A stretch of DNA of 64,000 nucleotides from the NCBI GenBank assembly GCA_016861165.1, contig BOKV01000016.1:38641-102640 (forward strand). The letters are read 5' to 3'. Made by a program: the position numbers and the translations under genes. The notes beneath the pieces were generated by a model. The model made no database searches. It was not told the DNA's origin and saw only the letters and a list, made by a program, of their open reading frames with translations. The stretch is from Alphaproteobacteria bacterium. GTDB lineage: Bacteria; Pseudomonadota; Alphaproteobacteria; Rhizobiales; Rhizobiaceae. This document shows, piece by piece, positions 1 through 64,000 of the stretch. Position 1 is the first letter of the stretch. Each line of letters begins with the position of its first letter.

Positions 1-622
1 CGTCCTGCCGGTGATGGAGGCCGCGCTTGCGCTGCTGCGGGACGGCAGGCCGGCGCGGGTGCTGCTCGCGACGATGAACGCCGAGGAAAGCAAGGTCCTC
101 AGGGCCCTGAACCTGCTCACCGCCAAGCCGGTGCTCTATGTCTGCAACGTGGCCGAGGCCGACGCGGCAACCGGCAACGAATTCTCGCGCGCGGTGGAAG
201 CGCGCGCCAGGGCCGAAGGCGCCGGCGCGGTGGTGATCTCGGCGGCGATCGAGGCCGAGATCGCCCAGCTTCCCGAGGCAGAGGCGCGCGAATACCTGGC
301 CGCGATGGGATTGGATGAGCCCGGCCTCGACCGGCTGATCCGCGAGGGCTACCGCCTGCTTGGCCTGGTTACCTTCTTCACGGCCGGGCCGAAGGAAACC
401 CGCGCCTGGACTGTGCCTTCCGGCTCGAAGGCGCCGCAGGCGGCAGGCGTGATCCATACCGATTTCGAGCGCGGCTTCATCCGCGCCCAGACCATCGCCT
501 ATGACGATTATGTCGCGCTCGGCGGCGAGGTGGCCGCGCGCGAGGCCGGCAAGGCGCGCGACGAAGGCAGGGACTACGTCGTCGCCGACGGCGATATTAT
601 GCTGTTCAAGTTCAACGTCTGA
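1..622 (+). CDS. ychF: Redox-regulated ATPase YchF (3' part)
   Basis: This is the C-terminal part of the Obg-related ATPase YchF/OLA1; the reading frame is open to the left edge, so the N-terminal P-loop is outside the window. Visible are the end of the nucleotide-binding domain, including a KPVLYVCNV strand that fits the base-recognition region, the helical domain, and a C-terminal TGS domain containing GLVTFFTAGPKETRAW and the ending ADGDIMLFKFNV, both typical of YchF. The family binds ATP rather than GTP and associates with ribosomes. Identification rests on the strong C-terminal motif. Confidence 0.93.
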   Translation, partial: VLPVMEAALALLRDGRPARVLLATMNAEESKVLRALNLLTAKPVLYVCNVAEADAATGNEFSRAVEARARAEGAGAVVISAAIEAEIAQLPEAEAREYLAAMGLDEPGLDRLIREGYRLLGLVTFFTAGPKETRAWTVPSGSKAPQAAGVIHTDFERGFIRAQTIAYDDYVALGGEVAAREAGKARDEGRDYVVADGDIMLFKFNV

Positions 623-630
623 GGCGACGC

Positions 631-1761
631 TCAGGCCGCGGCCGGCGGCAGCCGGTCGCGCAGCACCGGCGGCAGGACGGCGAGCAGCAGCCGGCGCAGC
701 CGCAGCCAGCCGACGCCGAGCACCAGCACGATGAGCCCGACCAGCAGCACGGCAACGGCCGCCACGTCGCCGGCCTGGAAATCGGCGACGCGGGCCAGCA
801 CCAGGATCGCCGCGCCAAGCGAGACGAGGCCGGAGGTGACGAAGGCGCGCCGGTCGATGACGATGCCGGTCAGCATCATCGCGGTTATGACGCCGACCAC
901 CACCAGCGCCTCGGCGAGCCCCGGCTCGTTCGCCCACCACGGTCCGCCGCCCTGCCCCTGCAGCAGCGTGGCGACGATCCCGTAAAGGAGCGCCGGCGCC
1001 GCGCCGAGATGCAGCCAGAAGGCGACGTCGGAGCGGCGCGTCAGCCGGCCGGGATCGCGCAGATCGAACGCCATTGCCGTGGCGAACAGGGCGAGCGCGC
1101 AGGCGAGCGCGACCAGATTGACTAGCAGCGGCTGCGCGGTGAAGATCGCCGGCGTCCCGCTTGCCGCCTGGATCGCCGCCAGCAGCAGGAAGAACAGGAA
1201 GCCGAACGCCGCCAGGATGATGGCGGCCAGCGCCGCCGGCACGCGGTAGCGCCAGTAGAACGGGATCAGCGCCAGCGGCTGGGCAATGGAAATGACCACG
1301 CCCAGCAGTGCTTCCCTGCCCGTCCATTCGACCGGTTCGGTAAGCCGCAGCACCAGCGAGAAGACCGCCAGGGCGAAGGCGACCGTGAGCGTGAAGGCGG
1401 GCAGCGCCAGCCGCTGACGACGCACGAGGATTTCGGCCAGCACCAGGATCGCCGGCAGCACGACCCAGACGCCGGCGAGCCGCCACAGCCCGGCGAGCGC
1501 GGCAACGACGCCGATGGTGATCAGGATGTCGTGAAAGCCGCGCACGAAGCGCGGCGCTTCGCTTTCCTCCACCGGCTGCGCCGGTTCTGCGTCGCGTGGC
1601 GCCGACAGGTCGTCGAGCAGCCCCGCCTCGGCCACACCGGCACCGGCGGGCATCAGACCCGCCTCGGCGAAATGGCGCGCCAGCCGGTCGCGCTGCCCGG
1701 GCGAGACGATGTCTGCGTCGACGGCTGCATCGAGGGCCTTGCTCAGATCGGTCAACGTCAC
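631..1761 (-). CDS. Multi-pass membrane protein of unknown function
   Basis: The protein has a soluble acidic N-terminus of about 90 residues followed by about nine or ten hydrophobic segments, for example ILITIGVVAALAGLWRLAGV and ALAAIILAAFGFLFFLLLAA. I chose the GTG start giving VTLTDLSKALDAAVDADIVSPGQ, because the ORF-track extension upstream is Arg-rich and unlike a leader. The N-terminal helix pair resembles the soluble head of DUF2157-type membrane proteins, but I cannot assign the family firmly. It is convergent with ychF, whose stop lies only 8 bases away. No catalytic motif is visible. Confidence 0.75.
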   Translation of the reverse strand: MTLTDLSKALDAAVDADIVSPGQRDRLARHFAEAGLMPAGAGVAEAGLLDDLSAPRDAEPAQPVEESEAPRFVRGFHDILITIGVVAALAGLWRLAGVWVVLPAILVLAEILVRRQRLALPAFTLTVAFALAVFSLVLRLTEPVEWTGREALLGVVISIAQPLALIPFYWRYRVPAALAAIILAAFGFLFFLLLAAIQAASGTPAIFTAQPLLVNLVALACALALFATAMAFDLRDPGRLTRRSDVAFWLHLGAAPALLYGIVATLLQGQGGGPWWANEPGLAEALVVVGVITAMMLTGIVIDRRAFVTSGLVSLGAAILVLARVADFQAGDVAAVAVLLVGLIVLVLGVGWLRLRRLLLAVLPPVLRDRLPPAAA

Positions 1762-1910
1762 GCGCCTCCGCCGCCTTGCCCCGGCACGACAGTGGCACCA
1801 GCCGGCGCGGACTGCAAGGCAGCGGCGTCGCAGCACATCTCGCGCCGCAAGGGCGGCCGGTATTGATCGGGATCATGTCGCGGCGGCGGCAATTCGGGCG
1901 AGCCTGCGCC

Positions 1911-3137
1911 ATGGCCGCCGAGCAACCGCATCGCCTCAAGCGCACGCTGTCGCTGCCGCTCCTCGTCTTCTACGGCGTCGGCGTCACGGTCGGCGCCGGC
2001 ATTTTCGCGCTGATCGGCGAAATCCTGCTCGTTGCCGGCGATGCCGCGCCGATGGCTTTCCTGCTGGCCGGTGTCATCGCCGGTGCCACTGCGCTCTCCT
2101 ACGCGCTGCTGGTGCGCGTCCTGCCCAAGGCAGGCGGCGACGCCGTCTTCGTCGCCCGCGGGCTGGGGCCCGCCTTCGGCCGGCTGGCAGGCCTCGGCGT
2201 GGTGGCGATCGGCATCATTTCAAGCGCCGTCATCGCGCTCGCCTTCGCCGGCTATGCCGGCACGCTGATCGCGCTGCCGCAGCCCGTCCTCGTCACGCTG
2301 ATCGTGACCGCACTGGCAGCGATCGCCTGCTGGGGCGTGCGCGAAAGCGTGCTGTTTGCCGCCGGCGTGACCATCCTCGAAGTCGGCACGCTCCTCGTCA
2401 TCATCGCCGCCGGACTGCCGCTGTTGGCCAACCTGCCGCCACCGGCCGAGCTGGCCGGCCTCGGCCACGGCTGGGCGGGTCTCGCGCCGGTCGTCACCGG
2501 CGCGGTGATCGCCTTCTTCGCCTTCGTCGGCTTCGAGGACATCGAGAACATGGTCGAGGAAACGGTCGACCCGACGCGCGCGGCGCCGCGCGCCATTCTG
2601 TGGACGCTGGCCATCACGCTCGTTCTCTACGGTCTGCTGGCGCTGGTCGCCGTCGCCGCGCCGCAGCGCGGCATCATCGCCGCCTCGCCCGCCCCGCTGG
2701 CGGTGCTGTTCGAACAGACGACGGGCGTCGGCCGCGCACCGGTCGCCGCCATGGCCGCCGTCGCCATGATCAACGGCGTGCTGGTGCAGATACTGATGTC
2801 GGCGCGCACCCTGTTCGGCATGGCCCATGAAGGCCTGTTGCCGGCATGGTTCGGCAAGGTCGACGCCTGGCGGCGCACGCCGGTGCGCGCCACCCTGTTC
2901 GTCGCCGCGCTGATCCTGGTGCTGGCGCTCGCCTTTCCGCTGGTGACACTCGCCGAGGCGACGAGCTTCGTGGTGCTGGGCGTGTTCACGCTGGTCAACC
3001 TGTCGCTGTTCGTGCTGGGCGGCAGGACGGAATACCCTTCGCTGCGGCCCTGGCGCTGGTGGGGCATCATCGCCGCGCTGCTCAGCGTGGCGGTGCCCGC
3101 CTTCCTGCTGTGGACCGGGGCCGCCGCCGGCCACTGA
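1911..3137 (+). CDS. APC-family amino acid permease
   Basis: An amino acid/polyamine/organocation superfamily transporter of the inner membrane with about 12 hydrophobic segments. The N-terminal LKRTLSLPLLVFYGVGVTVG followed by AGIFALIG is the unwound TM1 substrate-binding motif of the APC fold, and FFAFVGFEDIENMVEE in TM6 is the second conserved element. The ORF track opens far upstream at 1596, but that part is Arg-rich shadow. ATG 1911 or ATG 1875 in the same frame are the realistic starts. The substrate cannot be inferred. It is divergent from the membrane-protein gene on its left, with a 150-base shared upstream region. Confidence 0.88.
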   Translation: MAAEQPHRLKRTLSLPLLVFYGVGVTVGAGIFALIGEILLVAGDAAPMAFLLAGVIAGATALSYALLVRVLPKAGGDAVFVARGLGPAFGRLAGLGVVAIGIISSAVIALAFAGYAGTLIALPQPVLVTLIVTALAAIACWGVRESVLFAAGVTILEVGTLLVIIAAGLPLLANLPPPAELAGLGHGWAGLAPVVTGAVIAFFAFVGFEDIENMVEETVDPTRAAPRAILWTLAITLVLYGLLALVAVAAPQRGIIAASPAPLAVLFEQTTGVGRAPVAAMAAVAMINGVLVQILMSARTLFGMAHEGLLPAWFGKVDAWRRTPVRATLFVAALILVLALAFPLVTLAEATSFVVLGVFTLVNLSLFVLGGRTEYPSLRPWRWWGIIAALLSVAVPAFLLWTGAAAGH

Positions 3138-3150
3138 ACGGGCAGACCGC

Positions 3151-3633
3151 TCAGCTCCCCGCCGGCGCCAGATCGGCCGGCGAGATCAGCACCGAGAACT
3201 GTTCGCACCAGATCACCACGCTCCGGTAATTGGCGACATCGACGCCAGCCGGGATCGGGTAGTTCTGGCTGCCCTTGAACGCCCTGAGCCGGCCAAGGTC
3301 GACGAACATCTCGCCGGAAAGCTCGCCGGAGGAGCGCACCGTCGCCCGCGGCACCAGATAGACGTGGTATTTCGGCCCCGGCCCGACCTCGAAATCGGCA
3401 TGCAGGTGGATATTGTCGGCGAAGACCGACACTTCGCCACTACCGTAGTGGACCGGATCGCTCGGATTGGCGTGGATGAAACGACCCGCCGCCAGCCTCT
3501 CGCCGATGTCCGCCTGCAGCTGCTCGGCGGCGGGCGGCGGCGGGAAGACGTAAGGAAACAGGAAGAAGCCGGCCGCCACGCCGAATGCGGTGCCGAAAAT
3601 CCCGCCGATGAGAAAGAAGACAAGCCCTCGCAT
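3151..3633 (-). CDS. DM13 domain protein, membrane anchored
   Basis: A 160-residue protein with an N-terminal membrane anchor (GLVFFLIGGIFGTAFGVAAGFFLF) and a DM13 domain over roughly residues 50-155. The domain shows GRFIHANPSDPVHYGSGEVSVF, the YHVYLVP strand and the C-terminal VVIWCEQFSVLIS, whose single cysteine is the conserved residue proposed to act in redox or electron transfer in DM13 proteins. It probably faces the periplasm. It lies just downstream of petC on the same strand (88-base gap), so read-through from the bc1 operon is possible, but a functional link to the bc1 complex is only inference. Confidence 0.87.
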   Translation of the reverse strand: MRGLVFFLIGGIFGTAFGVAAGFFLFPYVFPPPPAAEQLQADIGERLAAGRFIHANPSDPVHYGSGEVSVFADNIHLHADFEVGPGPKYHVYLVPRATVRSSGELSGEMFVDLGRLRAFKGSQNYPIPAGVDVANYRSVVIWCEQFSVLISPADLAPAGS

Positions 3634-3721
3634 ATTCGCCTTCCCGCTGGGCGGCTACGCTAGCACGACGGGACACCCGTTGCGACTTGGCCTTCGGTGG
3701 CTCCGTGCGTTCGGCTATCTC

Positions 3722-4597
3722 TCAGGCTTCCTGTTCCTTGAGCCCGGCCCACACCTTCTTCTTGGTCAGATAGACCAGCACCGCCAGCAGGACCAGGAAG
3801 AACATGACCTTGAAGCCCATCGCCTTGCGCTCGACCAGGCTCGGCTCGGCGGCCCACATCATGAACGCGGCGATGTCCCTGGCATACTGGTCCACCGTTT
3901 CCGGCGTGCCGTCCTCATAGGTGACCACCCCGTCGGAAAGCGGCGGGGCCATCGCCAGCGCCGCGCTGCCGACGAAATAGGGGTTGTAATAGGTGCCCTC
4001 GGCCACTTCCACGCCGGCCGGCGGGTCCTGATAGCCGGTCAGCAGCGAATAAATGTAGTCGGGCCCGTTCTCGGCATAGAGCGTGAAGGCGTCGAAGACG
4101 AACCAGGGAAAGCCGCGCTCGGGCGCCCGCGCCTTGGCCAGCACCGAGAAGTCGGGCGGCGGCGCGCCGTTGTTGGCAGCCGCGGCCGCCTCGACATTGG
4201 GGAAGGGCGAGGGGAAGCGGTCGGCCGGCACCGCCGGCCGCTCGAACATGTCGCCATCGCTGTTGGGCCCGTCGGTGACGGTGTATTCGGCGGCGAAGGC
4301 CTTGACCTGCTCCTCCGAATAGCCCAGCTCCTCGAGCGCGCGGAACGGCACGAGCCGCATGGAATGGCAGGCCGCGCACACCTCCTTGTAGATCTTCAGG
4401 CCACGCTGCAGCTGCGCCAGGTCCCAGCTACCGAACGGCCCGGCGAAGCTCCAGCTCTGCTGGCGCGGATGATTGAGCGGATAATGGGGCGTCGCCCCGT
4501 CCTCTTCGGCCGCCATGGCGGTACCGGCCAGGCCGAAGGCGATCGCCGCGGCCGCCCCGATGCGGGCAACGCCGGAAACAACGGAGTTCGGTCTCAT
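3722..4597 (-). CDS. petC: Cytochrome c1 of the bc1 complex
   Basis: The haem c subunit of ubiquinol-cytochrome c reductase. A signal peptide (IAFGLAGTAMA, about residues 12-28) is followed by the haem attachment motif CAACH at residues 74-78. MAPPLSD supplies the probable axial methionine, and a C-terminal membrane anchor (MFFLVLLAVLVYLTKKKVW) ends the protein. It takes electrons from the Rieske centre and passes them to soluble cytochrome c in the periplasm. I chose ATG 4597, preceded by GGGGAC. The ORF track starts at a GTG that overlaps the petB stop (GTGA) and would add ten residues before the leader. Confidence 0.95.
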   Translation of the reverse strand: MRPNSVVSGVARIGAAAAIAFGLAGTAMAAEEDGATPHYPLNHPRQQSWSFAGPFGSWDLAQLQRGLKIYKEVCAACHSMRLVPFRALEELGYSEEQVKAFAAEYTVTDGPNSDGDMFERPAVPADRFPSPFPNVEAAAAANNGAPPPDFSVLAKARAPERGFPWFVFDAFTLYAENGPDYIYSLLTGYQDPPAGVEVAEGTYYNPYFVGSAALAMAPPLSDGVVTYEDGTPETVDQYARDIAAFMMWAAEPSLVERKAMGFKVMFFLVLLAVLVYLTKKKVWAGLKEQEA

Positions 4598-4623
4598 GAG
4601 CTTGGTGTCCCCGCAATTGGCGT

Positions 4624-5928
4624 TCACTGGGCCGGCCTGGCGCTGGCGCCGGCGGCCGGCTTCTTGGCGAGCACCGCGTCGGCAATGCTAGCCGGCAGTG
4701 GCTTAGTTTTCTCGACCCAGCCGAGCCAGGGCAGGATGATGAGGAAGTGGGCGAAGTACCAGATGGTCAGCACCAGCGCCAGCGTCGGATAGATGCCTTC
4801 GGGCGGCTTGGAGCCGAGCCAGCCGAGCCCGATGCACACCGCAACGAAGATCCAGAAGAATTGGCGATAGAGCGGCCGGTAGGTCGCCGACTTGACCTTG
4901 GAGGTGTCGAGCCAGGGCAGGAAGAACAGCACCGCGATCGAACCGAACATGGCGATGACGCCGCCGAGCTTGGAGTCGATCAGCACGAAATCGGTGAACG
5001 GGATCGAGATGTTGAAGGTGATCGCCCGCAGAATGGCGTAGAACGGCAGGAAATACCATTCCGGCACGATGTGCGTCGGCGTCTTCAGCGGATCAGCCTC
5101 GATGTAGTTGTCGGGATGGCCGAGAAAGTCCGGCAGGTAGAAGACGAACCAGGCGAACAGGATGAAGAACAGCACCAGCGCGAAGCTGTCCTTGATCGTC
5201 GCGTAGGGCGTGAACGGCACCGTCTCCTTGCGCATGTTCTTGACCTCGACACCGGTCGGGTTGGTCTGCCCGACCACGTGCAGCGCCCATACATGCAGCA
5301 CCACGACGCCGGCGATCATGAACGGCAGGAGGTAGTGCAGCGAATAGAAACGGTTGAGCGTCGGGTTGTCGACCGCGTAGCCGCCGAGCAGCCATTGCTG
5401 GATGGCGTCACCGACCCAGGGGATCGCCGAGAAGAAGCCGGTGATGACGGTGGCGCCCCAGAAGCTCATCTGCCCCCAAGGCAGCACATAGCCCATGAAG
5501 GCGGTCGCCATCATCAAGAGGAACAGGATGACGCCGAGAATCCACAGCACCTCGCGCGGGGCCTTGTAGGAGCCGTAATACATGCCGCGGAACATGTGGA
5601 TATAGACGGCGAGGAAGAACATCGACCCGCCATTGGCGTGCAGGCGCCGCAACAGCCAACCGTAATTGACGTTGCGCATGATGTGCTCGATGCTGTCGAA
5701 GGCCATCGCCGAATTGGCGACATAGTGCATGGCGAGCACCACGCCGGTCAGGATCTGGGCGACCAGCATGATCGAGAGGATGCCGCCGAAGGTGTACCAG
5801 CCGTTCAGGTTGCGCGGCACCGGATAGGCGACGAAGCTGTCATACATCAGCCGCGGCAGCGGCAGGCGGTCGTCCAGCCATTTCATGAAGCCGGACCGCG
5901 GATTGTATTCGGAATGTCCACCGCTCAT
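4624..5928 (-). CDS. petB: Cytochrome b of the bc1 complex
   Basis: The 434-residue integral membrane subunit carrying both b haems and the quinol sites. It has eight hydrophobic segments, the histidine-bearing helices [11 protein letters not shown] and [21 protein letters not shown], and the PEWY motif ([18 protein letters not shown]) of the quinol oxidation site. ATG 5928 ([25 protein letters not shown]) follows GGGAG and is the family's usual N-terminus; the longer ORF-track version is an artefact. It lies 20 bases after petA and directly before petC in a petABC operon. The C-terminal tail is Ala/Pro-rich. Confidence 0.97.
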
Positions 5929-5948
5929 GGGTCGCTGCTCCCTGCCCG

Positions 5949-6521
5949 TCAGCCGATGCGGATCGTCGTGTCGGAAGTGAAGGCGAAGACCGGCACCTCC
6001 AGGTTCTTCGGCGCCGGTCCCTTGCGGATGCGCCCGGCCGTATCGTAGTGCGAGCCGTGGCAAGGGCAGAACCAGCCGCCGAAATCGCCGGCCGTGCCGA
6101 TCGGGACGCACCCCAGATGCGTGCACACGCCGACCATCACGATCCAGTTCTCCCTGCCTTCGCCGCCGGAACGGTTCTCGTCGGTGGCCGGAGCATTGGT
6201 CGGCAGGTTGGCGTTCTCGGCGCCCTTGTCCTTCAGTTCCTCGATCGGTGTGGCCCGCGCGGCCTCGACCTCGGCATCGGTCCGGTAGCGGATGAAGACG
6301 GGGCGGCCGCGCCATTTGACGACGATCGCCTGGCCGGGCTCGAGCGAGGAAACATCGACGTCGATGGAGGCGAGCGCCCGCGTCGAGGCGTCAGGGTTCA
6401 TCTGGTCGATGAATGGCCATGCCAGGCCGACGGCGCCCACGGTACCGACGGCCGCCGTCGCCACGTAAAGAAAGTCACGGCGGCTCTGGTCCGCCATGTC
6501 ATCCGTCCTGTTCGCGCTCAC
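5949..6521 (-). CDS. petA: Rieske iron-sulfur subunit of the bc1 complex
   Basis: The 190-residue Rieske [2Fe-2S] protein that carries electrons from quinol to cytochrome c1. An N-terminal twin-arginine segment ([14 protein letters not shown]) merges into the membrane anchor. The cluster-binding loops are CTHLGC (residues 133-138) and CPCHGSHYD (from residue 152). The ending DTTIRIG is standard. The GTG start at 6521 has AAAGGA at good spacing and gives an N-terminus of family-like length. ATG 6497 (MADQSRRDF) is a plausible alternative with its own AGGA. It is the first gene of the petABC operon. Confidence 0.95.
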
Positions 6522-6790
6522 GCTGTTCGGTCCTTTCCCAATCGCCCTTTGCATCCCGTCCGCGCAACACCACGCACGGCCCCGCGCCGACCGCCTGCGC
6601 GGTCGCGCCCACCGGATTCTGCCGGTTGTCATATTCCGTGACGGACGCATTTGTCCAGCCGCGCGGCGACCGGGCGGGCACAATGTCGCGCCTTCGCGGG
6701 GAGGTGGCATCGAGCCTGCCCCACCGGCTGCTGCCGGCGCGCAATTCCTGCCCGCGCCGGCGGGTTGCCGGTGGCCGGCCGGCGCGCCAG

Positions 6791-6885
6791 AGCCTCATCC
6801 CGCCGAGCGGCAGCGCGAGGCGGACCAGATGACGCGACCAAACAAGCACATAGAACAAAAACCCGATTCATCTGGATCGGGTTTT
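6791..6885 (+). repeat. Dispersed 95-bp repeat, copy 1
   Basis: It starts AGCCTCATCCCGCCGAGCGG and ends in an AAAACCCGAT/ATCGGGTTTT hairpin. It matches copy 2 (41516-41610) over 95 bases with about eight mismatches, and its first two thirds match copy 3 (reverse strand, 32346-32408). The segment CGGACCAGATGACGCGACCAAACAA resembles the core of rhizobial intergenic mosaic elements (RIME-like) as I remember them; that family assignment is unverified. Confidence 0.85.
6858..6885 (+). terminator. Terminator-like hairpin inside repeat copy 1
   Basis: A perfect 10-bp stem, AAAACCCGAT/ATCGGGTTTT, with an 8-base loop. It is followed on the plus strand by GCTTT and on the minus strand by a further T run. 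No annotated gene ends here, because both flanking genes point away. It is therefore either a passive part of the repeat or the end of an unannotated small RNA. Confidence 0.5.
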
Positions 6886-6930
6886 GCTTTAAGTAGCCGG
6901 ACTTTCACGAGGCACAGGCGAACCGGGTCG

Positions 6931-8736
6931 ATGGCTGCTCCCATTCTCCTACTCGACGGCATCCGCCTCACCTTCGGGGCCACGCCGTTGCTGACCGGCG
7001 CCAGCCTGCAGGTTGAGGCCGGCGACCGCATCTGCCTGGTCGGCCGCAACGGTTCCGGCAAGTCGACGCTGCTCAAGGTCGCCGCCGGCCTGATCGAGCC
7101 CGATGGCGGCGAGCGCTTCGTCCATCCCGGCGCGACGCTGCGCTACCTGCCGCAGGAACCCGACCTGTCGGGATTCGCTACTGTCGGTGCCTTCGTCGAG
7201 GCCGGGCTGGCGCCGGGCGACGACCGCCGCCGCGTCGGTTTCCTGCTCGGCCGGCTCGGGCTCGACCCGGCGACCTCCACGGCGACACTTTCGGGCGGCG
7301 AGGCCCGCCGCGCCGCGCTGGCGCGCACGCTGGCGCCGGAGCCCGATATCCTTCTGCTCGACGAGCCGACCAACCATCTCGACCTGCCGGCGATCGAATG
7401 GCTTGAGGCCGAACTGGCGGCGATGCGCTCGGCCATCGTCCTGGTCAGTCACGACCGCCGCTTCCTGTCGGCGCTGTCGCGGCGCACTGTCTGGCTCGAC
7501 CGCGGCCGGTCGCGCACGCTCGACAAGGGTTTCGCCGCCTTCGAGGAATGGCGCGACGAATTGCTGGCCGAGGAGGAGGCCAGCGCTCACCGGCTCGACC
7601 GCCGCATCGCCCGCGAGCAGGACTGGATCGTCCACGGCGTGACCGCGAGGCGGCGCCGCAACATGCGCCGCGTACGCGAACTGCAGGCGCTGCGGCGCGA
7701 GCGCGCCGAAGCGCGCAAGGCGGCCGGACAGGTCCGCCTCGCCGCCGAGGCGACACTGTCGGGCAAGCTCGTCGCCAGGCTCGACGGCGTGACCAAAGCG
7801 TTCGCCGACCGGGCGGTGGTGCGCGACTTCTCCACCATCGTCCATCGCGGCGACCGCATCGGCATTGTCGGGCCGAACGGCGCCGGCAAGACCACGCTGA
7901 TCAACCTGATCACCGGCCGGCTGGCGCCCGATGCCGGCGAGGTCCGTCTCGGTGCCAATCTCGATATCCTCGTCATCGACCAGCAGCGCGCCGCGCTCGA
8001 CCCGGCGATGACGCTGCGCGAGGCGCTGAGCCAGGGCGGCGGCGACCATGTCGAGGTCGGCGGTGCGCGCAGGCATGTGATGGGCTACATGCAGGACTTC
8101 CTGTTTTCGCCCGAGCAGGCCGGCACGCCGGTCGCGGCGCTTTCGGGCGGCGAGCGCGGCCGCCTGATGCTGGCGCGCGGGCTGAGCCGACCGTCCAACC
8201 TGCTCGTCCTCGACGAGCCGACCAACGACCTCGACCTCGAAACCCTCGACCTTCTGCAGGAATTCCTTGCCGACTATGCCGGCACCGTGCTGCTGGTCAG
8301 CCACGACCGCGATTTCCTCGACCGGGTCTGCACCGCCATCTTCGCCAGCGACGGCGACGGCACCTGGCGCGAATATGCCGGCGGCTATTCCGACATGGTG
8401 GCGCAGAAGGGCTCTGGCGTGGCCGCCCGTCAGGTCCGCCAGCCGGCGCTGACGCGCGAGGCGGCGTCCCATCCGCGGTCGACCGGCCCGGCTGCGCCGC
8501 GCAAGCTCTCCTTCAACCAGAAGCACGCGCTGGCGACGTTGCCCGGCGAGATGAAGGCGATCGAGGCCGAGATCGGTCGGCTGAGAGCGGAACTGTCCGA
8601 CCCGGACCTCTATCGGCGCGAGCCGGCAAGGTTCGGCGAGTTGGCCGCCAAGCTCGCCGAAACCGAGGCGGCGCTGGCGCGCAAGGAGGAAGAGTGGCTG
8701 GAGCTGGAAATCCTGCGCGAATCGATCGAGGGCTGA
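6931..8736 (+). CDS. ABC-F family ATPase, Uup-like
   Basis: A 601-residue soluble tandem ATP-binding cassette protein without membrane segments. The first domain has Walker A GRNGSGKST (about residue 38), signature LSGGE and Walker B ILLLDEPTNHLD. The second has GPNGAGKTT, LSGGE and LVLDEPTNDLD. A charged linker separates them, and a C-terminal coiled coil (MKAIEAEIGRLRAEL onward) fits the Uup subgroup, which binds DNA or ribosomes. ABC-F proteins act on ribosomes or in genome maintenance rather than in transport. ATG 6931 (MAAPILLLDGIRLTFG) is chosen because the ORF-track extension from 6496 crosses the repeat. Confidence 0.92.
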   Translation: MAAPILLLDGIRLTFGATPLLTGASLQVEAGDRICLVGRNGSGKSTLLKVAAGLIEPDGGERFVHPGATLRYLPQEPDLSGFATVGAFVEAGLAPGDDRRRVGFLLGRLGLDPATSTATLSGGEARRAALARTLAPEPDILLLDEPTNHLDLPAIEWLEAELAAMRSAIVLVSHDRRFLSALSRRTVWLDRGRSRTLDKGFAAFEEWRDELLAEEEASAHRLDRRIAREQDWIVHGVTARRRRNMRRVRELQALRRERAEARKAAGQVRLAAEATLSGKLVARLDGVTKAFADRAVVRDFSTIVHRGDRIGIVGPNGAGKTTLINLITGRLAPDAGEVRLGANLDILVIDQQRAALDPAMTLREALSQGGGDHVEVGGARRHVMGYMQDFLFSPEQAGTPVAALSGGERGRLMLARGLSRPSNLLVLDEPTNDLDLETLDLLQEFLADYAGTVLLVSHDRDFLDRVCTAIFASDGDGTWREYAGGYSDMVAQKGSGVAARQVRQPALTREAASHPRSTGPAAPRKLSFNQKHALATLPGEMKAIEAEIGRLRAELSDPDLYRREPARFGELAAKLAETEAALARKEEEWLELEILRESIEG

Positions 8737-8748
8737 ACGGGCCGGCCG

Positions 8749-9642
8749 TCAGGCGATGAAGATGAGCGCCATGCCCGCCGTCGCCAGAAGCGCACCGAGC
8801 CAGGCCGCCGGCGCCGGCATCTCGCGCGTGCGCCACCAGATCAGCGGCAGGATGAGCACCGGCGCCATCGCCGACAATGTCGACACGATGCCGACCTCGC
8901 CACCCGAGAGCGCGAACAGGACGAGGGTCATGCCGAGCGCCATCGCCAGCACGCCGGAAAAGGCGGTGACCACGGCGACCGAGGCGGTGAGCGGCGCGGC
9001 CGGCTTCAGTCGGTCGCCCGTCGCCCACAGCGCCACGTAGAAACAGGCGACAGCGGCCGCGACCCGCAAGGCCGAGACCGCCACCGGATCGGCCCCGGCC
9101 GCCATGACCGGGCGGGCGATCAGCGAGCCGATGGCCTGGCACAGCGCCGCGCCGAGGCCGATGGCGACGCCGACCGCCAGCGAACCCTTGATGCTCTCCC
9201 ACTGGTGGAGCTGCGAACGGCGCTTGCCGAAAACGATGGCGAGGACAACGCCGGCGACGACAATGCCGATGCCGGCGGTCTCCTGCGCGGTCAGCACCTC
9301 GTCGAGGACGAGCCAGCCGAGCATGACCGAGATCGGCGCGTGCATGGAGAAGACGATCGACGACCGCCGCGGGCCGATGCGGTTCAGCGCCATGAACAGC
9401 ATGGTGTCGCCGACGAAGACGCCGATTATGCCCGACAGCACGACCGGGGCGAGCTGGTCAGGCGCGATCGACCGCCAGCTGCCGGCCAGAGCCACCCAGG
9501 CGGCCAGCAGCACCAGCACCATCGCCATGCGGATGCGGGTGAAGGCGACCGGCCCGAGATGGGCGACCGGCGCGGCCGAGACGATGCCCGACAGCGCCCA
9601 GCAGGCGGCGGCGGCGACCGCCGCCATTTCGTGGACCGGCAT
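8749..9642 (-). CDS. EamA/DMT-family transporter
   Basis: A 297-residue inner-membrane protein with about ten hydrophobic segments arranged as two EamA repeats. The N-terminal half contains AAVAAAACWALSGIVSAAPV and GIIGVFVGDTMLFMALNRIGP. The second repeat begins near AVGVAIGLGAALCQAIGSLIARP. Members of the drug/metabolite transporter superfamily usually export amino acids, metabolites or nucleosides; the substrate here is unknown. It begins 9 bases after the MFS gene stop on the same strand, so the two transporters are probably co-transcribed. It is convergent with the ABC-F gene. Confidence 0.9.
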   Translation of the reverse strand: MPVHEMAAVAAAACWALSGIVSAAPVAHLGPVAFTRIRMAMVLVLLAAWVALAGSWRSIAPDQLAPVVLSGIIGVFVGDTMLFMALNRIGPRRSSIVFSMHAPISVMLGWLVLDEVLTAQETAGIGIVVAGVVLAIVFGKRRSQLHQWESIKGSLAVGVAIGLGAALCQAIGSLIARPVMAAGADPVAVSALRVAAAVACFYVALWATGDRLKPAAPLTASVAVVTAFSGVLAMALGMTLVLFALSGGEVGIVSTLSAMAPVLILPLIWWRTREMPAPAAWLGALLATAGMALIFIA

Positions 9643-9651
9643 GGGGCCTTC

Positions 9652-10851
9652 CTACATCCGTTTCGGCAGATAGACCCACGTCAGCAGCCCGGTCGCCACC
9701 AGCACCGCCGCCAGCACCCAGAACGCGCCGGAAAAGCCGAACAGGGCGAAGGCGAAGACGTAGATAAAGGGCGGCAGCAGTTCCGAGGCGTCGAGATAGG
9801 TGCGATAGATCGTCGTCATCTGCGGCCGCTCATGAGCCCGGACCGCGCGCAGGAACGGGATCGGCCCCAGCCCGTCGAGCATGGCGATGAAGAACGATGC
9901 GGCGACGATCAGGACGCCGGCCATGATGGCGTGATCGGTGCCGGCCATGCCGACGCCGACGACGAAGACCGCCGCGCCCCAGAAGGCCAGCGTGATCATG
10001 AAGCGCAGCGAATGGCGCCGCGCCCACTCGGTGACCAGCAGGTTGTTGAACAGCATGGCGTTGCCGGCGGCGATGGCGATGCCGCCGGCGAGCGCGCCGG
10101 CATTGCCCTCGACCATCAGGATCGGCGTGTAGACGAAGAAGGTCACCCAGAACACCGAACGCGAGAAGGCGATCGTCCATGCCAGGCGCAGGCGCGGCTG
10201 CGACCAGAAGCGGCCGAGCGAGGCGAACGGGCTCGGCGGCGTGATCTTGCCGGGGCGGATCGGCCCCTTCTCGCTCATGCGCAGGTACCAGAACAGCACG
10301 AGCAGCAGGGCCGAGAAGACGGCCGGTACCACGCCGGCCGCCCAGATGCCGAAACGCTGGTAGAGCCAGACCCCGGCGAGCGGCGCCGCCATCCAGGCCA
10401 GCGTCGACACCGCGTAGCGCAGCGGTTCGGAGCGGACCAGTTCGGTCTTGCGGATGTAGTCCATGATGTAGAGGTTGAGCGTGATGTTGAGCGTGGCCGC
10501 GCCGAAGGTGCGCGCGAACATCGACCCGACCTGGCCGAACGGCGTGTCGAGCGCCAGCAGGGCACCGCAGGCGGCGATGGCGAGCCCGCCGACCGTGTAG
10601 CTCCAGCGCCGCGACAGGGCGCGGATCATGTAGGGGATGGTGAACGACGTGGCGAGCGCGGCGAGCGCCACGCAGGTGTAGACCCAGCTCACCGTCTCCT
10701 TGTCGCCGAACAGCGCATAGGCATGCAGCGGCAGCACCGTGGCGACCGAGGCGCGCGCGATCGATTCGACGAAGAACAGCAGCGCGAACGCCCAGGCCGC
10801 CTGCCCGGGCGCAGTCGAGATCCAGACGGGGTGACGGACGTGGAACGCCAC
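9652..10851 (-). CDS. MFS transporter
   Basis: A 399-residue major facilitator superfamily protein with about 12 membrane segments. GQVGSMFARTFGAATLNITLNLYIMDYIRK in the N-terminal half and FFIAMLDGLGPIPFLRAV in the C-terminal half are the recognisable elements. The start is a GTG (VAFHVRHPVWISTAPGQ) without a strong Shine-Dalgarno. It is the upstream partner of the EamA gene. Neither sequence nor context identifies the substrate. Confidence 0.87.
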   Translation of the reverse strand: MAFHVRHPVWISTAPGQAAWAFALLFFVESIARASVATVLPLHAYALFGDKETVSWVYTCVALAALATSFTIPYMIRALSRRWSYTVGGLAIAACGALLALDTPFGQVGSMFARTFGAATLNITLNLYIMDYIRKTELVRSEPLRYAVSTLAWMAAPLAGVWLYQRFGIWAAGVVPAVFSALLLVLFWYLRMSEKGPIRPGKITPPSPFASLGRFWSQPRLRLAWTIAFSRSVFWVTFFVYTPILMVEGNAGALAGGIAIAAGNAMLFNNLLVTEWARRHSLRFMITLAFWGAAVFVVGVGMAGTDHAIMAGVLIVAASFFIAMLDGLGPIPFLRAVRAHERPQMTTIYRTYLDASELLPPFIYVFAFALFGFSGAFWVLAAVLVATGLLTWVYLPKRM

Positions 10852-11021
10852 GGAACGGGCTCAGCGGAGTGACATGCACCGATCTGAATTCATAGACGCG
10901 ACCGGCACGGCCCGTTTAGCGGGAAAGCGGCACGTTGCAACCGGATTCTGCTTTTCGCGCGGGCAGCATGCCCAATCTCCGGGCAGCGGCGCGCCTGGCG
11001 CGACGACCGGTCGCGGCCGGG

Positions 11022-14758
<3,737 letters not shown>

Positions 14759-14912
14759 CACGAAAGCTCCACCCGCCACCTATGGGAGATCGGCCATTGC
14801 GCGCAACGACGGCCGGCACCAAATCGGGGGTCGGGCTTCAATAGAACGCCATTCATGACCTTAACAAGGCACGCCGCCTCGCCGCCGGCCGACCTCCTGA
14901 CAGCAACCGACC

Positions 14913-15389
14913 ATGCCCGACCTCGCCCTCTACCAGCCCGACATCGCCGGCAATACCGGTGCGCTGATGCGGCTTGCCGCCTGCATGGGCGTGACGCTGC
15001 ACATCGTCGAGCCGGCCGGCTTCCATCTCGACGACCGGGCGCTGAAGCGCGCCGGCATGGACTATCTCGACATCGCCGCTGTCGCCCGACACCTCGACTG
15101 GGACGGCTTCGAGGCCTGGCGCGGCACCAGTGGACGCCGGCTGGTGCTGATGACCACCGCCGCCGGCATGGCCTATACCGATTTCGCCTTCCATCACGAT
15201 GATCTGATCCTGCTCGGCCGCGAATCGGCCGGCGTGCCGCGTCAGGTCCATGCTTGCGCCGACCACCGGCTGGTCATCCCGATGGCGGCCGGGGGGCGAT
15301 CGCTCAACGTCGCGCTCGCCGGCGCCATGGTGCTGGGCGAAGCCATCAGGCAGACCGGGCGAGCCGGGCGGTTGCCGCCTCGTAGTTGA
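14913..15389 (+). CDS. trmL: tRNA (cytidine(34)-2'-O)-methyltransferase
   Basis: A 158-residue single-domain SPOUT methyltransferase of the TrmL type, which 2'-O-methylates the wobble base of tRNA-Leu isoacceptors. The family signature is clear: LYQPDIAGNTGALMRLAACMG at the N-terminus, LLGRESAGVPRQVH in the middle and the knot motif IPMAAGGRSLNVALAGAMVLGEA near the C-terminus. It is divergent from the ABC exporter operon. Its 3' end overlaps the convergent DUF5519 gene by about 44 bases. Confidence 0.95.
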   Translation: MPDLALYQPDIAGNTGALMRLAACMGVTLHIVEPAGFHLDDRALKRAGMDYLDIAAVARHLDWDGFEAWRGTSGRRLVLMTTAAGMAYTDFAFHHDDLILLGRESAGVPRQVHACADHRLVIPMAAGGRSLNVALAGAMVLGEAIRQTGRAGRLPPRS

Positions 15390-15687
15390 GACGCATCAGC
15401 GCGATCACCTCGTCGATGTCGGCTTGGCCGCCGATGCGCCGGGCCGCCGGGCCCTGCCGATGCGGAAAGATCGGGTGGGGCTCGATGCGCCCGGTCGCCT
15501 TCAATTCGACCCACAAGGCCTTGTCAAAGACGAAATGGGCGGCGCCGTCGCCGTGCAGGTGGCCGATTTCGCGGCCACCGACCCTGAAGGCGAATTCGCC
15601 GTGGCGGCCGAAGCCGGCCGTCACCCCCGGCCAGGAGAGGACCGTATCGGTGATGCGTTCGCTCGGGGAAGGTTGCCTGTCCATCAT
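15346..15687 (-). CDS. DUF5519 (luciferase-like domain) protein
   Basis: A 113-residue soluble protein resembling the DUF5519 or 'luciferase domain' family, which shares sequence with part of a beetle luciferase annotation but has no shown light-emitting role. Visible are VTAGFGRHGEFAFRVGGREIGHLHGDGAAHFVF and IEPHPIFPHRQGPAARRIGG. It is divergent from soxR, and a SoxR box lies within a 19-bp-spaced promoter pointing at this gene, so SoxR-activated expression is likely. Function is unknown. Two adjacent ATGs exist at the start; the choice changes one residue. Confidence 0.8.
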   Translation of the reverse strand: MMDRQPSPSERITDTVLSWPGVTAGFGRHGEFAFRVGGREIGHLHGDGAAHFVFDKALWVELKATGRIEPHPIFPHRQGPAARRIGGQADIDEVIALMRLNYEAATARLARSA

Positions 15688-15730
15688 GTTCCTCCTCGCC
15701 CTTCGGGACGGTTGCGTTGCGATCGTTAAT

Positions 15731-15761
15731 TAGATAGAAGTTTAAGTTAACTTTAGATCAA
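15731..15761 (-). promoter_or_regulatory. SoxR box in a 19-bp-spaced promoter
   Basis: The core AAGTTAACTT (15744-15753) is identical to the centre of the known SoxR operator CCTCAAGTTAACTTGAGG. On the minus strand it sits between TTGATC (complement of 15756-15761) and TATCTA (complement of 15731-15736). The spacer is exactly 19 bases, the stretched spacing typical of MerR-family activated promoters. The promoter points to the DUF5519 gene, with an expected leader of about 37 bases. The box also lies 17 bases before the soxR start, which would allow autoregulation. Confidence 0.75.
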
Positions 15762-15769
15762 GGGACAAA

Positions 15770-16240
15770 ATGCCGGGCTTTCCGATCCGACTGCCCAGGA
15801 CCATCACCATCGGCGAGGTGGCGCGGCGCAGCGGCGTCGCCGCCTCGGCGCTACGCTTCTACGAGGACAGGGGGCTGATCGCCTCCGAGCGCGCCGGTTC
15901 CGGCCATCGCCGCTTTCCCCGACATGTGCTCAGGCGCATCGCCTTCATCGTCTTTGCCCAGCGCATCGGGCTGACGCTGGACGAGATCGGCGCCGAACTC
16001 GGCAAGCTGCCGCAGGGCCGCACGCCGACGCGGGCCGACTGGCGGCGGCTGTCAAGCGGCTGGAGCGGGCGTATCGACGCCCGCATCGCCGAACTGCAGC
16101 GATTGAAGTCCGGTCTGACCGAATGCATCGGCTGCGGCTGCCTGTCGCTCGAACGCTGCCGGCTCGCCAATCCCGCCGACCGCGCCGGCATCAACGGCCC
16201 TGGCGCCCGCTACTGGCTGGGCGACCGCCCGGGCAGTTGA
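15770..16240 (+). CDS. soxR: Redox-sensitive activator SoxR
   Basis: A 156-residue MerR-family regulator. The N-terminal winged helix (ITIGEVARRSGVAASALRFYEDRGLI) is followed by a dimerisation helix. A C-terminal [2Fe-2S] site, CIGCGCLSLERC (C119, C122, C124, C130), has the C-x2-C-x-C-x5-C spacing diagnostic of SoxR. Oxidation of the cluster by redox-cycling compounds or superoxide activates target promoters by DNA distortion. No soxS is seen, as usual outside the enterics. The probable direct target is the divergent DUF5519 gene. Confidence 0.95.
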   Translation: MPGFPIRLPRTITIGEVARRSGVAASALRFYEDRGLIASERAGSGHRRFPRHVLRRIAFIVFAQRIGLTLDEIGAELGKLPQGRTPTRADWRRLSSGWSGRIDARIAELQRLKSGLTECIGCGCLSLERCRLANPADRAGINGPGARYWLGDRPGS

Positions 16241-16249
16241 ACGTGCCGC

Positions 16250-16540
16250 TCAGTCGGCCGTCGGCAGCCGGCGCATGGTGAACTCGATGATGTCGCCTGG
16301 CAGCACCCGCCAGCTCTCCACTTCGGTCGCGTAGGCGGCCCTGGGATACTTGCGGTAATATTCGCGCGCCATGGCGCGGGCCTCGGCGCGCGGCAGCGTC
16401 CAGCTCTGGCGGGTCCAGGCGCCGGAATCCGGCCTGGCGTCGGCCCTGCGCTGGCTCCAGGCGAGATTGCGCTCGCGCAGCCCTTCAAGCCGGGCCGACT
16501 GGTCCGATGGGTGCCTGTCCTTGCCGGAGCGCTCGTTCAT
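16250..16540 (-). CDS. Small hypothetical protein
   Basis: A 96-residue soluble, Arg-rich protein. ATG 16540 gives MNERSGKDRHPSDQSARLEGLRE; the ORF-track extension upstream is shadow. The C-terminal half (MAREYYRKYPRAAYATEVESWRVLPGDIIEFTMRRLPTAD) looks like a folded domain. I do not recognise a family with confidence. It is convergent with soxR, 9 bases away, and divergent from the toxin-antitoxin pair. Confidence 0.6.
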   Translation of the reverse strand: MNERSGKDRHPSDQSARLEGLRERNLAWSQRRADARPDSGAWTRQSWTLPRAEARAMAREYYRKYPRAAYATEVESWRVLPGDIIEFTMRRLPTAD

Positions 16541-16704
16541 TGCTCGGCCGCTTCTGCTGCTCTTGTACAGCAGGCGGCGGATTGACGCCCGAGTCAAGAG
16601 GATGTCTGGGCGCGGCTTGGGCGCGGCCCGGGCGCCGTTTACGAGAGCCCGTATGTCAGTGCTGGAGGATGCCCGATGAGCTAAGGGCCGAGCGATCTTC
16701 ACGC

Positions 16705-16726
16705 AGGTAGCTGCCGGAGGCTACCT
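16705..16726. promoter_or_regulatory. Inverted repeat, probable VapB operator
   Basis: A perfect 7-bp inverted repeat, AGGTAGC-(8)-GCTACCT, ending 6 bases before the antitoxin ATG. Type II antitoxins usually repress their own operon through such a palindrome close to the start. Confidence 0.55.
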
Positions 16727-16732
16727 TATCCC

Positions 16733-17020
16733 ATGCGCTCGGTGGGCCTAAAGATACTCAAGAACAAGCTCAGCGAATATGTGCGCCTGGCCGCTGGCGG
16801 CGAGACGGTACTGGTCACCGACCGCGACCAGGTGGTGGCCGAACTCGGTCCTCCCGCACCCGGCCGCGCCGCACCGCTGGCGGATGCCATGCTCGCCGAC
16901 GCCGTTCGCAGGGGATATTTGACGCCACCCGTGCTGGCCCCCGGCGAGCCGCCGCGACGCCCGGTCTTGCCTTTCGCCGAACTGGCGGCCGACCTTGATG
17001 CCGCGCGTCAAGAGCGGTGA
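16733..17020 (+). CDS. Phd/YefM-like antitoxin (VapB type)
   Basis: A 95-residue antitoxin. The N-terminal VGLKILKNKLSEYVRLAAGGETVLVTDRDQVVAEL is the DNA-binding Phd/YefM fold common to antitoxins that accompany PIN toxins. The Pro-rich, then acidic C-terminus (PFAELAADLDAARQER) would wrap the toxin. It is followed with overlap by the PIN gene. A perfect inverted repeat sits directly upstream and is the expected site for autoregulation. Confidence 0.88.
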   Translation: MRSVGLKILKNKLSEYVRLAAGGETVLVTDRDQVVAELGPPAPGRAAPLADAMLADAVRRGYLTPPVLAPGEPPRRPVLPFAELAADLDAARQER

Positions 17021-17406
17021 TGATCTATCTGGACACGTCGGTAGCGCTTGCCCAGCTGCTGGCCGAGGACCGGGCACCACCGGAAAGCCTCTGGCAGGAA
17101 ACGCTCGTTTCCAGCCGTCTTCTGCAATACGAAGTCTGGAACCGGCTTCACGCACGCGGGCTCGGGCAATCGCACGGCGAGGATGCCCGCCTTCTGATCG
17201 GCCGCGTCGCCCTGATCGAACTGGTGCCGCCGGTCCTTGCGCGCTCACTCGAGCCGTTCCCCTCGCCGGTGCAAACCCTCGATGCGCTGCATCTGGCATC
17301 CATGGAGTTTCTTCGGGCGCGCGGGCAGGCGGTCCAACTGGCCAGCTATGATGAGCGCACGATCGCAGCGGCGCGGGCGCTGGGCGTTCCCGTGCTGGCG
17401 CTCTGA
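17017..17406 (+). CDS. PIN-domain toxin (VapC family)
   Basis: A 129-residue PIN-domain ribonuclease toxin. The acidic active-site pattern is visible: MIYLDTSVALAQL (first Asp), YEVWNRL (Glu), TLDALHLASM (Asp) and LASYDERTIAAARALG (last Asp). VapC toxins cleave tRNA or rRNA. The GTG at 17017 overlaps the antitoxin stop, and ATG 17020 is one codon later; translational coupling is likely either way. The gene directly downstream is convergent, so the pair is a self-contained two-gene module. Confidence 0.9.
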   Translation: MMIYLDTSVALAQLLAEDRAPPESLWQETLVSSRLLQYEVWNRLHARGLGQSHGEDARLLIGRVALIELVPPVLARSLEPFPSPVQTLDALHLASMEFLRARGQAVQLASYDERTIAAARALGVPVLAL

Positions 17407-17421
17407 GCGACAGCCGCGTCG

Positions 17422-17838
17422 CTACTGCTCGGCAGCGTAGCGGATGAGCGGCTCGGGGTCGCGCTCGCGGCGCGGCGCGAGCCCGTCGGTCAGGCCGCGC
17501 CAGGCTCGCGTGACCACCTTCCTCGTGGCGCCGATGAAACGGCGGGTGGTCTCGGCCGCCCAGCGCAGCGGACCGCGCGGCTTCGCTTCCTCCGGCATCA
17601 TCACCACCTTCGGCGCGCCGTCCTCGACCGGCGGCTCGCCCGCGATGGCGTGCGGCGGCTCGCAGACGGCAATCACGTCGGGATAGCCGGCCGAGCCGGT
17701 CTTCATGAGCTCGGCTTCCATGCGGGCCTCGCACTCGGCCCGGCTCACAAAGGGCTGCTCGACCGTGCGGATATATTCGCAGGCGGCTTCCCCCTGCCCG
17801 CAGCCCAGAATGGTCATGACAATGATGGCGGCGTTCAT
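17422..17838 (-). CDS. Hypothetical exported protein
   Basis: A 138-residue protein starting MNAAIIVMTILGCGQGEAACEYIRTVEQPF. The short hydrophobic N-terminus suggests export, and three cysteines occur within the first 80 residues. The C-terminal half is basic. ATG 17838 has a strong GGAAGGAAG Shine-Dalgarno; the ORF-track start is further upstream without one. I do not recognise a family and nothing nearby suggests a function. Confidence 0.65.
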   Translation of the reverse strand: MNAAIIVMTILGCGQGEAACEYIRTVEQPFVSRAECEARMEAELMKTGSAGYPDVIAVCEPPHAIAGEPPVEDGAPKVVMMPEEAKPRGPLRWAAETTRRFIGATRKVVTRAWRGLTDGLAPRRERDPEPLIRYAAEQ

Positions 17839-18104
17839 GGCGGCTTCCTTCCGGTCCCGTTCCTGGGCCGGCAAATCGGCACCGGCATGGCGCCAATGCG
17901 GCCTCATTCGGGCAATCGCGGCGAGCCGCCGGAAAATTTTCCATCCGGTCAAAAAAGCCGGATGACAACCGGCCGAAACGGGTTCATCGTGGCGTCACCC
18001 GGGCGGCCTAGATGCAGTCCTCGTCAAGGCCGCCGGCGCTGGCCGGCATCGGCAGCGTCCGCCTTCACAACCGCCAATTCAACGAAAACCGGCAGGAGGC
18101 CGTC

Positions 18105-20108
18105 ATGTTCCGTTCGCGAAGCGACCATCCGATCGAAATCCTCAGCCGCCGCGAGATCAGCCGCCGCGCTTTCCTCGCCGGCGCCGCCTCCGGCTCGGCG
18201 CTCATCGCGCTTCACCCCTATTCGGCCTTCGCCGCCGCCAACCAGGCGCATCTGCGCATCATGGAGACGACCGACATCCACGTCGCCGTGCTGCCCTATG
18301 ACTACTACGCCGACCGGCCCAACGACACGATGGGCCTTGCGCGCACGGCCTCGATCATCGAATCGATCCGGGCCGAGGCGACCAACGCGATGCTGGTCGA
18401 CAATGGCGACTTCCTGCAGGGCAACCCGATGGGCGACTGGATCGCCTACGAACGCGGCATGAAAGAAGGCGACGTCCACCCCGTCGTCAAGGCGATGAAC
18501 GTGCTGGGCTACGACTGCTCGACGCTCGGCAACCACGAGTTCAACTACGGCCTCGACTTCATGTTCAAGGTGCTGGCCGGCGCCAGCTTCCCCTTCGTCT
18601 GCGCCAACCTGACCAAGGGCCAGCTGGCGGCCAGCGCCCGCGACGACGACCTCTACATGGCGCCCTATGTCATCGTCCCGAAGACCGTGAAGGACGGCAG
18701 CGGCGGCGAGCATCAGGTCAATGTCGGCCTCATCGGCTTCGTGCCGCCGCAGATCATGGTGTGGGATTCGCGCCACCTGACCGGCAACGCCAACACCCGC
18801 GACATCGTCGAGGCGGCCGCCGCCTGGGTGCCGCAGATGAAGGAAGAGGGCGCCGACATCGTCATCGCGCTGTCGCATTCGGGCATCGATCCCAACCGGA
18901 CCGAGCGGATGGAGAACGCCTCGCTCTTCCTGGCCGGCGTCGACGGCATCGACGCGGTGTTCACCGGCCACCAGCACCTGGTCTTCCCCGGCAAGAGCTA
19001 TGACGGCATGGACGGCGTCGACGCCGGCCAGGGCACCCTCATGGGCAAGCCGGCCGTGATGGGCGGCTTCTGGGGCTCGCATCTCGGCCTCATCGACCTG
19101 CTGATCGAAAAGGACGGCAATGCCTGGAAGGTGGTCTCGGCGACGACCGAGGCCCGCCCGATCTACGAGCGCGTCGACGGCAAGAACCAGCCGCTGGTCG
19201 AGAGCGTGGCCGCGGTCGAGGAATCGGTGAAGGAAGAACACGAGGCGACGCTCGCCTATGTGCGGGCGCCGGTCGGCGAGACCTCCGCGCCGCTCTATTC
19301 CTATTTCGCGCTCGTCGCCGACGATCCTTCGGTGCAGATCGTCAGCCAGGCGCAGACCTGGTACGTCAAGGACCTGCTCAAGGACGGCGAGTACAAGGAC
19401 CTGCCAGTGCTGTCGGCGGCCGCCCCCTTCAAGGCGGGCGGGCGCGGCGGCCCGGAATACTATACCGACGTGCCGGCCGGCACGATCGCGATCAAGAACG
19501 TCGCCGACCTCTATCTCTACCCCAACACGGTGCGCGCGGTGGCGATCACCGGCGCCGACGTCAAGGAGTGGCTGGAAATGTCGGCCGGCATCTTCAACAC
19601 GATCGAGCCCGGCAAGCCCGACCAGCCGCTGATCAACGCCGACTTCCCGTCCTACAATTTCGATGTGATCGACGGCGTCACCTACCGCATCGACCTGTCG
19701 AAGCCGGCCAGGTATGACCCCAAGGGCAACCTCATCAACGCCGATTCCAGCCGCATCGTCGAACTGATGTTCGATGGCAAGCCAATCGACCCGGCGCAGA
19801 AATTTGTCGTCGCCACCAACAACTATCGCGCCGGCGGCGGCGGCAACTTCCCCGGCATCAACGATTCGAAGGTGATTCTGGTGGCGCCCGACACCAATCG
19901 CGACGTGATCGTGCGCTACATCATCGAACAGGGCACCATCAACCCGTCAGCCGATGCCAACTGGAGCTTCGCCGCGCTGCCGGGCACCAGCGTGACCTTC
20001 GACACGGGTCCGAAGGGCCGCCAGTTCATGGCAGACGTGAAGGGCGTCAAGATCGAGGATGCCGGCGAGGGAAGCGACGGCTTCGCACGCTTCCGCATCA
20101 CGCTCTGA
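18105..20108 (+). CDS. cpdB: 2',3'-cyclic-nucleotide 2'-phosphodiesterase/3'-nucleotidase
   Basis: A 667-residue periplasmic enzyme that hydrolyses 2',3'-cyclic nucleotides and 3'-nucleotides. It starts with a twin-arginine signal (ISRRAFLAGAASGSALIAL). The metallophosphatase domain shows TDIHV, DNGDFLQG, GNHEFNYGLD, LSHSG and GHQHLVF. The C-terminal 5'-nucleotidase domain carries the substrate-binding NNYRAGGGGNFPG. ATG 18105 follows GGCAGGAGG; the ORF-track start is 31 codons earlier without support. A terminator hairpin follows, so the gene appears monocistronic. Tat export of a CpdB-like enzyme is seen in rhizobia. Confidence 0.93.
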   Translation: MFRSRSDHPIEILSRREISRRAFLAGAASGSALIALHPYSAFAAANQAHLRIMETTDIHVAVLPYDYYADRPNDTMGLARTASIIESIRAEATNAMLVDNGDFLQGNPMGDWIAYERGMKEGDVHPVVKAMNVLGYDCSTLGNHEFNYGLDFMFKVLAGASFPFVCANLTKGQLAASARDDDLYMAPYVIVPKTVKDGSGGEHQVNVGLIGFVPPQIMVWDSRHLTGNANTRDIVEAAAAWVPQMKEEGADIVIALSHSGIDPNRTERMENASLFLAGVDGIDAVFTGHQHLVFPGKSYDGMDGVDAGQGTLMGKPAVMGGFWGSHLGLIDLLIEKDGNAWKVVSATTEARPIYERVDGKNQPLVESVAAVEESVKEEHEATLAYVRAPVGETSAPLYSYFALVADDPSVQIVSQAQTWYVKDLLKDGEYKDLPVLSAAAPFKAGGRGGPEYYTDVPAGTIAIKNVADLYLYPNTVRAVAITGADVKEWLEMSAGIFNTIEPGKPDQPLINADFPSYNFDVIDGVTYRIDLSKPARYDPKGNLINADSSRIVELMFDGKPIDPAQKFVVATNNYRAGGGGNFPGINDSKVILVAPDTNRDVIVRYIIEQGTINPSADANWSFAALPGTSVTFDTGPKGRQFMADVKGVKIEDAGEGSDGFARFRITL

Positions 20109-20127
20109 CCGGCCTCGGGCTGACTGC

Positions 20128-20153
20128 GGGGGCGGTCCCGGCCGCCCCTTTTC
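20128..20153 (+). terminator. Rho-independent terminator after cpdB
   Basis: A GGGGCGG/CCGCCCC stem with a 6-base loop followed by TTTTCTC, about 20 bases after the cpdB stop. Confidence 0.7.
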
Positions 20154-20312
20154 TCGTTAGTCATGTGCCGGATGGTGACATCCGTCACGCCGCGACGGCG
20201 CTTTTGCCGCGCGGCTGTGCCCTGCGGCACGCACGCCGCCGGTTCAGGTCGCCATGTGGGGTTCAGGCAGGGCAGTCGTGCCCCGCTGAGCCAACATGGA
20301 AGGAACTGAACG

Positions 20313-20591
20313 ATGAGCATGATCCGAAAGTGTACCCTGGCGGCGGTTGCCGTCGCCGTCATCGCCGGCAGCGGCCTGTCGACCATCTCGACTGCCTCGG
20401 CCATGACCGGCCTCCGCGTTGCCCCGGTCGAGTCGACCGCCGTCGCCGCGACGGAAGTCGGCTTCAAGAAGCACCGCAAGCACTTCCGCAAGCACTACTA
20501 CGGCTACTATCCGCACTGCTTCTGGAAGAAGAAGAAGTTCTGGGACCCGTACTACGGCTACTACTGGAAGAAGATCCACGTCTGCTACTGA
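20313..20591 (+). CDS. Small secreted Lys/Tyr-rich protein
   Basis: A 92-residue protein with a clear signal peptide (LAAVAVAVIAGSGLSTISTASA) and a mature part of about 60 residues that is strikingly basic and aromatic. It contains KKHRKHFRKHYYGYYPHC and then two copies of a YYGYY motif with a Cys each, ending HVCY. Small secreted His/Lys/Tyr-rich proteins of this kind are scattered in rhizobial genomes without known function. It stands alone between two terminators. Roles in metal binding or cell-surface adhesion are guesses only. Confidence 0.75.
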   Translation: MSMIRKCTLAAVAVAVIAGSGLSTISTASAMTGLRVAPVESTAVAATEVGFKKHRKHFRKHYYGYYPHCFWKKKKFWDPYYGYYWKKIHVCY

Positions 20592-20615
20592 TCGCGGACC
20601 CGATCTGGTTCCGAA

Positions 20616-20650
20616 GGGCTCCGGCCATGGCCGGAGCCCTTGGTCTTTTT
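20616..20650 (+). terminator. Rho-independent terminator after the secreted peptide
   Basis: A perfect 10-bp stem, GGGCTCCGGC/GCCGGAGCCC, with a CATG loop, followed by TTGGTCTTTTT. It lies 25 bases after the stop and just outside the convergent pdxH 3' end. Confidence 0.85.
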
Positions 20651-20655
20651 CGGCT

Positions 20656-21279
20656 TCACGGATAGAGCCGGGTCTCGGTCCACGCGCCATCCAGCGTCCG
20701 GCGATCGAAGCGGTGGCGGTCGTGCAGGCGGAACTGGCCGTCGCTCCAGAATTCGATCGACAGCGGCAGAATGCGCAGGCCCGACCAGTAGGGCGGGCGC
20801 GGAATGTCGCCGATGCCGAATTTCGCGGCGAAGATGGCCACCTCCTTCTCCAGCGCAAAGCGGCTCTCGAGCGGGCGCGACTGCTTCGACGCCCAGGCGC
20901 CGATACGGCTGCCGCGCGGGCGCGAGGGGAAATAGGCGTCGGCCTCGGCATCGCTGACCGTCTCCACCAGCCCGCGGAAGCGCACCGATTTGCGCAGCGA
21001 TTTCCAGTGGAAGCAGGCGGCCGCCTTGCGGCCAGCGAGAATCTCCTCGCCCTTCTGACTCTCGAAATTGGTGAAGAAGACGATGCCGCGGTCGTCGAAG
21101 CGCCGCATCAGCACCATGCGGACGTTGGGCAGGCCGGAAGCATCGACGGTGGCGAGCGCCATTGCCGTCGGATCGTTCGGCTCGGCCTCCTCGGCCATGC
21201 GCAGCCAGTCGGCGAAGAGCCGCATCGGCCGGCCTCCGGCCCGGTCACCCTTTGTTAACGCTGGGCTGGGATGATTCAC
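20656..21279 (-). CDS. pdxH: Pyridoxamine 5'-phosphate oxidase
   Basis: A 207-residue flavoenzyme that makes pyridoxal phosphate from the pyridoxine or pyridoxamine phosphate forms. Typical segments are [72 protein letters not shown] and the C-terminal [11 protein letters not shown]. The GTG start ([16 protein letters not shown]) has GGGGA upstream and gives the usual family length. ATG 21225 would truncate the N-terminal helix. It is divergent from the neighbouring lipoprotein gene with essentially no spacer. Confidence 0.93.
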
Positions 21280-21315
21280 GGTCGTGCCCGTCCCCGGTTT
21301 CGATCCAGGCTCAAC

Positions 21316-21825
21316 ATGCGCATCTCCATCACTCCAGACCGTTCGCGGCGCACACTGTCGAAGCCCGGGCGCGCACCGGACTGGCCGGCGCGCCCCAACA
21401 CTAGCGCGGCCCGGTCCATTATCAAGCTTGCCTGCGCCGCGGCAACCGCGCTCAGCCTCGGCGCCTGTTCGCTCAACGCGCGCACGGCGGCCCTCGACAG
21501 CGAGCCCGAACTGATCACCGCATCGGTGGCCCGGCAGGTCAAGGCCGAGGGGATCGACAGCACCGATGCTGAAACCATCAAGCAGGCGGTCGTCAGCGCC
21601 GACAGCGGGCCGAGCGCCCTCTCCCTCGCCTGGTCGAACCCGGACACCGGCAACCGCGGCACCATCATGGCCATCGAGCGCTTCGTCGGCAACGAGGGCC
21701 AGAACTGCCGGAAGTTCCAGACCACCGTCGACAGCTTCATGGGCATCTCGATCTACAAGGGCGAGACCTGCGAACTGCGGGCCGGCCTGTGGGTGCTGTC
21801 CGGCCTGCTGCGCGAGAAGGAATAG
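21316..21825 (+). CDS. RT0821/Lpp0805-type surface lipoprotein
   Basis: A 169-residue probable outer-membrane lipoprotein with a lipobox (ALSLGAC) after a long basic n-region. The C-terminal domain ([59 protein letters not shown]) resembles the 16-17 kDa surface-antigen family named after RT0821/Lpp0805. ATG 21316 is chosen; an in-frame ATG at 21271 would overlap the start of the divergent pdxH. Function is unknown; structural roles in the envelope are assumed for the family. Confidence 0.8.
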
Positions 21826-22192
21826 CCGGTCACAGCGGCCTCTGCCCGGCAAACAGCGCCGTCAGCGCCGATTGCGCGCCGCCGTGCAGTTCCTCGACAA
21901 GCGCCTGCTCGCCGATGCCGGGCTGGACGGCCTGATTGACGGGAGCCCATTCCCGCCGGGGTTCGCCGGTGCCTTCGGCACCGTCGGGAAGGCGTGGAGC
22001 GATCCGGAACCGGTGGAATCGGCACCCAACGATTCCCATATGATGGATAACGAAATCCGGGCGGTCTGCCGGCGGCCGATCGCCGCCGGCAATGGCGGAA
22101 CGGCCCGGAATCCGGTATGCCAACCGTGAATTGTCGCGGTCCGTCGGCGCCCGAGGCGTCGGCGGTCGGGCCGCGCCTTGATGGGGACGCCC
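21826..22192. other. Intergenic region before the DnaJ-like gene
   Basis: A 367-base region without a supported gene. The minus strand holds a 69-codon ORF (22039 to 21830, ending [13 protein letters not shown]) whose last 40 residues look protein-like. It has no visible Shine-Dalgarno, and I leave it uncalled. The GC-rich palindromes here are short. The right end should contain the promoter of the DnaJ-like gene, but I could not identify a clear one. Confidence 0.4.
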
Positions 22193-23143
22193 ATGCGTGA
22201 TCCTTATACCGTGCTCGGTGTGTCGCGGACGGCAAGCGAGAAGGAAATCAAGGCCGCCTTCAGAAAGCTGGCCAAACGCTACCATCCCGACCAGAACAAG
22301 TCCGAAAAGAACGCCAGGGAAAAATTCAACGAGATCAACCAAGCCTATGAGATACTCGGCGACCGGGACAAGCGCCGCAAGTTCGATGCCGGCGAGATCG
22401 ACGCCGAGGGCAAGCCGCGCTTTGCCGGCTTCGAGGGTTTCGCCGGTGCGGACCCGTTCGGCGGCTTCGAGTTCCGCGGCGCCGGGCGCGGGCGCCCCGG
22501 TGGCGCTCCCTTCGGTGATGCCGGCTTTGCCGGCGCCGAGGACATACTGAGCGAGCTGTTCGGCTCGTCTCTCGGCCGCGGCGCGCGGCCGGGCGGGTTC
22601 CGGGCCGACACGTTGCGGACCGGACCGGGCGCAACCGGACCGGGCGGCCCGCTCGACGTGAGCGTGACGGCGCAGGTGAGCGTCGAGGACCTGGCGCGCG
22701 GCAAGGCCAGTGTCCGCCTGCCCGACGGCCGCCAGCTCTCCTTCTCGTTGCCGCCCGAGGCCAGGGACGGCCAGATCGTGCGCCTGGCCGGCCAGGGCGG
22801 CCGCCAGCCCGGACGCCGGGCAGGCGACGCGCTCATCACGCTGGCGCTGGTGCCGAACCCGCGTTTCGAGGCTATCGGCGCCGACCTGCGGACCACGGCC
22901 GAACTGCCGCTGGCGACCGCCGTCCACGGTGGCAGGCTGCCGGTCGACACCCTCGACGGCCGCATCGCGCTGACCGTCCCGCCGTGGACGAGTTCGGGCA
23001 AGGTGTTCCGGCTGAAGGGCAAGGGCCTGCCCAGGAAGGGCGGCGGCCATGGCGACCTGCTGGTCAATGTGGCGATCAGACTGCCCGACGAGCGCCGCGG
23101 TGAGATCGAGGCGATGATGCGCCGGTTGGCCGGCGAAAAATAG
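22193..23143 (+). CDS. DnaJ-like cochaperone, CbpA type
   Basis: A 316-residue type II J-protein. The N-terminal J domain (residues 1-66: [33 protein letters not shown]) has the HPD motif that stimulates Hsp70 ATPase. A Gly/Phe-rich linker runs to about residue 145, and there is a C-terminal substrate-binding region with two beta domains ([19 protein letters not shown] and [18 protein letters not shown]). The zinc-finger cysteines of DnaJ are absent. ATG 22193 (MRDPYTVLG) fits the family; an ATG five codons earlier is less likely. Confidence 0.93.
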
Positions 23144-23190
23144 CGCTCGGCCGCTCCCCGCCGGCCGATTACGACTACCGATCCGCGCTG

Positions 23191-23256
23191 GCTGTGCCCT
23201 GGCCGTGCCTAGGCCGTGCCCAGGCCGCGCCCAGGCCGTGCCCAGGCTGTGCCTTG
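23191..23256 (+). repeat. Six tandem 11-bp repeats upstream of fabI
   Basis: Six consecutive 11-base units with the consensus GCCGTGCCCAG (variants GCTGTGCCCTG, GCCGTGCCTAG, GCCGCGCCCAG, GCTGTGCCTTG). The array ends 78 bases before the fabI ATG. Eleven bases is close to one helical turn, so each unit presents the same DNA face. Confidence 0.85.
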
Positions 23257-23334
23257 TCCGCCTTCAGCTTGCGGGTTTAGACCCGTTGTGCCATATGCGG
23301 CGCGACGGGTGGCACCTCGGCGGAGCAATCTGGA

Positions 23335-24156
23335 ATGGCGTTGGGCAGTGGGCTGTTGGCCGGCAGGAAGGGCCTGATCATGGGCGTGGCCAACAAGCGC
23401 TCGATCGCCTGGGGCATCGCCCAGGCCTGCGCCGGCGCCGGCGCCACGCTGGCGCTGACCTATCAGGGCGACGCGCTGAAGAAGCGTGTCGAGCCGCTCG
23501 CCGAGGAACTGGGAGCCAGCGTCGCCGGCCATTGCGACGTTACCGAACCGGCCACGGTCGACGCGGTGTTCGACCGTCTCGCCGGCCAGTGGGAAACGCT
23601 CGACTTCGTGGTCCATGCCATCGCCTTCTCCGACAAGGACGAACTGACCGGCCGCTTCGTCGACACCAGCGTGGACAACTTCCGCCGGACGATGGAAATC
23701 TCGGCCTATTCGCTGGTGGCGGTAACGCAGCGGGCCGAACGGCTGATGCACCATGGCGGGTCGATCCTGACGCTGACCTACTACGGCGCCGAAAAGGTGA
23801 TGCCCCACTACAACGTCATGGGCGTGGCCAAGGCGGCGCTGGAGGCCTGCGTGCGCTATCTCGCCGTCGACCTCGGGCCCAAGGGCATCCGTGTCAACGC
23901 CATCTCGGCCGGGCCGATCAAGACGCTGGCCGCCTCCGGCATCGGTGATTTTCGCTATATTCTCAAATGGAACGAGTACAATTCGCCGCTCAGGCGCACC
24001 ACCACCATCGAGGAAGTCGGCGATGCGGCGCTCTACCTGCTGTCGGACATGGGCCGCGGCGTGACCGCCGAGGTGCACCACGTCGATTCGGGCTATCACG
24101 CGGTCGGCATGAAGGCGGTCGACGCGCCCGACATCTCCGTCGTCAAGGACGAGTGA
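23335..24156 (+). CDS. fabI: Enoyl-[acyl-carrier-protein] reductase (NADH)
   Basis: A 273-residue short-chain dehydrogenase-type enoyl-ACP reductase that completes each fatty-acid elongation cycle. It has the FabI-specific nucleotide site GLIMGVANKRSIAWGIA and the catalytic arrangement TYYGAEKVMPHYNVMGVAK (Y149, Y159, K166). RVNAISAGPIKTLAASGI forms the substrate loop. Such enzymes are the usual targets of triclosan. The sequence is complete. It leads a same-strand series with a histidine phosphatase and aroC. Confidence 0.95.
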   Translation: MALGSGLLAGRKGLIMGVANKRSIAWGIAQACAGAGATLALTYQGDALKKRVEPLAEELGASVAGHCDVTEPATVDAVFDRLAGQWETLDFVVHAIAFSDKDELTGRFVDTSVDNFRRTMEISAYSLVAVTQRAERLMHHGGSILTLTYYGAEKVMPHYNVMGVAKAALEACVRYLAVDLGPKGIRVNAISAGPIKTLAASGIGDFRYILKWNEYNSPLRRTTTIEEVGDAALYLLSDMGRGVTAEVHHVDSGYHAVGMKAVDAPDISVVKDE

Positions 24157-24200
24157 GCGCGCGCGCACGCCCTCGCCTGCTCCCGTCGCGGTGACCGGCC

Positions 24201-24785
24201 ATGGGCGGCGCGACCATCTATTTCATCCGCCACGGCCAGACCGCCTGGAACGCCGAGCTGCGCTTCCAGGGCCAGCGCGACGTGCCGCTCAACGACATCG
24301 GCCTGGCGCAGGCACGCGACAATGGCCGCCGGCTGGCGCGGCTCCTCAGTGACGTTGCACGCGTCGACTTCGTCGCCAGCCCGCTCGGACGGGCACGCGC
24401 GACCATGGAGATCATGCGCCAGGCGATGGGCCTCGACCCGGCTGGCTACCGCATCGACGAGCGGCTGGTCGAGGCGAGCTACGGCACGCTCGAGGGCACC
24501 ACGCTCGCCGAGTTCAAGGCGCGTTTTCCCGAGGTCCACCGGCACCGCAAGCGCGAACGCTGGCATTTCCGTCCGCCTGGGGGCGAGAGCCATGCCATGG
24601 TGCTGGAGCGCGTCCTGCCCTGGCTCCATGCGCTGGAGCGCGACACCGTGGTCAGTGCCCACGGCGTCGTCGGCCGGGTGCTGCGCCACCACCTGCTCGG
24701 CATCGAGCCGAACGCGGCCGCCGCCTATGCGTTTCCGCAGGACCGCATCTGCGTGTGGCGCGACGGCGTCGAGACGCTGGTCTGA
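24201..24785 (+). CDS. Histidine phosphatase family protein
   Basis: A 194-residue phosphoglycerate-mutase-like phosphatase. The catalytic RHG motif is at residues 10-12 (YFIRHGQTAWN), followed by FQGQRDVPLNDIGLAQA, the SPLGRARATMEIM arginine motif and the second histidine in VVSAHGVVGRVL. The substrate cannot be told from sequence; sugar phosphates or nucleotides are common. It lies between fabI and aroC, an order I recall from other rhizobial genomes. Confidence 0.9.
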   Translation: MGGATIYFIRHGQTAWNAELRFQGQRDVPLNDIGLAQARDNGRRLARLLSDVARVDFVASPLGRARATMEIMRQAMGLDPAGYRIDERLVEASYGTLEGTTLAEFKARFPEVHRHRKRERWHFRPPGGESHAMVLERVLPWLHALERDTVVSAHGVVGRVLRHHLLGIEPNAAAAYAFPQDRICVWRDGVETLV

Positions 24786-24875
24786 AGGCGGCCACCGGAA
24801 GCGGGTTGGCCGCGGGCAAATCGATTGACCGGCCATGCCAGCCTGCCTAAAGGTTCGACCCAAACCGGTCCATCC

Positions 24876-25973
24876 ATGTCCTTCAACACGTTCGGCCATC
24901 TCCTGCGCGTTACCACCTGGGGCGAGAGCCACGGACCGGCACTCGGCTGCGTCGTCGACGGCTGCCCGCCCGGCATCAGGCTGCGGCTCGCCGATATCCA
25001 GGCGGAGCTCGACCGGCGCCGGCCGGGCCAGTCGAGATTCACCACGCAGCGCCAGGAGGCCGACCGTGTCGAGGTGCTGTCGGGCGTCATGGCCGACGAG
25101 GCCGGCCCCGACACGCTTTTGACGACGGGCACGCCTATCGCCATGATGATCGCCAACACCGACCAGCGCTCGAAGGACTACGCGCAGATCAGGGACCAGT
25201 ACCGGCCCGGCCACGCCGACATCACCTATGACATGAAATACGGCATCCGCGACTATCGCGGCGGCGGGCGGTCGTCGGCGCGCGAGACCGCCGCGCGCGT
25301 GGCCGCCGGCGCCATCGCCCGGCGCATCGTGCCGGGGCTGCTCGTGCGCGGCGCGCTGGTGCAGGTCGGCGACAGACCGGTTGTCCGGTCGCGCTGGGAC
25401 TGGGACGAGGTCGCCCGCAACGACTTCTTCTGCCCCGACGCGGCGGCGGCGGCCGATTGGGCCGACTACCTGACCAAGGTCCGCAAGCAGGGTTCGTCCG
25501 TCGGCGCCGTGGTCGAGATCGTCGCCGAGGGGGTGCCGCCCGGCCTCGGCGCGCCGATCTACGCCAAGCTCGATCAGGACATCGCCGGCCACCTCATGTC
25601 GATCAACGCCGTCAAGGGAGTCGAGATCGGCGACGGCTTCGCCGCGGCGGCGCTGACCGGCGAGGCCAACGCAGACGAGATCCGCATGGGCAATGACGGG
25701 CGGCCGGTGTTCCTGTCCAACCATGCCGGCGGCATCCTCGGCGGTATCTCGACCGGCCAGCCGATCGTCGCCCGCTTCGCCGTCAAGCCGACCTCCTCGA
25801 TCCTGACGCCGCGCCGCTCGATCAACGCGAAGGGCGAGAATGTCGAGGTGTTGACCAGGGGGCGCCACGACCCCTGTGTCGGCATCCGCGCGGTGCCGAT
25901 CGGCGAGGCCATGGTCGCCTGCGCCATCGCCGACCACTACCTGATGCATCGCGGCCAGACCGGCCGGGGGTGA
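24876..25973 (+). CDS. aroC: Chorismate synthase
   Basis: A 365-residue FMN-dependent enzyme that converts EPSP to chorismate, the last step of the shikimate pathway. Diagnostic sequences are [23 protein letters not shown] (N-terminal signature), [20 protein letters not shown] and the C-terminal [21 protein letters not shown] 24876 ([10 protein letters not shown]) fits; the ORF-track start is 17 codons early. Downstream, a toxin-antitoxin pair separates it from ribB. Confidence 0.96.
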
Positions 25974-25990
25974 CACGGGACAGCCAGATC

Positions 25991-26025
25991 TTGAATAACA
26001 ACACTCCTGTAATTACAATTTTGTC
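25991..26025 (+). promoter_or_regulatory. brnTA promoter with palindromic operator
   Basis: TTGAAT (25991-25996), a 17-base spacer and TACAAT (26014-26019) form a near-consensus sigma-70 promoter. A perfect palindrome, TGTAATTACA (26008-26017), overlaps the -10 and is the likely BrnA operator. The -10 ends 6 bases before the brnT ATG, so transcription should begin at or next to the start codon, making a leaderless mRNA. Confidence 0.75.
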
Positions 26026-26331
26026 ATGAACGAGATACGCTTCGAATGGGACGAAGCGAAAAACCGGACCAATCAACGGAAACACGGCATCGGTTTCGAA
26101 GAGGCCAGCCGGGTCTTCCTCGACCCGTTTCATCTGTCGATGCAGGATCGGATTGAGGACGGTGAGCCCAGATGGCGTACCATTGGGACAATCGAAGGGC
26201 TGGTGGTGCTGGTCGTCGCTCATGTCCTGACGGAAGCCGACGAGAATGGGACACCGGTGGAGATTGTCCGTATCATATCGGCGCGACGGGCAACCCGACG
26301 CGAAAGGCTGCACTATGAGCAAGATCGCTAG
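26026..26331 (+). CDS. brnT: BrnT-family toxin
   Basis: A 101-residue RelE-fold ribonuclease toxin. The N-terminus IRFEWDEAKNRTNQRKHGIGFEEASRVFLDP and the C-terminus VRIISARRATRRERLHYEQ are the family signature (WDxxKxxxNxxKHGxxFxxA and ISAR-A-xxxE). It inhibits translation and is neutralised by BrnA. The start fits the family and lies 6 bases after a strong -10. The gene is less GC-rich than its neighbours, consistent with acquisition by transfer. Confidence 0.93.
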   Translation: MNEIRFEWDEAKNRTNQRKHGIGFEEASRVFLDPFHLSMQDRIEDGEPRWRTIGTIEGLVVLVVAHVLTEADENGTPVEIVRIISARRATRRERLHYEQDR

Positions 26332-26623
26332 GCATTCGGCACAGACGCTACCCCCCCTTACCGACGCCCAAAAGGCCGCGTTGAAGGCGCTCGCTGAACT
26401 TCCCGATGAGGCCATTGAAATCGGCGACATCCCCGAGCTGTCCAAGGACGATTGGCGGCATGCCGTGCGCGGCCGTTTCTATCGCCCGGTCAAGCAGCAG
26501 ATCACGGCGCGGATTGACGCGGACGTGCTAGCGTGGCTGAAGGCACCCGGTAAGGGTTACCAGGCTCGCTTGAACGCCATCCTGCGGCGCGAGATGCTGG
26601 CGCAGCGCAGACAGCGTTCCTGA
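26315..26623 (+). CDS. brnA: BrnA-family antitoxin
   Basis: A 102-residue antitoxin and autorepressor. The C-terminal half, FYRPVKQQITARIDADVLAWLKAPGKGYQARLNAILRREML, is the ribbon-helix-helix domain of the BrnA family. The N-terminal part should bind the toxin. It overlaps brnT by 17 bases, so the toxin gene comes first, which is the usual brnTA order. The ORF-track start at 26246 lies inside brnT; ATG 26315 (MSKIARHSAQ) is correct. Confidence 0.93.
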   Translation: MSKIARHSAQTLPPLTDAQKAALKALAELPDEAIEIGDIPELSKDDWRHAVRGRFYRPVKQQITARIDADVLAWLKAPGKGYQARLNAILRREMLAQRRQRS

Positions 26624-26626
26624 CAC

Positions 26627-27736
26627 ATGCAGTTTGACCAGGCCAAGGTCGTCGCCGCGATCCGCGCCTTCGAGGCGGGCGAGATCGTCGTCGTCACCGA
26701 CGACGATGACCGCGAGAACGAAGGCGATCTGATTGTCGCCGCCGTCCATTGCACGCCCGAGAAGATGGCCTTCATCATCCGTCATTCGAGCGGCATCGTC
26801 TGCGCGCCGATGACGCCACCGGAGGCCAGGCGGCTCAACCTGGCGCCGATGGTAGCCGACAATGACGCGCCGCATGCCACTGCCTTCACCGTCTCCGTCG
26901 ACTACCGTCACGACACCACTACCGGCATCTCGGCCGAGGAGCGCACCTCGACGGTGCGCGCCCTTGCCAACCCGAACGCCGGGGCGGCCGATTTCGTGCG
27001 GCCCGGCCACGTCTTCCCGCTAATCGCGCGCGAAGGCGGCGTGCTGATGCGCTCCGGCCACACCGAGGCGGCGGTCGACCTGTGCCGGCTGGCGAGCCTG
27101 CCGCCGGTCGGCGTCATTTCCGAATTGATGAACGAGGATGGCACCGTCATGCGCGGGCCGCAGGTGGCGAGATTCGCTGCCGAGCACGAGCTGAAGCAGG
27201 TGTCCGTCGCCGAGCTGATCGCCTACCGCCAGCGCCAGGAAAGCCTGATCGAGCGTGTCGGCGAGGCGCCGGTGACGACGCTGGCCGGCCCGGCGCGGGC
27301 GGTCACCTTCAAGACGCCGTGGGACCCGATGCACCACCTCGCGCTCGTCTTCGGCGACATCCGCGACGGACGCGACGTGCCGGCGCGCATGCAGATCGAA
27401 TCGGTCCTCGATGACGCCTTCGGCGCTTCCGACACGCTGAAGAAGGTGCTCGCCATGATCAGCCGGCGCGGGCGCGGCGTCGTCGTCTATCTGCGCGAGG
27501 GATCGGTCGGCGTCGCCCACATCGCCCGGCGCTCGCAGGTCACCCATGCCGGAGAAGCCGAGGAGCACGCATCGGCCTTCGCCCGGCGCAGCGAGTGGCT
27601 GGAGATCGGGCTCGGCGCCCAGATCCTGCGCGACCTCGGCATCGAGTCGATCGAACTGCTGGCCTCGCGCGAACGCCACTATGTCGGACTGGAGGGCTTC
27701 GGCATCCGCATTTCGAAAACGCTTCTGATCGAGTGA
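26627..27736 (+). CDS. ribB: 3,4-dihydroxy-2-butanone-4-phosphate synthase with degenerate GTP cyclohydrolase II domain
   Basis: A 369-residue protein. The N-terminal RibB domain (residues 1-205) is intact: TDDDDRENEGDLIVAA, HSSGIVCAPMT, GHVFPLIAREGGVLMRSGHTEAAVDLCRLAS. It makes the four-carbon unit of riboflavin. The C-terminal domain is GTP-cyclohydrolase-II-like but lacks the zinc cysteines (C-x2-G-x8-C-x-C) and the RGIGL loop; the matching stretch reads MQIESVLDDAFGASDTLKKV. It is therefore a RibB with an inactive RibA-like partner domain, an arrangement described in rhizobia. It starts three bases after brnA. Confidence 0.93.
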   Translation: MQFDQAKVVAAIRAFEAGEIVVVTDDDDRENEGDLIVAAVHCTPEKMAFIIRHSSGIVCAPMTPPEARRLNLAPMVADNDAPHATAFTVSVDYRHDTTTGISAEERTSTVRALANPNAGAADFVRPGHVFPLIAREGGVLMRSGHTEAAVDLCRLASLPPVGVISELMNEDGTVMRGPQVARFAAEHELKQVSVAELIAYRQRQESLIERVGEAPVTTLAGPARAVTFKTPWDPMHHLALVFGDIRDGRDVPARMQIESVLDDAFGASDTLKKVLAMISRRGRGVVVYLREGSVGVAHIARRSQVTHAGEAEEHASAFARRSEWLEIGLGAQILRDLGIESIELLASRERHYVGLEGFGIRISKTLLIE

Positions 27737-27833
27737 GCCGCGCGGCATTGACGGCTGCGTCTGGCGGAGGCGGACTGGCGCCGGATTTGACGCTGCTTGC
27801 CGGCGCCCCCACATTCATGGCAGGGAGCGATCC

Positions 27834-28760
<927 letters not shown>

Positions 28761-28780
28761 AGCCCGGAAGCGAAGGAACG

Positions 28781-29038
28781 ATGAGCGAAAAGGACGACAC
28801 CAACGCCGACATCGCCGCGATGAGCTTCGAGCAGGCGCTGGCCGAACTGGAGAAGATCGTCGAGAGCCTGGAACAGGGCAATGTCGCGCTGGAGGCCTCA
28901 ATCGGCTTCTACGAACGCGGCGAGCAGTTGCGCAACCACTGCCAGAAGCTGTTGGGCGCCGCCGAGGCCAGGGTCGACAAGATCAGGCTCGACGCCGAGG
29001 GCCGGCCGGTCGGCACCGAGCCGCTCGATCCACAGTGA
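28781..29038 (+). CDS. xseB: Exodeoxyribonuclease VII small subunit
   Basis: An 85-residue XseB protein, which complexes with XseA to degrade single-stranded DNA. The family core is visible: MSFEQALAELEKIVESLEQGNVALEASIGFYERGEQLRNHCQKLLGAAEARV. It begins 20 bases after the deacetylase-like gene with a GAAGGA Shine-Dalgarno. The large-subunit gene is not in this window. Confidence 0.96.
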   Translation: MSEKDDTNADIAAMSFEQALAELEKIVESLEQGNVALEASIGFYERGEQLRNHCQKLLGAAEARVDKIRLDAEGRPVGTEPLDPQ

Positions 29039-29138
29039 ATGTCGGGCGGACGCCGTGTCGCATTTGACGAACGCCACGCCGCGCCCCACCTGCACGGGAT
29101 AGATTTCGACGGCGCATGACGATCAGGGGATGGACGGG

Positions 29139-29735
29139 ATGAGGACGATCCGTATCGGCGCCTGGCTGGCGGTGGCGGCACTGATCGCTGTTGTCGGCTA
29201 TGTGGCGCTGAACGAGCGGCTGGGCGGCTCGGTGGCCGAGCTTGCCGGCGCCAGCATCGGCGGCCCGTTCACGCTGCAGCGCACCGACGGGACCACCGTG
29301 ACCGAGAAGGACCTCATGGGGCGGCCGCACGCCATCTTCTTCGGCTTCACCCACTGCCCGGAGGTCTGCCCGACGACGCTTTGGGAAGCGAGCGGCTGGC
29401 TCGGCGAACTGGGCGGCGACGCCGACCGTTTCGCCTTCTATTTCGTCACCGTCGATCCGGAACGCGACACCGCCGAGGTGCTGGCCCAGTACATGACCTC
29501 GTTCGACGCGCGCATCGCCGGGCTGACCGGCACACCCGAACAGGTCGAGCAGATCAAGACTGCCTACCGTGTCTATTCGCGCAAGGTGGTGCTCGACGAC
29601 GGCGACTACACCGTCGACCATACCGCCACCGTCTACCTGATGCATGGCGACGGCCGCTTCGCCGGCACCATCGCCTATGGCGAGGACACCGCCTCGGCGG
29701 TTGCCAAACTTCGCCGGCTGGTCAAGGATGGCTGA
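29139..29735 (+). CDS. SCO1/SenC family protein
   Basis: A 198-residue membrane-anchored thioredoxin-fold protein that delivers copper to the CuA site of cytochrome oxidase. An N-terminal anchor (IGAWLAVAALIAVVGYVAL) is followed by the copper motif CPEVC (C73, C77) and the conserved histidine in YTVDHTATVYLM. FFGFTHCPEVCPTTLWE is the family signature. ATG 29139 has GGGGA at good spacing; ATG 29130 is three codons earlier. It is followed after 2 bases by a small membrane protein. Confidence 0.93.
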   Translation: MRTIRIGAWLAVAALIAVVGYVALNERLGGSVAELAGASIGGPFTLQRTDGTTVTEKDLMGRPHAIFFGFTHCPEVCPTTLWEASGWLGELGGDADRFAFYFVTVDPERDTAEVLAQYMTSFDARIAGLTGTPEQVEQIKTAYRVYSRKVVLDDGDYTVDHTATVYLMHGDGRFAGTIAYGEDTASAVAKLRRLVKDG

Positions 29736-29737
29736 GC

Positions 29738-29911
29738 ATGCAGGCCGACGCTGAAACGGTGGAGACGGGCAAGGCCGGCTCGCGGCTTGCCCTTGCCGCG
29801 GCCGCGGCCGCGGGCGGGCTGGCGACCGGCGCGCTGGTCTTCGGCTGGCTGCAGTTCGGCGAATCAATCTACCTGACGCGGCTCGCCACCTTCGTGGCCA
29901 GCTGCTTCTGA
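29738..29911 (+). CDS. Small membrane protein downstream of SCO
   Basis: A 57-residue protein that is too short to appear on its own in the ORF track. It begins MQADAETVETGKAGSRLAL with one transmembrane segment (AAAAAAGGLATGALVFGWLQFG) and ends IYLTRLATFVASCF. It starts two bases after the SCO stop, so the two are co-transcribed and probably translationally coupled. Similar small proteins follow SCO genes in other rhizobia as far as I recall. A role in oxidase copper assembly is inference from position. Confidence 0.65.
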   Translation: MQADAETVETGKAGSRLALAAAAAAGGLATGALVFGWLQFGESIYLTRLATFVASCF

Positions 29912-29990
29912 GCACACGGCCCGCCGGCTCACCCATCGTTAACCATGTTCCTTCGCCCTTCCCTAATCGCCATCTGGCAGGCTCGCCGCC

Positions 29991-30323
29991 ATGACGGGGG
30001 TTGGAACGGGCAAGGCCGGGCGATGCGTCCTGGCGGCGGCGCTGCTGCTGGCCGCGGGCGGCGGCGCGGCCGCCCAGGACCGGCGCGAATACGATCAAAA
30101 AATCGAGAAATGGGCGGCGGCGCGGGTTTCGGCCCGCCTCGGCGAACTGCGTGGCTCGTTTGCGCCGGAAGCGCGTGTCGAGGCCGAGACGGTGCACGAG
30201 GCCTACGCGCAGCCGCCCGAGCGACCGAAGCGCCTTTCGCCGATCTTCGTGCTGCCGCAGCGCGGCGAGCGGTTGCCACCGATCGTCATGGGCGACGGCA
30301 CCGCCCGTCCGTCCGGGGCCTGA
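29991..30323 (+). CDS. Hypothetical exported protein
   Basis: A 110-residue protein with a clear signal peptide (CVLAAALLLAAGGGAAAQ) followed by DRREYDQKIEKWAAARVSARLGELRG and a Pro-rich C-terminus (PQRGERLPPIVMGDG). No conserved catalytic motif is visible and I do not recognise the family. It sits between the SCO unit and tlyA on the same strand. Confidence 0.65.
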   Translation: MTGVGTGKAGRCVLAAALLLAAGGGAAAQDRREYDQKIEKWAAARVSARLGELRGSFAPEARVEAETVHEAYAQPPERPKRLSPIFVLPQRGERLPPIVMGDGTARPSGA

Positions 30324-30365
30324 ACGCCCGTTGCGCCGGTGCGGCATCCGGCGCAAGAAGGCTGC

Positions 30366-31118
30366 ATGGACGCAACCACCCGGACGCGGCTCGACCGCCT
30401 GCTGGTCGCAACCGGCCGTTACGCGACACGCTCGCGGGCGGCAGACGCGATCCGGCGCGGCTGTGTGCGCGTCAACGGTGTCGCCGCGTCGCAGCCGTCG
30501 CGGCCGGTCTCGCCCGCCGACGCCATTGACATCGACGACGCGGCGGCCCGCTACGTGTCGCGGGCGGCGCTGAAGCTCAGGGCCGGACTGGCGGCAACCG
30601 GCTTCGACCCGTCCGGCCGGGTGGCGCTCGATCTCGGCGCCTCGACCGGTGGCTTCACCCAGGTGCTGCTCGAAGCCGGCGCGAGGCGCGTCATCGCCGT
30701 CGATGTCGGTCACGACCAGATGGACGTCGCGGTCGCCAACGACCCGCGCGTGAACCGGTTCGACGGCGTCAACGCCCGCGACCTGACGGCCGACATCGTC
30801 GGGACGGAGCCGATCGGCTTCATCGCGAGCGACATGAGCTTCATCTCGCTGAAGCTCGCCCTGCCGAAAGCGCTGGAACTGGCCGCGCGCGGCGCTCTCG
30901 GCATCTTCCTGATCAAACCGCAGTTCGAGGTCGGGCGCGGCAAGCTCGGCAAGGGTGGCATCGTGCGCGACACCGCGCTCGGCGCAAAGGTGGCGCGCGA
31001 GGTGGCCGAATGGATCGGCCGGCAGCCTGGCTGGCGGCTCACCCATTTTCTCCCCTCGCCGGTCGAAGGCGCCGACGGCAACCGGGAATACCTGGCCGCC
31101 GGAGTGAAGGACGTGTGA
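30366..31118 (+). CDS. tlyA: TlyA-family rRNA 2'-O-methyltransferase
   Basis: A 250-residue protein. The N-terminal S4 RNA-binding domain (RLDRLLVATGRYATRSRAADAIRRGCVRVNG) is followed by an FtsJ-like methyltransferase domain with the SAM motif VALDLGASTGGFTQVLLEAGA and the catalytic region IASDMSFISLKLALPKAL. It is also known as a hemolysin A homologue; mycobacterial TlyA methylates cytidines in 16S and 23S rRNA. Its stop overlaps the GTG start of the next RNA methyltransferase, coupling the two genes. Confidence 0.93.
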   Translation: MDATTRTRLDRLLVATGRYATRSRAADAIRRGCVRVNGVAASQPSRPVSPADAIDIDDAAARYVSRAALKLRAGLAATGFDPSGRVALDLGASTGGFTQVLLEAGARRVIAVDVGHDQMDVAVANDPRVNRFDGVNARDLTADIVGTEPIGFIASDMSFISLKLALPKALELAARGALGIFLIKPQFEVGRGKLGKGGIVRDTALGAKVAREVAEWIGRQPGWRLTHFLPSPVEGADGNREYLAAGVKDV

Positions 31119-32344
31119 GCGAAACGCTTGTCATCGACCGGCTTGGCCACCGGGGCGACGGCATCGCAATGACCGGTGCCGGTCCCGTCTACGTGCCGTT
31201 CGCCCTGCCCGGCGAGCGCGTGACCGTCGCAGGCAGCGGCGAGCGGCGCCGGATCGAGGCCGTGCTGGAGCCGTCGGCGCTGCGGCGCCAGCCGCTCTGC
31301 CGCCACTTCGGCCGATGCGGCGGCTGCCAACTCCAGCACCTGGAGGCGGGTGCCTACCATGACTGGAAGCGCGGGCTGGTCGTCTCGGCGCTGGCGCGGA
31401 TGGGGATCGAGACCAAGGTCCGGCCGCTCCTCGGCTTTCCCGCGGCCTCGCGCCGGCGCGCCGTCTTCATCGCGCTGGCAACGGCGCGCGGCCCGGTGCT
31501 GGGCTTTGCCGAGCGCCGATCGGACACGGTTGTCGACATCGCCGAATGCCCGGTGCTGGTGGCGCCGATTGCCGACCGGCTTGCCGGCTTGCGCGCCCTG
31601 GCCGGCCACCTGGCGCCGCGCCGCGGCCAGCTGAAGCTCACGGTGCTCGCCTGCGCTGGCGGGCTCGACGTGGCGGCGACGGCCGAGGCCGCCATTGCCG
31701 ACAAGGCGATCGGCCAGGCGATCGCCGCCGCCGGCGCGGCTGGGCTGGCGCGCCTGTCGCTCGACGGCGAGGTGCTGGCGCAGTTCCGCCGGCCGTCTAT
31801 TGCCGTCGGCATCGCCGAAGTGACGCCGCCGCCCGGCGTCTTCGCCCAGGCGGTGGCGGCGGCCGAGGCAGCGATGGCGGCGCTGGTGACCGCCCATCTC
31901 GGCGGCTGCCGGCGCGTCGCCGACCTGTTCTGCGGCTTCGGCGCCTTTGCGCTGCGCCTGGCCGAGGCAAGCGAGGTGCGCGCCGCCGACAGCGACGCCG
32001 CTGCGCTCGCCGCCCTCGACCATGCCTGGCGGGCGACCGGCGGCCGGCTGAAGCGGCTGACCGCCGAGCGCCGCGACCTCCGGCGCCGGCCGTTGCTCGC
32101 TGCCGAACTGGCGGGCTGCGATGGCATCGTCTTCGACCCGCCCCGTGCCGGCGCCGAGGCCCAGGCACGCGAACTCGCCGCCTCGGGCGCCGGCCGCATA
32201 GCGGCAATATCATGCAACCCGGCCACGCTGGCACGCGATTTGCGCGTTCTCCTCGACGGCGGGTTCCGGCTCGCCTCGGTGACGCCGATCGACCAGTTCG
32301 CATTTACGCCGCATGTCGAAGCGGTGGCGCTGCTCGAGCGGTAG
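31115..32344 (+). CDS. RlmD/TrmA-type RNA (uracil-5)-methyltransferase
   Basis: A 409-residue m5U methyltransferase. An N-terminal TRAM-like domain (IDRLGHRGDGIAMTGAGPVYVPFALPGERV) is followed by the iron-sulfur motif CRHFGRCGGCQL. The SAM domain contains VADLFCGFGAFALRL, the catalytic motif FDPPRAGAEAQ and the nucleophile loop ISCNPATLARDL. The GTG start (VSETLVIDRL) overlaps the tlyA stop as GTGA. Whether it modifies 23S rRNA or tRNA cannot be told. A dispersed repeat begins two bases after its stop. Confidence 0.92.
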   Translation: MSETLVIDRLGHRGDGIAMTGAGPVYVPFALPGERVTVAGSGERRRIEAVLEPSALRRQPLCRHFGRCGGCQLQHLEAGAYHDWKRGLVVSALARMGIETKVRPLLGFPAASRRRAVFIALATARGPVLGFAERRSDTVVDIAECPVLVAPIADRLAGLRALAGHLAPRRGQLKLTVLACAGGLDVAATAEAAIADKAIGQAIAAAGAAGLARLSLDGEVLAQFRRPSIAVGIAEVTPPPGVFAQAVAAAEAAMAALVTAHLGGCRRVADLFCGFGAFALRLAEASEVRAADSDAAALAALDHAWRATGGRLKRLTAERRDLRRRPLLAAELAGCDGIVFDPPRAGAEAQARELAASGAGRIAAISCNPATLARDLRVLLDGGFRLASVTPIDQFAFTPHVEAVALLER

Positions 32345-32345
32345 A

Positions 32346-32408
32346 GTATCCGTTTGTTTTGTCGCATCATCTTGTCCGCCTCGCGTTTCCGCTCAGCGGG
32401 ATGAGGCT
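32346..32408 (-). repeat. Dispersed repeat, copy 3 (partial)
   Basis: On the minus strand this reads AGCCTCATCCCGCTGAGCGG through GACAAAACAAACGGATAC and matches the first 63 bases of copies 1 and 2. The hairpin section is missing, because the RlmD-like CDS ends at that boundary. It fills the gap between the convergent RlmD-like and enoyl-CoA hydratase genes. Confidence 0.8.
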
Positions 32409-32417
32409 CAGCCTGCC

Positions 32418-33182
32418 TCAGGAGGCCTTGCCGGCACCGCGGTTCATGAACGCCATGAAGGCGGCGCGGGCCTCCTCCGACTTCAGCCGTTCGGCAAACA
32501 GCGTCGCTTCCTCGCGCATGCGGTGGAGGACGTCAGTACGGTCGCCACGGATCAGCCGGCGCGAAATCTCCAGCGCCTCGGGCGGCTTGGCGGCGATCGC
32601 CTGGGCGGCGGCACGGGCGCGCTCCTCAAGTTCGGCGACCGGCACGACATGGCTGACGAAGCCGGCCGCCAGCGCCTCCGCAGCCGACAGCGGCTCGCCC
32701 ATCGCCAAGAGCGCGAAGGCCCGGTGGTGGCCCATCAGCCGCGGCCCGAGCAGGCTGGAGCCCGCCTCAGGCACGATGCCGAGGTCGACGAACGGCGTGC
32801 GGAAGACGCTCGCCTCCGAAGCAACGACATGGTCGCAGTGCATCAGCATGGTGGTGCCCACACCGATGGCGACCCCATCGACGCCGGCGACGACCGGCTT
32901 GGCCGCCATGATGATGCGTTCGAGGAAGTCGAAGACGGCGTTCGAGCCGGGCGCGTTCGACATCGACACCTGCAGAAAATCGGCAATGTCGTTGCCGGCG
33001 CAGAAGGTGCCAGGCACGCCGAGGATCAGCGTGACGCGGATGTCCTTGTGGGCGGCCGCCTTGTCAAGCGCGTTGGCGAGCGCGGCATACATCGCCGCGG
33101 TGAGCGCGTTCTTCTTCTCCGGCCGGTTGATGCGCACGGTCAGCACGCCGCGCTCGGCGCTGGTCAGAACATGCTCGTCCAT
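32418..33182 (-). CDS. Enoyl-CoA hydratase/isomerase family protein
   Basis: A 254-residue crotonase-fold protein. The oxyanion-hole segments are ALILGVPGTFCAGND-like (GVPGTFCAGNDIADF) and KPVVAGVDGVAIGVGTTMLMHCDHVVA. FRTPFVDLGIVPEAGSS holds the position of one catalytic glutamate. It probably acts in fatty-acid or branched-chain acyl-CoA breakdown together with the upstream acyl-CoA dehydrogenase, 23 bases away on the same strand. ATG 33182 (MDEHVLTSAERGVLTV) is preferred over the Arg-rich extension. Confidence 0.92.
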   Translation of the reverse strand: MDEHVLTSAERGVLTVRINRPEKKNALTAAMYAALANALDKAAAHKDIRVTLILGVPGTFCAGNDIADFLQVSMSNAPGSNAVFDFLERIIMAAKPVVAGVDGVAIGVGTTMLMHCDHVVASEASVFRTPFVDLGIVPEAGSSLLGPRLMGHHRAFALLAMGEPLSAAEALAAGFVSHVVPVAELEERARAAAQAIAAKPPEALEISRRLIRGDRTDVLHRMREEATLFAERLKSEEARAAFMAFMNRGAGKAS

Positions 33183-33205
33183 GGCTCGTCTCCTTCGATC
33201 GCCGC

Positions 33206-34993
33206 TCAGGCCATGGCCAGCAGGGCGCGGGCGGCGGCGAGGCTGCCGGCGCCGCCGGTGACGCGGGCGCGCAAGGCGGCGCATTCGGGCAGGAAGTTCT
33301 CGGCGAAGAAGCGGGCGAGCGCCGCCCGGCCGTCCTCCGCGTCGGCGAGGCCGGCCTTGGCCAGATAGGCCGCGCCGGCGGCAAGGCCGAACTGGCGCAG
33401 GAACGGTGAGGCGCCCGCGAGCGCCTCGTCGACGCGACCCTCCGCCTGGGCCCGCAGCAGCCAGTCGGCAGCGGCGGCGACATCGTCGAGAGCCGCCTCG
33501 AGGAGCGCAGCCGTATCGCCGAAGCCCGCGCGGTTGGCGCCGCGCAGCTGGGTGGCGATCTGGCGCAGTTCGCCCAGATAGGCCCTGACCGCTTCGCCGC
33601 CCGACAGCGGCAGCTTGCGGGTGACGAGATCGATCGCCTGGATGCCGTTGGTGCCCTCGTAGATGGGGTTGATGCGGGCGTCGCGCAGATACTGCGCCGC
33701 GCCGGTTTCCTCGATGAAGCCCATGCCGCCATACACCTGGACACCGAGCGAGGCGACCTCGACGCCGATGTCGGTGGAGAATGCCTTGGCGATCGGCGTG
33801 AGCAGGCCGGCCCGCTCGCTCCAGCGCCCGGCATCCTCGCCGGCGCCGAGGCGGGCCATGTCGATGGCGTGGGCACAGGCATAGCAGATGGCCCGCGCCG
33901 CCTGCACATGGCCCTTCATGGTCGCCAGCATGCGGGCGACATCAGGATGGGCGATGATCGGGCTCATGTCAGCGCCCCTGTGGCCCGGCGCCCTGCCCTG
34001 CCTGCGCTCATGGGCGTAGCCAAGCGCGTGCTGGTAGGCGGCCTCGGCGATGGCCACGCCCTGGACGCCGACATTGAGGCGGGCGTTGTTCATCATGGTG
34101 AACATGCAGGCCAGCCCGCGATTCTCTTCGCCGATCAGATAGCCGACGGCGCCCGGCTCGCCGCTTTCTGGATCTCTGACATAGCCGTCGCCATAGATCA
34201 TCACGCAGGTCGGCGAGGCGTGGATGCCGAGCTTCTCTTCCAGGCTCTGGCAAAACACGTCATTGCGCCGCCCCAGCGAACCGTCGGCGTTGACCAGGAA
34301 TTTTGGCACCAGGAACAGCGAGATGCCTTTCGTGCCGGGTGGCGCGTCGGGCAGGCGGGCGAGCACCAGATGGCAGATATTGTCGGTGAGGTCGTGCTCG
34401 CCATAGGTGATGAATATCTTGGTGCCGAAGATGCGGTAGGTGCCGTCCGGCGCACGCTCGGCGCGCGTCCTCAGCGCCGCGAGATCGGAGCCGGCCTGCG
34501 GCTCGGTCAGGTTCATCGTGCCCATCCACGCGCCCGAGACGAGCTTGCCGAGGAACCGTGCCTTCAATTCGTCCGAGCCGTGCCTGGCGAGCGCCTCGAC
34601 GGCACCGATCGTCAGCAGCGGCCCGAGACCAAACGCCATCGCCGCCGAGTTCCACATCTCCGAGGCGGCGACCGCCAGCATCACCGGCAGGCCCTGTCCG
34701 CCATGTTCCGGCGGCCCGGCGATGGCGTTCCAGCCGCCCTCGATCCAGCGTCGGTAGGTCTCCCTCCAGCCGGGCGGCGTGGTCACCTGCCCGTCGGCGA
34801 GCCGGGAGCCGTGAACATCGCCCACCCGGTTGAGCGGTGCGATCTCCTCGGAGGCGAAGCGGCCGGCCTCTTCCAGCACGGCGTCGACCAGGTCCTCGCT
34901 GAGGTCGCCAAACGTGCCCTCCGCCAGCGCCGGGCCGAGGCCGGCGACATGCCTGAGCGTGAAGGCGATCTCCGACACCGGAGCGCGGTACAT
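33206..34993 (-). CDS. Acyl-CoA dehydrogenase
   Basis: A 595-residue long-form acyl-CoA dehydrogenase. It has an N-terminal MYRAPVSEIAFTLRHVAGL, the FAD/substrate segment GTMNLTEPQAGSDLAALRTRA, and the catalytic base region INPIYEGTNGIQAIDLVTRKL. The length and N-terminus fit the group annotated as DmdC-like or FadE-like dehydrogenases with an extra C-terminal domain; the acyl-chain preference is unknown. ATG 34993 follows GGGAGGACCGC. It is the first gene of a two-gene unit with the enoyl-CoA hydratase, downstream of a probable regulatory palindrome. Confidence 0.93.
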   Translation of the reverse strand: MYRAPVSEIAFTLRHVAGLGPALAEGTFGDLSEDLVDAVLEEAGRFASEEIAPLNRVGDVHGSRLADGQVTTPPGWRETYRRWIEGGWNAIAGPPEHGGQGLPVMLAVAASEMWNSAAMAFGLGPLLTIGAVEALARHGSDELKARFLGKLVSGAWMGTMNLTEPQAGSDLAALRTRAERAPDGTYRIFGTKIFITYGEHDLTDNICHLVLARLPDAPPGTKGISLFLVPKFLVNADGSLGRRNDVFCQSLEEKLGIHASPTCVMIYGDGYVRDPESGEPGAVGYLIGEENRGLACMFTMMNNARLNVGVQGVAIAEAAYQHALGYAHERRQGRAPGHRGADMSPIIAHPDVARMLATMKGHVQAARAICYACAHAIDMARLGAGEDAGRWSERAGLLTPIAKAFSTDIGVEVASLGVQVYGGMGFIEETGAAQYLRDARINPIYEGTNGIQAIDLVTRKLPLSGGEAVRAYLGELRQIATQLRGANRAGFGDTAALLEAALDDVAAAADWLLRAQAEGRVDEALAGASPFLRQFGLAAGAAYLAKAGLADAEDGRAALARFFAENFLPECAALRARVTGGAGSLAAARALLAMA

Positions 34994-35056
34994 GCGGTCC
35001 TCCCTGTCCAATCGGGCCGGCGTGGCCCACGCGACGCGCGGCTGCCTTAATTTCTT

Positions 35057-35072
35057 TTTACGTAAACGTCAA
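35057..35072 (-). promoter_or_regulatory. Inverted repeat upstream of the acyl-CoA dehydrogenase
   Basis: TTTACGT-AA-ACGTCAA is an inverted repeat 63 bases before the dehydrogenase start, and it contains the perfect palindrome TTTACGTAAA. On the minus strand it begins TTGACG, which could double as a -35. It resembles the boxes I remember for LiuR-type MerR regulators of branched-chain acyl-CoA genes; that link is from memory. Confidence 0.5.
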
Positions 35073-35219
35073 TCCTTGGACGCTGCCGGTGAGACGGCCT
35101 TGTGCCGCGATAGACGTCGACTGTTGCAGCAATTTTGCCGGGAGAAAAGCCGGCGCACGCTTGCGGCCAAACACCCGCCCGCTCTATAGCCGGTCATCGT
35201 CCACCGCCGACCGGCGCCA

Positions 35220-36203
35220 ATGGTCACCGTCGTCGACATCAACACCGAGCCCGAAAGCGCCGCGCGCGCTGTCGCCGCGCTGGAACGCGGCGAGTGCGTG
35301 GCGATGCCGACCGAGACCGTGTACGGCCTCGCCGCCGACGCCACCAACGGCCGGGCCGTTGCCCGAATTTTCGAGATGAAGGGGCGGCCGCGCTTCAACC
35401 CGCTGATCGCCCATGTCGCCAGCCTCGACATGGCCGAAGCGCATGGCACTTTCGACGAACGCGCCATGCGGCTGGCCGCCGCCTTCTGGCCCGGGCCGTT
35501 GACGCTGGTCGTGGCCAAGCGGCCCGACAGCGCCATCCACGACCTCGTCACCGCCGGCCTCGACACGGTGGCGCTGCGCATGCCGGTGGGCATCACCCAC
35601 GACATCATCGCCGATTTCGGCCGGCCGGTCGCCGCGCCAAGCGCCAATCGCTCGGGGCGGGTTTCGCCGACCACGGCTGCCCATGTCGCCGGGGAGTTCG
35701 CCGACAGCGACCTCCTCATCCTTGACGGCGGGCCGTGCCGGGTCGGCATCGAATCGACCATCGTCCGTGTTGCCCCGGACCGGCTGACGCTGCTGCGTCC
35801 CGGCGCGGTGACCGCCGAGGAACTGGCCGCGGCGAGCGGCGCCAGGGTGGAGATGGCCGGTCCCGGTGCCGCCGTCGCCGCGCCCGGCATGCTGGCCAGC
35901 CACTACGCGCCGCGCGCCCGCCTGCGCCTCGATGTCGAAGACTGCCCGGACGGCGCGGCGCTTATCGCCTTCGGCGACGGCCACGGCCGGAGGCGGAACG
36001 GCGCGGCCAGCGTGCTCAACCTGTCGCCCGCCGGCGATCTGCGCGAGGCGGCAGCCAACCTCTACGCCCACATCAAGGCGCTCGACGCCGCCGGAGCCCG
36101 GCTGATCTGCGTCGAGCCGATCCCGCAGGCCGGCATCGGCGCGGCGATCAATGACCGATTGCGGCGCGCCGCCGCACCGAGGGACTGCGATGAACGTGCC
36201 TGA
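35220..36203 (+). CDS. tsaC: L-threonylcarbamoyladenylate synthase (Sua5 type)
   Basis: A 327-residue enzyme that makes threonylcarbamoyl-AMP for the t6A37 modification of tRNA. The YrdC domain shows GECVAMPTETVYGLAADATN, IFEMKGRPRFNPLIAHV, FWPGPLTLVV and PVAAPSANRSGRVSPT. The C-terminal Sua5 domain follows the linker APGMLASHYAPRARLRL. The long two-domain form is Sua5/TsaC2 rather than the short TsaC. It is divergent from the acyl-CoA dehydrogenase and overlaps the next gene by 14 bases. Confidence 0.95.
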   Translation: MVTVVDINTEPESAARAVAALERGECVAMPTETVYGLAADATNGRAVARIFEMKGRPRFNPLIAHVASLDMAEAHGTFDERAMRLAAAFWPGPLTLVVAKRPDSAIHDLVTAGLDTVALRMPVGITHDIIADFGRPVAAPSANRSGRVSPTTAAHVAGEFADSDLLILDGGPCRVGIESTIVRVAPDRLTLLRPGAVTAEELAAASGARVEMAGPGAAVAAPGMLASHYAPRARLRLDVEDCPDGAALIAFGDGHGRRRNGAASVLNLSPAGDLREAAANLYAHIKALDAAGARLICVEPIPQAGIGAAINDRLRRAAAPRDCDERA

Positions 36204-37611
36204 CGCCGACCTGCTGTCGCGCTTCGCGGCCATTGTCGGAACCGCCAACGCGGTTTTTCCCGGCGACCGCGACCTGTCGCGCTACACGGACGAGAACCGG
36301 CGCATCTATCGCGGCCGCACGCCCTTGGTGCTGCGTCCGGGCTCGACCGGGGAGGTGGCACGGATCCTGGGCCTCGCCAGTGCGACGCGCACAGCGATCG
36401 TGCCGCAGGGCGGCCACACCGGGCATGTGGCCGGCGCCGTGCCGGACGAGAGCGGCAGCCAGATCGTCGTCTCGCTCGAACGGATGACGCGGGCCCGCGA
36501 CATCGATCTCGCCGGCAACACCATGACAGTGGAGGCCGGCATGGTGCTGCAGCGCGCCCAGGAGGTCGCCGCCGAGCACGGGCGCATGTTCCCGCTCTCG
36601 CTCGGCAGCCAGGGCTCCTGCCAGATCGGCGGCAATATCTCGACCAATGCCGGCGGTACTGCGGTGCTCGCCTACGGCAACATGCGCGACCTGGTGCTTG
36701 GCCTCGAAGTGGTGCTGCCCTCCGGCGAGGTCTGGGACGGGCTCAGGAAACTGAGGAAGGACAATACCGGCTACGCGCTGAAGCAGCTGTTCATCGGCGC
36801 CGAAGGCACGCTCGGCATCGTCACCGCCGCCGTGCTGAGGCTGTTCGCCATGCCGAAGGGGCGCGAGGTTGCGTGGGCGGGGCTCGCCTCGCCGGCCCAC
36901 GCGCTCGACCTGCTCAATCTGGCGCTCGACGCCGCCGGCCCGTCGCTGACCGCCTTCGAACTGATGGGCCGCACGCCGCTCGACTTCACGCTCGCCGCGG
37001 TGGCCGACGCGCGCGACCCGTTCGACCGGCGCCATCCCTGGCATGTGCTGGCCGAGTTCTCATCGGGGCGATCGGAGGCGGACGCGCGCCAATTGGCCGA
37101 GACCGTGTTCGAAACGGCGCTCGAAAAGGGCATCGTGTCCGATGCCGTGCTGGCCGGCAGTCTGGCACGGGCCCGCGCCCTGTGGAAGCTGCGCGAGGAC
37201 ATGCCGCCGGCGCAGGCGCCGCAGGGCGCCTCGATCAAGCACGACATCGCGGTGCCGGTGCACAGGGTGCCCGAATTCCTGGAAAAGGCCGACGCCATCA
37301 TCGCCGCCGAGCTGCCGGGTGCCCGCGTCTGCGCCTTCGGCCACATGGGCGACGGCAACATCCACTACAACATCTCGCAGCCGGCGGGCGGCGACGCCGC
37401 CGCCTTTCTCGCCCGCCGCCTCGACGTGAACGACAAGGTGCACGCCCTCGTCGTCGCCCTCAACGGCTCGATCTCGGCTGAGCACGGCATCGGCCGGCTG
37501 AAGCGCGACATGCTGGCGGCGGTCAAGTCGCCGTTGGAACTGGCGATGATGCGCTCACTCAAGGCGGCACTCGACCCGAAGGGCATCATGAACCCCGGCA
37601 AGGTGCTTTAA
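36190..37611 (+). CDS. FAD-binding oxidoreductase, GlcD/2-hydroxyglutarate dehydrogenase type
   Basis: A 473-residue flavoprotein of the vanillyl-alcohol oxidase fold. The FAD-binding PCMH domain includes VPQGGHTGHVAGAVP, EHGRMFPLSLGSQGSCQIGGNISTNAGGTAVL and GAEGTLGIVTAAVLRLF. The C-terminal domain contains GHMGDGNIHYNISQP and SISAEHGIGRLKR with the conserved metal or substrate histidines. It oxidises a 2-hydroxy acid such as D-lactate, glycolate or D-2-hydroxyglutarate. ATG 36190 overlaps the upstream gene, so the two are co-transcribed. No glcE or glcF follows. Confidence 0.9.
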   Translation: MNVPDADLLSRFAAIVGTANAVFPGDRDLSRYTDENRRIYRGRTPLVLRPGSTGEVARILGLASATRTAIVPQGGHTGHVAGAVPDESGSQIVVSLERMTRARDIDLAGNTMTVEAGMVLQRAQEVAAEHGRMFPLSLGSQGSCQIGGNISTNAGGTAVLAYGNMRDLVLGLEVVLPSGEVWDGLRKLRKDNTGYALKQLFIGAEGTLGIVTAAVLRLFAMPKGREVAWAGLASPAHALDLLNLALDAAGPSLTAFELMGRTPLDFTLAAVADARDPFDRRHPWHVLAEFSSGRSEADARQLAETVFETALEKGIVSDAVLAGSLARARALWKLREDMPPAQAPQGASIKHDIAVPVHRVPEFLEKADAIIAAELPGARVCAFGHMGDGNIHYNISQPAGGDAAAFLARRLDVNDKVHALVVALNGSISAEHGIGRLKRDMLAAVKSPLELAMMRSLKAALDPKGIMNPGKVL

Positions 37612-37822
37612 GCCTCTGAAAAGATTCGTTTCGCCTTCGTTGCACCGGGCAATGAATCGATAACCACAGATCGGCGAAAGGAAGGATTCACCACCCCCGT
37701 TAAGCGGATCGGCAGACCCGCCTGCTATTGTCCCGCCTGTCACGGCAAGAAACACAACAAAGTTCGTGACGCAGGGAACCCGGCGAAGAACCGGGGCTCT
37801 GAAGAGTGACAGAGAGGCGAAC

Positions 37823-38425
37823 ATGGTCGACAGGGCCAACACCCCGTGCGCGACCGCGCATGGACCGGCGCCGGCGGCGGGAACCCCCCGCCCCGAGCGT
37901 CCCTCCCGGAAGATGCGGCTCGATCCGTTCCGACTGCCGGAAGGCATCCGCTTCGAGCACGACGGGGTCAGCTATACGCTCCACCGCGACGGCGCAGTGC
38001 TGAAGACGCGGCTGGCGGGCAGCCAGCTCGCGCTGTCGATGGCGCTGCCGGCGCGCGCCTTCTCCGGCGTGGCGGCGCGCGCCATCGAGCATGACGACGG
38101 CAGCTACACCGTGTCGCTCGAACTGCTCCACCACGACCCCCGGCTAAGCGTGCCGCTGCTCGTCTCCGACCATCTGGCCGACATCGCCGCCGACTGGCAC
38201 GCCTGGAGCCGGCTGATGCGCCTGCCGATGTTGATCGTCGGCGCCGGCGCGCTCGCCCAGCCCGTGCGCAACGAACTCGGCGCCATCCTGGTCGAGACGC
38301 CGTTCGAGCGCCGCAAGCGCTTTGCCGTCCTGAAGCACCGGCCGTGGTTCCTGCGCCGGCGCAAGCCCGGCGCGATCGGCCCGGTGACACGGATCAGCGG
38401 TGAGGAGCTGATCGCGAGGCGCTAG
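37823..38425 (+). CDS. DUF6101 family protein
   Basis: A 200-residue protein conserved mainly in Hyphomicrobiales. A disordered Pro/Arg-rich N-terminus of about 45 residues precedes the domain MRLDPFRLPEGIRFEHDG, DDGSYTVSLELLHHDPRLSVPLL and FERRKRFAVLKHRPWFLRRRKPG. No enzymatic motif or membrane segment is visible, and the function is unknown. ATG 37823 has GAGAGGCGAAC upstream. The 210 bases before it hold no gene. Confidence 0.82.
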   Translation: MVDRANTPCATAHGPAPAAGTPRPERPSRKMRLDPFRLPEGIRFEHDGVSYTLHRDGAVLKTRLAGSQLALSMALPARAFSGVAARAIEHDDGSYTVSLELLHHDPRLSVPLLVSDHLADIAADWHAWSRLMRLPMLIVGAGALAQPVRNELGAILVETPFERRKRFAVLKHRPWFLRRRKPGAIGPVTRISGEELIARR

Positions 38426-38440
38426 TCTAGTCTGGCCAGG

Positions 38441-39391
38441 CTAGACCGGCACGAAGGCGGCGGCGGCGAGCCCGGCAAAGACGATCCAGCCGAACTGGCT
38501 GTTCGACCTGAACAGCCTCAGGCAGCGCGCCGGATCGGCGATGTCGAGGCTGACGACCTGCCAGGCAAGATGCGCGGCGCCGGCGCCAAGCCCCAGCCAA
38601 CCGAGCCACGAGACGCCGGCCGCCGCCCAGGCGGCGGCGAACAGCGCCAGCGCCAGGCCGTAGAGCACCGCCAGCGCCGCGCGGGTGTGCTCGCCGAACA
38701 ACCGTGCCGTCGACCTGACCCCGACAAGCGCGTCGTCGTCAATGTCCTGGTGGGCGTAGATGGTGTCGTAGCCGATCACCCAGAAGATGCAGCCGGCATA
38801 GAGGAGCAGCGGCGGCCAGCCGAAGCTGCCGACGAGCGCCGGCCAGCCCATCAGCGCGCCCCAGGAGAAGGCGAGGCCGAGGAAGAATTGCGGCCACCAG
38901 GTGACCCGCTTCATGAACGGGTAGATGACGACGGTGGCGAGCGAGGCGAGGCCGAGCAGCACGGTGAGCCGGTTGAACTGCACCAGGACGAGCAGGCCGA
39001 GCGCAAGCTGGGCGGCGAGGAAGACGAGCGCGCCGGTCCGCCTCACCCGGCCCGAAGGCAGCGGCCGCGAGCGGGTGCGCGCCACCCTGGCGTCGATGTC
39101 CTGGTCGACGAGGTCGTTGTAGGTGCAGCCGGCGCCGCGCATGAGCACGGCGCCGGCCATGAACAGCGCCATCAGCCACAGCACCGCTGCGAGCCGCGCC
39201 GGCAGGCTGGCGACCAGCGTGCCCTGGCCCGCCGCCAGCATCAGCGACCACCAGCACGGCCACATCAGCAGCCACCAGCCGATCGGCCGTTCCAGCCGGG
39301 CGAGCTGGGCGTAGGGCCACCAGGCGCGCGGCAGCCAGCGGTGGACCCAATGGGCCTGCACCGCGTCGGCGACCTTGCTGTCCTCGCTCAT
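38441..39391 (-). CDS. ubiA: 4-hydroxybenzoate polyprenyltransferase
   Basis: A 316-residue inner-membrane prenyltransferase that attaches the polyprenyl tail to 4-hydroxybenzoate in ubiquinone synthesis. The two magnesium-diphosphate motifs are CTYNDLVDQDIDARVARTRSRPLPSG and YDTIYAHQDIDDDALVGVRSTARLFG. About eight to nine membrane segments surround them. ATG 39391 (MSEDSKVADAVQAHW) is selected; the longer ORF-track frame is not supported. It is convergent with the DUF6101 gene. Confidence 0.96.
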   Translation of the reverse strand: MSEDSKVADAVQAHWVHRWLPRAWWPYAQLARLERPIGWWLLMWPCWWSLMLAAGQGTLVASLPARLAAVLWLMALFMAGAVLMRGAGCTYNDLVDQDIDARVARTRSRPLPSGRVRRTGALVFLAAQLALGLLVLVQFNRLTVLLGLASLATVVIYPFMKRVTWWPQFFLGLAFSWGALMGWPALVGSFGWPPLLLYAGCIFWVIGYDTIYAHQDIDDDALVGVRSTARLFGEHTRAALAVLYGLALALFAAAWAAAGVSWLGWLGLGAGAAHLAWQVVSLDIADPARCLRLFRSNSQFGWIVFAGLAAAAFVPV

Positions 39392-39604
39392 GGGCGGCGA
39401 CAAACCGCGTTTCGGGCGGAGGGTCAAGTGGTGGCGGTGACCGCCCGGCAACCGCGGGTCGGCTTTCGGCTCACAGGCGAAACGGCCTGGGATCGCATCG
39501 TCAACTGACAAAAGGTGCGGTTTGCACGCCAATGGCTGAACATGGACCGCTTGCAAATCCGAGGCCGCTATCCGCCTCACTGGCAGCCGATCTCGCGCTC
39601 AACA

Positions 39605-39934
39605 TTATCGACACCCCGACATCTTGTAGTTGACAACGACCTGGTCATCACGCGTTCCGGAGCCGCTGCGGCTGAAGGTGCAGGTGAAACGACGCCCAGA
39701 AAAGCGGGCCATATCGCGATAGGCCTTGGCGTCATCACGCTCCCATTGTGTTGACCGGATCGTATAGTTGCCCGGATCGGTGCTCTTGTAGCATTTGAGC
39801 GTCGCGTAGCGTTTTCCGCTCACAGCTCCGGCGGTGATGGTGCACACGCCCTTGAAGGACTCCGCGAAGACGGGAGTTGCAGGAAACCCGATGCCGGTGC
39901 AGATGGCAAACGCCAGTCTGAATGCGTGCCTCAT
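39605..39934 (-). CDS. Hypothetical secreted protein
   Basis: A 109-residue protein with a signal peptide (MRHAFRLAFAICTGIGFPATPVFA) and a small mature domain containing four cysteines (GVCTITAG, LKCYKS, FTCTFSR, MSGCR), which suggests two disulfides in the periplasm. I do not recognise the family. It stands alone between ubiA and purD on the minus strand. Confidence 0.68.
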   Translation of the reverse strand: MRHAFRLAFAICTGIGFPATPVFAESFKGVCTITAGAVSGKRYATLKCYKSTDPGNYTIRSTQWERDDAKAYRDMARFSGRRFTCTFSRSGSGTRDDQVVVNYKMSGCR

Positions 39935-40225
39935 GAGCCCCCCCGTCTCGGCCGGACACGACGCTGTTGACGACAGGCAACCGGAACCGCGCCTTTGCGC
40001 GCGCCTCGAACCGGCCAGCAGTCGGGCCTCGGTCGCGACGTCAGTCGTGCCCTGGTTGTTCCCTCAGCCAACCATAGGATGCCTCGGTGGCGATTTGAGT
40101 GCAACCCCCGCGACAGTTGCCTCAGGAACGCACGGCGCGGCCAGCGCCGGACGGCAGGAAAGCCGGTTGTCATGGCCGATACGGCTGCTAGAGACGCACC
40201 GGGACGACAAGAGGACAGCGCATCC
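39935..40225. other. Intergenic region upstream of purD
   Basis: About 290 bases between divergent genes, with no supported coding sequence. The ORF-track frame through it is an N-terminal extension of purD; an in-frame ATG at 40172 lies inside it. It should contain the purD promoter, but I could not pick a convincing -35/-10 pair. Confidence 0.4.
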
Positions 40226-41557
40226 GTGAACGAAAGGCTGAACATCCTACTCATCGGCTCGGGCGGGCGCGAGCATGCGCTTGCCTGGAAGATCGCCGGC
40301 TCGCCGCGCTGCGGCCGGCTCTTCTGCGCGCCGGGCAATGCCGGCATTGCTCGCGAGGCCGAGATCGTCGACCTCGACATCGCCGACCACGGCGCCGTCA
40401 TCCGGTTCTGCAGGGATCAGGCGGTCGACCTCGTCGTCATCGGGCCGGAGGCGCCGCTTGTCGCCGGCATCGTCGACGATCTTGCCGCCGCCGGTATCCG
40501 CGCCTTCGGGCCGACGGCCGGCGCCGCCCGGCTCGAAGGCTCCAAGGCCTTCACCAAGGAGCTGTGCGCCCAGTTCGCCATCCCCACCGCCGCCTGGGCC
40601 CGCTTCAACAACGCGCCAAAGGCAAAGCGCCATGTGCGCGAATTTGGCGCGCCGATCGTGGTGAAGGCCGACGGACTGGCCGCCGGCAAGGGGGTGACCG
40701 TGGCGATGACGGTCGACGAGGCCTGCGCTGCGATCGACGACTGCTTCGAGGGCGCCTTCGGCGCGGCCGGCGCCGAGGTCGTCATCGAGGAATGTCTCGA
40801 CGGCGAAGAAGCGAGCCTGTTCGCGCTGTGCGACGGCCGCACGGCGCTGCTGTTCGGCACCGCACAGGACCACAAGCGGGCATTTGACGGCGACACCGGC
40901 CCCAATACCGGCGGCATGGGCGCCTATTCGCCGGCGCCCGTTCTCGACCAGCCGATGGTCGAGCGGGTGATGACGGACATCATCGTGCCGACGCTTGCCG
41001 GCATGGCGGCGAAAGGCGCGCCGTTCACCGGCATCCTCTATGCCGGGCTGATGCTGACCGCGCGGGGGCCTCAGCTCATCGAGTACAATGTCCGCTTCGG
41101 CGACCCGGAATGCCAGGTGCTGATGCCACGCCTGAAGTCCGATCTCGTCGAGCTGATGCTGGCGGCGCTCGACGGCGACCTGCTGGCGCTGGAGGCGGAG
41201 TGGTCGGACGACTGCGCGCTCAGCGTGGTGATGGCGGCCAAGGGCTATCCCGGCGCCTTTGAGAAGGGGACGCCGATCGGCGGCCTCGACCGGGCCGAGG
41301 CGACCGGCGCCCTCGTCTTTCACGCCGGCACGGCGCTGCGCGACGGCCGGCTTGTCGCTGCCGGCGGACGCGTCCTCGACGTGACCGCGCTGGCGCCGAC
41401 CGTTGCCGGCGCGCAGGCGGCGGCCTACCGGGCGGTCGAGGCCATCGACTGGCCCGGCGGCTTCTGGCGCCGCGACATCGGCCGGCGGGCTGTCGAACGC
41501 GAGGCCGGTCGCTACAGCCTCATCCCGCCGAGCGGCAACGCGAGGCGGACCAGATGA
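40226..41557 (+). CDS. purD: Phosphoribosylamine-glycine ligase
   Basis: A 443-residue ATP-grasp enzyme for the second step of purine synthesis. Key segments are [55 protein letters not shown] and [23 protein letters not shown] 40226 places the start two residues before the conserved [10 protein letters not shown]. The protein normally ends near FWRRDIGxRAVERE; here the last 13 residues ([13 protein letters not shown]) are encoded by a dispersed repeat, an unusual recruited tail. The repeat's hairpin may also terminate the transcript. Confidence 0.95.
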
Positions 41558-41610
41558 CGCGACCAAACAAACAGATACAGCAAAAACCCGATTCGGCTGG
41601 ATCGGGTTTA
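41516..41610 (+). repeat. Dispersed 95-bp repeat, copy 2
   Basis: About 91% identical to copy 1 over 95 bases, including the terminator-like hairpin. The first 42 bases are the 3' end of purD, read through to a stop at 41555-41557 inside the repeat. Confidence 0.85.
41584..41609 (+). terminator. Terminator-like hairpin after purD
   Basis: A 9-bp stem, AAACCCGAT/ATCGGGTTT, with loop TCGGCTGG, 26 bases after the purD stop. The plus-strand U tract is short (TTTAACA), whereas the minus strand would give TTTTTG. Confidence 0.5.
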
Positions 41611-41736
41611 ACAGCGCAAGGAGCGGTTGTCCTGTCGTGACGAGACAATCGCCCTTGACAGGGCTGGAACAAAATGGGAACAATGGCGCGTTCGGCCGGC
41701 CGTTGCGGGCTTGGCCAGGGGCGCGGGGGGTCAGGC

Positions 41737-43266
41737 ATGGTCGCCAGGGTCAGCACGGTCGCCTTTCAGGGCATTGAGGCGGTGCCGGTCGACGTGCAGG
41801 TGATGATCCAGCCCGGCAAGGCACAGATGAACGTCGTCGGGCTTGCCGACAAGGCGGTGGCCGAGAGCCGCGAGCGGGTGCGCGCGGCACTGCACGCCTC
41901 CGGGCTGTCGATCCCGCACAAGCGGGTGACCGTCAACCTGGCGCCGGCCGACCTGCCGAAGGAGGGCAGCCATTACGACCTGCCGATCGCGCTGGGGCTG
42001 ATGGCGGCGCTTGGCGCCATTCCGGCCGACATGCTGGCCGACTATGTCGTCATCGGCGAACTGGCGCTCGACGGCACGCTGGCCCCGGTGGCCGGCACGC
42101 TGCCGGCGGCGATCGGCGCCAACGGCGCCGGCAAGGGCCTGATCTGCCCGGCCGAGTGCGGGCCGGAGGCGGCCTGGGCCGACGCCGACATGGCGATCGT
42201 CGCGCCGCATAGCCTGGTGGCGCTCGCCAACCATTTCCGCGGCACGCAGGTGCTGTCGCGGCCGGTGCCGGCGATCCGCCAGGCCGCCGCGCCGCTCGCC
42301 GATCTGCGCGACATCAAGGGTCAGGAGACGGCCAAGCGGGCGCTGGAGATCGCCGCGGCCGGCGGCCACAACCTGCTGATGGTCGGTCCGCCCGGCTCGG
42401 GCAAGTCGATGCTGGCCCAGCGCCTGCCCGGCATCCTGCCGAGGCTGTCGCCGCGCGAACTGCTGGAGGTGTCGATGATCGCCTCGATCGCCGGCGAACT
42501 GGCCGGCGGCAGGCTGTCGGACCGGCGGCCGTTCCGGGCCCCGCACCATTCGGCGTCGATGGCGGCGATGGTCGGCGGCGGCGTGCGCGCGCGGCCGGGC
42601 GAGGTGTCGCTCGCCCATAATGGCGTGCTGTTCCTCGACGAGTTCCCCGAATTCGCGCCGCAGGTGCTCGATTCGCTGCGCCAGCCGCTGGAGACCGGCG
42701 AGACGGCGATCGCGCGGGCCAACCACCGCGTCACCTATCCGTCGCGCTTCCAGCTGGTGGCTGCGATGAATCCGTGCCGGTGCGGCATGGCCGGCGAGCC
42801 CGGCCACTCCTGCCGGCGCGGCGCGCGCTGCGCGGCCGACTATCAGGCGCGCATTTCCGGACCGCTGATCGACCGCATCGACCTGCGCGTCGAGGTCGCC
42901 GCCGTCAGCGCCGCCGACCTGATCGGGCCGGCGACGGCCGAGTCGAGCGCCGCCGTCGCCGCCCGCGTGGCCGCCGCCCGCGCCGTGCAGACCGAGCGCT
43001 ACGAGGAGCTGGGCCTGGCGGCGGCGACCAACGCCGCCGTCCCCAACGCGGCGGTCGAGACGGTGGCCGCGCCCGACGCTGCCGGCGCCGCGCTCCTGCG
43101 CGACGCCGCCGAGGCGATGCGCTTCTCGGCGCGCGCTTATCACCGTATCCTCAAGGTGGCGCGCACCATCGCCGACCTCGACGGCGCCGACCATGTCGGC
43201 CGCATCCATGTCGCCGAGGCGGTGGCCTATCGCGTCGCCGGCGAGCGGCTCGCCGCTGCGGCCTGA
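41737..43266 (+). CDS. comM: YifB/ComM family Mg-chelatase-like AAA+ ATPase
   Basis: A 509-residue AAA+ protein. The N-terminal ChlI-like domain (VSTVAFQGIEAVPVDVQVMIQPGK, GLADKAVAESRERVRAAL, VNLAPADLPKEGSHYDLPIAL) precedes the ATPase core with Walker A GPPGSGKS and Walker B NGVLFLDEFPEF. AAMNPCRCG and a cysteine-bearing segment (CRRGARCAADYQ) follow. ComM is a branch-migration helicase in natural transformation; that role here is inferred from homology. ATG 41737 (MVARVSTVAF) is preferred. Confidence 0.93.
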   Translation: MVARVSTVAFQGIEAVPVDVQVMIQPGKAQMNVVGLADKAVAESRERVRAALHASGLSIPHKRVTVNLAPADLPKEGSHYDLPIALGLMAALGAIPADMLADYVVIGELALDGTLAPVAGTLPAAIGANGAGKGLICPAECGPEAAWADADMAIVAPHSLVALANHFRGTQVLSRPVPAIRQAAAPLADLRDIKGQETAKRALEIAAAGGHNLLMVGPPGSGKSMLAQRLPGILPRLSPRELLEVSMIASIAGELAGGRLSDRRPFRAPHHSASMAAMVGGGVRARPGEVSLAHNGVLFLDEFPEFAPQVLDSLRQPLETGETAIARANHRVTYPSRFQLVAAMNPCRCGMAGEPGHSCRRGARCAADYQARISGPLIDRIDLRVEVAAVSAADLIGPATAESSAAVAARVAAARAVQTERYEELGLAAATNAAVPNAAVETVAAPDAAGAALLRDAAEAMRFSARAYHRILKVARTIADLDGADHVGRIHVAEAVAYRVAGERLAAAA

Positions 43267-43342
43267 ACCCTGTCTCGCAGGCAACGCCGGCGGCCGGCGC
43301 CGGTGGCGGCTCCGTTAAGCCTTTCCCAACGCCGATCTGCTA

Positions 43343-45727
43343 GTGGCGGAAGCCGAACCGGCCGACGACAGGCTATGCCGGCGGCCAATGGCAGGAAGCA
43401 GCGTGAAGCCTCGTCCGCAGACACAGCGCGCGCCGCGGCCGGCAGCCCGGCCGCGAACCACCGCCTCCGGGCGGCGGGCGCCACCGGCCAAGCCGGCCGA
43501 AGGCGCCCTGCCCGTCCATGCCGCCCCGCCGCTCGCCACGCCCGACCCGACGCCGACCGTCCTGTGCCCGCGATCCCTGCTCTGGGGCGGCGCGCTTGCC
43601 GCGCTTGCCGGCGGCGCGGCGAGCGCGTTCCTGTTCGGCGCCGCCGCCGCCCTGGTGCTGGTGGCCACGCTGGCCACCGCCGGCTTCTGCCTGTGGCGGG
43701 CGCTGGATTTCCGCAATGCGGCACTGCAGGCCGAACTCGCCGGCGCCAGGCGCCATGTCGAACTTCTCGACGACCGGGCCTGGGAATTGCGCGAAAGCGA
43801 GGAGCGCTACCGCACCCTCGCCGAGGCCTTCGGCGACATGGTCATGCAGCGCGACGGCGCCGGACGCGTCGTCTTTGTCAGTCCGGCGCTGGCCGAACTG
43901 GTCGGCCGCGACCCGGCCGCGATGGTCGGGCGGCCGTTCGAGCCCGTCATCATCGAGTCCCGCCTGCTCGGCGGCGGCGGGCCCGACACATCGCTGGCGC
44001 GCGCCCGCCAATTGTGCCTGGCGACGCCGGCCGGGCCGCGCTGGCTGCACTGGATCGACCTGCCGGTGCGTGATTCCGGCAGCGGGCCGGCGGCGATCCG
44101 CTCGGTCGCCCGCGACATCACCGATCACAAGCGCGCCGAGGCGGCGCTTGACGAGGCCCGGCGCCGGGCAGAATCGGCGAGCGAGGCCAAGTCGCGCTTC
44201 CTCGCCACCGTCAGCCACGAGATGCGCACGCCGCTCAACGGCATTCTCGGCATGTCGGCGCTGCTGGCCGACACGCGGCTGTCGGCCGAACAGGCGGCCT
44301 ACAACGACGCCATCCATACCTCCGGCACGGCGCTGCTGGCGCTGATCGAGGACATGCTCGACCTGACGGCGATCGAGGCCGGGCGCTTCGAGGTGAAAGA
44401 CGAGGCATTCGACCCGGCCCGGCTGGCGGAGGAGGTCTGCGAACTTCTGGCTGGCCGCGCCCACGCCAAGGGCATCGAACTGGGCACGGTGGCCGCCGCC
44501 GATGTGCCGCTCACGGTCAGGGCCGACGCCGGGCGCATCCGCCAGGTCCTCGTCAACCTGATCGGCAACGCCGTCAAGTTCACCGACAAGGGCGGCGTGC
44601 GGGTCGGTGTCGAGGTCGAGCCGGCCGGCCCCGGCGCCCAGGCCCGGCTTGCCTTCACCGTCAGCGATACCGGCCCCGGCTTTTCGCCGGCCGACGCGGC
44701 GCGACTGTTCGGCGAGTTCGTCCAGCTCGACACGGGCCCGACGCGCCGTCACGGCGGCGCCGGCCTCGGCCTGTCGATCTCGCGCGCCGTCGCCCGCCGG
44801 CTCGGCGGCGACATCACGGTCGACAGCACGCCCGGCAGGGGGGCGACCTTCCGTTTCTCGCTGGCGGTGGCAACGCGGCGGCCGCCGGCGGCACGGCGCT
44901 CCGCCATGGCACGCCGGCGTGTGCTGATCGTCTCGGCCGGATCAGTCGAGGCGCCGGCGCTGGCGCGCACCATCACCGAGGCCGGCGGCCATGCCGAATG
45001 CGTAGCCAGGCTGGGCGAGGCCGCGGCCCGCCTGCGTGCCGCCGGCGCGGCCGGCGCCCCCTTCGACACGGTGGTGATCGACCCGGCGGTGTCGCCGGAC
45101 CCGGCCCGCTCGCTGCGCCGGCTGGCGCGGCTGGCCCGCCACCCGCTTCACGGCGTGGTGCTGGTCCGACCCGACCAGCGCGGACGGCTCAGCGGCCTGA
45201 TCGAGGGCGGCTTCGATGCCTATCTGGTCCGCCCGGTGCGACGTGATTCGCTTCTGCGCGTCGTCGGTGAACGCAGGGCCGCGCGCGACCAGGCCGCGCC
45301 GCTGGTGCGCCGGCCGCTGCTGCGGCCGGGCGAACGGCTGGCCCCCCACGAGGTCCTGCTTGCCGAGGACAACGACATCAACGCGCTGCTGGTGCGCACG
45401 GTCCTCGAACGCGCCGGCCAGAAGGTGACCCTGGCCACGACCGGACGCGAGGCGGTGCGCGCCTATCGCACGGCGCTTGGAGAAGGCCGGCCGTTTGCGC
45501 TGGTGCTGATGGACATGCACATGCCGATCATGGACGGCGCCGCCGCCATCCGCGCTATCCGCCGGCTGGAGGCCAAGCGCAAGGCGCGGCGCGCCCGCAT
45601 CCTGACGCTGACGGCGGACGAGCAGGCCGAGGCGCGCCGCCGCGCGCGGGCCGCCGGCGGCGACGGCTTCCTGACCAAGCCGCTGGCACCAGCCGGGCTG
45701 GTGGCGATCCTGCGGGCGCTGGGCTGA
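43343..45727 (+). CDS. Hybrid sensor histidine kinase with two receiver domains
   Basis: A 794-residue inner-membrane sensor. A long Pro/Arg-rich N-terminus is followed by two short membrane segments (about residues 78-120) and a PAS domain (about 150-260). HisKA has the phospho-histidine at H292 ([12 protein letters not shown]). HATPase has [21 protein letters not shown] and GAGLGLSI. A first receiver-like domain (about 524-642) lacks the acidic pair and is probably inactive. The second receiver is intact ([10 protein letters not shown]724 in VLMDMHMP, K779). No cognate regulator is adjacent. ATG 43388 is an alternative start. Confidence 0.92.
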
Positions 45728-45860
45728 GACCAACCCCTCGCCGAGGCTGGCGGCGGCACCGCATGTCACAATCCTGTCGCGGAGATGTGAAATCTGCTCA
45801 GGCGGCGGGCCACGCCGCGATTCGCGCCCGTGCCTGCCGCCACCAGCCGGACGAGAGCCC

Positions 45861-46796
45861 TTGGCCACGCTGACCTTTCCCCGACTGCCGAACGACCGAC
45901 GGGTGGCATTCCCCGCGCGGCGCCGCCCGCCGGTCGGGCCCGGCCGCCGGGCACCGGGCGCGGCCGGCGCGCCGGTCGTCGCCCGCATCGGTTCGCTCGA
46001 GGCCCGGCTGGCGCGCGGCCAGGCCGAGCTGCGCGCCGTGCAGCGCCTGCGCTACGAAGTCTTCTACCGCGAGATGGCGGCCCGCCCGCACGCCGTCGCA
46101 CGGCTGTTGCGGCGCGACGCCGATGACTGGGATCGCGTGTGCGACCACCTTGTCGTCATCGACACGAGCGAGGCAGCGGCGGCCCTGCCGGCGACCGGCG
46201 GCGGCCGCATTGTCGGCACCTACCGCTTCCTGACGGCGGCCAGGGCCGCGACGGCGGGCATCGGCTTCTACACCCAGTCGGAATTCGACATCGCGACGCT
46301 GGTGGCCCGCCACCGCGACCTGCACTTCATGGAGCTGGGCCGTTCCTGCGTGCTGCCGGCCTGGCGCAACCGGCGCACGATCGAACTGCTGTGGGCGGCC
46401 ACCTGGGCCTATGTGCTCGGCCACGGCGTCGACGTGATGATCGGCTGCGCCTCGTTTGCCGGCACCGATCCGGATGAGTTGGCCGAGCCGCTCGCCTTCC
46501 TTCATCACCACGCCGCGCCGCCGCCCGAATGGGATGTGGCTGCCGGACCGGGACGCGCCGTGCCGACGAATCGCCTCGACGCCGGCGCTGTCGAAGCCCG
46601 GCGGGCGCTGCACGCCCTGCCGCCGCTGATCAAGGGCTACCTGCGGCTTGGCGCCTGGTTCGGCCGCGAGGCGGTGATCGACCGCCAGTTCGCCACCACC
46701 GACGTGCTCGTCATCCTACCGGTCAGCCGCATCAATCCGCGCTATGTCAGCTATTACGGCGCCGATGCCAGCCGCCATGCCGTGGCGGCCCGGTAG
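45861..46796 (+). CDS. olsB: OlsB-like GNAT N-acyltransferase (ornithine lipid synthesis)
   Basis: A 311-residue protein of the hemolysin-like GNAT family. RYEVFYREMAARPHAVARLLRRDADDWDRVCDHLVVID, GTYRFLTAARA, GFYTQSEFDIATL, FMELGRSCVLPAWRNRRTIELLWAATWAY and KGYLRLGAWFGREAVIDRQFATTDVLVILPV are typical of OlsB. OlsB makes lyso-ornithine lipid by transferring a 3-hydroxyacyl group from ACP to ornithine. The start is uncertain: the ORF opens at a TTG with a weak Shine-Dalgarno. No olsA is nearby. Confidence 0.85.
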   Translation: MATLTFPRLPNDRRVAFPARRRPPVGPGRRAPGAAGAPVVARIGSLEARLARGQAELRAVQRLRYEVFYREMAARPHAVARLLRRDADDWDRVCDHLVVIDTSEAAAALPATGGGRIVGTYRFLTAARAATAGIGFYTQSEFDIATLVARHRDLHFMELGRSCVLPAWRNRRTIELLWAATWAYVLGHGVDVMIGCASFAGTDPDELAEPLAFLHHHAAPPPEWDVAAGPGRAVPTNRLDAGAVEARRALHALPPLIKGYLRLGAWFGREAVIDRQFATTDVLVILPVSRINPRYVSYYGADASRHAVAAR

Positions 46797-46813
46797 CGCC
46801 CCATCCGGCCGGC

Positions 46814-49105
<2,292 letters not shown>

Positions 49106-49359
49106 CGCAATCCTCCCTGCGGCTTCCGGGCAAGGGAGGCCGCTACGCATTGAACGCGTGGGCGACCAGCCCGCCTCAACGGACCGCCGCACCGCCCGCC
49201 GGCGCCACCGCCGACGGGGCAACCATCTTGCATGTTCTGTGGACTTTTCCAACATGGGCCGGCGACCGGCCACGGCGAAGCTTGCCTTCGACCGGGGCTT
49301 GGGGCTTACCTTGGCCGCGCCGCCACCGACGCGAAGGTTCGGCAACGGGAAGGCAGCCC

Positions 49360-52071
49360 TTGGACGCCAGACGCCAATCGGACCACCGCCAGCCGGCGCC
49401 AGCCCCCAAGCCGACGCCGATGATGGAGCAGTATGCCGAGATCAAGGCGGCCAACCCGGATTTGCTGCTGTTCTACCGCATGGGCGATTTCTACGAGCTG
49501 TTCTTCGAGGATGCCGAGATCGCCTCGCGCGCGCTCGGCATTGCGCTGACCAGGCGCGGAAAGCACCTCGGCGAGGATATCCCGATGTGCGGCGTGCCGG
49601 TGCATGCCGCCGAGGACTATCTGCACAAGCTGATCGGACTCGGCCATCGCGTCGCCGTGTGCGAGCAGCTCGAAGACCCGGCCGCAGCGCGCGGGCGCGG
49701 CGCCAGGGCAGTGGTGCGCCGCGACGTCACCCGGCTGGTCACCCCCGGCACGATCACCGAGGAGCGGCTTCTCGAACCGGGCCGGGCCAATCATCTCGCC
49801 GCGCTGGCGAGGGTGCGGCCGGGCGAAGGCCGCGAGGAGATGGCGCTCGCCTGGATCGACCTGTCGACCGGCGCCTTCCGCGTCTGCCGCACGGCGCACG
49901 ACCGGCTCTCGGCCGACCTCGCCCGCATCGAGCCGAGCGAACTGGTGCTGCCCGATTTCCTCGACGGCGAACCGGCTGTGCGGCGGCTTGTCGCCGGCGG
50001 GCCGACGGCGCTGTCGCCGCAGCCGGCGGCGAGCTTCGACAGCGCCGCCGCCGAGGCGCGCCTGCAGGCCCATTTCGGCGTGCGCACGCTGGAGGGGTTC
50101 GGCCAGTTCTCGCGCGCCGAGCTGTCGGCGGCCGGCGCCGTGCTCGCCTATGTCGAGAAGACGCAGATCGCCGAACGGCCGGCGCTGTCACGGCCGGTGC
50201 GCGAGGAAGCCGGCCGCACCATGTTCATCGACGCGGCGACGCGGGCCAATCTGGAACTGGTGCGCACGCTCTCGGGCGGGCGCGAGGGAAGCCTGCTGCG
50301 CGCCATCGACCGCACCGTGACGGCGCCGGGCGGCAGGCTGCTCGCCGAGCGGCTGATGAATCCGCTGACGGATCCGGCGACCGTCCGCCAGCGCCACGAT
50401 TCGATCGCCTTCCTCCTCGACCACGACCGCCTGGCGCGGCAGGTGCGCGGCGAGCTGAAGCCCTGTCCCGACATCGCCCGCGCCCTGCTGCGGCTGTCGG
50501 TCAACCGCGGCGGCCCGCGCGACATGGGCGCCATCGCCGCTGGCCTTGCCCGCGCCGGCGCGCTGGCGGCGAGCCTCGATGGCGACCTGCCGGCGGAACT
50601 GGCGGCCGCACGCCAGGCACTGGCCGCCGCGCCGCAGGCGCTTGGCCGCCACCTCGCCGCCGCGCTCGCCGACGAGCTGCCGCTCAATCGCCGCGACGGC
50701 GGTTTCGTGCGCGAGGGCCTGGACAGCGAACTGGACGAGCTGCGGCTGCTCGCCCGCGAAAGCCGGCGGGTGATCGCCGCCATGCAGGAGCGCCACGCCC
50801 GCGAAAGCGGCGTCAAGTCGCTCAAGATCCGGCACAACAACGTGCTCGGCTATTTCATCGAGGTGACCGCCGCCAATGCCGCCGCGCTCACTTCGGAGGC
50901 GGCCAGGTCCCGCTTCATCCACCGCCAGACGCTCGCCAATGTGATGCGCTTCACCACGCCGGAACTAGCCGAACTGGAAAGCCGCATCGCCAATGCCGCC
51001 GGCCGCGCGCTCGAGATCGAGCAGGCGATCTTCGATCGGCTTGCCGACGAAATCCGCGCCGAGGCCGATACGATCACCGCGATTGCGGCAGCGCTCGCCG
51101 TCCTCGACGTATCGACGGCGCTGGCCCTGCTGGCGGCCGAGCAGGACTACTGCCGGCCGCGTGTCGACGACAGTCTGGCCTTCACGATCGAAGGCGGCCG
51201 CCACGCCGTTGTCGAGCAGGCGCTGAGGCGCGAAGGCGGTACGCCCTTCGTCGCCAATTCCTGCGATATCGGCGCCGCCGATGGCGAGAGCGGCGCCATC
51301 TGGCTGCTGACCGGCCCCAACATGGGCGGCAAGTCGACCTTCCTGCGCCAGAACGCGCTCATCGCCATCCTGGCGCAGATGGGGGCCTATGTGCCGGCGC
51401 GCTCTGCCCATGTCGGCGTCGTCGACCGGCTGTTCAGCCGGGTCGGCGCCGCCGACGACCTGGCGCGCGGACGCTCGACCTTCATGGTCGAGATGATCGA
51501 GACGGCGGTGATCCTCAACCAGGCCGGCGAACGGGCCTTCGTCATCCTCGACGAGATCGGCCGCGGCACCGCCACCTTCGACGGCCTGTCGATCGCCTGG
51601 GCGACGACCGAGCACCTGCACGAGGTCAACCGCTGCCGCACGCTGTTTGCCACCCACTATCACGAGCTGACCGCGCTCTCGGAGGTGCTGGCACGGCTGT
51701 CCAACGTCACCATGAAGGTGCGTGAATGGCAGGGCGATGTGATCTTCCTGCACGAGGTGGTGCCCGGGGCGGCCGACCGCTCCTACGGCATCCAGGTGGC
51801 GCGGCTCGCCGGCCTGCCGCCGGCGGTGGTCAGCCGGGCGCGCGACGTGCTCGACCAGCTCGAAAGCGCGGAGCGGGCACGCCCGGCCGCGGCGCTGGTC
51901 GACGACCTGCCGCTGTTCGCCGTCGCCGCGAGCGGACGGCCGGCACCCGCCTCCGCCGAGAGCGCGGTCTTGAAGGCGCTCGACGAACTGGTGCCCGACG
52001 ACATGACGCCGCGCCAGGCGCTGGAGACGCTCTACCGCCTGCGGGCGCTCGCCCGCGAGCAGAAAAGCTAG
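49360..52071 (+). CDS. mutS: DNA mismatch repair protein MutS
   Basis: A 903-residue mismatch-recognition ATPase. The N-terminal mismatch-binding domain has [34 protein letters not shown] (with the Phe-x-Glu element). The core contains the clamp and the C-terminal ATPase with [23 protein letters not shown] and [30 protein letters not shown] completes it. TTG 49360 with GGGAAGG upstream gives a family-length N-terminus; the ORF-track extension to 49150 is not credible. It is convergent with the adenosine kinase gene. Confidence 0.96.
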
Positions 52072-52072
52072 T

Positions 52073-53065
52073 CTAGAGTCCCTCCTCGGCCAGCACCGCC
52101 CTCAGCGGCTCGCGCGGCCGCGGACCGACCTGCTGGATGACCAGCGCGGCGGCCATGGCGCCGATGCGGGCGCAATCGGGCAGATCGCGGCCATTGGTCA
52201 GGCCGAACAGGAAGCCGGCCGCGAACAGGTCGCCGGCGCCGGTGGTGTCGACCAGCTTCTCGATCGGATGGGCGGGTACGGCATGTGTCTCCTCGCGGGT
52301 GACGACGACGCAGCCTTTCTCCGAGCGGGTGACGATGCCGATCGCGCAATCGACGCGCAGCGCTTCCAGCGCCGCCTCGAAGGCGGCGGTCTGGTAGAGC
52401 GACTTCAGCTCCGCCTCGTTGGCAAAGACGATATCGACGGTGCGCGAGCGCATCAGTTCAAGGAACTCGTCGCGGTAGCGGTCGACGCAGAACGGGTCCG
52501 ACAGCGTCATCGAGAAGTTGCGCCCGTGGGCGTGGGCGGTCTTCGCCGCCAGCCGGATTGCATCCTTGGCCCGCGGCGGGTCCCACAGATATCCCTCGAA
52601 GAAGGTGACCTTCGACTGGGCGACGACCGCCTCGTCGATGTCGTCCGGACCGAGTTCGACGCAGGCGCCGAGATAGGTGTTCATCGACCGTTCGCCGTCG
52701 GGCGTGACGAAGATCATCGAGCGGGCGGTGGGTGGGTGACCGTTGAGCGGACGCGTCGCGTAGTGGACACCGCTGGCGCGGATGTCGTGGGCGAAGATCG
52801 TGCCGAGCGGATCGTCGGCGACCTTGCCGAAATAGGCGGCGCGCCCGCCCAGGCTGGCGATGCCGGCCGCCGTGTTGGCGGCGCTGCCGCCCGAAGCCTC
52901 GATTGCCGGTCCCATGACCGCATAGAGGTGTTCGGCGCGATCGGTATCGATCAGGTTCATCGCCCCCTTGACGATGCCCTCCCGGACGAGAAAGTCGTCC
53001 TCGGCCTGGGCGATGATGTCGACGATGGCGTTGCCGATCGTCAGGACGTCGAAACGCGTGGTCAT
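52073..53065 (-). CDS. Adenosine kinase (PfkB family)
   Basis: A 330-residue ribokinase-fold kinase. FDVLTIGNAIVDIIAQAEDDFL, GGSAANTAAGIASLGGRAAYFGKVADDPLG and the catalytic DTTGAGDLFAAGFLFGL (PfkB signature 2, base Asp) are clear. The alphaproteobacterial proteins of this group are annotated as adenosine kinase and probably salvage adenosine; the substrate is inferred from family resemblance. ATG 53065 is chosen, since the ORF-track extension of 75 codons is unsupported. It is convergent with mutS, with the stops only one base apart. Confidence 0.88.
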   Translation of the reverse strand: MTTRFDVLTIGNAIVDIIAQAEDDFLVREGIVKGAMNLIDTDRAEHLYAVMGPAIEASGGSAANTAAGIASLGGRAAYFGKVADDPLGTIFAHDIRASGVHYATRPLNGHPPTARSMIFVTPDGERSMNTYLGACVELGPDDIDEAVVAQSKVTFFEGYLWDPPRAKDAIRLAAKTAHAHGRNFSMTLSDPFCVDRYRDEFLELMRSRTVDIVFANEAELKSLYQTAAFEAALEALRVDCAIGIVTRSEKGCVVVTREETHAVPAHPIEKLVDTTGAGDLFAAGFLFGLTNGRDLPDCARIGAMAAALVIQQVGPRPREPLRAVLAEEGL

Positions 53066-53230
53066 GGGGCTCCTTTCAATTGTGGCCGGCCGGTCAATAA
53101 CGACTGGCGGCGGCGATGGGAAGCCCGGCTGCTGCCAACGGGCCATATGTTGAATCGCCGCCGGTCCAATCCCATCTGGCAGGCGGGGCGTCAGGGCGAC
53201 GCCCAAACCCGACAGGGACGGAGCCGACCG

Positions 53231-53935
53231 TTGATCATCGAATCCGCCAGGCTTGCCGCCAACCAGCTGTTTGCCGCCGAGTTCCGGCACCTGTTCTGGA
53301 AGTCGATCGGCATCACGCTGCTGGTGCTGGCCGCCGCCTGGCTGGTTCTGGAAGCGCTCGTTTCAACGCTGCTGGCGCCGTTGCTGGGTCCATGGCCGTG
53401 GCTGGCGACGGCACTCGTATGGCTGACCGGGGCCGGCATGTTCGTCGGCGCTATCTTCCTGATCGCACCGGTCTCGGCGGCGCTGGCCGGCGTGTTCCAG
53501 GACGAGATCGCCGCGGCGGTCGAACGCCGCCACTACCCGGCCGACGCGCCGGGCTTGCCGCTACCGCTGCTGCCATCGATCTGGCTCAGCGCCAAGTTCC
53601 TGGCGGTGGTGGCCGCGGCCAACATCGTCGCCCTGCTGCTGGTGCTGCTGCCCGGCATCAATTTCGCCGTCTTCTTCGTGGTCAACGCCTATCTGATCGG
53701 CCGCGAATACTTCCAGTTCGCGGCAATGCGCTTCGGCGGCGAGCAACGGGCCAACGCGCTGCGGCGCGCCAACGCCACCACCATCTTCCTGGCCGGGCTG
53801 GTGATCACCGGCTTCATGGCGGTGCCGCTGCTCAACCTGGCGACGCCGCTGTTTGCCACCGCGCTGATGGTCCATCTGCACAAGCGCATCGCCGCGCGCA
53901 CGCACGGCCGTGCGCCGCTGCCGCGGGCCGCCTGA
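53231..53935 (+). CDS. EI24/CysZ-like membrane protein
   Basis: A 234-residue inner-membrane protein with about five hydrophobic segments (ITLLVLAAAWLVLEALV, ATALVWLTGAGMFVGAIFLIAPVSAAL, AANIVALLLVLLPGINFAVFFVVNAYLIGREYFQFAAMR). The NAYLIGREYFQFAAMRF stretch is characteristic of the EI24 domain family that includes the sulfate-uptake protein CysZ. Function here is not certain. The TTG start at 53231 follows ACGGAGCC; no ATG lies near. It is divergent from adenosine kinase and convergent with nth. Confidence 0.82.
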   Translation: MIIESARLAANQLFAAEFRHLFWKSIGITLLVLAAAWLVLEALVSTLLAPLLGPWPWLATALVWLTGAGMFVGAIFLIAPVSAALAGVFQDEIAAAVERRHYPADAPGLPLPLLPSIWLSAKFLAVVAAANIVALLLVLLPGINFAVFFVVNAYLIGREYFQFAAMRFGGEQRANALRRANATTIFLAGLVITGFMAVPLLNLATPLFATALMVHLHKRIAARTHGRAPLPRAA

Positions 53936-53937
53936 CA

Positions 53938-54645
53938 TCAGCCGGCGACCGGCACGACCGGCGCCGGCACGTCGCTCGTCTTGACTTCGGCCTTGCACAG
54001 ATCGGCGATGATGCAGGCCTCGCAGCGCGGCTTGCGCGCCGTGCACACATAGCGCCCGTGCAGGATCAGCCAGTGGTGGGCGTGCAGCAGGAACTCCGGC
54101 GGAATGACGCGCATGAGACCGGCCTCGACCGCGTCCGGCGTGTCGCCCGGCGCCAGGCCAAGCCGGTTGGCCAGGCGGAAGATGTGGGTGTCGACCGCGA
54201 TCGTCGGCTGGCCGAAGGCCTGCTGCAGCACGACATTGGCGGTCTTGCGGCCGACGCCCGGCAGGCTCATCAGCTTGTCGCGGTCGGCCGGCACCTCGCC
54301 GCCGAACACCTCGACCAGCCGCCGCGACAGCGCGATGACGTTCTTCGCCTTGTTGCGGTAGAGACCGATGGTGCGGATCATGTCGCGCAGCCGGTCCTCG
54401 CCCAGCGCCAGCATCCCGCGCGGCGTGTCGGCGACCTTGAACAATTCGCGTGTCGCCTTGTTGACGCCGGCATCGGTCGCCTGCGCCGACAGGACCACCG
54501 CGACCAGCAGCGTAAACGCGTTGACATGCTCCAGCTCGCCGCGCGGGGCCGGACGCTGCGTGCGGAACCGGGCGAAGATCTCGGCGATCTCGGCCTTGGA
54601 ATAGCGCGAGCGGCGCGCATGTGGGGTTTTCGTCGCCCTGGCCAA
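53938..54645 (-). CDS. nth: Endonuclease III
   Basis: A 235-residue DNA glycosylase/AP lyase that removes oxidised pyrimidines. The helix-hairpin-helix carries LPGVGRKTANVVL (catalytic Lys) and VDTHIFRLANRLGL (catalytic Asp). The C-terminal [4Fe-4S] site is CTARKPRCEACIIADLC with C-x6-C-x2-C-x5-C spacing. No ATG suits; the TTG at 54645 has AAGGA upstream and gives the expected length. It is divergent from the DUF2244 gene. Confidence 0.95.
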   Translation of the reverse strand: MARATKTPHARRSRYSKAEIAEIFARFRTQRPAPRGELEHVNAFTLLVAVVLSAQATDAGVNKATRELFKVADTPRGMLALGEDRLRDMIRTIGLYRNKAKNVIALSRRLVEVFGGEVPADRDKLMSLPGVGRKTANVVLQQAFGQPTIAVDTHIFRLANRLGLAPGDTPDAVEAGLMRVIPPEFLLHAHHWLILHGRYVCTARKPRCEACIIADLCKAEVKTSDVPAPVVPVAG

Positions 54646-54677
54646 GCAGCGGTCCTTTCCTTCGATCGAACTCCCCC

Positions 54678-54689
54678 TATAATCGTCTG
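54678..54689 (+). promoter_or_regulatory. -10 element directly before DUF2244 start
   Basis: A perfect TATAAT ends 6 bases before the ATG at 54690, which predicts a leaderless transcript. The -35 region (CTTTCC at a 17-base spacing) is weak. Confidence 0.45.
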
Positions 54690-55208
54690 ATGGACCGCCG
54701 CAACCACCCGCCACGATCCGCCGGTGCCGGTCGCCAGCCGCCGCATCCGCCGGTCTTCGCCGCACGGCTGTTCGCCCACCGCTCGCTCGGCCGGGGCGGA
54801 TACGTGGCGCTGATGGCCGTCATCGGCGGCGTCTGCCTGGCCTATGGCCTGTTCTTCCTGTCGATCGGCGCCTGGCCGGTAATGGGCTTCTTCGGCCTCG
54901 ACGTGCTGCTGGTGTGGGCCGCCTTCCGGCTCAATTATCGGGCCGCCCGCGCCTATGAGGAGGTCGCCGTGTGGCCGCACGACCTGCGCGTGCGCCAGGT
55001 CTCGGCCGGTGGCCGCGTGCGCGAGCACTCCTTCAACCCGTTCTGGACCCGCTTTCGCGTCGACCGCCACCAGGCCTACGGCATCACCCGCATGTTGCTG
55101 ACCGGCGAGGGGCGGCAACTGGCGATCGGCGGCCTGCTCAACCCCGTGGACCGCGAGAGCTTCGCGACCGCCTTCTCGACGGCATTGAGCCGGGTCAAGG
55201 GCGGCTGA
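54690..55208 (+). CDS. DUF2244 membrane protein
   Basis: A 172-residue protein with two membrane segments (VALMAVIGGVCLAYGLFFLSIGA and MGFFGLDVLLVWAAFRLNY) and a soluble C-terminal domain (YEEVAVWPHDLRVRQVSAGGRVREHSFNPFWTRFRV and LLTGEGRQLAIGGLLNPVDRESFATAFSTAL). This matches the DUF2244 family, common next to nth in alphaproteobacteria. Function is unknown. ATG 54690 lies just after a TATAAT, suggesting the mRNA has little or no leader. Confidence 0.88.
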   Translation: MDRRNHPPRSAGAGRQPPHPPVFAARLFAHRSLGRGGYVALMAVIGGVCLAYGLFFLSIGAWPVMGFFGLDVLLVWAAFRLNYRAARAYEEVAVWPHDLRVRQVSAGGRVREHSFNPFWTRFRVDRHQAYGITRMLLTGEGRQLAIGGLLNPVDRESFATAFSTALSRVKGG

Positions 55209-55299
55209 GGGCGCCAGCGCCCGGCAAGAAACGGGTGGCATGGCAAGCCCGTCGGCCACTAGATTGACGGGCAGCCAACCGAGCGGGAAGCCTGAGCCC

Positions 55300-56163
55300 A
55301 TGTCCTTCATCGATCCGGAGACCGGCGGCGACTATCAGACGGTGCGCCGCTGCATCGAACTCATCACCGAGAACTGGCGCCAGCAGCCACGGCTGGAAGA
55401 ACTGGCGCTCGCCGTCGGCAAGTCGCCGACCCAGCTCCAGAAGGTATTCACCCGCTGGGCCGGGCTGTCGCCGAAGGCCTTCCTGCAGGCGGTGACACTC
55501 GACCACGCCAAGCGGCTGCTCGCCGGCGACATGCCCATCCTCGAGGCAAGCTACGAACTGGGCCTGTCCGGCCCCGGCCGGCTGCACGACCTGTTCGTCA
55601 CCCATGAGGCGATGTCGCCCGGCGCCTACAAGGCGCGCGGCGCCGGCGTGACCATACGCTACGGCTTCCACGGCTCGCCGTTCGGCCAGGCCCTGGTGAT
55701 GGCGACAGAGCGCGGGCTGTGCGGCATGGCGTTCTGCGATCCCGGCGGCGAGCGCGCGACGCTCGCAGACATGTGTTCACGCTGGCCGGAGGCCACCTAT
55801 GTCGAGGACCGGGCGGCAACCGCCGCTTATGCCGAACGGGCGTTCGATCCCGGCCGCTGGCGCGCCGACGACCCGATGCGCGTCGTCCTCATCGGCAGCG
55901 ATTTCGAGATCCGGGTGTGGGAGGGGCTGCTCGGCATCCCGGTCGGCACCGCGACCTGCTATTCGGCGCTGGCCGACGGCATCGGTGCGTCCAACGCGCC
56001 GCGCGCGGTCGGCCGGGCGGTCGGCCGCAACCCCGTCTCCTTCGTCGTGCCGTGCCACCGCGTCGTCGGCAAGTCGGGTGCGCTGACCGGCTATCACTGG
56101 GGGCTGACGCGCAAGCGGGCGATGCTCGGCTGGGAGGCGGGCATCAGCGCGCTGGCCGCCTGA
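55300..56163 (+). CDS. Ada-like AraC regulator/O6-methylguanine-DNA methyltransferase
   Basis: A 287-residue protein. The N-terminal AraC-type helix-turn-helix (about residues 14-112: RLEELALAVGKSPTQLQKVFTRWAGLSPKAFLQ) is fused to an alkyltransferase domain with the active-site motif PCHRVVGKSGALTGYHWG (acceptor C252). The zinc-binding N-terminal domain of E. coli Ada, which takes methyl groups from phosphotriesters, is absent. It can probably repair O6-alkylguanine, but the trigger for regulation must differ from the classic Ada. It follows DUF2244 on the same strand. Confidence 0.93.
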   Translation: MSFIDPETGGDYQTVRRCIELITENWRQQPRLEELALAVGKSPTQLQKVFTRWAGLSPKAFLQAVTLDHAKRLLAGDMPILEASYELGLSGPGRLHDLFVTHEAMSPGAYKARGAGVTIRYGFHGSPFGQALVMATERGLCGMAFCDPGGERATLADMCSRWPEATYVEDRAATAAYAERAFDPGRWRADDPMRVVLIGSDFEIRVWEGLLGIPVGTATCYSALADGIGASNAPRAVGRAVGRNPVSFVVPCHRVVGKSGALTGYHWGLTRKRAMLGWEAGISALAA

Positions 56164-56332
56164 CCGGCGCGGCGGGCCATTTGCCGAATGTTTACCGATC
56201 GCCGCGCATCATCGGCACGGGCTGTCGGAGGGGCGGGCAGACGCAAGCTTCCCCAAATTGACTTGGCACGGCCCGAGGCGTAGTTTCCGCCGACAGGGGC
56301 TGGCTCGGGTTTTCGCGTGGAGGCTGGTTACC

Positions 56333-57019
56333 ATGCGCAGCGCATTGATGAACCTGGCGGGCGGCGTTGCCCTCGCCGTGGCGGCGAGCATGGCCGTTTC
56401 CGGCTGCACGCAGACGGCGACCTCGACCTCGGCGGCCGCGCTGGCGCGGCCGGATCGCTCCAACTACAACTACACCGGTGAGGTCTACCTGCTGCGCGGC
56501 CTGGCCAACGTCTTTTCCACCGGCCTTGACGAGATCAACGAGAAGTTCCGCCGGCGCGGCGTCAACAGCCGGGTCGACAACCACTCGATCTGGCAGGTGT
56601 GGGCCGACGAGATCGTCGCGCGCGAGCAGCGCGGCGCCGTTTCCCATCCGGTCATCATCATGGGCCATTCGCTCGGCGGCAATGCCAGCGTGCAGATGGC
56701 GCGCTATCTGGGCGACCGCGGCGTAAAGGTTGCCTATGTTGTCGCCTTCGACCCGACCATCACCACCGAGCCGGGGCCGAATGTCGACGAGGTCGTCAAC
56801 TACTTCCTGCCCAACGGCCGCAAGGGCAAGGACCACAACATCGTGGTCGAGGGGCCCGGCTTCACCGGCACGCTGGTCAACTACGACGTGACGCCGATGG
56901 CCGACATCAACCATTTCAACGTCGAGAAGAGCCCGGAACTGCAGGTGCGCGTCATCACCAAGGCGATCTCGCTGATGAAGCCGCGCTCGACCGGGCTGGA
57001 GCCCGGCGCCAACCGCTGA
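56333..57019 (+). CDS. Lipoprotein with alpha/beta-hydrolase fold
   Basis: A 228-residue probable lipoprotein with a lipobox (SMAVSGCTQ) at about residue 24. It has an alpha/beta-hydrolase core: IIMGHSLGGNASVQMARYL supplies the GxSxG nucleophile elbow. VAFDPTITTEPGPNVDEVVNYF and ADINHFNV may contribute the acid and histidine. It resembles the thioesterase/lipase-like proteins of rhizobia; the substrate is unknown. ATG 56333 follows GGAGG. Confidence 0.82.
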   Translation: MRSALMNLAGGVALAVAASMAVSGCTQTATSTSAAALARPDRSNYNYTGEVYLLRGLANVFSTGLDEINEKFRRRGVNSRVDNHSIWQVWADEIVAREQRGAVSHPVIIMGHSLGGNASVQMARYLGDRGVKVAYVVAFDPTITTEPGPNVDEVVNYFLPNGRKGKDHNIVVEGPGFTGTLVNYDVTPMADINHFNVEKSPELQVRVITKAISLMKPRSTGLEPGANR

Positions 57020-57067
57020 TCGTCGCGGCGCCATTTGCGCCGTCGGCACCACCCTGCGGATCGACGC

Positions 57068-57586
57068 TCAATCGCCGGCGATGCGTTCGAGCCCGGCGGG
57101 CAGAACAAGCCCGGCGGCCTCGTGATGCTGCAATACGCGTTCGAGCCGGCCGGCGGCGGCGCGCGCGAAGCGCAGCGTCAGCGCCCGGCGGGTGGCACCG
57201 GCGAGTGTACCTTCCCGTGACGGCCGCACGATCTCGGCGCCGTAGGCGTCGGCGACGATCAGCCCTTCGCTCTCCGGGAAGATGGCGGGCGGCACGTCGG
57301 GCAGCGTGGCGAAATAGAAATGGTCGCAATGGGCGAGATAGTCCGGCCATTTGGCATCGGCGCGGAAATCCTCGATCGAGGACTTGATCTCGATGATGGC
57401 GAACCTGCCCCTTGCGTCCATGCCGACGAGGTCGGCGCGCCGGCCCGACGCCAGCGGCAGTTCGGCGACGACGGCGATGCCGGCCGCCTGGAGCAGCCTC
57501 GTCACGCCGCGGCGCACGGCAAGCGCGCGGTCGGACTGGCGGCCATCGGTCAGCGGGTCGGTCGGCTTGAGATCGATCAGCGGCAT
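57068..57586 (-). CDS. mmcB: MmcB family DNA repair protein
   Basis: A 172-residue PD-(D/E)XK-like nuclease-fold protein. It is similar to MmcB of Caulobacter, a DNA-damage-induced protein found almost only in alphaproteobacteria. The core is LPLASGRRADLVGMDARGRFAIIEIKSSIEDFRADAKWPDYLAHCDHFYFA, where the E-I-K and upstream D match the nuclease motif. ATG 57586 (MPLIDLKPTDPL) is chosen over the ORF-track start 12 codons upstream. It lies among DNA repair genes (mutS, nth, Ada-like). Confidence 0.88.
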   Translation of the reverse strand: MPLIDLKPTDPLTDGRQSDRALAVRRGVTRLLQAAGIAVVAELPLASGRRADLVGMDARGRFAIIEIKSSIEDFRADAKWPDYLAHCDHFYFATLPDVPPAIFPESEGLIVADAYGAEIVRPSREGTLAGATRRALTLRFARAAAGRLERVLQHHEAAGLVLPAGLERIAGD

Positions 57587-57648
57587 CGTGGTGAACGTAT
57601 CATGAACGAGTCGTCGGCGCAAACCCGAGGCCGGCGCCGTTCATGCGT

Positions 57649-59811
57649 TCAGCCCCGTGCCTTCTTCTCGCGCCGGCGCCGGTGCAGGATCGGCTCGGTG
57701 TAGCCGTTGGGCTGGCCCGCGCCCTCGAACACCAGGTCACACGCCGCCTTGAAGGCGATCGACGATTCGAAGTCGGGCGCCATCGGCCGGTAGTGCGGAT
57801 CGCCGGCATTCTGGCCGTCGACGACGGCCGCCATGCGCCGCATCGTCGCCCGCACCTGTTCCTTCGAACACACCCCGTGGCGCAGCCAGTTGGCGATGTG
57901 CTGGCTGGAGATGCGCAGCGTGGCGCGGTCCTCCATCAGGCCGACATCGTTGATGTCGGGCACCTTGGAGCAGCCGACGCCCTGATCGACCCAGCGCACG
58001 ACATAGCCTAGGATGCCCTGGGCGTTGTTGTCGAGTTCCTGCTGGATGTCGCCGGGGCTCCAGTTCGGCCGCGACGCCACCGGCACCGAAAGGATGTCGG
58101 AAAGCCTGGCGCGCGGCCGCGCCTTGAGGCCGTCCTGCACCGCCGCCACATCGACGTGGTGATAATGGGTGGCGTGCAGGGTCGCCGCCGTCGGCGATGG
58201 CACCCAAGCGGTGCTGGCGCCCACCCTGGGATGGCCGATCTTCTGCTCCAGCATCGCCGCCATCAGGTCGGGCATCGCCCACATGCCCTTGCCGATCTGG
58301 GCGCGGCCCCTGAGACCGCAGGCGAGCCCGATATCGACGTTCCAGTCCTCGTAGGCGCGAATCCAGGCCGACTGCTTCATGTCGCCCTTGCGGATCATCG
58401 GCCCGGCCTCCATCGAGGTGTGGATCTCATCGCCGGTACGGTCGAGGAAGCCGGTGTTGATGAAGACGACGCGCGAGGCGGCGGCGCGGATGCATTCCTT
58501 GAGATTGACGGTGGTGCGCCGCTCCTCGTCCATGATGCCCATCTTCAGCGTGTCGGGGGCAAGGCCCAGCGCCTGCTCGACCCGGGCAAACAGCGTGGCG
58601 GCGAAGGCGACCTCCTCGGGCCCGTGCATCTTCGGCTTGACGATGTAGACCGAGCCGGCGCGCGAATTGGCCCGCCGACCGGCCGGCCCGACATCATGCA
58701 GCGCGATCATCGCCGTCATCATCGCGTCCATGATCCCCTCGGGGATCTCGGCGCCGTCGGCGTCGAGGATCGCCGGATTGGTCATCAGGTGGCCGACATT
58801 CCTGACGAGCATCAGCGAGCGGCCGGGCAGTGTGAACGCCTTGCCGTCGGGGGCCGAATAGTCGCGGTCGGGGTTGAGCCGGCGGGTCATCCGGCGTCCG
58901 CCCTTGTCGAATGTATCCGCCAGGTCACCCTTCATCAGGCCGAGCCAGTTGCGGTAGGCGACGACCTTGTCGGCGGCGTCGACAGCGGCCACCGAATCCT
59001 CGCAGTCCTGGATGGTGGTGAGCGCCGCCTCCAGCACGACATCGGCGATGCCGGCCGGGTCGTCCCGACCGATGGCATGATCGCGATCGATGACGATCTC
59101 GACGTGTAGCCCGTGGTTGCGCAGCAATACCGCAGTCGGCGCCGCCGCCGGGCCGCGATAGCCGGCCAATTGCGACGGATCGGCCAGGTGGGCGGCGCCG
59201 CCCGGAACCGCCACCTCGAGCCGCCCGCCGCCAACACGCATGGCACCTGCCGACGCCCAGCCTTGGCCGCCAGCGAGCGGACAGACATCGTCGAGGAACG
59301 CCTTTGCCCAGGCGATGACGCGGGCGCCGCGATGCGGATCGTAGCCGCCCGCCGTCGGCGCCTCGCCCAGCGCGTCGGTGCCGTAGAGCGCGTCATAGAG
59401 CGAACCCCAGCGGGCATTGGCGGCGTTGAGAGCGTAGCGGGCGTTCATCACCGGCACGACCAGTTGCGGCCCGGCGATCGTGGCGATCTCCGGGTCGACA
59501 TTGGCCGTCGTGACCGCGAAATCGGGACCCTCCGGCACGATGTAGCCGATCTGTCGCAGGAAGGCCTCGTATTCGGCCATCGTGTAGCCGCCACCGCGCC
59601 GTTGGCGGTGCCAATGGTCGATCGCCGCCTGCAGTTCGTCGCGCCGGGCCAGGAGCCCGCGGTTGACCGGCGTCAGCTCGGCGAGGACGTCGGCGAGGGC
59701 CTGCCAGAAACGCTCCGGCGAAATCCGCGTGCCGGGTAGCGCCTCGTCATTGACGAAGCGATGGAGCACCGGGTCGACCCGCAACCCCGCAACTTCGACA
59801 CGCTCGGCCAT
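57649..59811 (-). CDS. glcB: Malate synthase G
   Basis: A 720-residue monomeric malate synthase G that condenses glyoxylate with acetyl-CoA. Family segments are [25 protein letters not shown] (N-terminus), [57 protein letters not shown] and [44 protein letters not shown] follows. ATG 59811 follows GGAAGG; the ORF-track extension is unsupported. No isocitrate lyase gene is present. It is divergent from an ArsR regulator. Confidence 0.97.
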
Positions 59812-59903
59812 CCGCCTTCCTTTCGCGCTGGTCTTCGGCTGGCGCACTGGTAGCGAAATCAGCCCGCCTGTCAATTGCAGGCACTGGCGGCCATTCGGCC
59901 GCA

Positions 59904-59938
59904 TTGCAATTCAATTAGCTATCGCTAATATAATGGCC
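59904..59938 (+). promoter_or_regulatory. Promoter/operator of the arsR-family gene
   Basis: TTGCAA (59904-59909) with TAATAT or TATAAT downstream forms a plausible promoter. A perfect inverted repeat ATTAGC-TATC-GCTAAT (59914-59929) lies in the spacer, the type of site used by ArsR-family repressors. The -10 abuts the start codon. Confidence 0.6.
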
Positions 59939-60235
59939 ATGAACATCGCCGAACTCGAACAGAATGCCGCCCAGGCCGCCGATCTCCTGGGAGCGATGGC
60001 CAATCGGCGGCGCCTTGTCGTGCTGTGCCGGCTCGTCGACGGCGAGAAGAGCGTCAACGCGCTGGCCGAGAGCGTCGGCCTCAGCCAGTCGGCCCTGTCG
60101 CAGCATCTGGCCAGGCTGCGCGAGAAGGGCCTGGTGGCGACCCGGCGCGACGCGCAGACGATCTACTACCGCATCGCCAGCGAGGAAGTGCGCCGCGTCC
60201 TGTCAACGCTCTACGGCCTCTATTGCGCCCGCTAG
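59933..60235 (+). CDS. ArsR-family transcriptional regulator
   Basis: A 100-residue winged-helix regulator. The core LLGAMANRRRLVVLCRLVDGEKSVNALAESVGLSQSALSQHLARLREKGLVATRRDAQTIYYRIASEEVRRVLSTLYGLYC has the ArsR recognition helix. No metal-binding CxC is present in helix 3, though one Cys lies mid-protein and another at the end. That pattern fits the NolR/BigR-like group more than metal sensors. Starts at 59933 and 59939 are both ATG. Its operator lies in the promoter it shares with no other gene except possibly glcB. Confidence 0.88.
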   Translation: MAMNIAELEQNAAQAADLLGAMANRRRLVVLCRLVDGEKSVNALAESVGLSQSALSQHLARLREKGLVATRRDAQTIYYRIASEEVRRVLSTLYGLYCAR

Positions 60236-60274
60236 TGCGGGGCATGCGGCCGCGACAGCAGTGGTTCTTCTCCG

Positions 60275-60302
60275 TTGAACGGTTGTCGCCGGCATCCCAT
60301 AT
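60275..60302 (+). promoter_or_regulatory. RpoH-like promoter of hsp20
   Basis: GTTGAAC, 14 bases, then TCCCATAT closely matches the classic heat-shock sigma-32 consensus CTTGAAA-N14-CCCCATnT. The predicted start lies about 115 bases before the hsp20 ATG. Confidence 0.6.
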
Positions 60303-60385
60303 TGACGCCAGCGGAGTGCCGATGAGCGGGCTTCGCTTGCGAGTTGCTGAAGGGTGGCGATGGCGTTTATCGCATCGCGAAGATC

Positions 60386-60423
60386 GGCAGTGCCACCCCG
60401 TTGGACTTGGGAAAGGCATTGCC
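60386..60423 (+). promoter_or_regulatory. Hairpin covering hsp20 Shine-Dalgarno (candidate RNA thermometer)
   Basis: GGCAGTGCC (60386-60394) pairs with GGCATTGCC (60415-60423) over 9 bp with one G-U pair, ending exactly at the ATG. Inside, CCC can pair with the GGG of the Shine-Dalgarno GGGAAAGG. The ribosome-binding site would be hidden at low temperature. Confidence 0.6.
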
Positions 60424-60852
60424 ATGACGCGACTGGCCGGATTTTCGAGCCCCCTGTTGCTCGGCTTCGACGAACTGGAGCGCATGCTGGAGCGCGTGTC
60501 GAAGGCGTCCGGAGACGGCTATCCGCCCTACAATATCGAGCGCATACGGGCGACGAACGGTCAGCCCGAGATGCTGCGCATCACGCTCGCCATTGCCGGC
60601 TTCACCGAGGCCGACCTCGACATCACGCTGGAACGCAACCAGCTCACGGTGCGCGGCAAGCAGCAGGAGGACGCCGAGCGCGAATTCCTGCACCGCGGCA
60701 TCGCCGCGCGCCAGTTCCAGCGCTCCTTCGTGCTGGCTGAGGGTATCGAGATCGCCGGCGCGACGCTGGAGAACGGACTTCTGTCGATCAATCTGACCCG
60801 CAACGAGCCGGAATCGGTCGTGCGCAAGATCGTGATCTCGGCCGGGCGCTGA
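60424..60852 (+). CDS. Small heat shock protein Hsp20
   Basis: A 142-residue alpha-crystallin-domain chaperone. The N-terminal SSPLLLGFDELERMLERV and PPYNIERI precede the core LRITLAIAGFTEADLDITLERNQLTVRGK, AARQFQRSFVLAEGIEIAGATLENGLLSINL. The C-terminal IxI-like tail is weak. It holds unfolded proteins for refolding. The 5' region has a heat-shock promoter and a hairpin. It pairs with the DUF1150 gene, 32 bases downstream. Confidence 0.94.
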   Translation: MTRLAGFSSPLLLGFDELERMLERVSKASGDGYPPYNIERIRATNGQPEMLRITLAIAGFTEADLDITLERNQLTVRGKQQEDAEREFLHRGIAARQFQRSFVLAEGIEIAGATLENGLLSINLTRNEPESVVRKIVISAGR

Positions 60853-60884
60853 GCCGTCGAACCACACTGGCAATGGAGCGTAAC

Positions 60885-61142
60885 ATGCGTCACGAAACCG
60901 AATTCAAGCCCATCAGCACGGACGAGCTGGCCCAGATCGGCAATGGCCACATCGCCTATTTGCGGCAACTGGCCGGCAGCGAGATCGCGGAGGCCTTCCC
61001 CAACCTCGTCCAGATCGACCCGAACGTGAAGGTGTGGGCGCTGTTCGGCGCCGACGGCACACCGATCGCGATCGCCGACGATGCTGGCGGGGCGCTGTCG
61101 ACCGCCTTTCAGAACAACCTGCTGCCGGTCGCCGTGCACTGA
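60885..61142 (+). CDS. DUF1150 family protein
   Basis: An 85-residue protein, MRHETEFKPISTDELAQIGNGHIAYLRQLAGSEIAEAFPNLVQID, typical of DUF1150, a small soluble family nearly always found next to hsp20 in alphaproteobacteria. Function is unknown; a role in the heat response is implied by position. ATG 60885 has GGAG 7 bases upstream; the ATG at 60873 lacks one. Confidence 0.93.
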   Translation: MRHETEFKPISTDELAQIGNGHIAYLRQLAGSEIAEAFPNLVQIDPNVKVWALFGADGTPIAIADDAGGALSTAFQNNLLPVAVH

Positions 61143-61162
61143 GCCCGGCGCGTCGCCCGCCT

Positions 61163-61627
61163 TCAGGCGGCGTCGGAGGCCGGGCCGTGGGTGAGCAGCG
61201 AATAGATGGCGTTGGCGCCCGCCGTCTCGCGCAGCTTGCGAACCTTGTCAGGCTCGCGCATCACGCGGGCGATGCGGGCCAGCGCCTTGAGATGATCGGC
61301 GCCCGCCCCTTCCGGCGCCAGCAGCAGGAAGACCATGTCGACCGGCTGATCGTCCAGCGCCTCGAAATCGATCGGCTTGTCCAGCCGGGCGAACAGGCCG
61401 GTGATGCGCTTGAGACCGGGCAGCTTGCCATGCGGGATGGCGATGCCGTTGCCGACCCCGGTCGAACCCAGGCGCTCGCGCTGCAACAGCGTGTCGAAAA
61501 TCTGGCGCGCAGAGATGCCGGTCTTGGCTTCGGCCTTCTCGGCCAGGTCCTGGAGCAGCTGACGCTTGGAACTCGTCCGCAGCGACGGAAGAATGTCGTC
61601 CGGACCGAGGAGATCGCTGAGATCCAT
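61163..61627 (-). CDS. ptsN: PTS IIA-like nitrogen regulatory protein PtsN
   Basis: A 154-residue EIIA-Ntr protein of the nitrogen phosphotransferase system. The phospho-accepting histidine is in IAIPHGKLPGLKRI, preceded by QLLQDLAEKAEAKTGISARQIFDTLLQRERLGSTGVGNG. It regulates potassium and nitrogen physiology through its phosphorylation state. ATG 61627 or the adjacent ATG 61630 are both possible. It is 50 bases downstream of hpf, part of the conserved rpoN-hpf-ptsN cluster. Confidence 0.95.
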   Translation of the reverse strand: MDLSDLLGPDDILPSLRTSSKRQLLQDLAEKAEAKTGISARQIFDTLLQRERLGSTGVGNGIAIPHGKLPGLKRITGLFARLDKPIDFEALDDQPVDMVFLLLAPEGAGADHLKALARIARVMREPDKVRKLRETAGANAIYSLLTHGPASDAA

Positions 61628-61677
61628 CATATTGTCCTTCTCGGGCCGGCGCGAGCCGCGCCAGACCCTGACCTGCT

Positions 61678-62256
61678 TCAATCGGCGCGTGAGGCGGCAC
61701 CGGCGGGATCGATCCAGCCAATGTTGCCGTCCGGCCGGCGATAGACCACGTTGACCTGGCCGCTGGCCGCGTTCCTGAACACCACGACCGGCCGGTCGGT
61801 GAGGTCGAGCTGGAGCACAGCCTGGGCCACCGTCTGCGTGGCCACCGGCGTCAAGCTTTCCGCAATGATCACCGGGTTGAAGTCCTCGGGGATTTCCTCT
61901 TCCTGGGACGGCGCCTCGAACACCGAGTAGCTTGCCGGGGCGGCGACCGCCGGCCCGGAAGCATGATGGTCCTTGAGGCGCCGCTTGTAGCGGCGCAGCC
62001 GCTTCTCGATCTTGCCGGCGGCCTCGTCGAAACAGGCGGTCGCGTCGTGGCCTTTGGCCGCTGCCTGCAGAACGATGCCGGTGTCGAGATGAATTGTGCA
62101 GTCGCAGTCGAATCCGCTGCCGGATTTCTCGATCGTCACCTGGGCGGTGTGGCCGCCATCGAAGTACTTGCTCACCGCTTCGTCCATCCGGTCATGGATG
62201 CGCTGGCTGAGCGCTTCTCCGATGTTCATATGCTTGCCGGATATGCGTAGGCCCAT
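61678..62256 (-). CDS. hpf: Ribosome hibernation promoting factor, long form
   Basis: A 192-residue long HPF. The N-terminal domain (MGLRISGKHMNIGEALSQRIHDRMDEAVSKYFDG, FDEAAGKIEKRLRRYKRRLKDHH) binds the small ribosomal subunit. The C-terminal domain (LDLTDRPVVVFRNAASGQVNVVYRRPDGNIGWIDP) drives 100S dimer formation. It was formerly called sigma-54 modulation protein. ATG 62256 is chosen. It sits between rpoN and ptsN on the same strand, in the usual order. Confidence 0.95.
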   Translation of the reverse strand: MGLRISGKHMNIGEALSQRIHDRMDEAVSKYFDGGHTAQVTIEKSGSGFDCDCTIHLDTGIVLQAAAKGHDATACFDEAAGKIEKRLRRYKRRLKDHHASGPAVAAPASYSVFEAPSQEEEIPEDFNPVIIAESLTPVATQTVAQAVLQLDLTDRPVVVFRNAASGQVNVVYRRPDGNIGWIDPAGAASRAD

Positions 62257-62334
62257 CGGAAATTCGTACCCCTCAATCGGCTGCGGCCCGGCAGGCGAGG
62301 CCTGTGCAATATAGCCGACATCCCCTCGCCACAC

Positions 62335-62643
62335 TAACCCGACGGCACGTTTTGTAACAGCTTAATCAGTGGCGGCGTGACCGTGGCGTTCGGACCCGGA
62401 GGGTTTGCGTCGGCGGCCCAGACCGGCCGGACCGCGTCCCGGTCGGCCGATTCGGGCGGACCGTTCTGCCGGTCCGGCGCGGCCGGAATTGGGGGGCGCC
62501 GCGGCGCCGTCGGCGATCCTTTGCGGGTCTGCCAGACGACGGCGCGCTTCTATTGACTGCGCCCGCCAGTGTCAAGGGCGATTCGGGCGGGCGAGGGAAG
62601 GCGCTGGGAAGGCCGAAGGGAAGCACGGAAGGTCGTCGCTGGC
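62335..62643. other. Intergenic region between rpoN and hpf
   Basis: About 309 bases between two same-strand genes, counted from the hpf leader to the rpoN stop. It is rich in GGACCGGCC-like inverted stretches that may form a terminator or a processing structure. I see no convincing gene. The hpf promoter probably lies at its left end, where it is less GC-rich (ACGTTTTGTAACAGCTTAAT on the plus strand). Confidence 0.4.
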
Positions 62644-64000
62644 TCACGAAGCCTTGCGGTCGGGAAAAGCCCGCTTCTCGCGCCGGCGCTGGACCGAAGA
62701 GGGGATGCGCATCGACTCGCGGTACTTGGCGACCGTGCGCCGGGCGATCTCGATGCCGCCCTGGCGCAGCATGTCGACGAGCGCGTCGTCCGACAGCACG
62801 GCGTCCACGCTTTCGGCCTCGATGAGCTGGCGGATGCGGTGACGCACCGCCTCGGCCGAGTGCGCATCCTCGCCGCTGCTGGCCGGTATAGCGGCGGTGA
62901 AGAAATACTTCATCTCGAACAGGCCGCGATTGGTCAGCATGAACTTGTTGGAGGTGACGCGGCTGACCGTCGACTCGTGCATCGAGATGGCGTCGGCGAC
63001 GGTGCGCAGGTTGAGCGGACGCAGATGCTCGACGCCGAAGGCGAGGAACATGTCCTGCTGGCGGACGATCTCGGCGGCCACCTTGAGGATGGTATTGGCG
63101 CGCTGGTCGAGGCTCTTGGCGAGCCAGTTGGCATTGTTGAGGCAGTCGCTGATGAAGGTCTTGTCGGCCTCGCTGCGGCAGGAGCGGCTGACGCGGGCAT
63201 AGTATGTACGGTTGACCAGGACGCGCGGCAGCGTCTCGGGATTGAGCTCGACCGCCCAGCTGCCGTCCGGTCGCGCCGAGACGATGACGTCGGCAACCGC
63301 CGTCTGCACCGGGCCGGCCGCGAACCGGCTCCCCGGCCTCGGATCGAGCCGGCGGATTTCGCCGACCATCTCGGCGAGGTCGTCCTGGTCGACCCCGCAG
63401 CGGCGCATAAGCGTGGCGAAATCGCGGCGGGCGAGCAGGTCGAGATTGGCGATGAGCGCCTGCATGGCCGGATCGAGACGGTCGCGCTCGGCCAGCTGCA
63501 ACGACAGGCATTCGGCCAGGTCGCGGGCGCCGACGCCGCACGGATCGAAGCCCTGGATGCGTCTGAGCACCTGCTCGGCCCGCTCGACCGGCGCACCGAG
63601 CCGGGCGGCGATGTCGTCGAGCGGCTGGCGCAAATAGCCGTCGTCGTCGATCGCGCCGACAATCTCCTCGCCGATCAGGCGTTCGGCCGGGGAACGCAGG
63701 GCGAGCGCAAGCTGGGCACGCAGATATTCAAACAGCGTCGGCTCGGCGGCCACCATCGCCTCGAGGTCGCCGGCTTCACCGTTGCCGCCGCCCGGCAACC
63801 GGGCCGATTTCCACGGGTCGCCGGCGGAGACCTCCCCGCCGGGGTGCCCGCCCGGCGGGACCGGCGCGGCGACCTCGCCGTCGAACGCGTTCTCGAGCGT
63901 GGTGCCGAGTCGGGCCTCCATCGCCGCGGCACTGGTCTCAAACCGGCCGTCGAGCCACTCGGTGATGTCGGCGCCCTCGGCGGGTACCGGCTCGGCCGGC
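62644..64000 (-). CDS. rpoN: RNA polymerase sigma-54 factor (5' end outside)
   Basis: At least 451 residues of the sigma-54 factor are visible, with the N-terminus beyond the right edge. The frame runs on past the ORF-track start as PAEPVPAEGADITEWLDGRFETSAAA. The core-binding domain (LRAQLALALRSPAERLIGEEIVGAIDDDGYL) and the HTH region (LRTVADAISMHESTVSRVTSNKFMLTNRGLFEMKYFF) are present. The RpoN box ARRTVAKYRESMRIPSS, which reads the -24 element, is intact. It directs nitrogen and other sigma-54 promoters with enhancer-binding proteins. Confidence 0.96.
   Translation of the reverse strand, partial: PAEPVPAEGADITEWLDGRFETSAAAMEARLGTTLENAFDGEVAAPVPPGGHPGGEVSAGDPWKSARLPGGGNGEAGDLEAMVAAEPTLFEYLRAQLALALRSPAERLIGEEIVGAIDDDGYLRQPLDDIAARLGAPVERAEQVLRRIQGFDPCGVGARDLAECLSLQLAERDRLDPAMQALIANLDLLARRDFATLMRRCGVDQDDLAEMVGEIRRLDPRPGSRFAAGPVQTAVADVIVSARPDGSWAVELNPETLPRVLVNRTYYARVSRSCRSEADKTFISDCLNNANWLAKSLDQRANTILKVAAEIVRQQDMFLAFGVEHLRPLNLRTVADAISMHESTVSRVTSNKFMLTNRGLFEMKYFFTAAIPASSGEDAHSAEAVRHRIRQLIEAESVDAVLSDDALVDMLRQGGIEIARRTVAKYRESMRIPSSVQRRREKRAFPDRKAS

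Follow-up and report, generated by a model that had tools for sequence, protein, structure and literature searches.

The leader of the hsp20 gene in the window, the whole 64,000-nucleotide stretch of DNA analysed here, raises the question of whether it acts as an RNA thermometer and which of its hairpins would do so. A preliminary description had proposed a thermometer behind a heat-shock promoter, in which a 9-bp hairpin directly before the ATG hides the Shine-Dalgarno (SD) sequence. We found a leader of thermometer type, ROSE-like and shared with orthologs; this finding does not extend to the 9-bp hairpin. The window's genome is a Rhizobiaceae-family assembly, as judged by its relatives, and the set for its genus comprises six species. 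Ortholog leaders were gathered by whole-genome and contig searches, which gave 127 distinct leaders. The promoter and the genes of the locus are as follows.

60274..60302, + strand: RpoH-type promoter, GTTGAAC - N - CCATAT (TTGA-N18-CCATAT), whose motif and spacing are shared with 95 of the 127 ortholog leaders.
60424..60852, + strand: hsp20, an IbpA-like small heat-shock protein of 142 aa (PF00011), with orthologs throughout the order.
60885..61142, + strand: DUF1150 (BQ00720 family) gene, the conserved partner downstream of hsp20.

The DUF1150 gene lies adjacent to and downstream of hsp20 in 124 of 127 ortholog loci. We set the hsp20 start at ATG 60424, where the orthologs also begin, and for that reason discarded the in-frame starts upstream. 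The hsp20 frame stays open from 60025 to 60852, across the leader and well beyond it, and the frame lengths vary between sister species; the open frame is probably a matter of chance in GC-rich DNA. Some 40 nt separate the promoter from the end of an upstream ArsR-family regulator gene on the same strand (59933-60235); the nearest NCBIfam model for this gene is BigR, below the cut-off.

GTTGAAC occupies 60274-60280 and TCCCATAT occupies 60295-60302, with 14 nt between them. The letters of the promoter GTTGAAC-N14-TCCCATAT had been read correctly in the preliminary description, with GTTGAAC one base from the start assigned there. CCATAT stands upstream of 123 of the 127 distinct ortholog leaders, and TTGA-N17/18-CCATAT was found in 95, with a spacing of 18 in 85 of those 95. 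Because of this conservation across ortholog leaders, the promoter lies far beyond chance. The pattern TTGAA-N16/17-CCATAT has only three matches in the window's genome, against none for the reversed-pattern control. One of the two other matches (L168, G000:C13:103624-103651, minus strand) is located 47 nt before a gene for an HtpX-like membrane protease. The locus thus combines TTGAA and CCATAT at the conserved spacing, a heat-shock gene and an RpoH (sigma32) gene encoded in the same genome. The conservation among orthologs, the rarity of the pattern and the encoded RpoH therefore support well that a genuine RpoH promoter precedes hsp20, at the position indicated by the conserved motif. The motif predicts a transcription start about 5-12 nt downstream of the promoter.

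The ortholog leaders of the Hyphomicrobiales share two hairpins, a 5' hairpin of the form GGAnGCC..GGGnCC, termed hairpin A, and then an SD hairpin of the form GUCGCU..AGGAC. Both bear the same bulged-G module, YGCY/RGR. The module is present in 112 of 127 leaders as opposed to 2.2 in dinucleotide shuffles, and hairpin A together with the SD module in 101 of 127 as opposed to 0.8. In leaders such as L099 and L118, the bulged-G module of the 5' hairpin (UGCC/GGG) is the same as that of the SD hairpin, so the leaders resemble two tandem copies of one module. Covariation was tested in 42 leaders from other genera than that of the window. There, 90.6% of cells are paired, two-sided changes occur at 11 of 17 pairs, and the covariation score of 0.42 exceeds those of shuffles (0.21) and of slid partners (at most 0.20). 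Hairpin A has two-sided changes at six of its eight pairs across the order, and RNAalifold, unaided, recovered hairpin A and most core pairs of the SD hairpin.

In the 3'-proximal hairpin of the typical orthologs, a U(U/C)GCU motif is paired with the SD, as in ROSE elements. One ortholog leader is matched along its whole length by the Rfam ROSE model RF00435, which recovers the same two hairpins and scores 24.4 bits, below its cut-off of 45. A scan of 20 related loci gave none at the gathering score; most leaders of this hsp20 group escape the model. In most relatives tested, the computed SD-opening energy drops by 1.5-5 kcal from 20 to 42 C. The hspH gene of M. loti, mlr3192, is probably the ortholog of the window's hsp20, a placement that fits the Mesorhizobium gene order hsp20-DUF1150-ptsN and is aided by M. 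loti rpoN1, which we take to be mll3196. Every class A sHSP gene of M. loti, including hspH mlr3192, is reported to have a ROSE element (PMC3989490).

How much of this plan remains in the window can be followed along the leader, all features being on the + strand.

60310..60337, + strand: hairpin A, AGCGGAG-UGCC[GAUGAGC]GGG-CUUCGCU with a bulged G, the conserved 5' hairpin.
60341..60348, + strand: 5' arm of the ROSE-type anti-SD module, GAGUUGCU, with the UUGCU motif at 60344-60348.
60349..60402, + strand: segment of 54 nt between the two ROSE arms, variable among sister species.
60352..60398, + strand: alternative apical helix, GGGUGGC (60352-60358) with GCCACCC (60392-60398), 1.3-3.3 kcal/mol less stable than the fold of the preliminary description.
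60386..60423, + strand: the previously proposed hairpin, GGCAGUGCC/GGCAUUGCC with inner CCCG/UGGG, a species-specific local fold of lowest energy that is not conserved.
60403..60408, + strand: 3' arm of the ROSE module, GGACUU, 78% of cells paired in six species.
60409..60416, + strand: SD GGGAAAGG with the core AAAGG at 60412-60416, read from the sequence, with a spacing of 7 nt to the ATG.

Hairpin A provides the stable 5' hairpin ahead of the putative thermosensing hairpin, in the leader of a small heat-shock gene, as expected of a ROSE element. Within the genus, 96% of its cells are paired, with two-sided changes at two of nine pairs in the six species. Directly 3' of it, GTTGC is invariant in all six species and aligned to the model positions GUCGCU. 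The typical U(U/C)GCU motif, which had been reported as absent, is therefore present as UUGCU at 60344-60348. This motif can pair with GGACUU, but the SD at 60409-60416 lies outside the pairing. The two arms are separated by 54 nt in the window, compared with about 5-12 nt in typical relatives and 26-35 nt in genus g2, and the inserts vary in length and sequence from species to species. RNAalifold on the six genus leaders picked hairpin A and CGAGUU/GACUUG unaided, and the arm cells are 78% paired across the six species, a value to be read beside the 73.8% reached by one slid control (+1). The genus consensus fold also contains a GGG/CCC helix equivalent to that at 60352..60398, which competes with the 9-bp hairpin. 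In g2, an intact module, AAGUUGCC/GGGACUU, encloses the 26-35 nt, and in both genera the likely SD stands 3' of the ROSE module.

A covariance model (R1) built without the window's genus scored the leaders of that genus at 31.1, 27.3, 25.1, 21.9, 17.9 and 13.4 bits. The window's leader obtained 17.9 bits (60308-60363), well below most other leaders. On the window's own genome it was the second-best match, with an E of 1.54, so that membership could not be established from the window by itself and is argued from the sister species. The best match in that genome (G000:C21, 23.7 bits) was set aside, with no clear gene within reach. R1 places the second hairpin of the window locally and not on the distant GGACUU arm; the local UUGCU-GA-AGGG hairpin of this alignment, seen in the window, L002 and L003, was rejected for its loop of only two bases. 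The long-range arm pairing is missing from the minimum free energy (MFE) fold of the window. RNAalifold also proposed sequestration of the SD by codons 6-8 (GAAAG/UUUUC), which we dismissed as the Phe codon TTT occurs in six of six species of the genus and also in 40 of 67 others.

The MFE fold consists instead of the 9-bp stem, in which GGCAGTGCC (60386-60394) faces GGCATTGCC (60415-60423), and of the inner CCCG/UGGG pairing. The preliminary description was right about its letters, its rank as the MFE fold and its cover of the SD; the hairpin ends at the AUG, has -21.5 kcal/mol with a z of -2.5 for a 56-nt piece, and holds 92-99% of the predicted ensemble. That it would serve as a species-specific thermometer, its 9-bp GGCAGUGCC/GGCAUUGCC stem and inner CCC/GGG pairs melting on heating, is nevertheless quite improbable. 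Only 4-5 of the nine pairs form in the nearest species, and the stem is broken in the other sister species. Across the six species 48.7% of its cells pair, versus 29.5-41% in slid controls; a lack of pair conservation among relatives, named beforehand as grounds for giving the hairpin up, is thus largely what was found. A 9-bp helix is also ordinary by chance, with a P of 0.57 anywhere in a leader of such composition and of 0.05-0.13 when the outer 3' base must fall within the final 12 nt. The computed pairing probability of the hairpin is undiminished at 47 C. Most settings gave a flat energy for opening the SD, about 5.5 kcal/mol over the range of 20 to 47 C, as opposed to the drop in most relatives tested; a decrease of about 2 kcal appeared only when 60 nt of coding sequence were added. 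The folding model is a weak test. The 9-bp hairpin is probably not the conserved regulatory element.

In this species, the two folds could also compete, the conserved extended hairpin leaving the SD free and the 9-bp hairpin burying it, as a bistable or kinetic switch instead of a melting zipper. We regard such a switch as unlikely. Compared with the 9-bp fold, the GGGUGGC/GCCACCC fold lacks about 1.3-2.7 kcal/mol in stability when the leader is folded as far as the AUG, and about 2-5 kcal/mol once coding sequence is added, whether the ROSE arms take part or not. That the GC-rich leader folds by chance and the promoter is the sole regulatory feature is very improbable. Although the whole-leader folding energy is modestly under that of shuffles (RNAfold, z -1.7) and the window has no Rfam match, the covarying structure is order-wide and partly retained in the window, which disfavours this reading for the ortholog group.

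Decay of the ROSE element weighs more seriously. The protein tree groups L007, the window's genus, g2 and g11 (98/97 support). In g11 (L009, L159, L160 and L162), CCATAT is kept in four of four genomes and TTGAA upstream in three of four, but only about 30 nt extend from CCATAT to the ATG and there are no ROSE hairpins. In this sister genus, as its leader sequences suggest, the RNA element has apparently been lost while the heat-shock -10 box stays. With split arms in the one genus and loss in the other, the clade therefore shows both remodelling and loss, and decay competes seriously with the reading of a rewired, working thermometer. The leader would then be a remnant without useful thermosensing and RpoH transcription the main control, as the SD shifted out of the ROSE module, the inserts differing per species and the loss in g11 would all suggest. 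By calculation, too, the SD of the window is at least as accessible as it is behind shuffled upstream sequence (0.56). However, hairpin A, with its compensatory changes, and the invariant GTTGC arm suggest selection in the six species, and in g2 the module is still intact, with a larger loop inside it; we consider decay somewhat unlikely.

The window's leader is best read as divergent and remodelled, perhaps in decay, within the family of ROSE-like leaders that precede hspH-type hsp20-DUF1150 genes. On the comparison of sequences, we think it probable that hsp20-DUF1150 is transcribed by RpoH with a ROSE-descended leader, its arms split by an insertion and its SD moved 3'; this leader would be a candidate thermometer. 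The RpoH promoter would drive the hsp20-DUF1150 unit, and the leader would derive from the two-hairpin ROSE-like RNA before hsp20 orthologs throughout the Hyphomicrobiales. In typical relatives, the last hairpin pairs GUCGCU, with its bulged G, with the AGGAC SD and would keep ribosomes out until the temperature rises. The window's genus retains the 5' hairpin and both arms, but the insertion has moved the arms apart so that they form the base of a longer hairpin, and a new GGAAAGG SD immediately 3' of this hairpin serves translation. In the window's species, the additional 9-bp hairpin may also bury the SD. The sequence comparison shows the promoter conservation, the homology of the leaders, the covariation, the insertion and the displaced SD; occlusion of the SD at low temperature, its release by heat and the survival of regulation through the remodelling would follow from this model. 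The "different design" previously suspected holds only in the sense of an ancestral ROSE hairpin that was split and its SD moved, and not for the 9-bp hairpin.

Like the ROSE element RF00435 (B. japonicum hspA type), the window's leader lies before hsp20 and downstream of the promoter, and has a 5' hairpin of the type GccGCC..GGggC and a UUGCU motif. Unlike it, the leader is without a middle hairpin, its UUGCU arm is 54 nt from the partner, and its SD follows the module on the 3' side. When the window was scanned with Rfam, no match reached the gathering score, and the leader is far below it. The Pseudomonas ibpA genes have short, two-hairpin ROSE-like thermometers, whose second hairpin sets U(U/C)GCU against the SD (PMC3669281). 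Their plan is that of the typical ortholog leaders, with two hairpins, a sigma32/RpoH promoter and a leader of about 60 nt (PMC3669281), whereas the predicted element of the window has an expanded second hairpin and an SD no longer directly held. The same genome also holds a different hsp20 paralog, whose leader (L032, G000:C8:105266-105734, minus strand) has an ordinary ROSE-type arm pair, GTCGCTTCAAAGGAGGACTT, unsplit and beside the start codon. The pattern search of this genome did not find TTGAA-N16/17-CCATAT at L032, nor was L032 among the matches listed for the Rfam ROSE model.

The ROSE-type thermometer class is known; what appears to be new here, judging from sequence, is a split, SD-displaced variant of modest interest. 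The locus and its relatives illustrate that bacteria of one clade can split, displace and lose a widespread RNA thermometer and still retain the heat-shock promoter box. The natural series of intact, expanded, split and lost leaders could serve as a test of what translational control adds to RpoH control.
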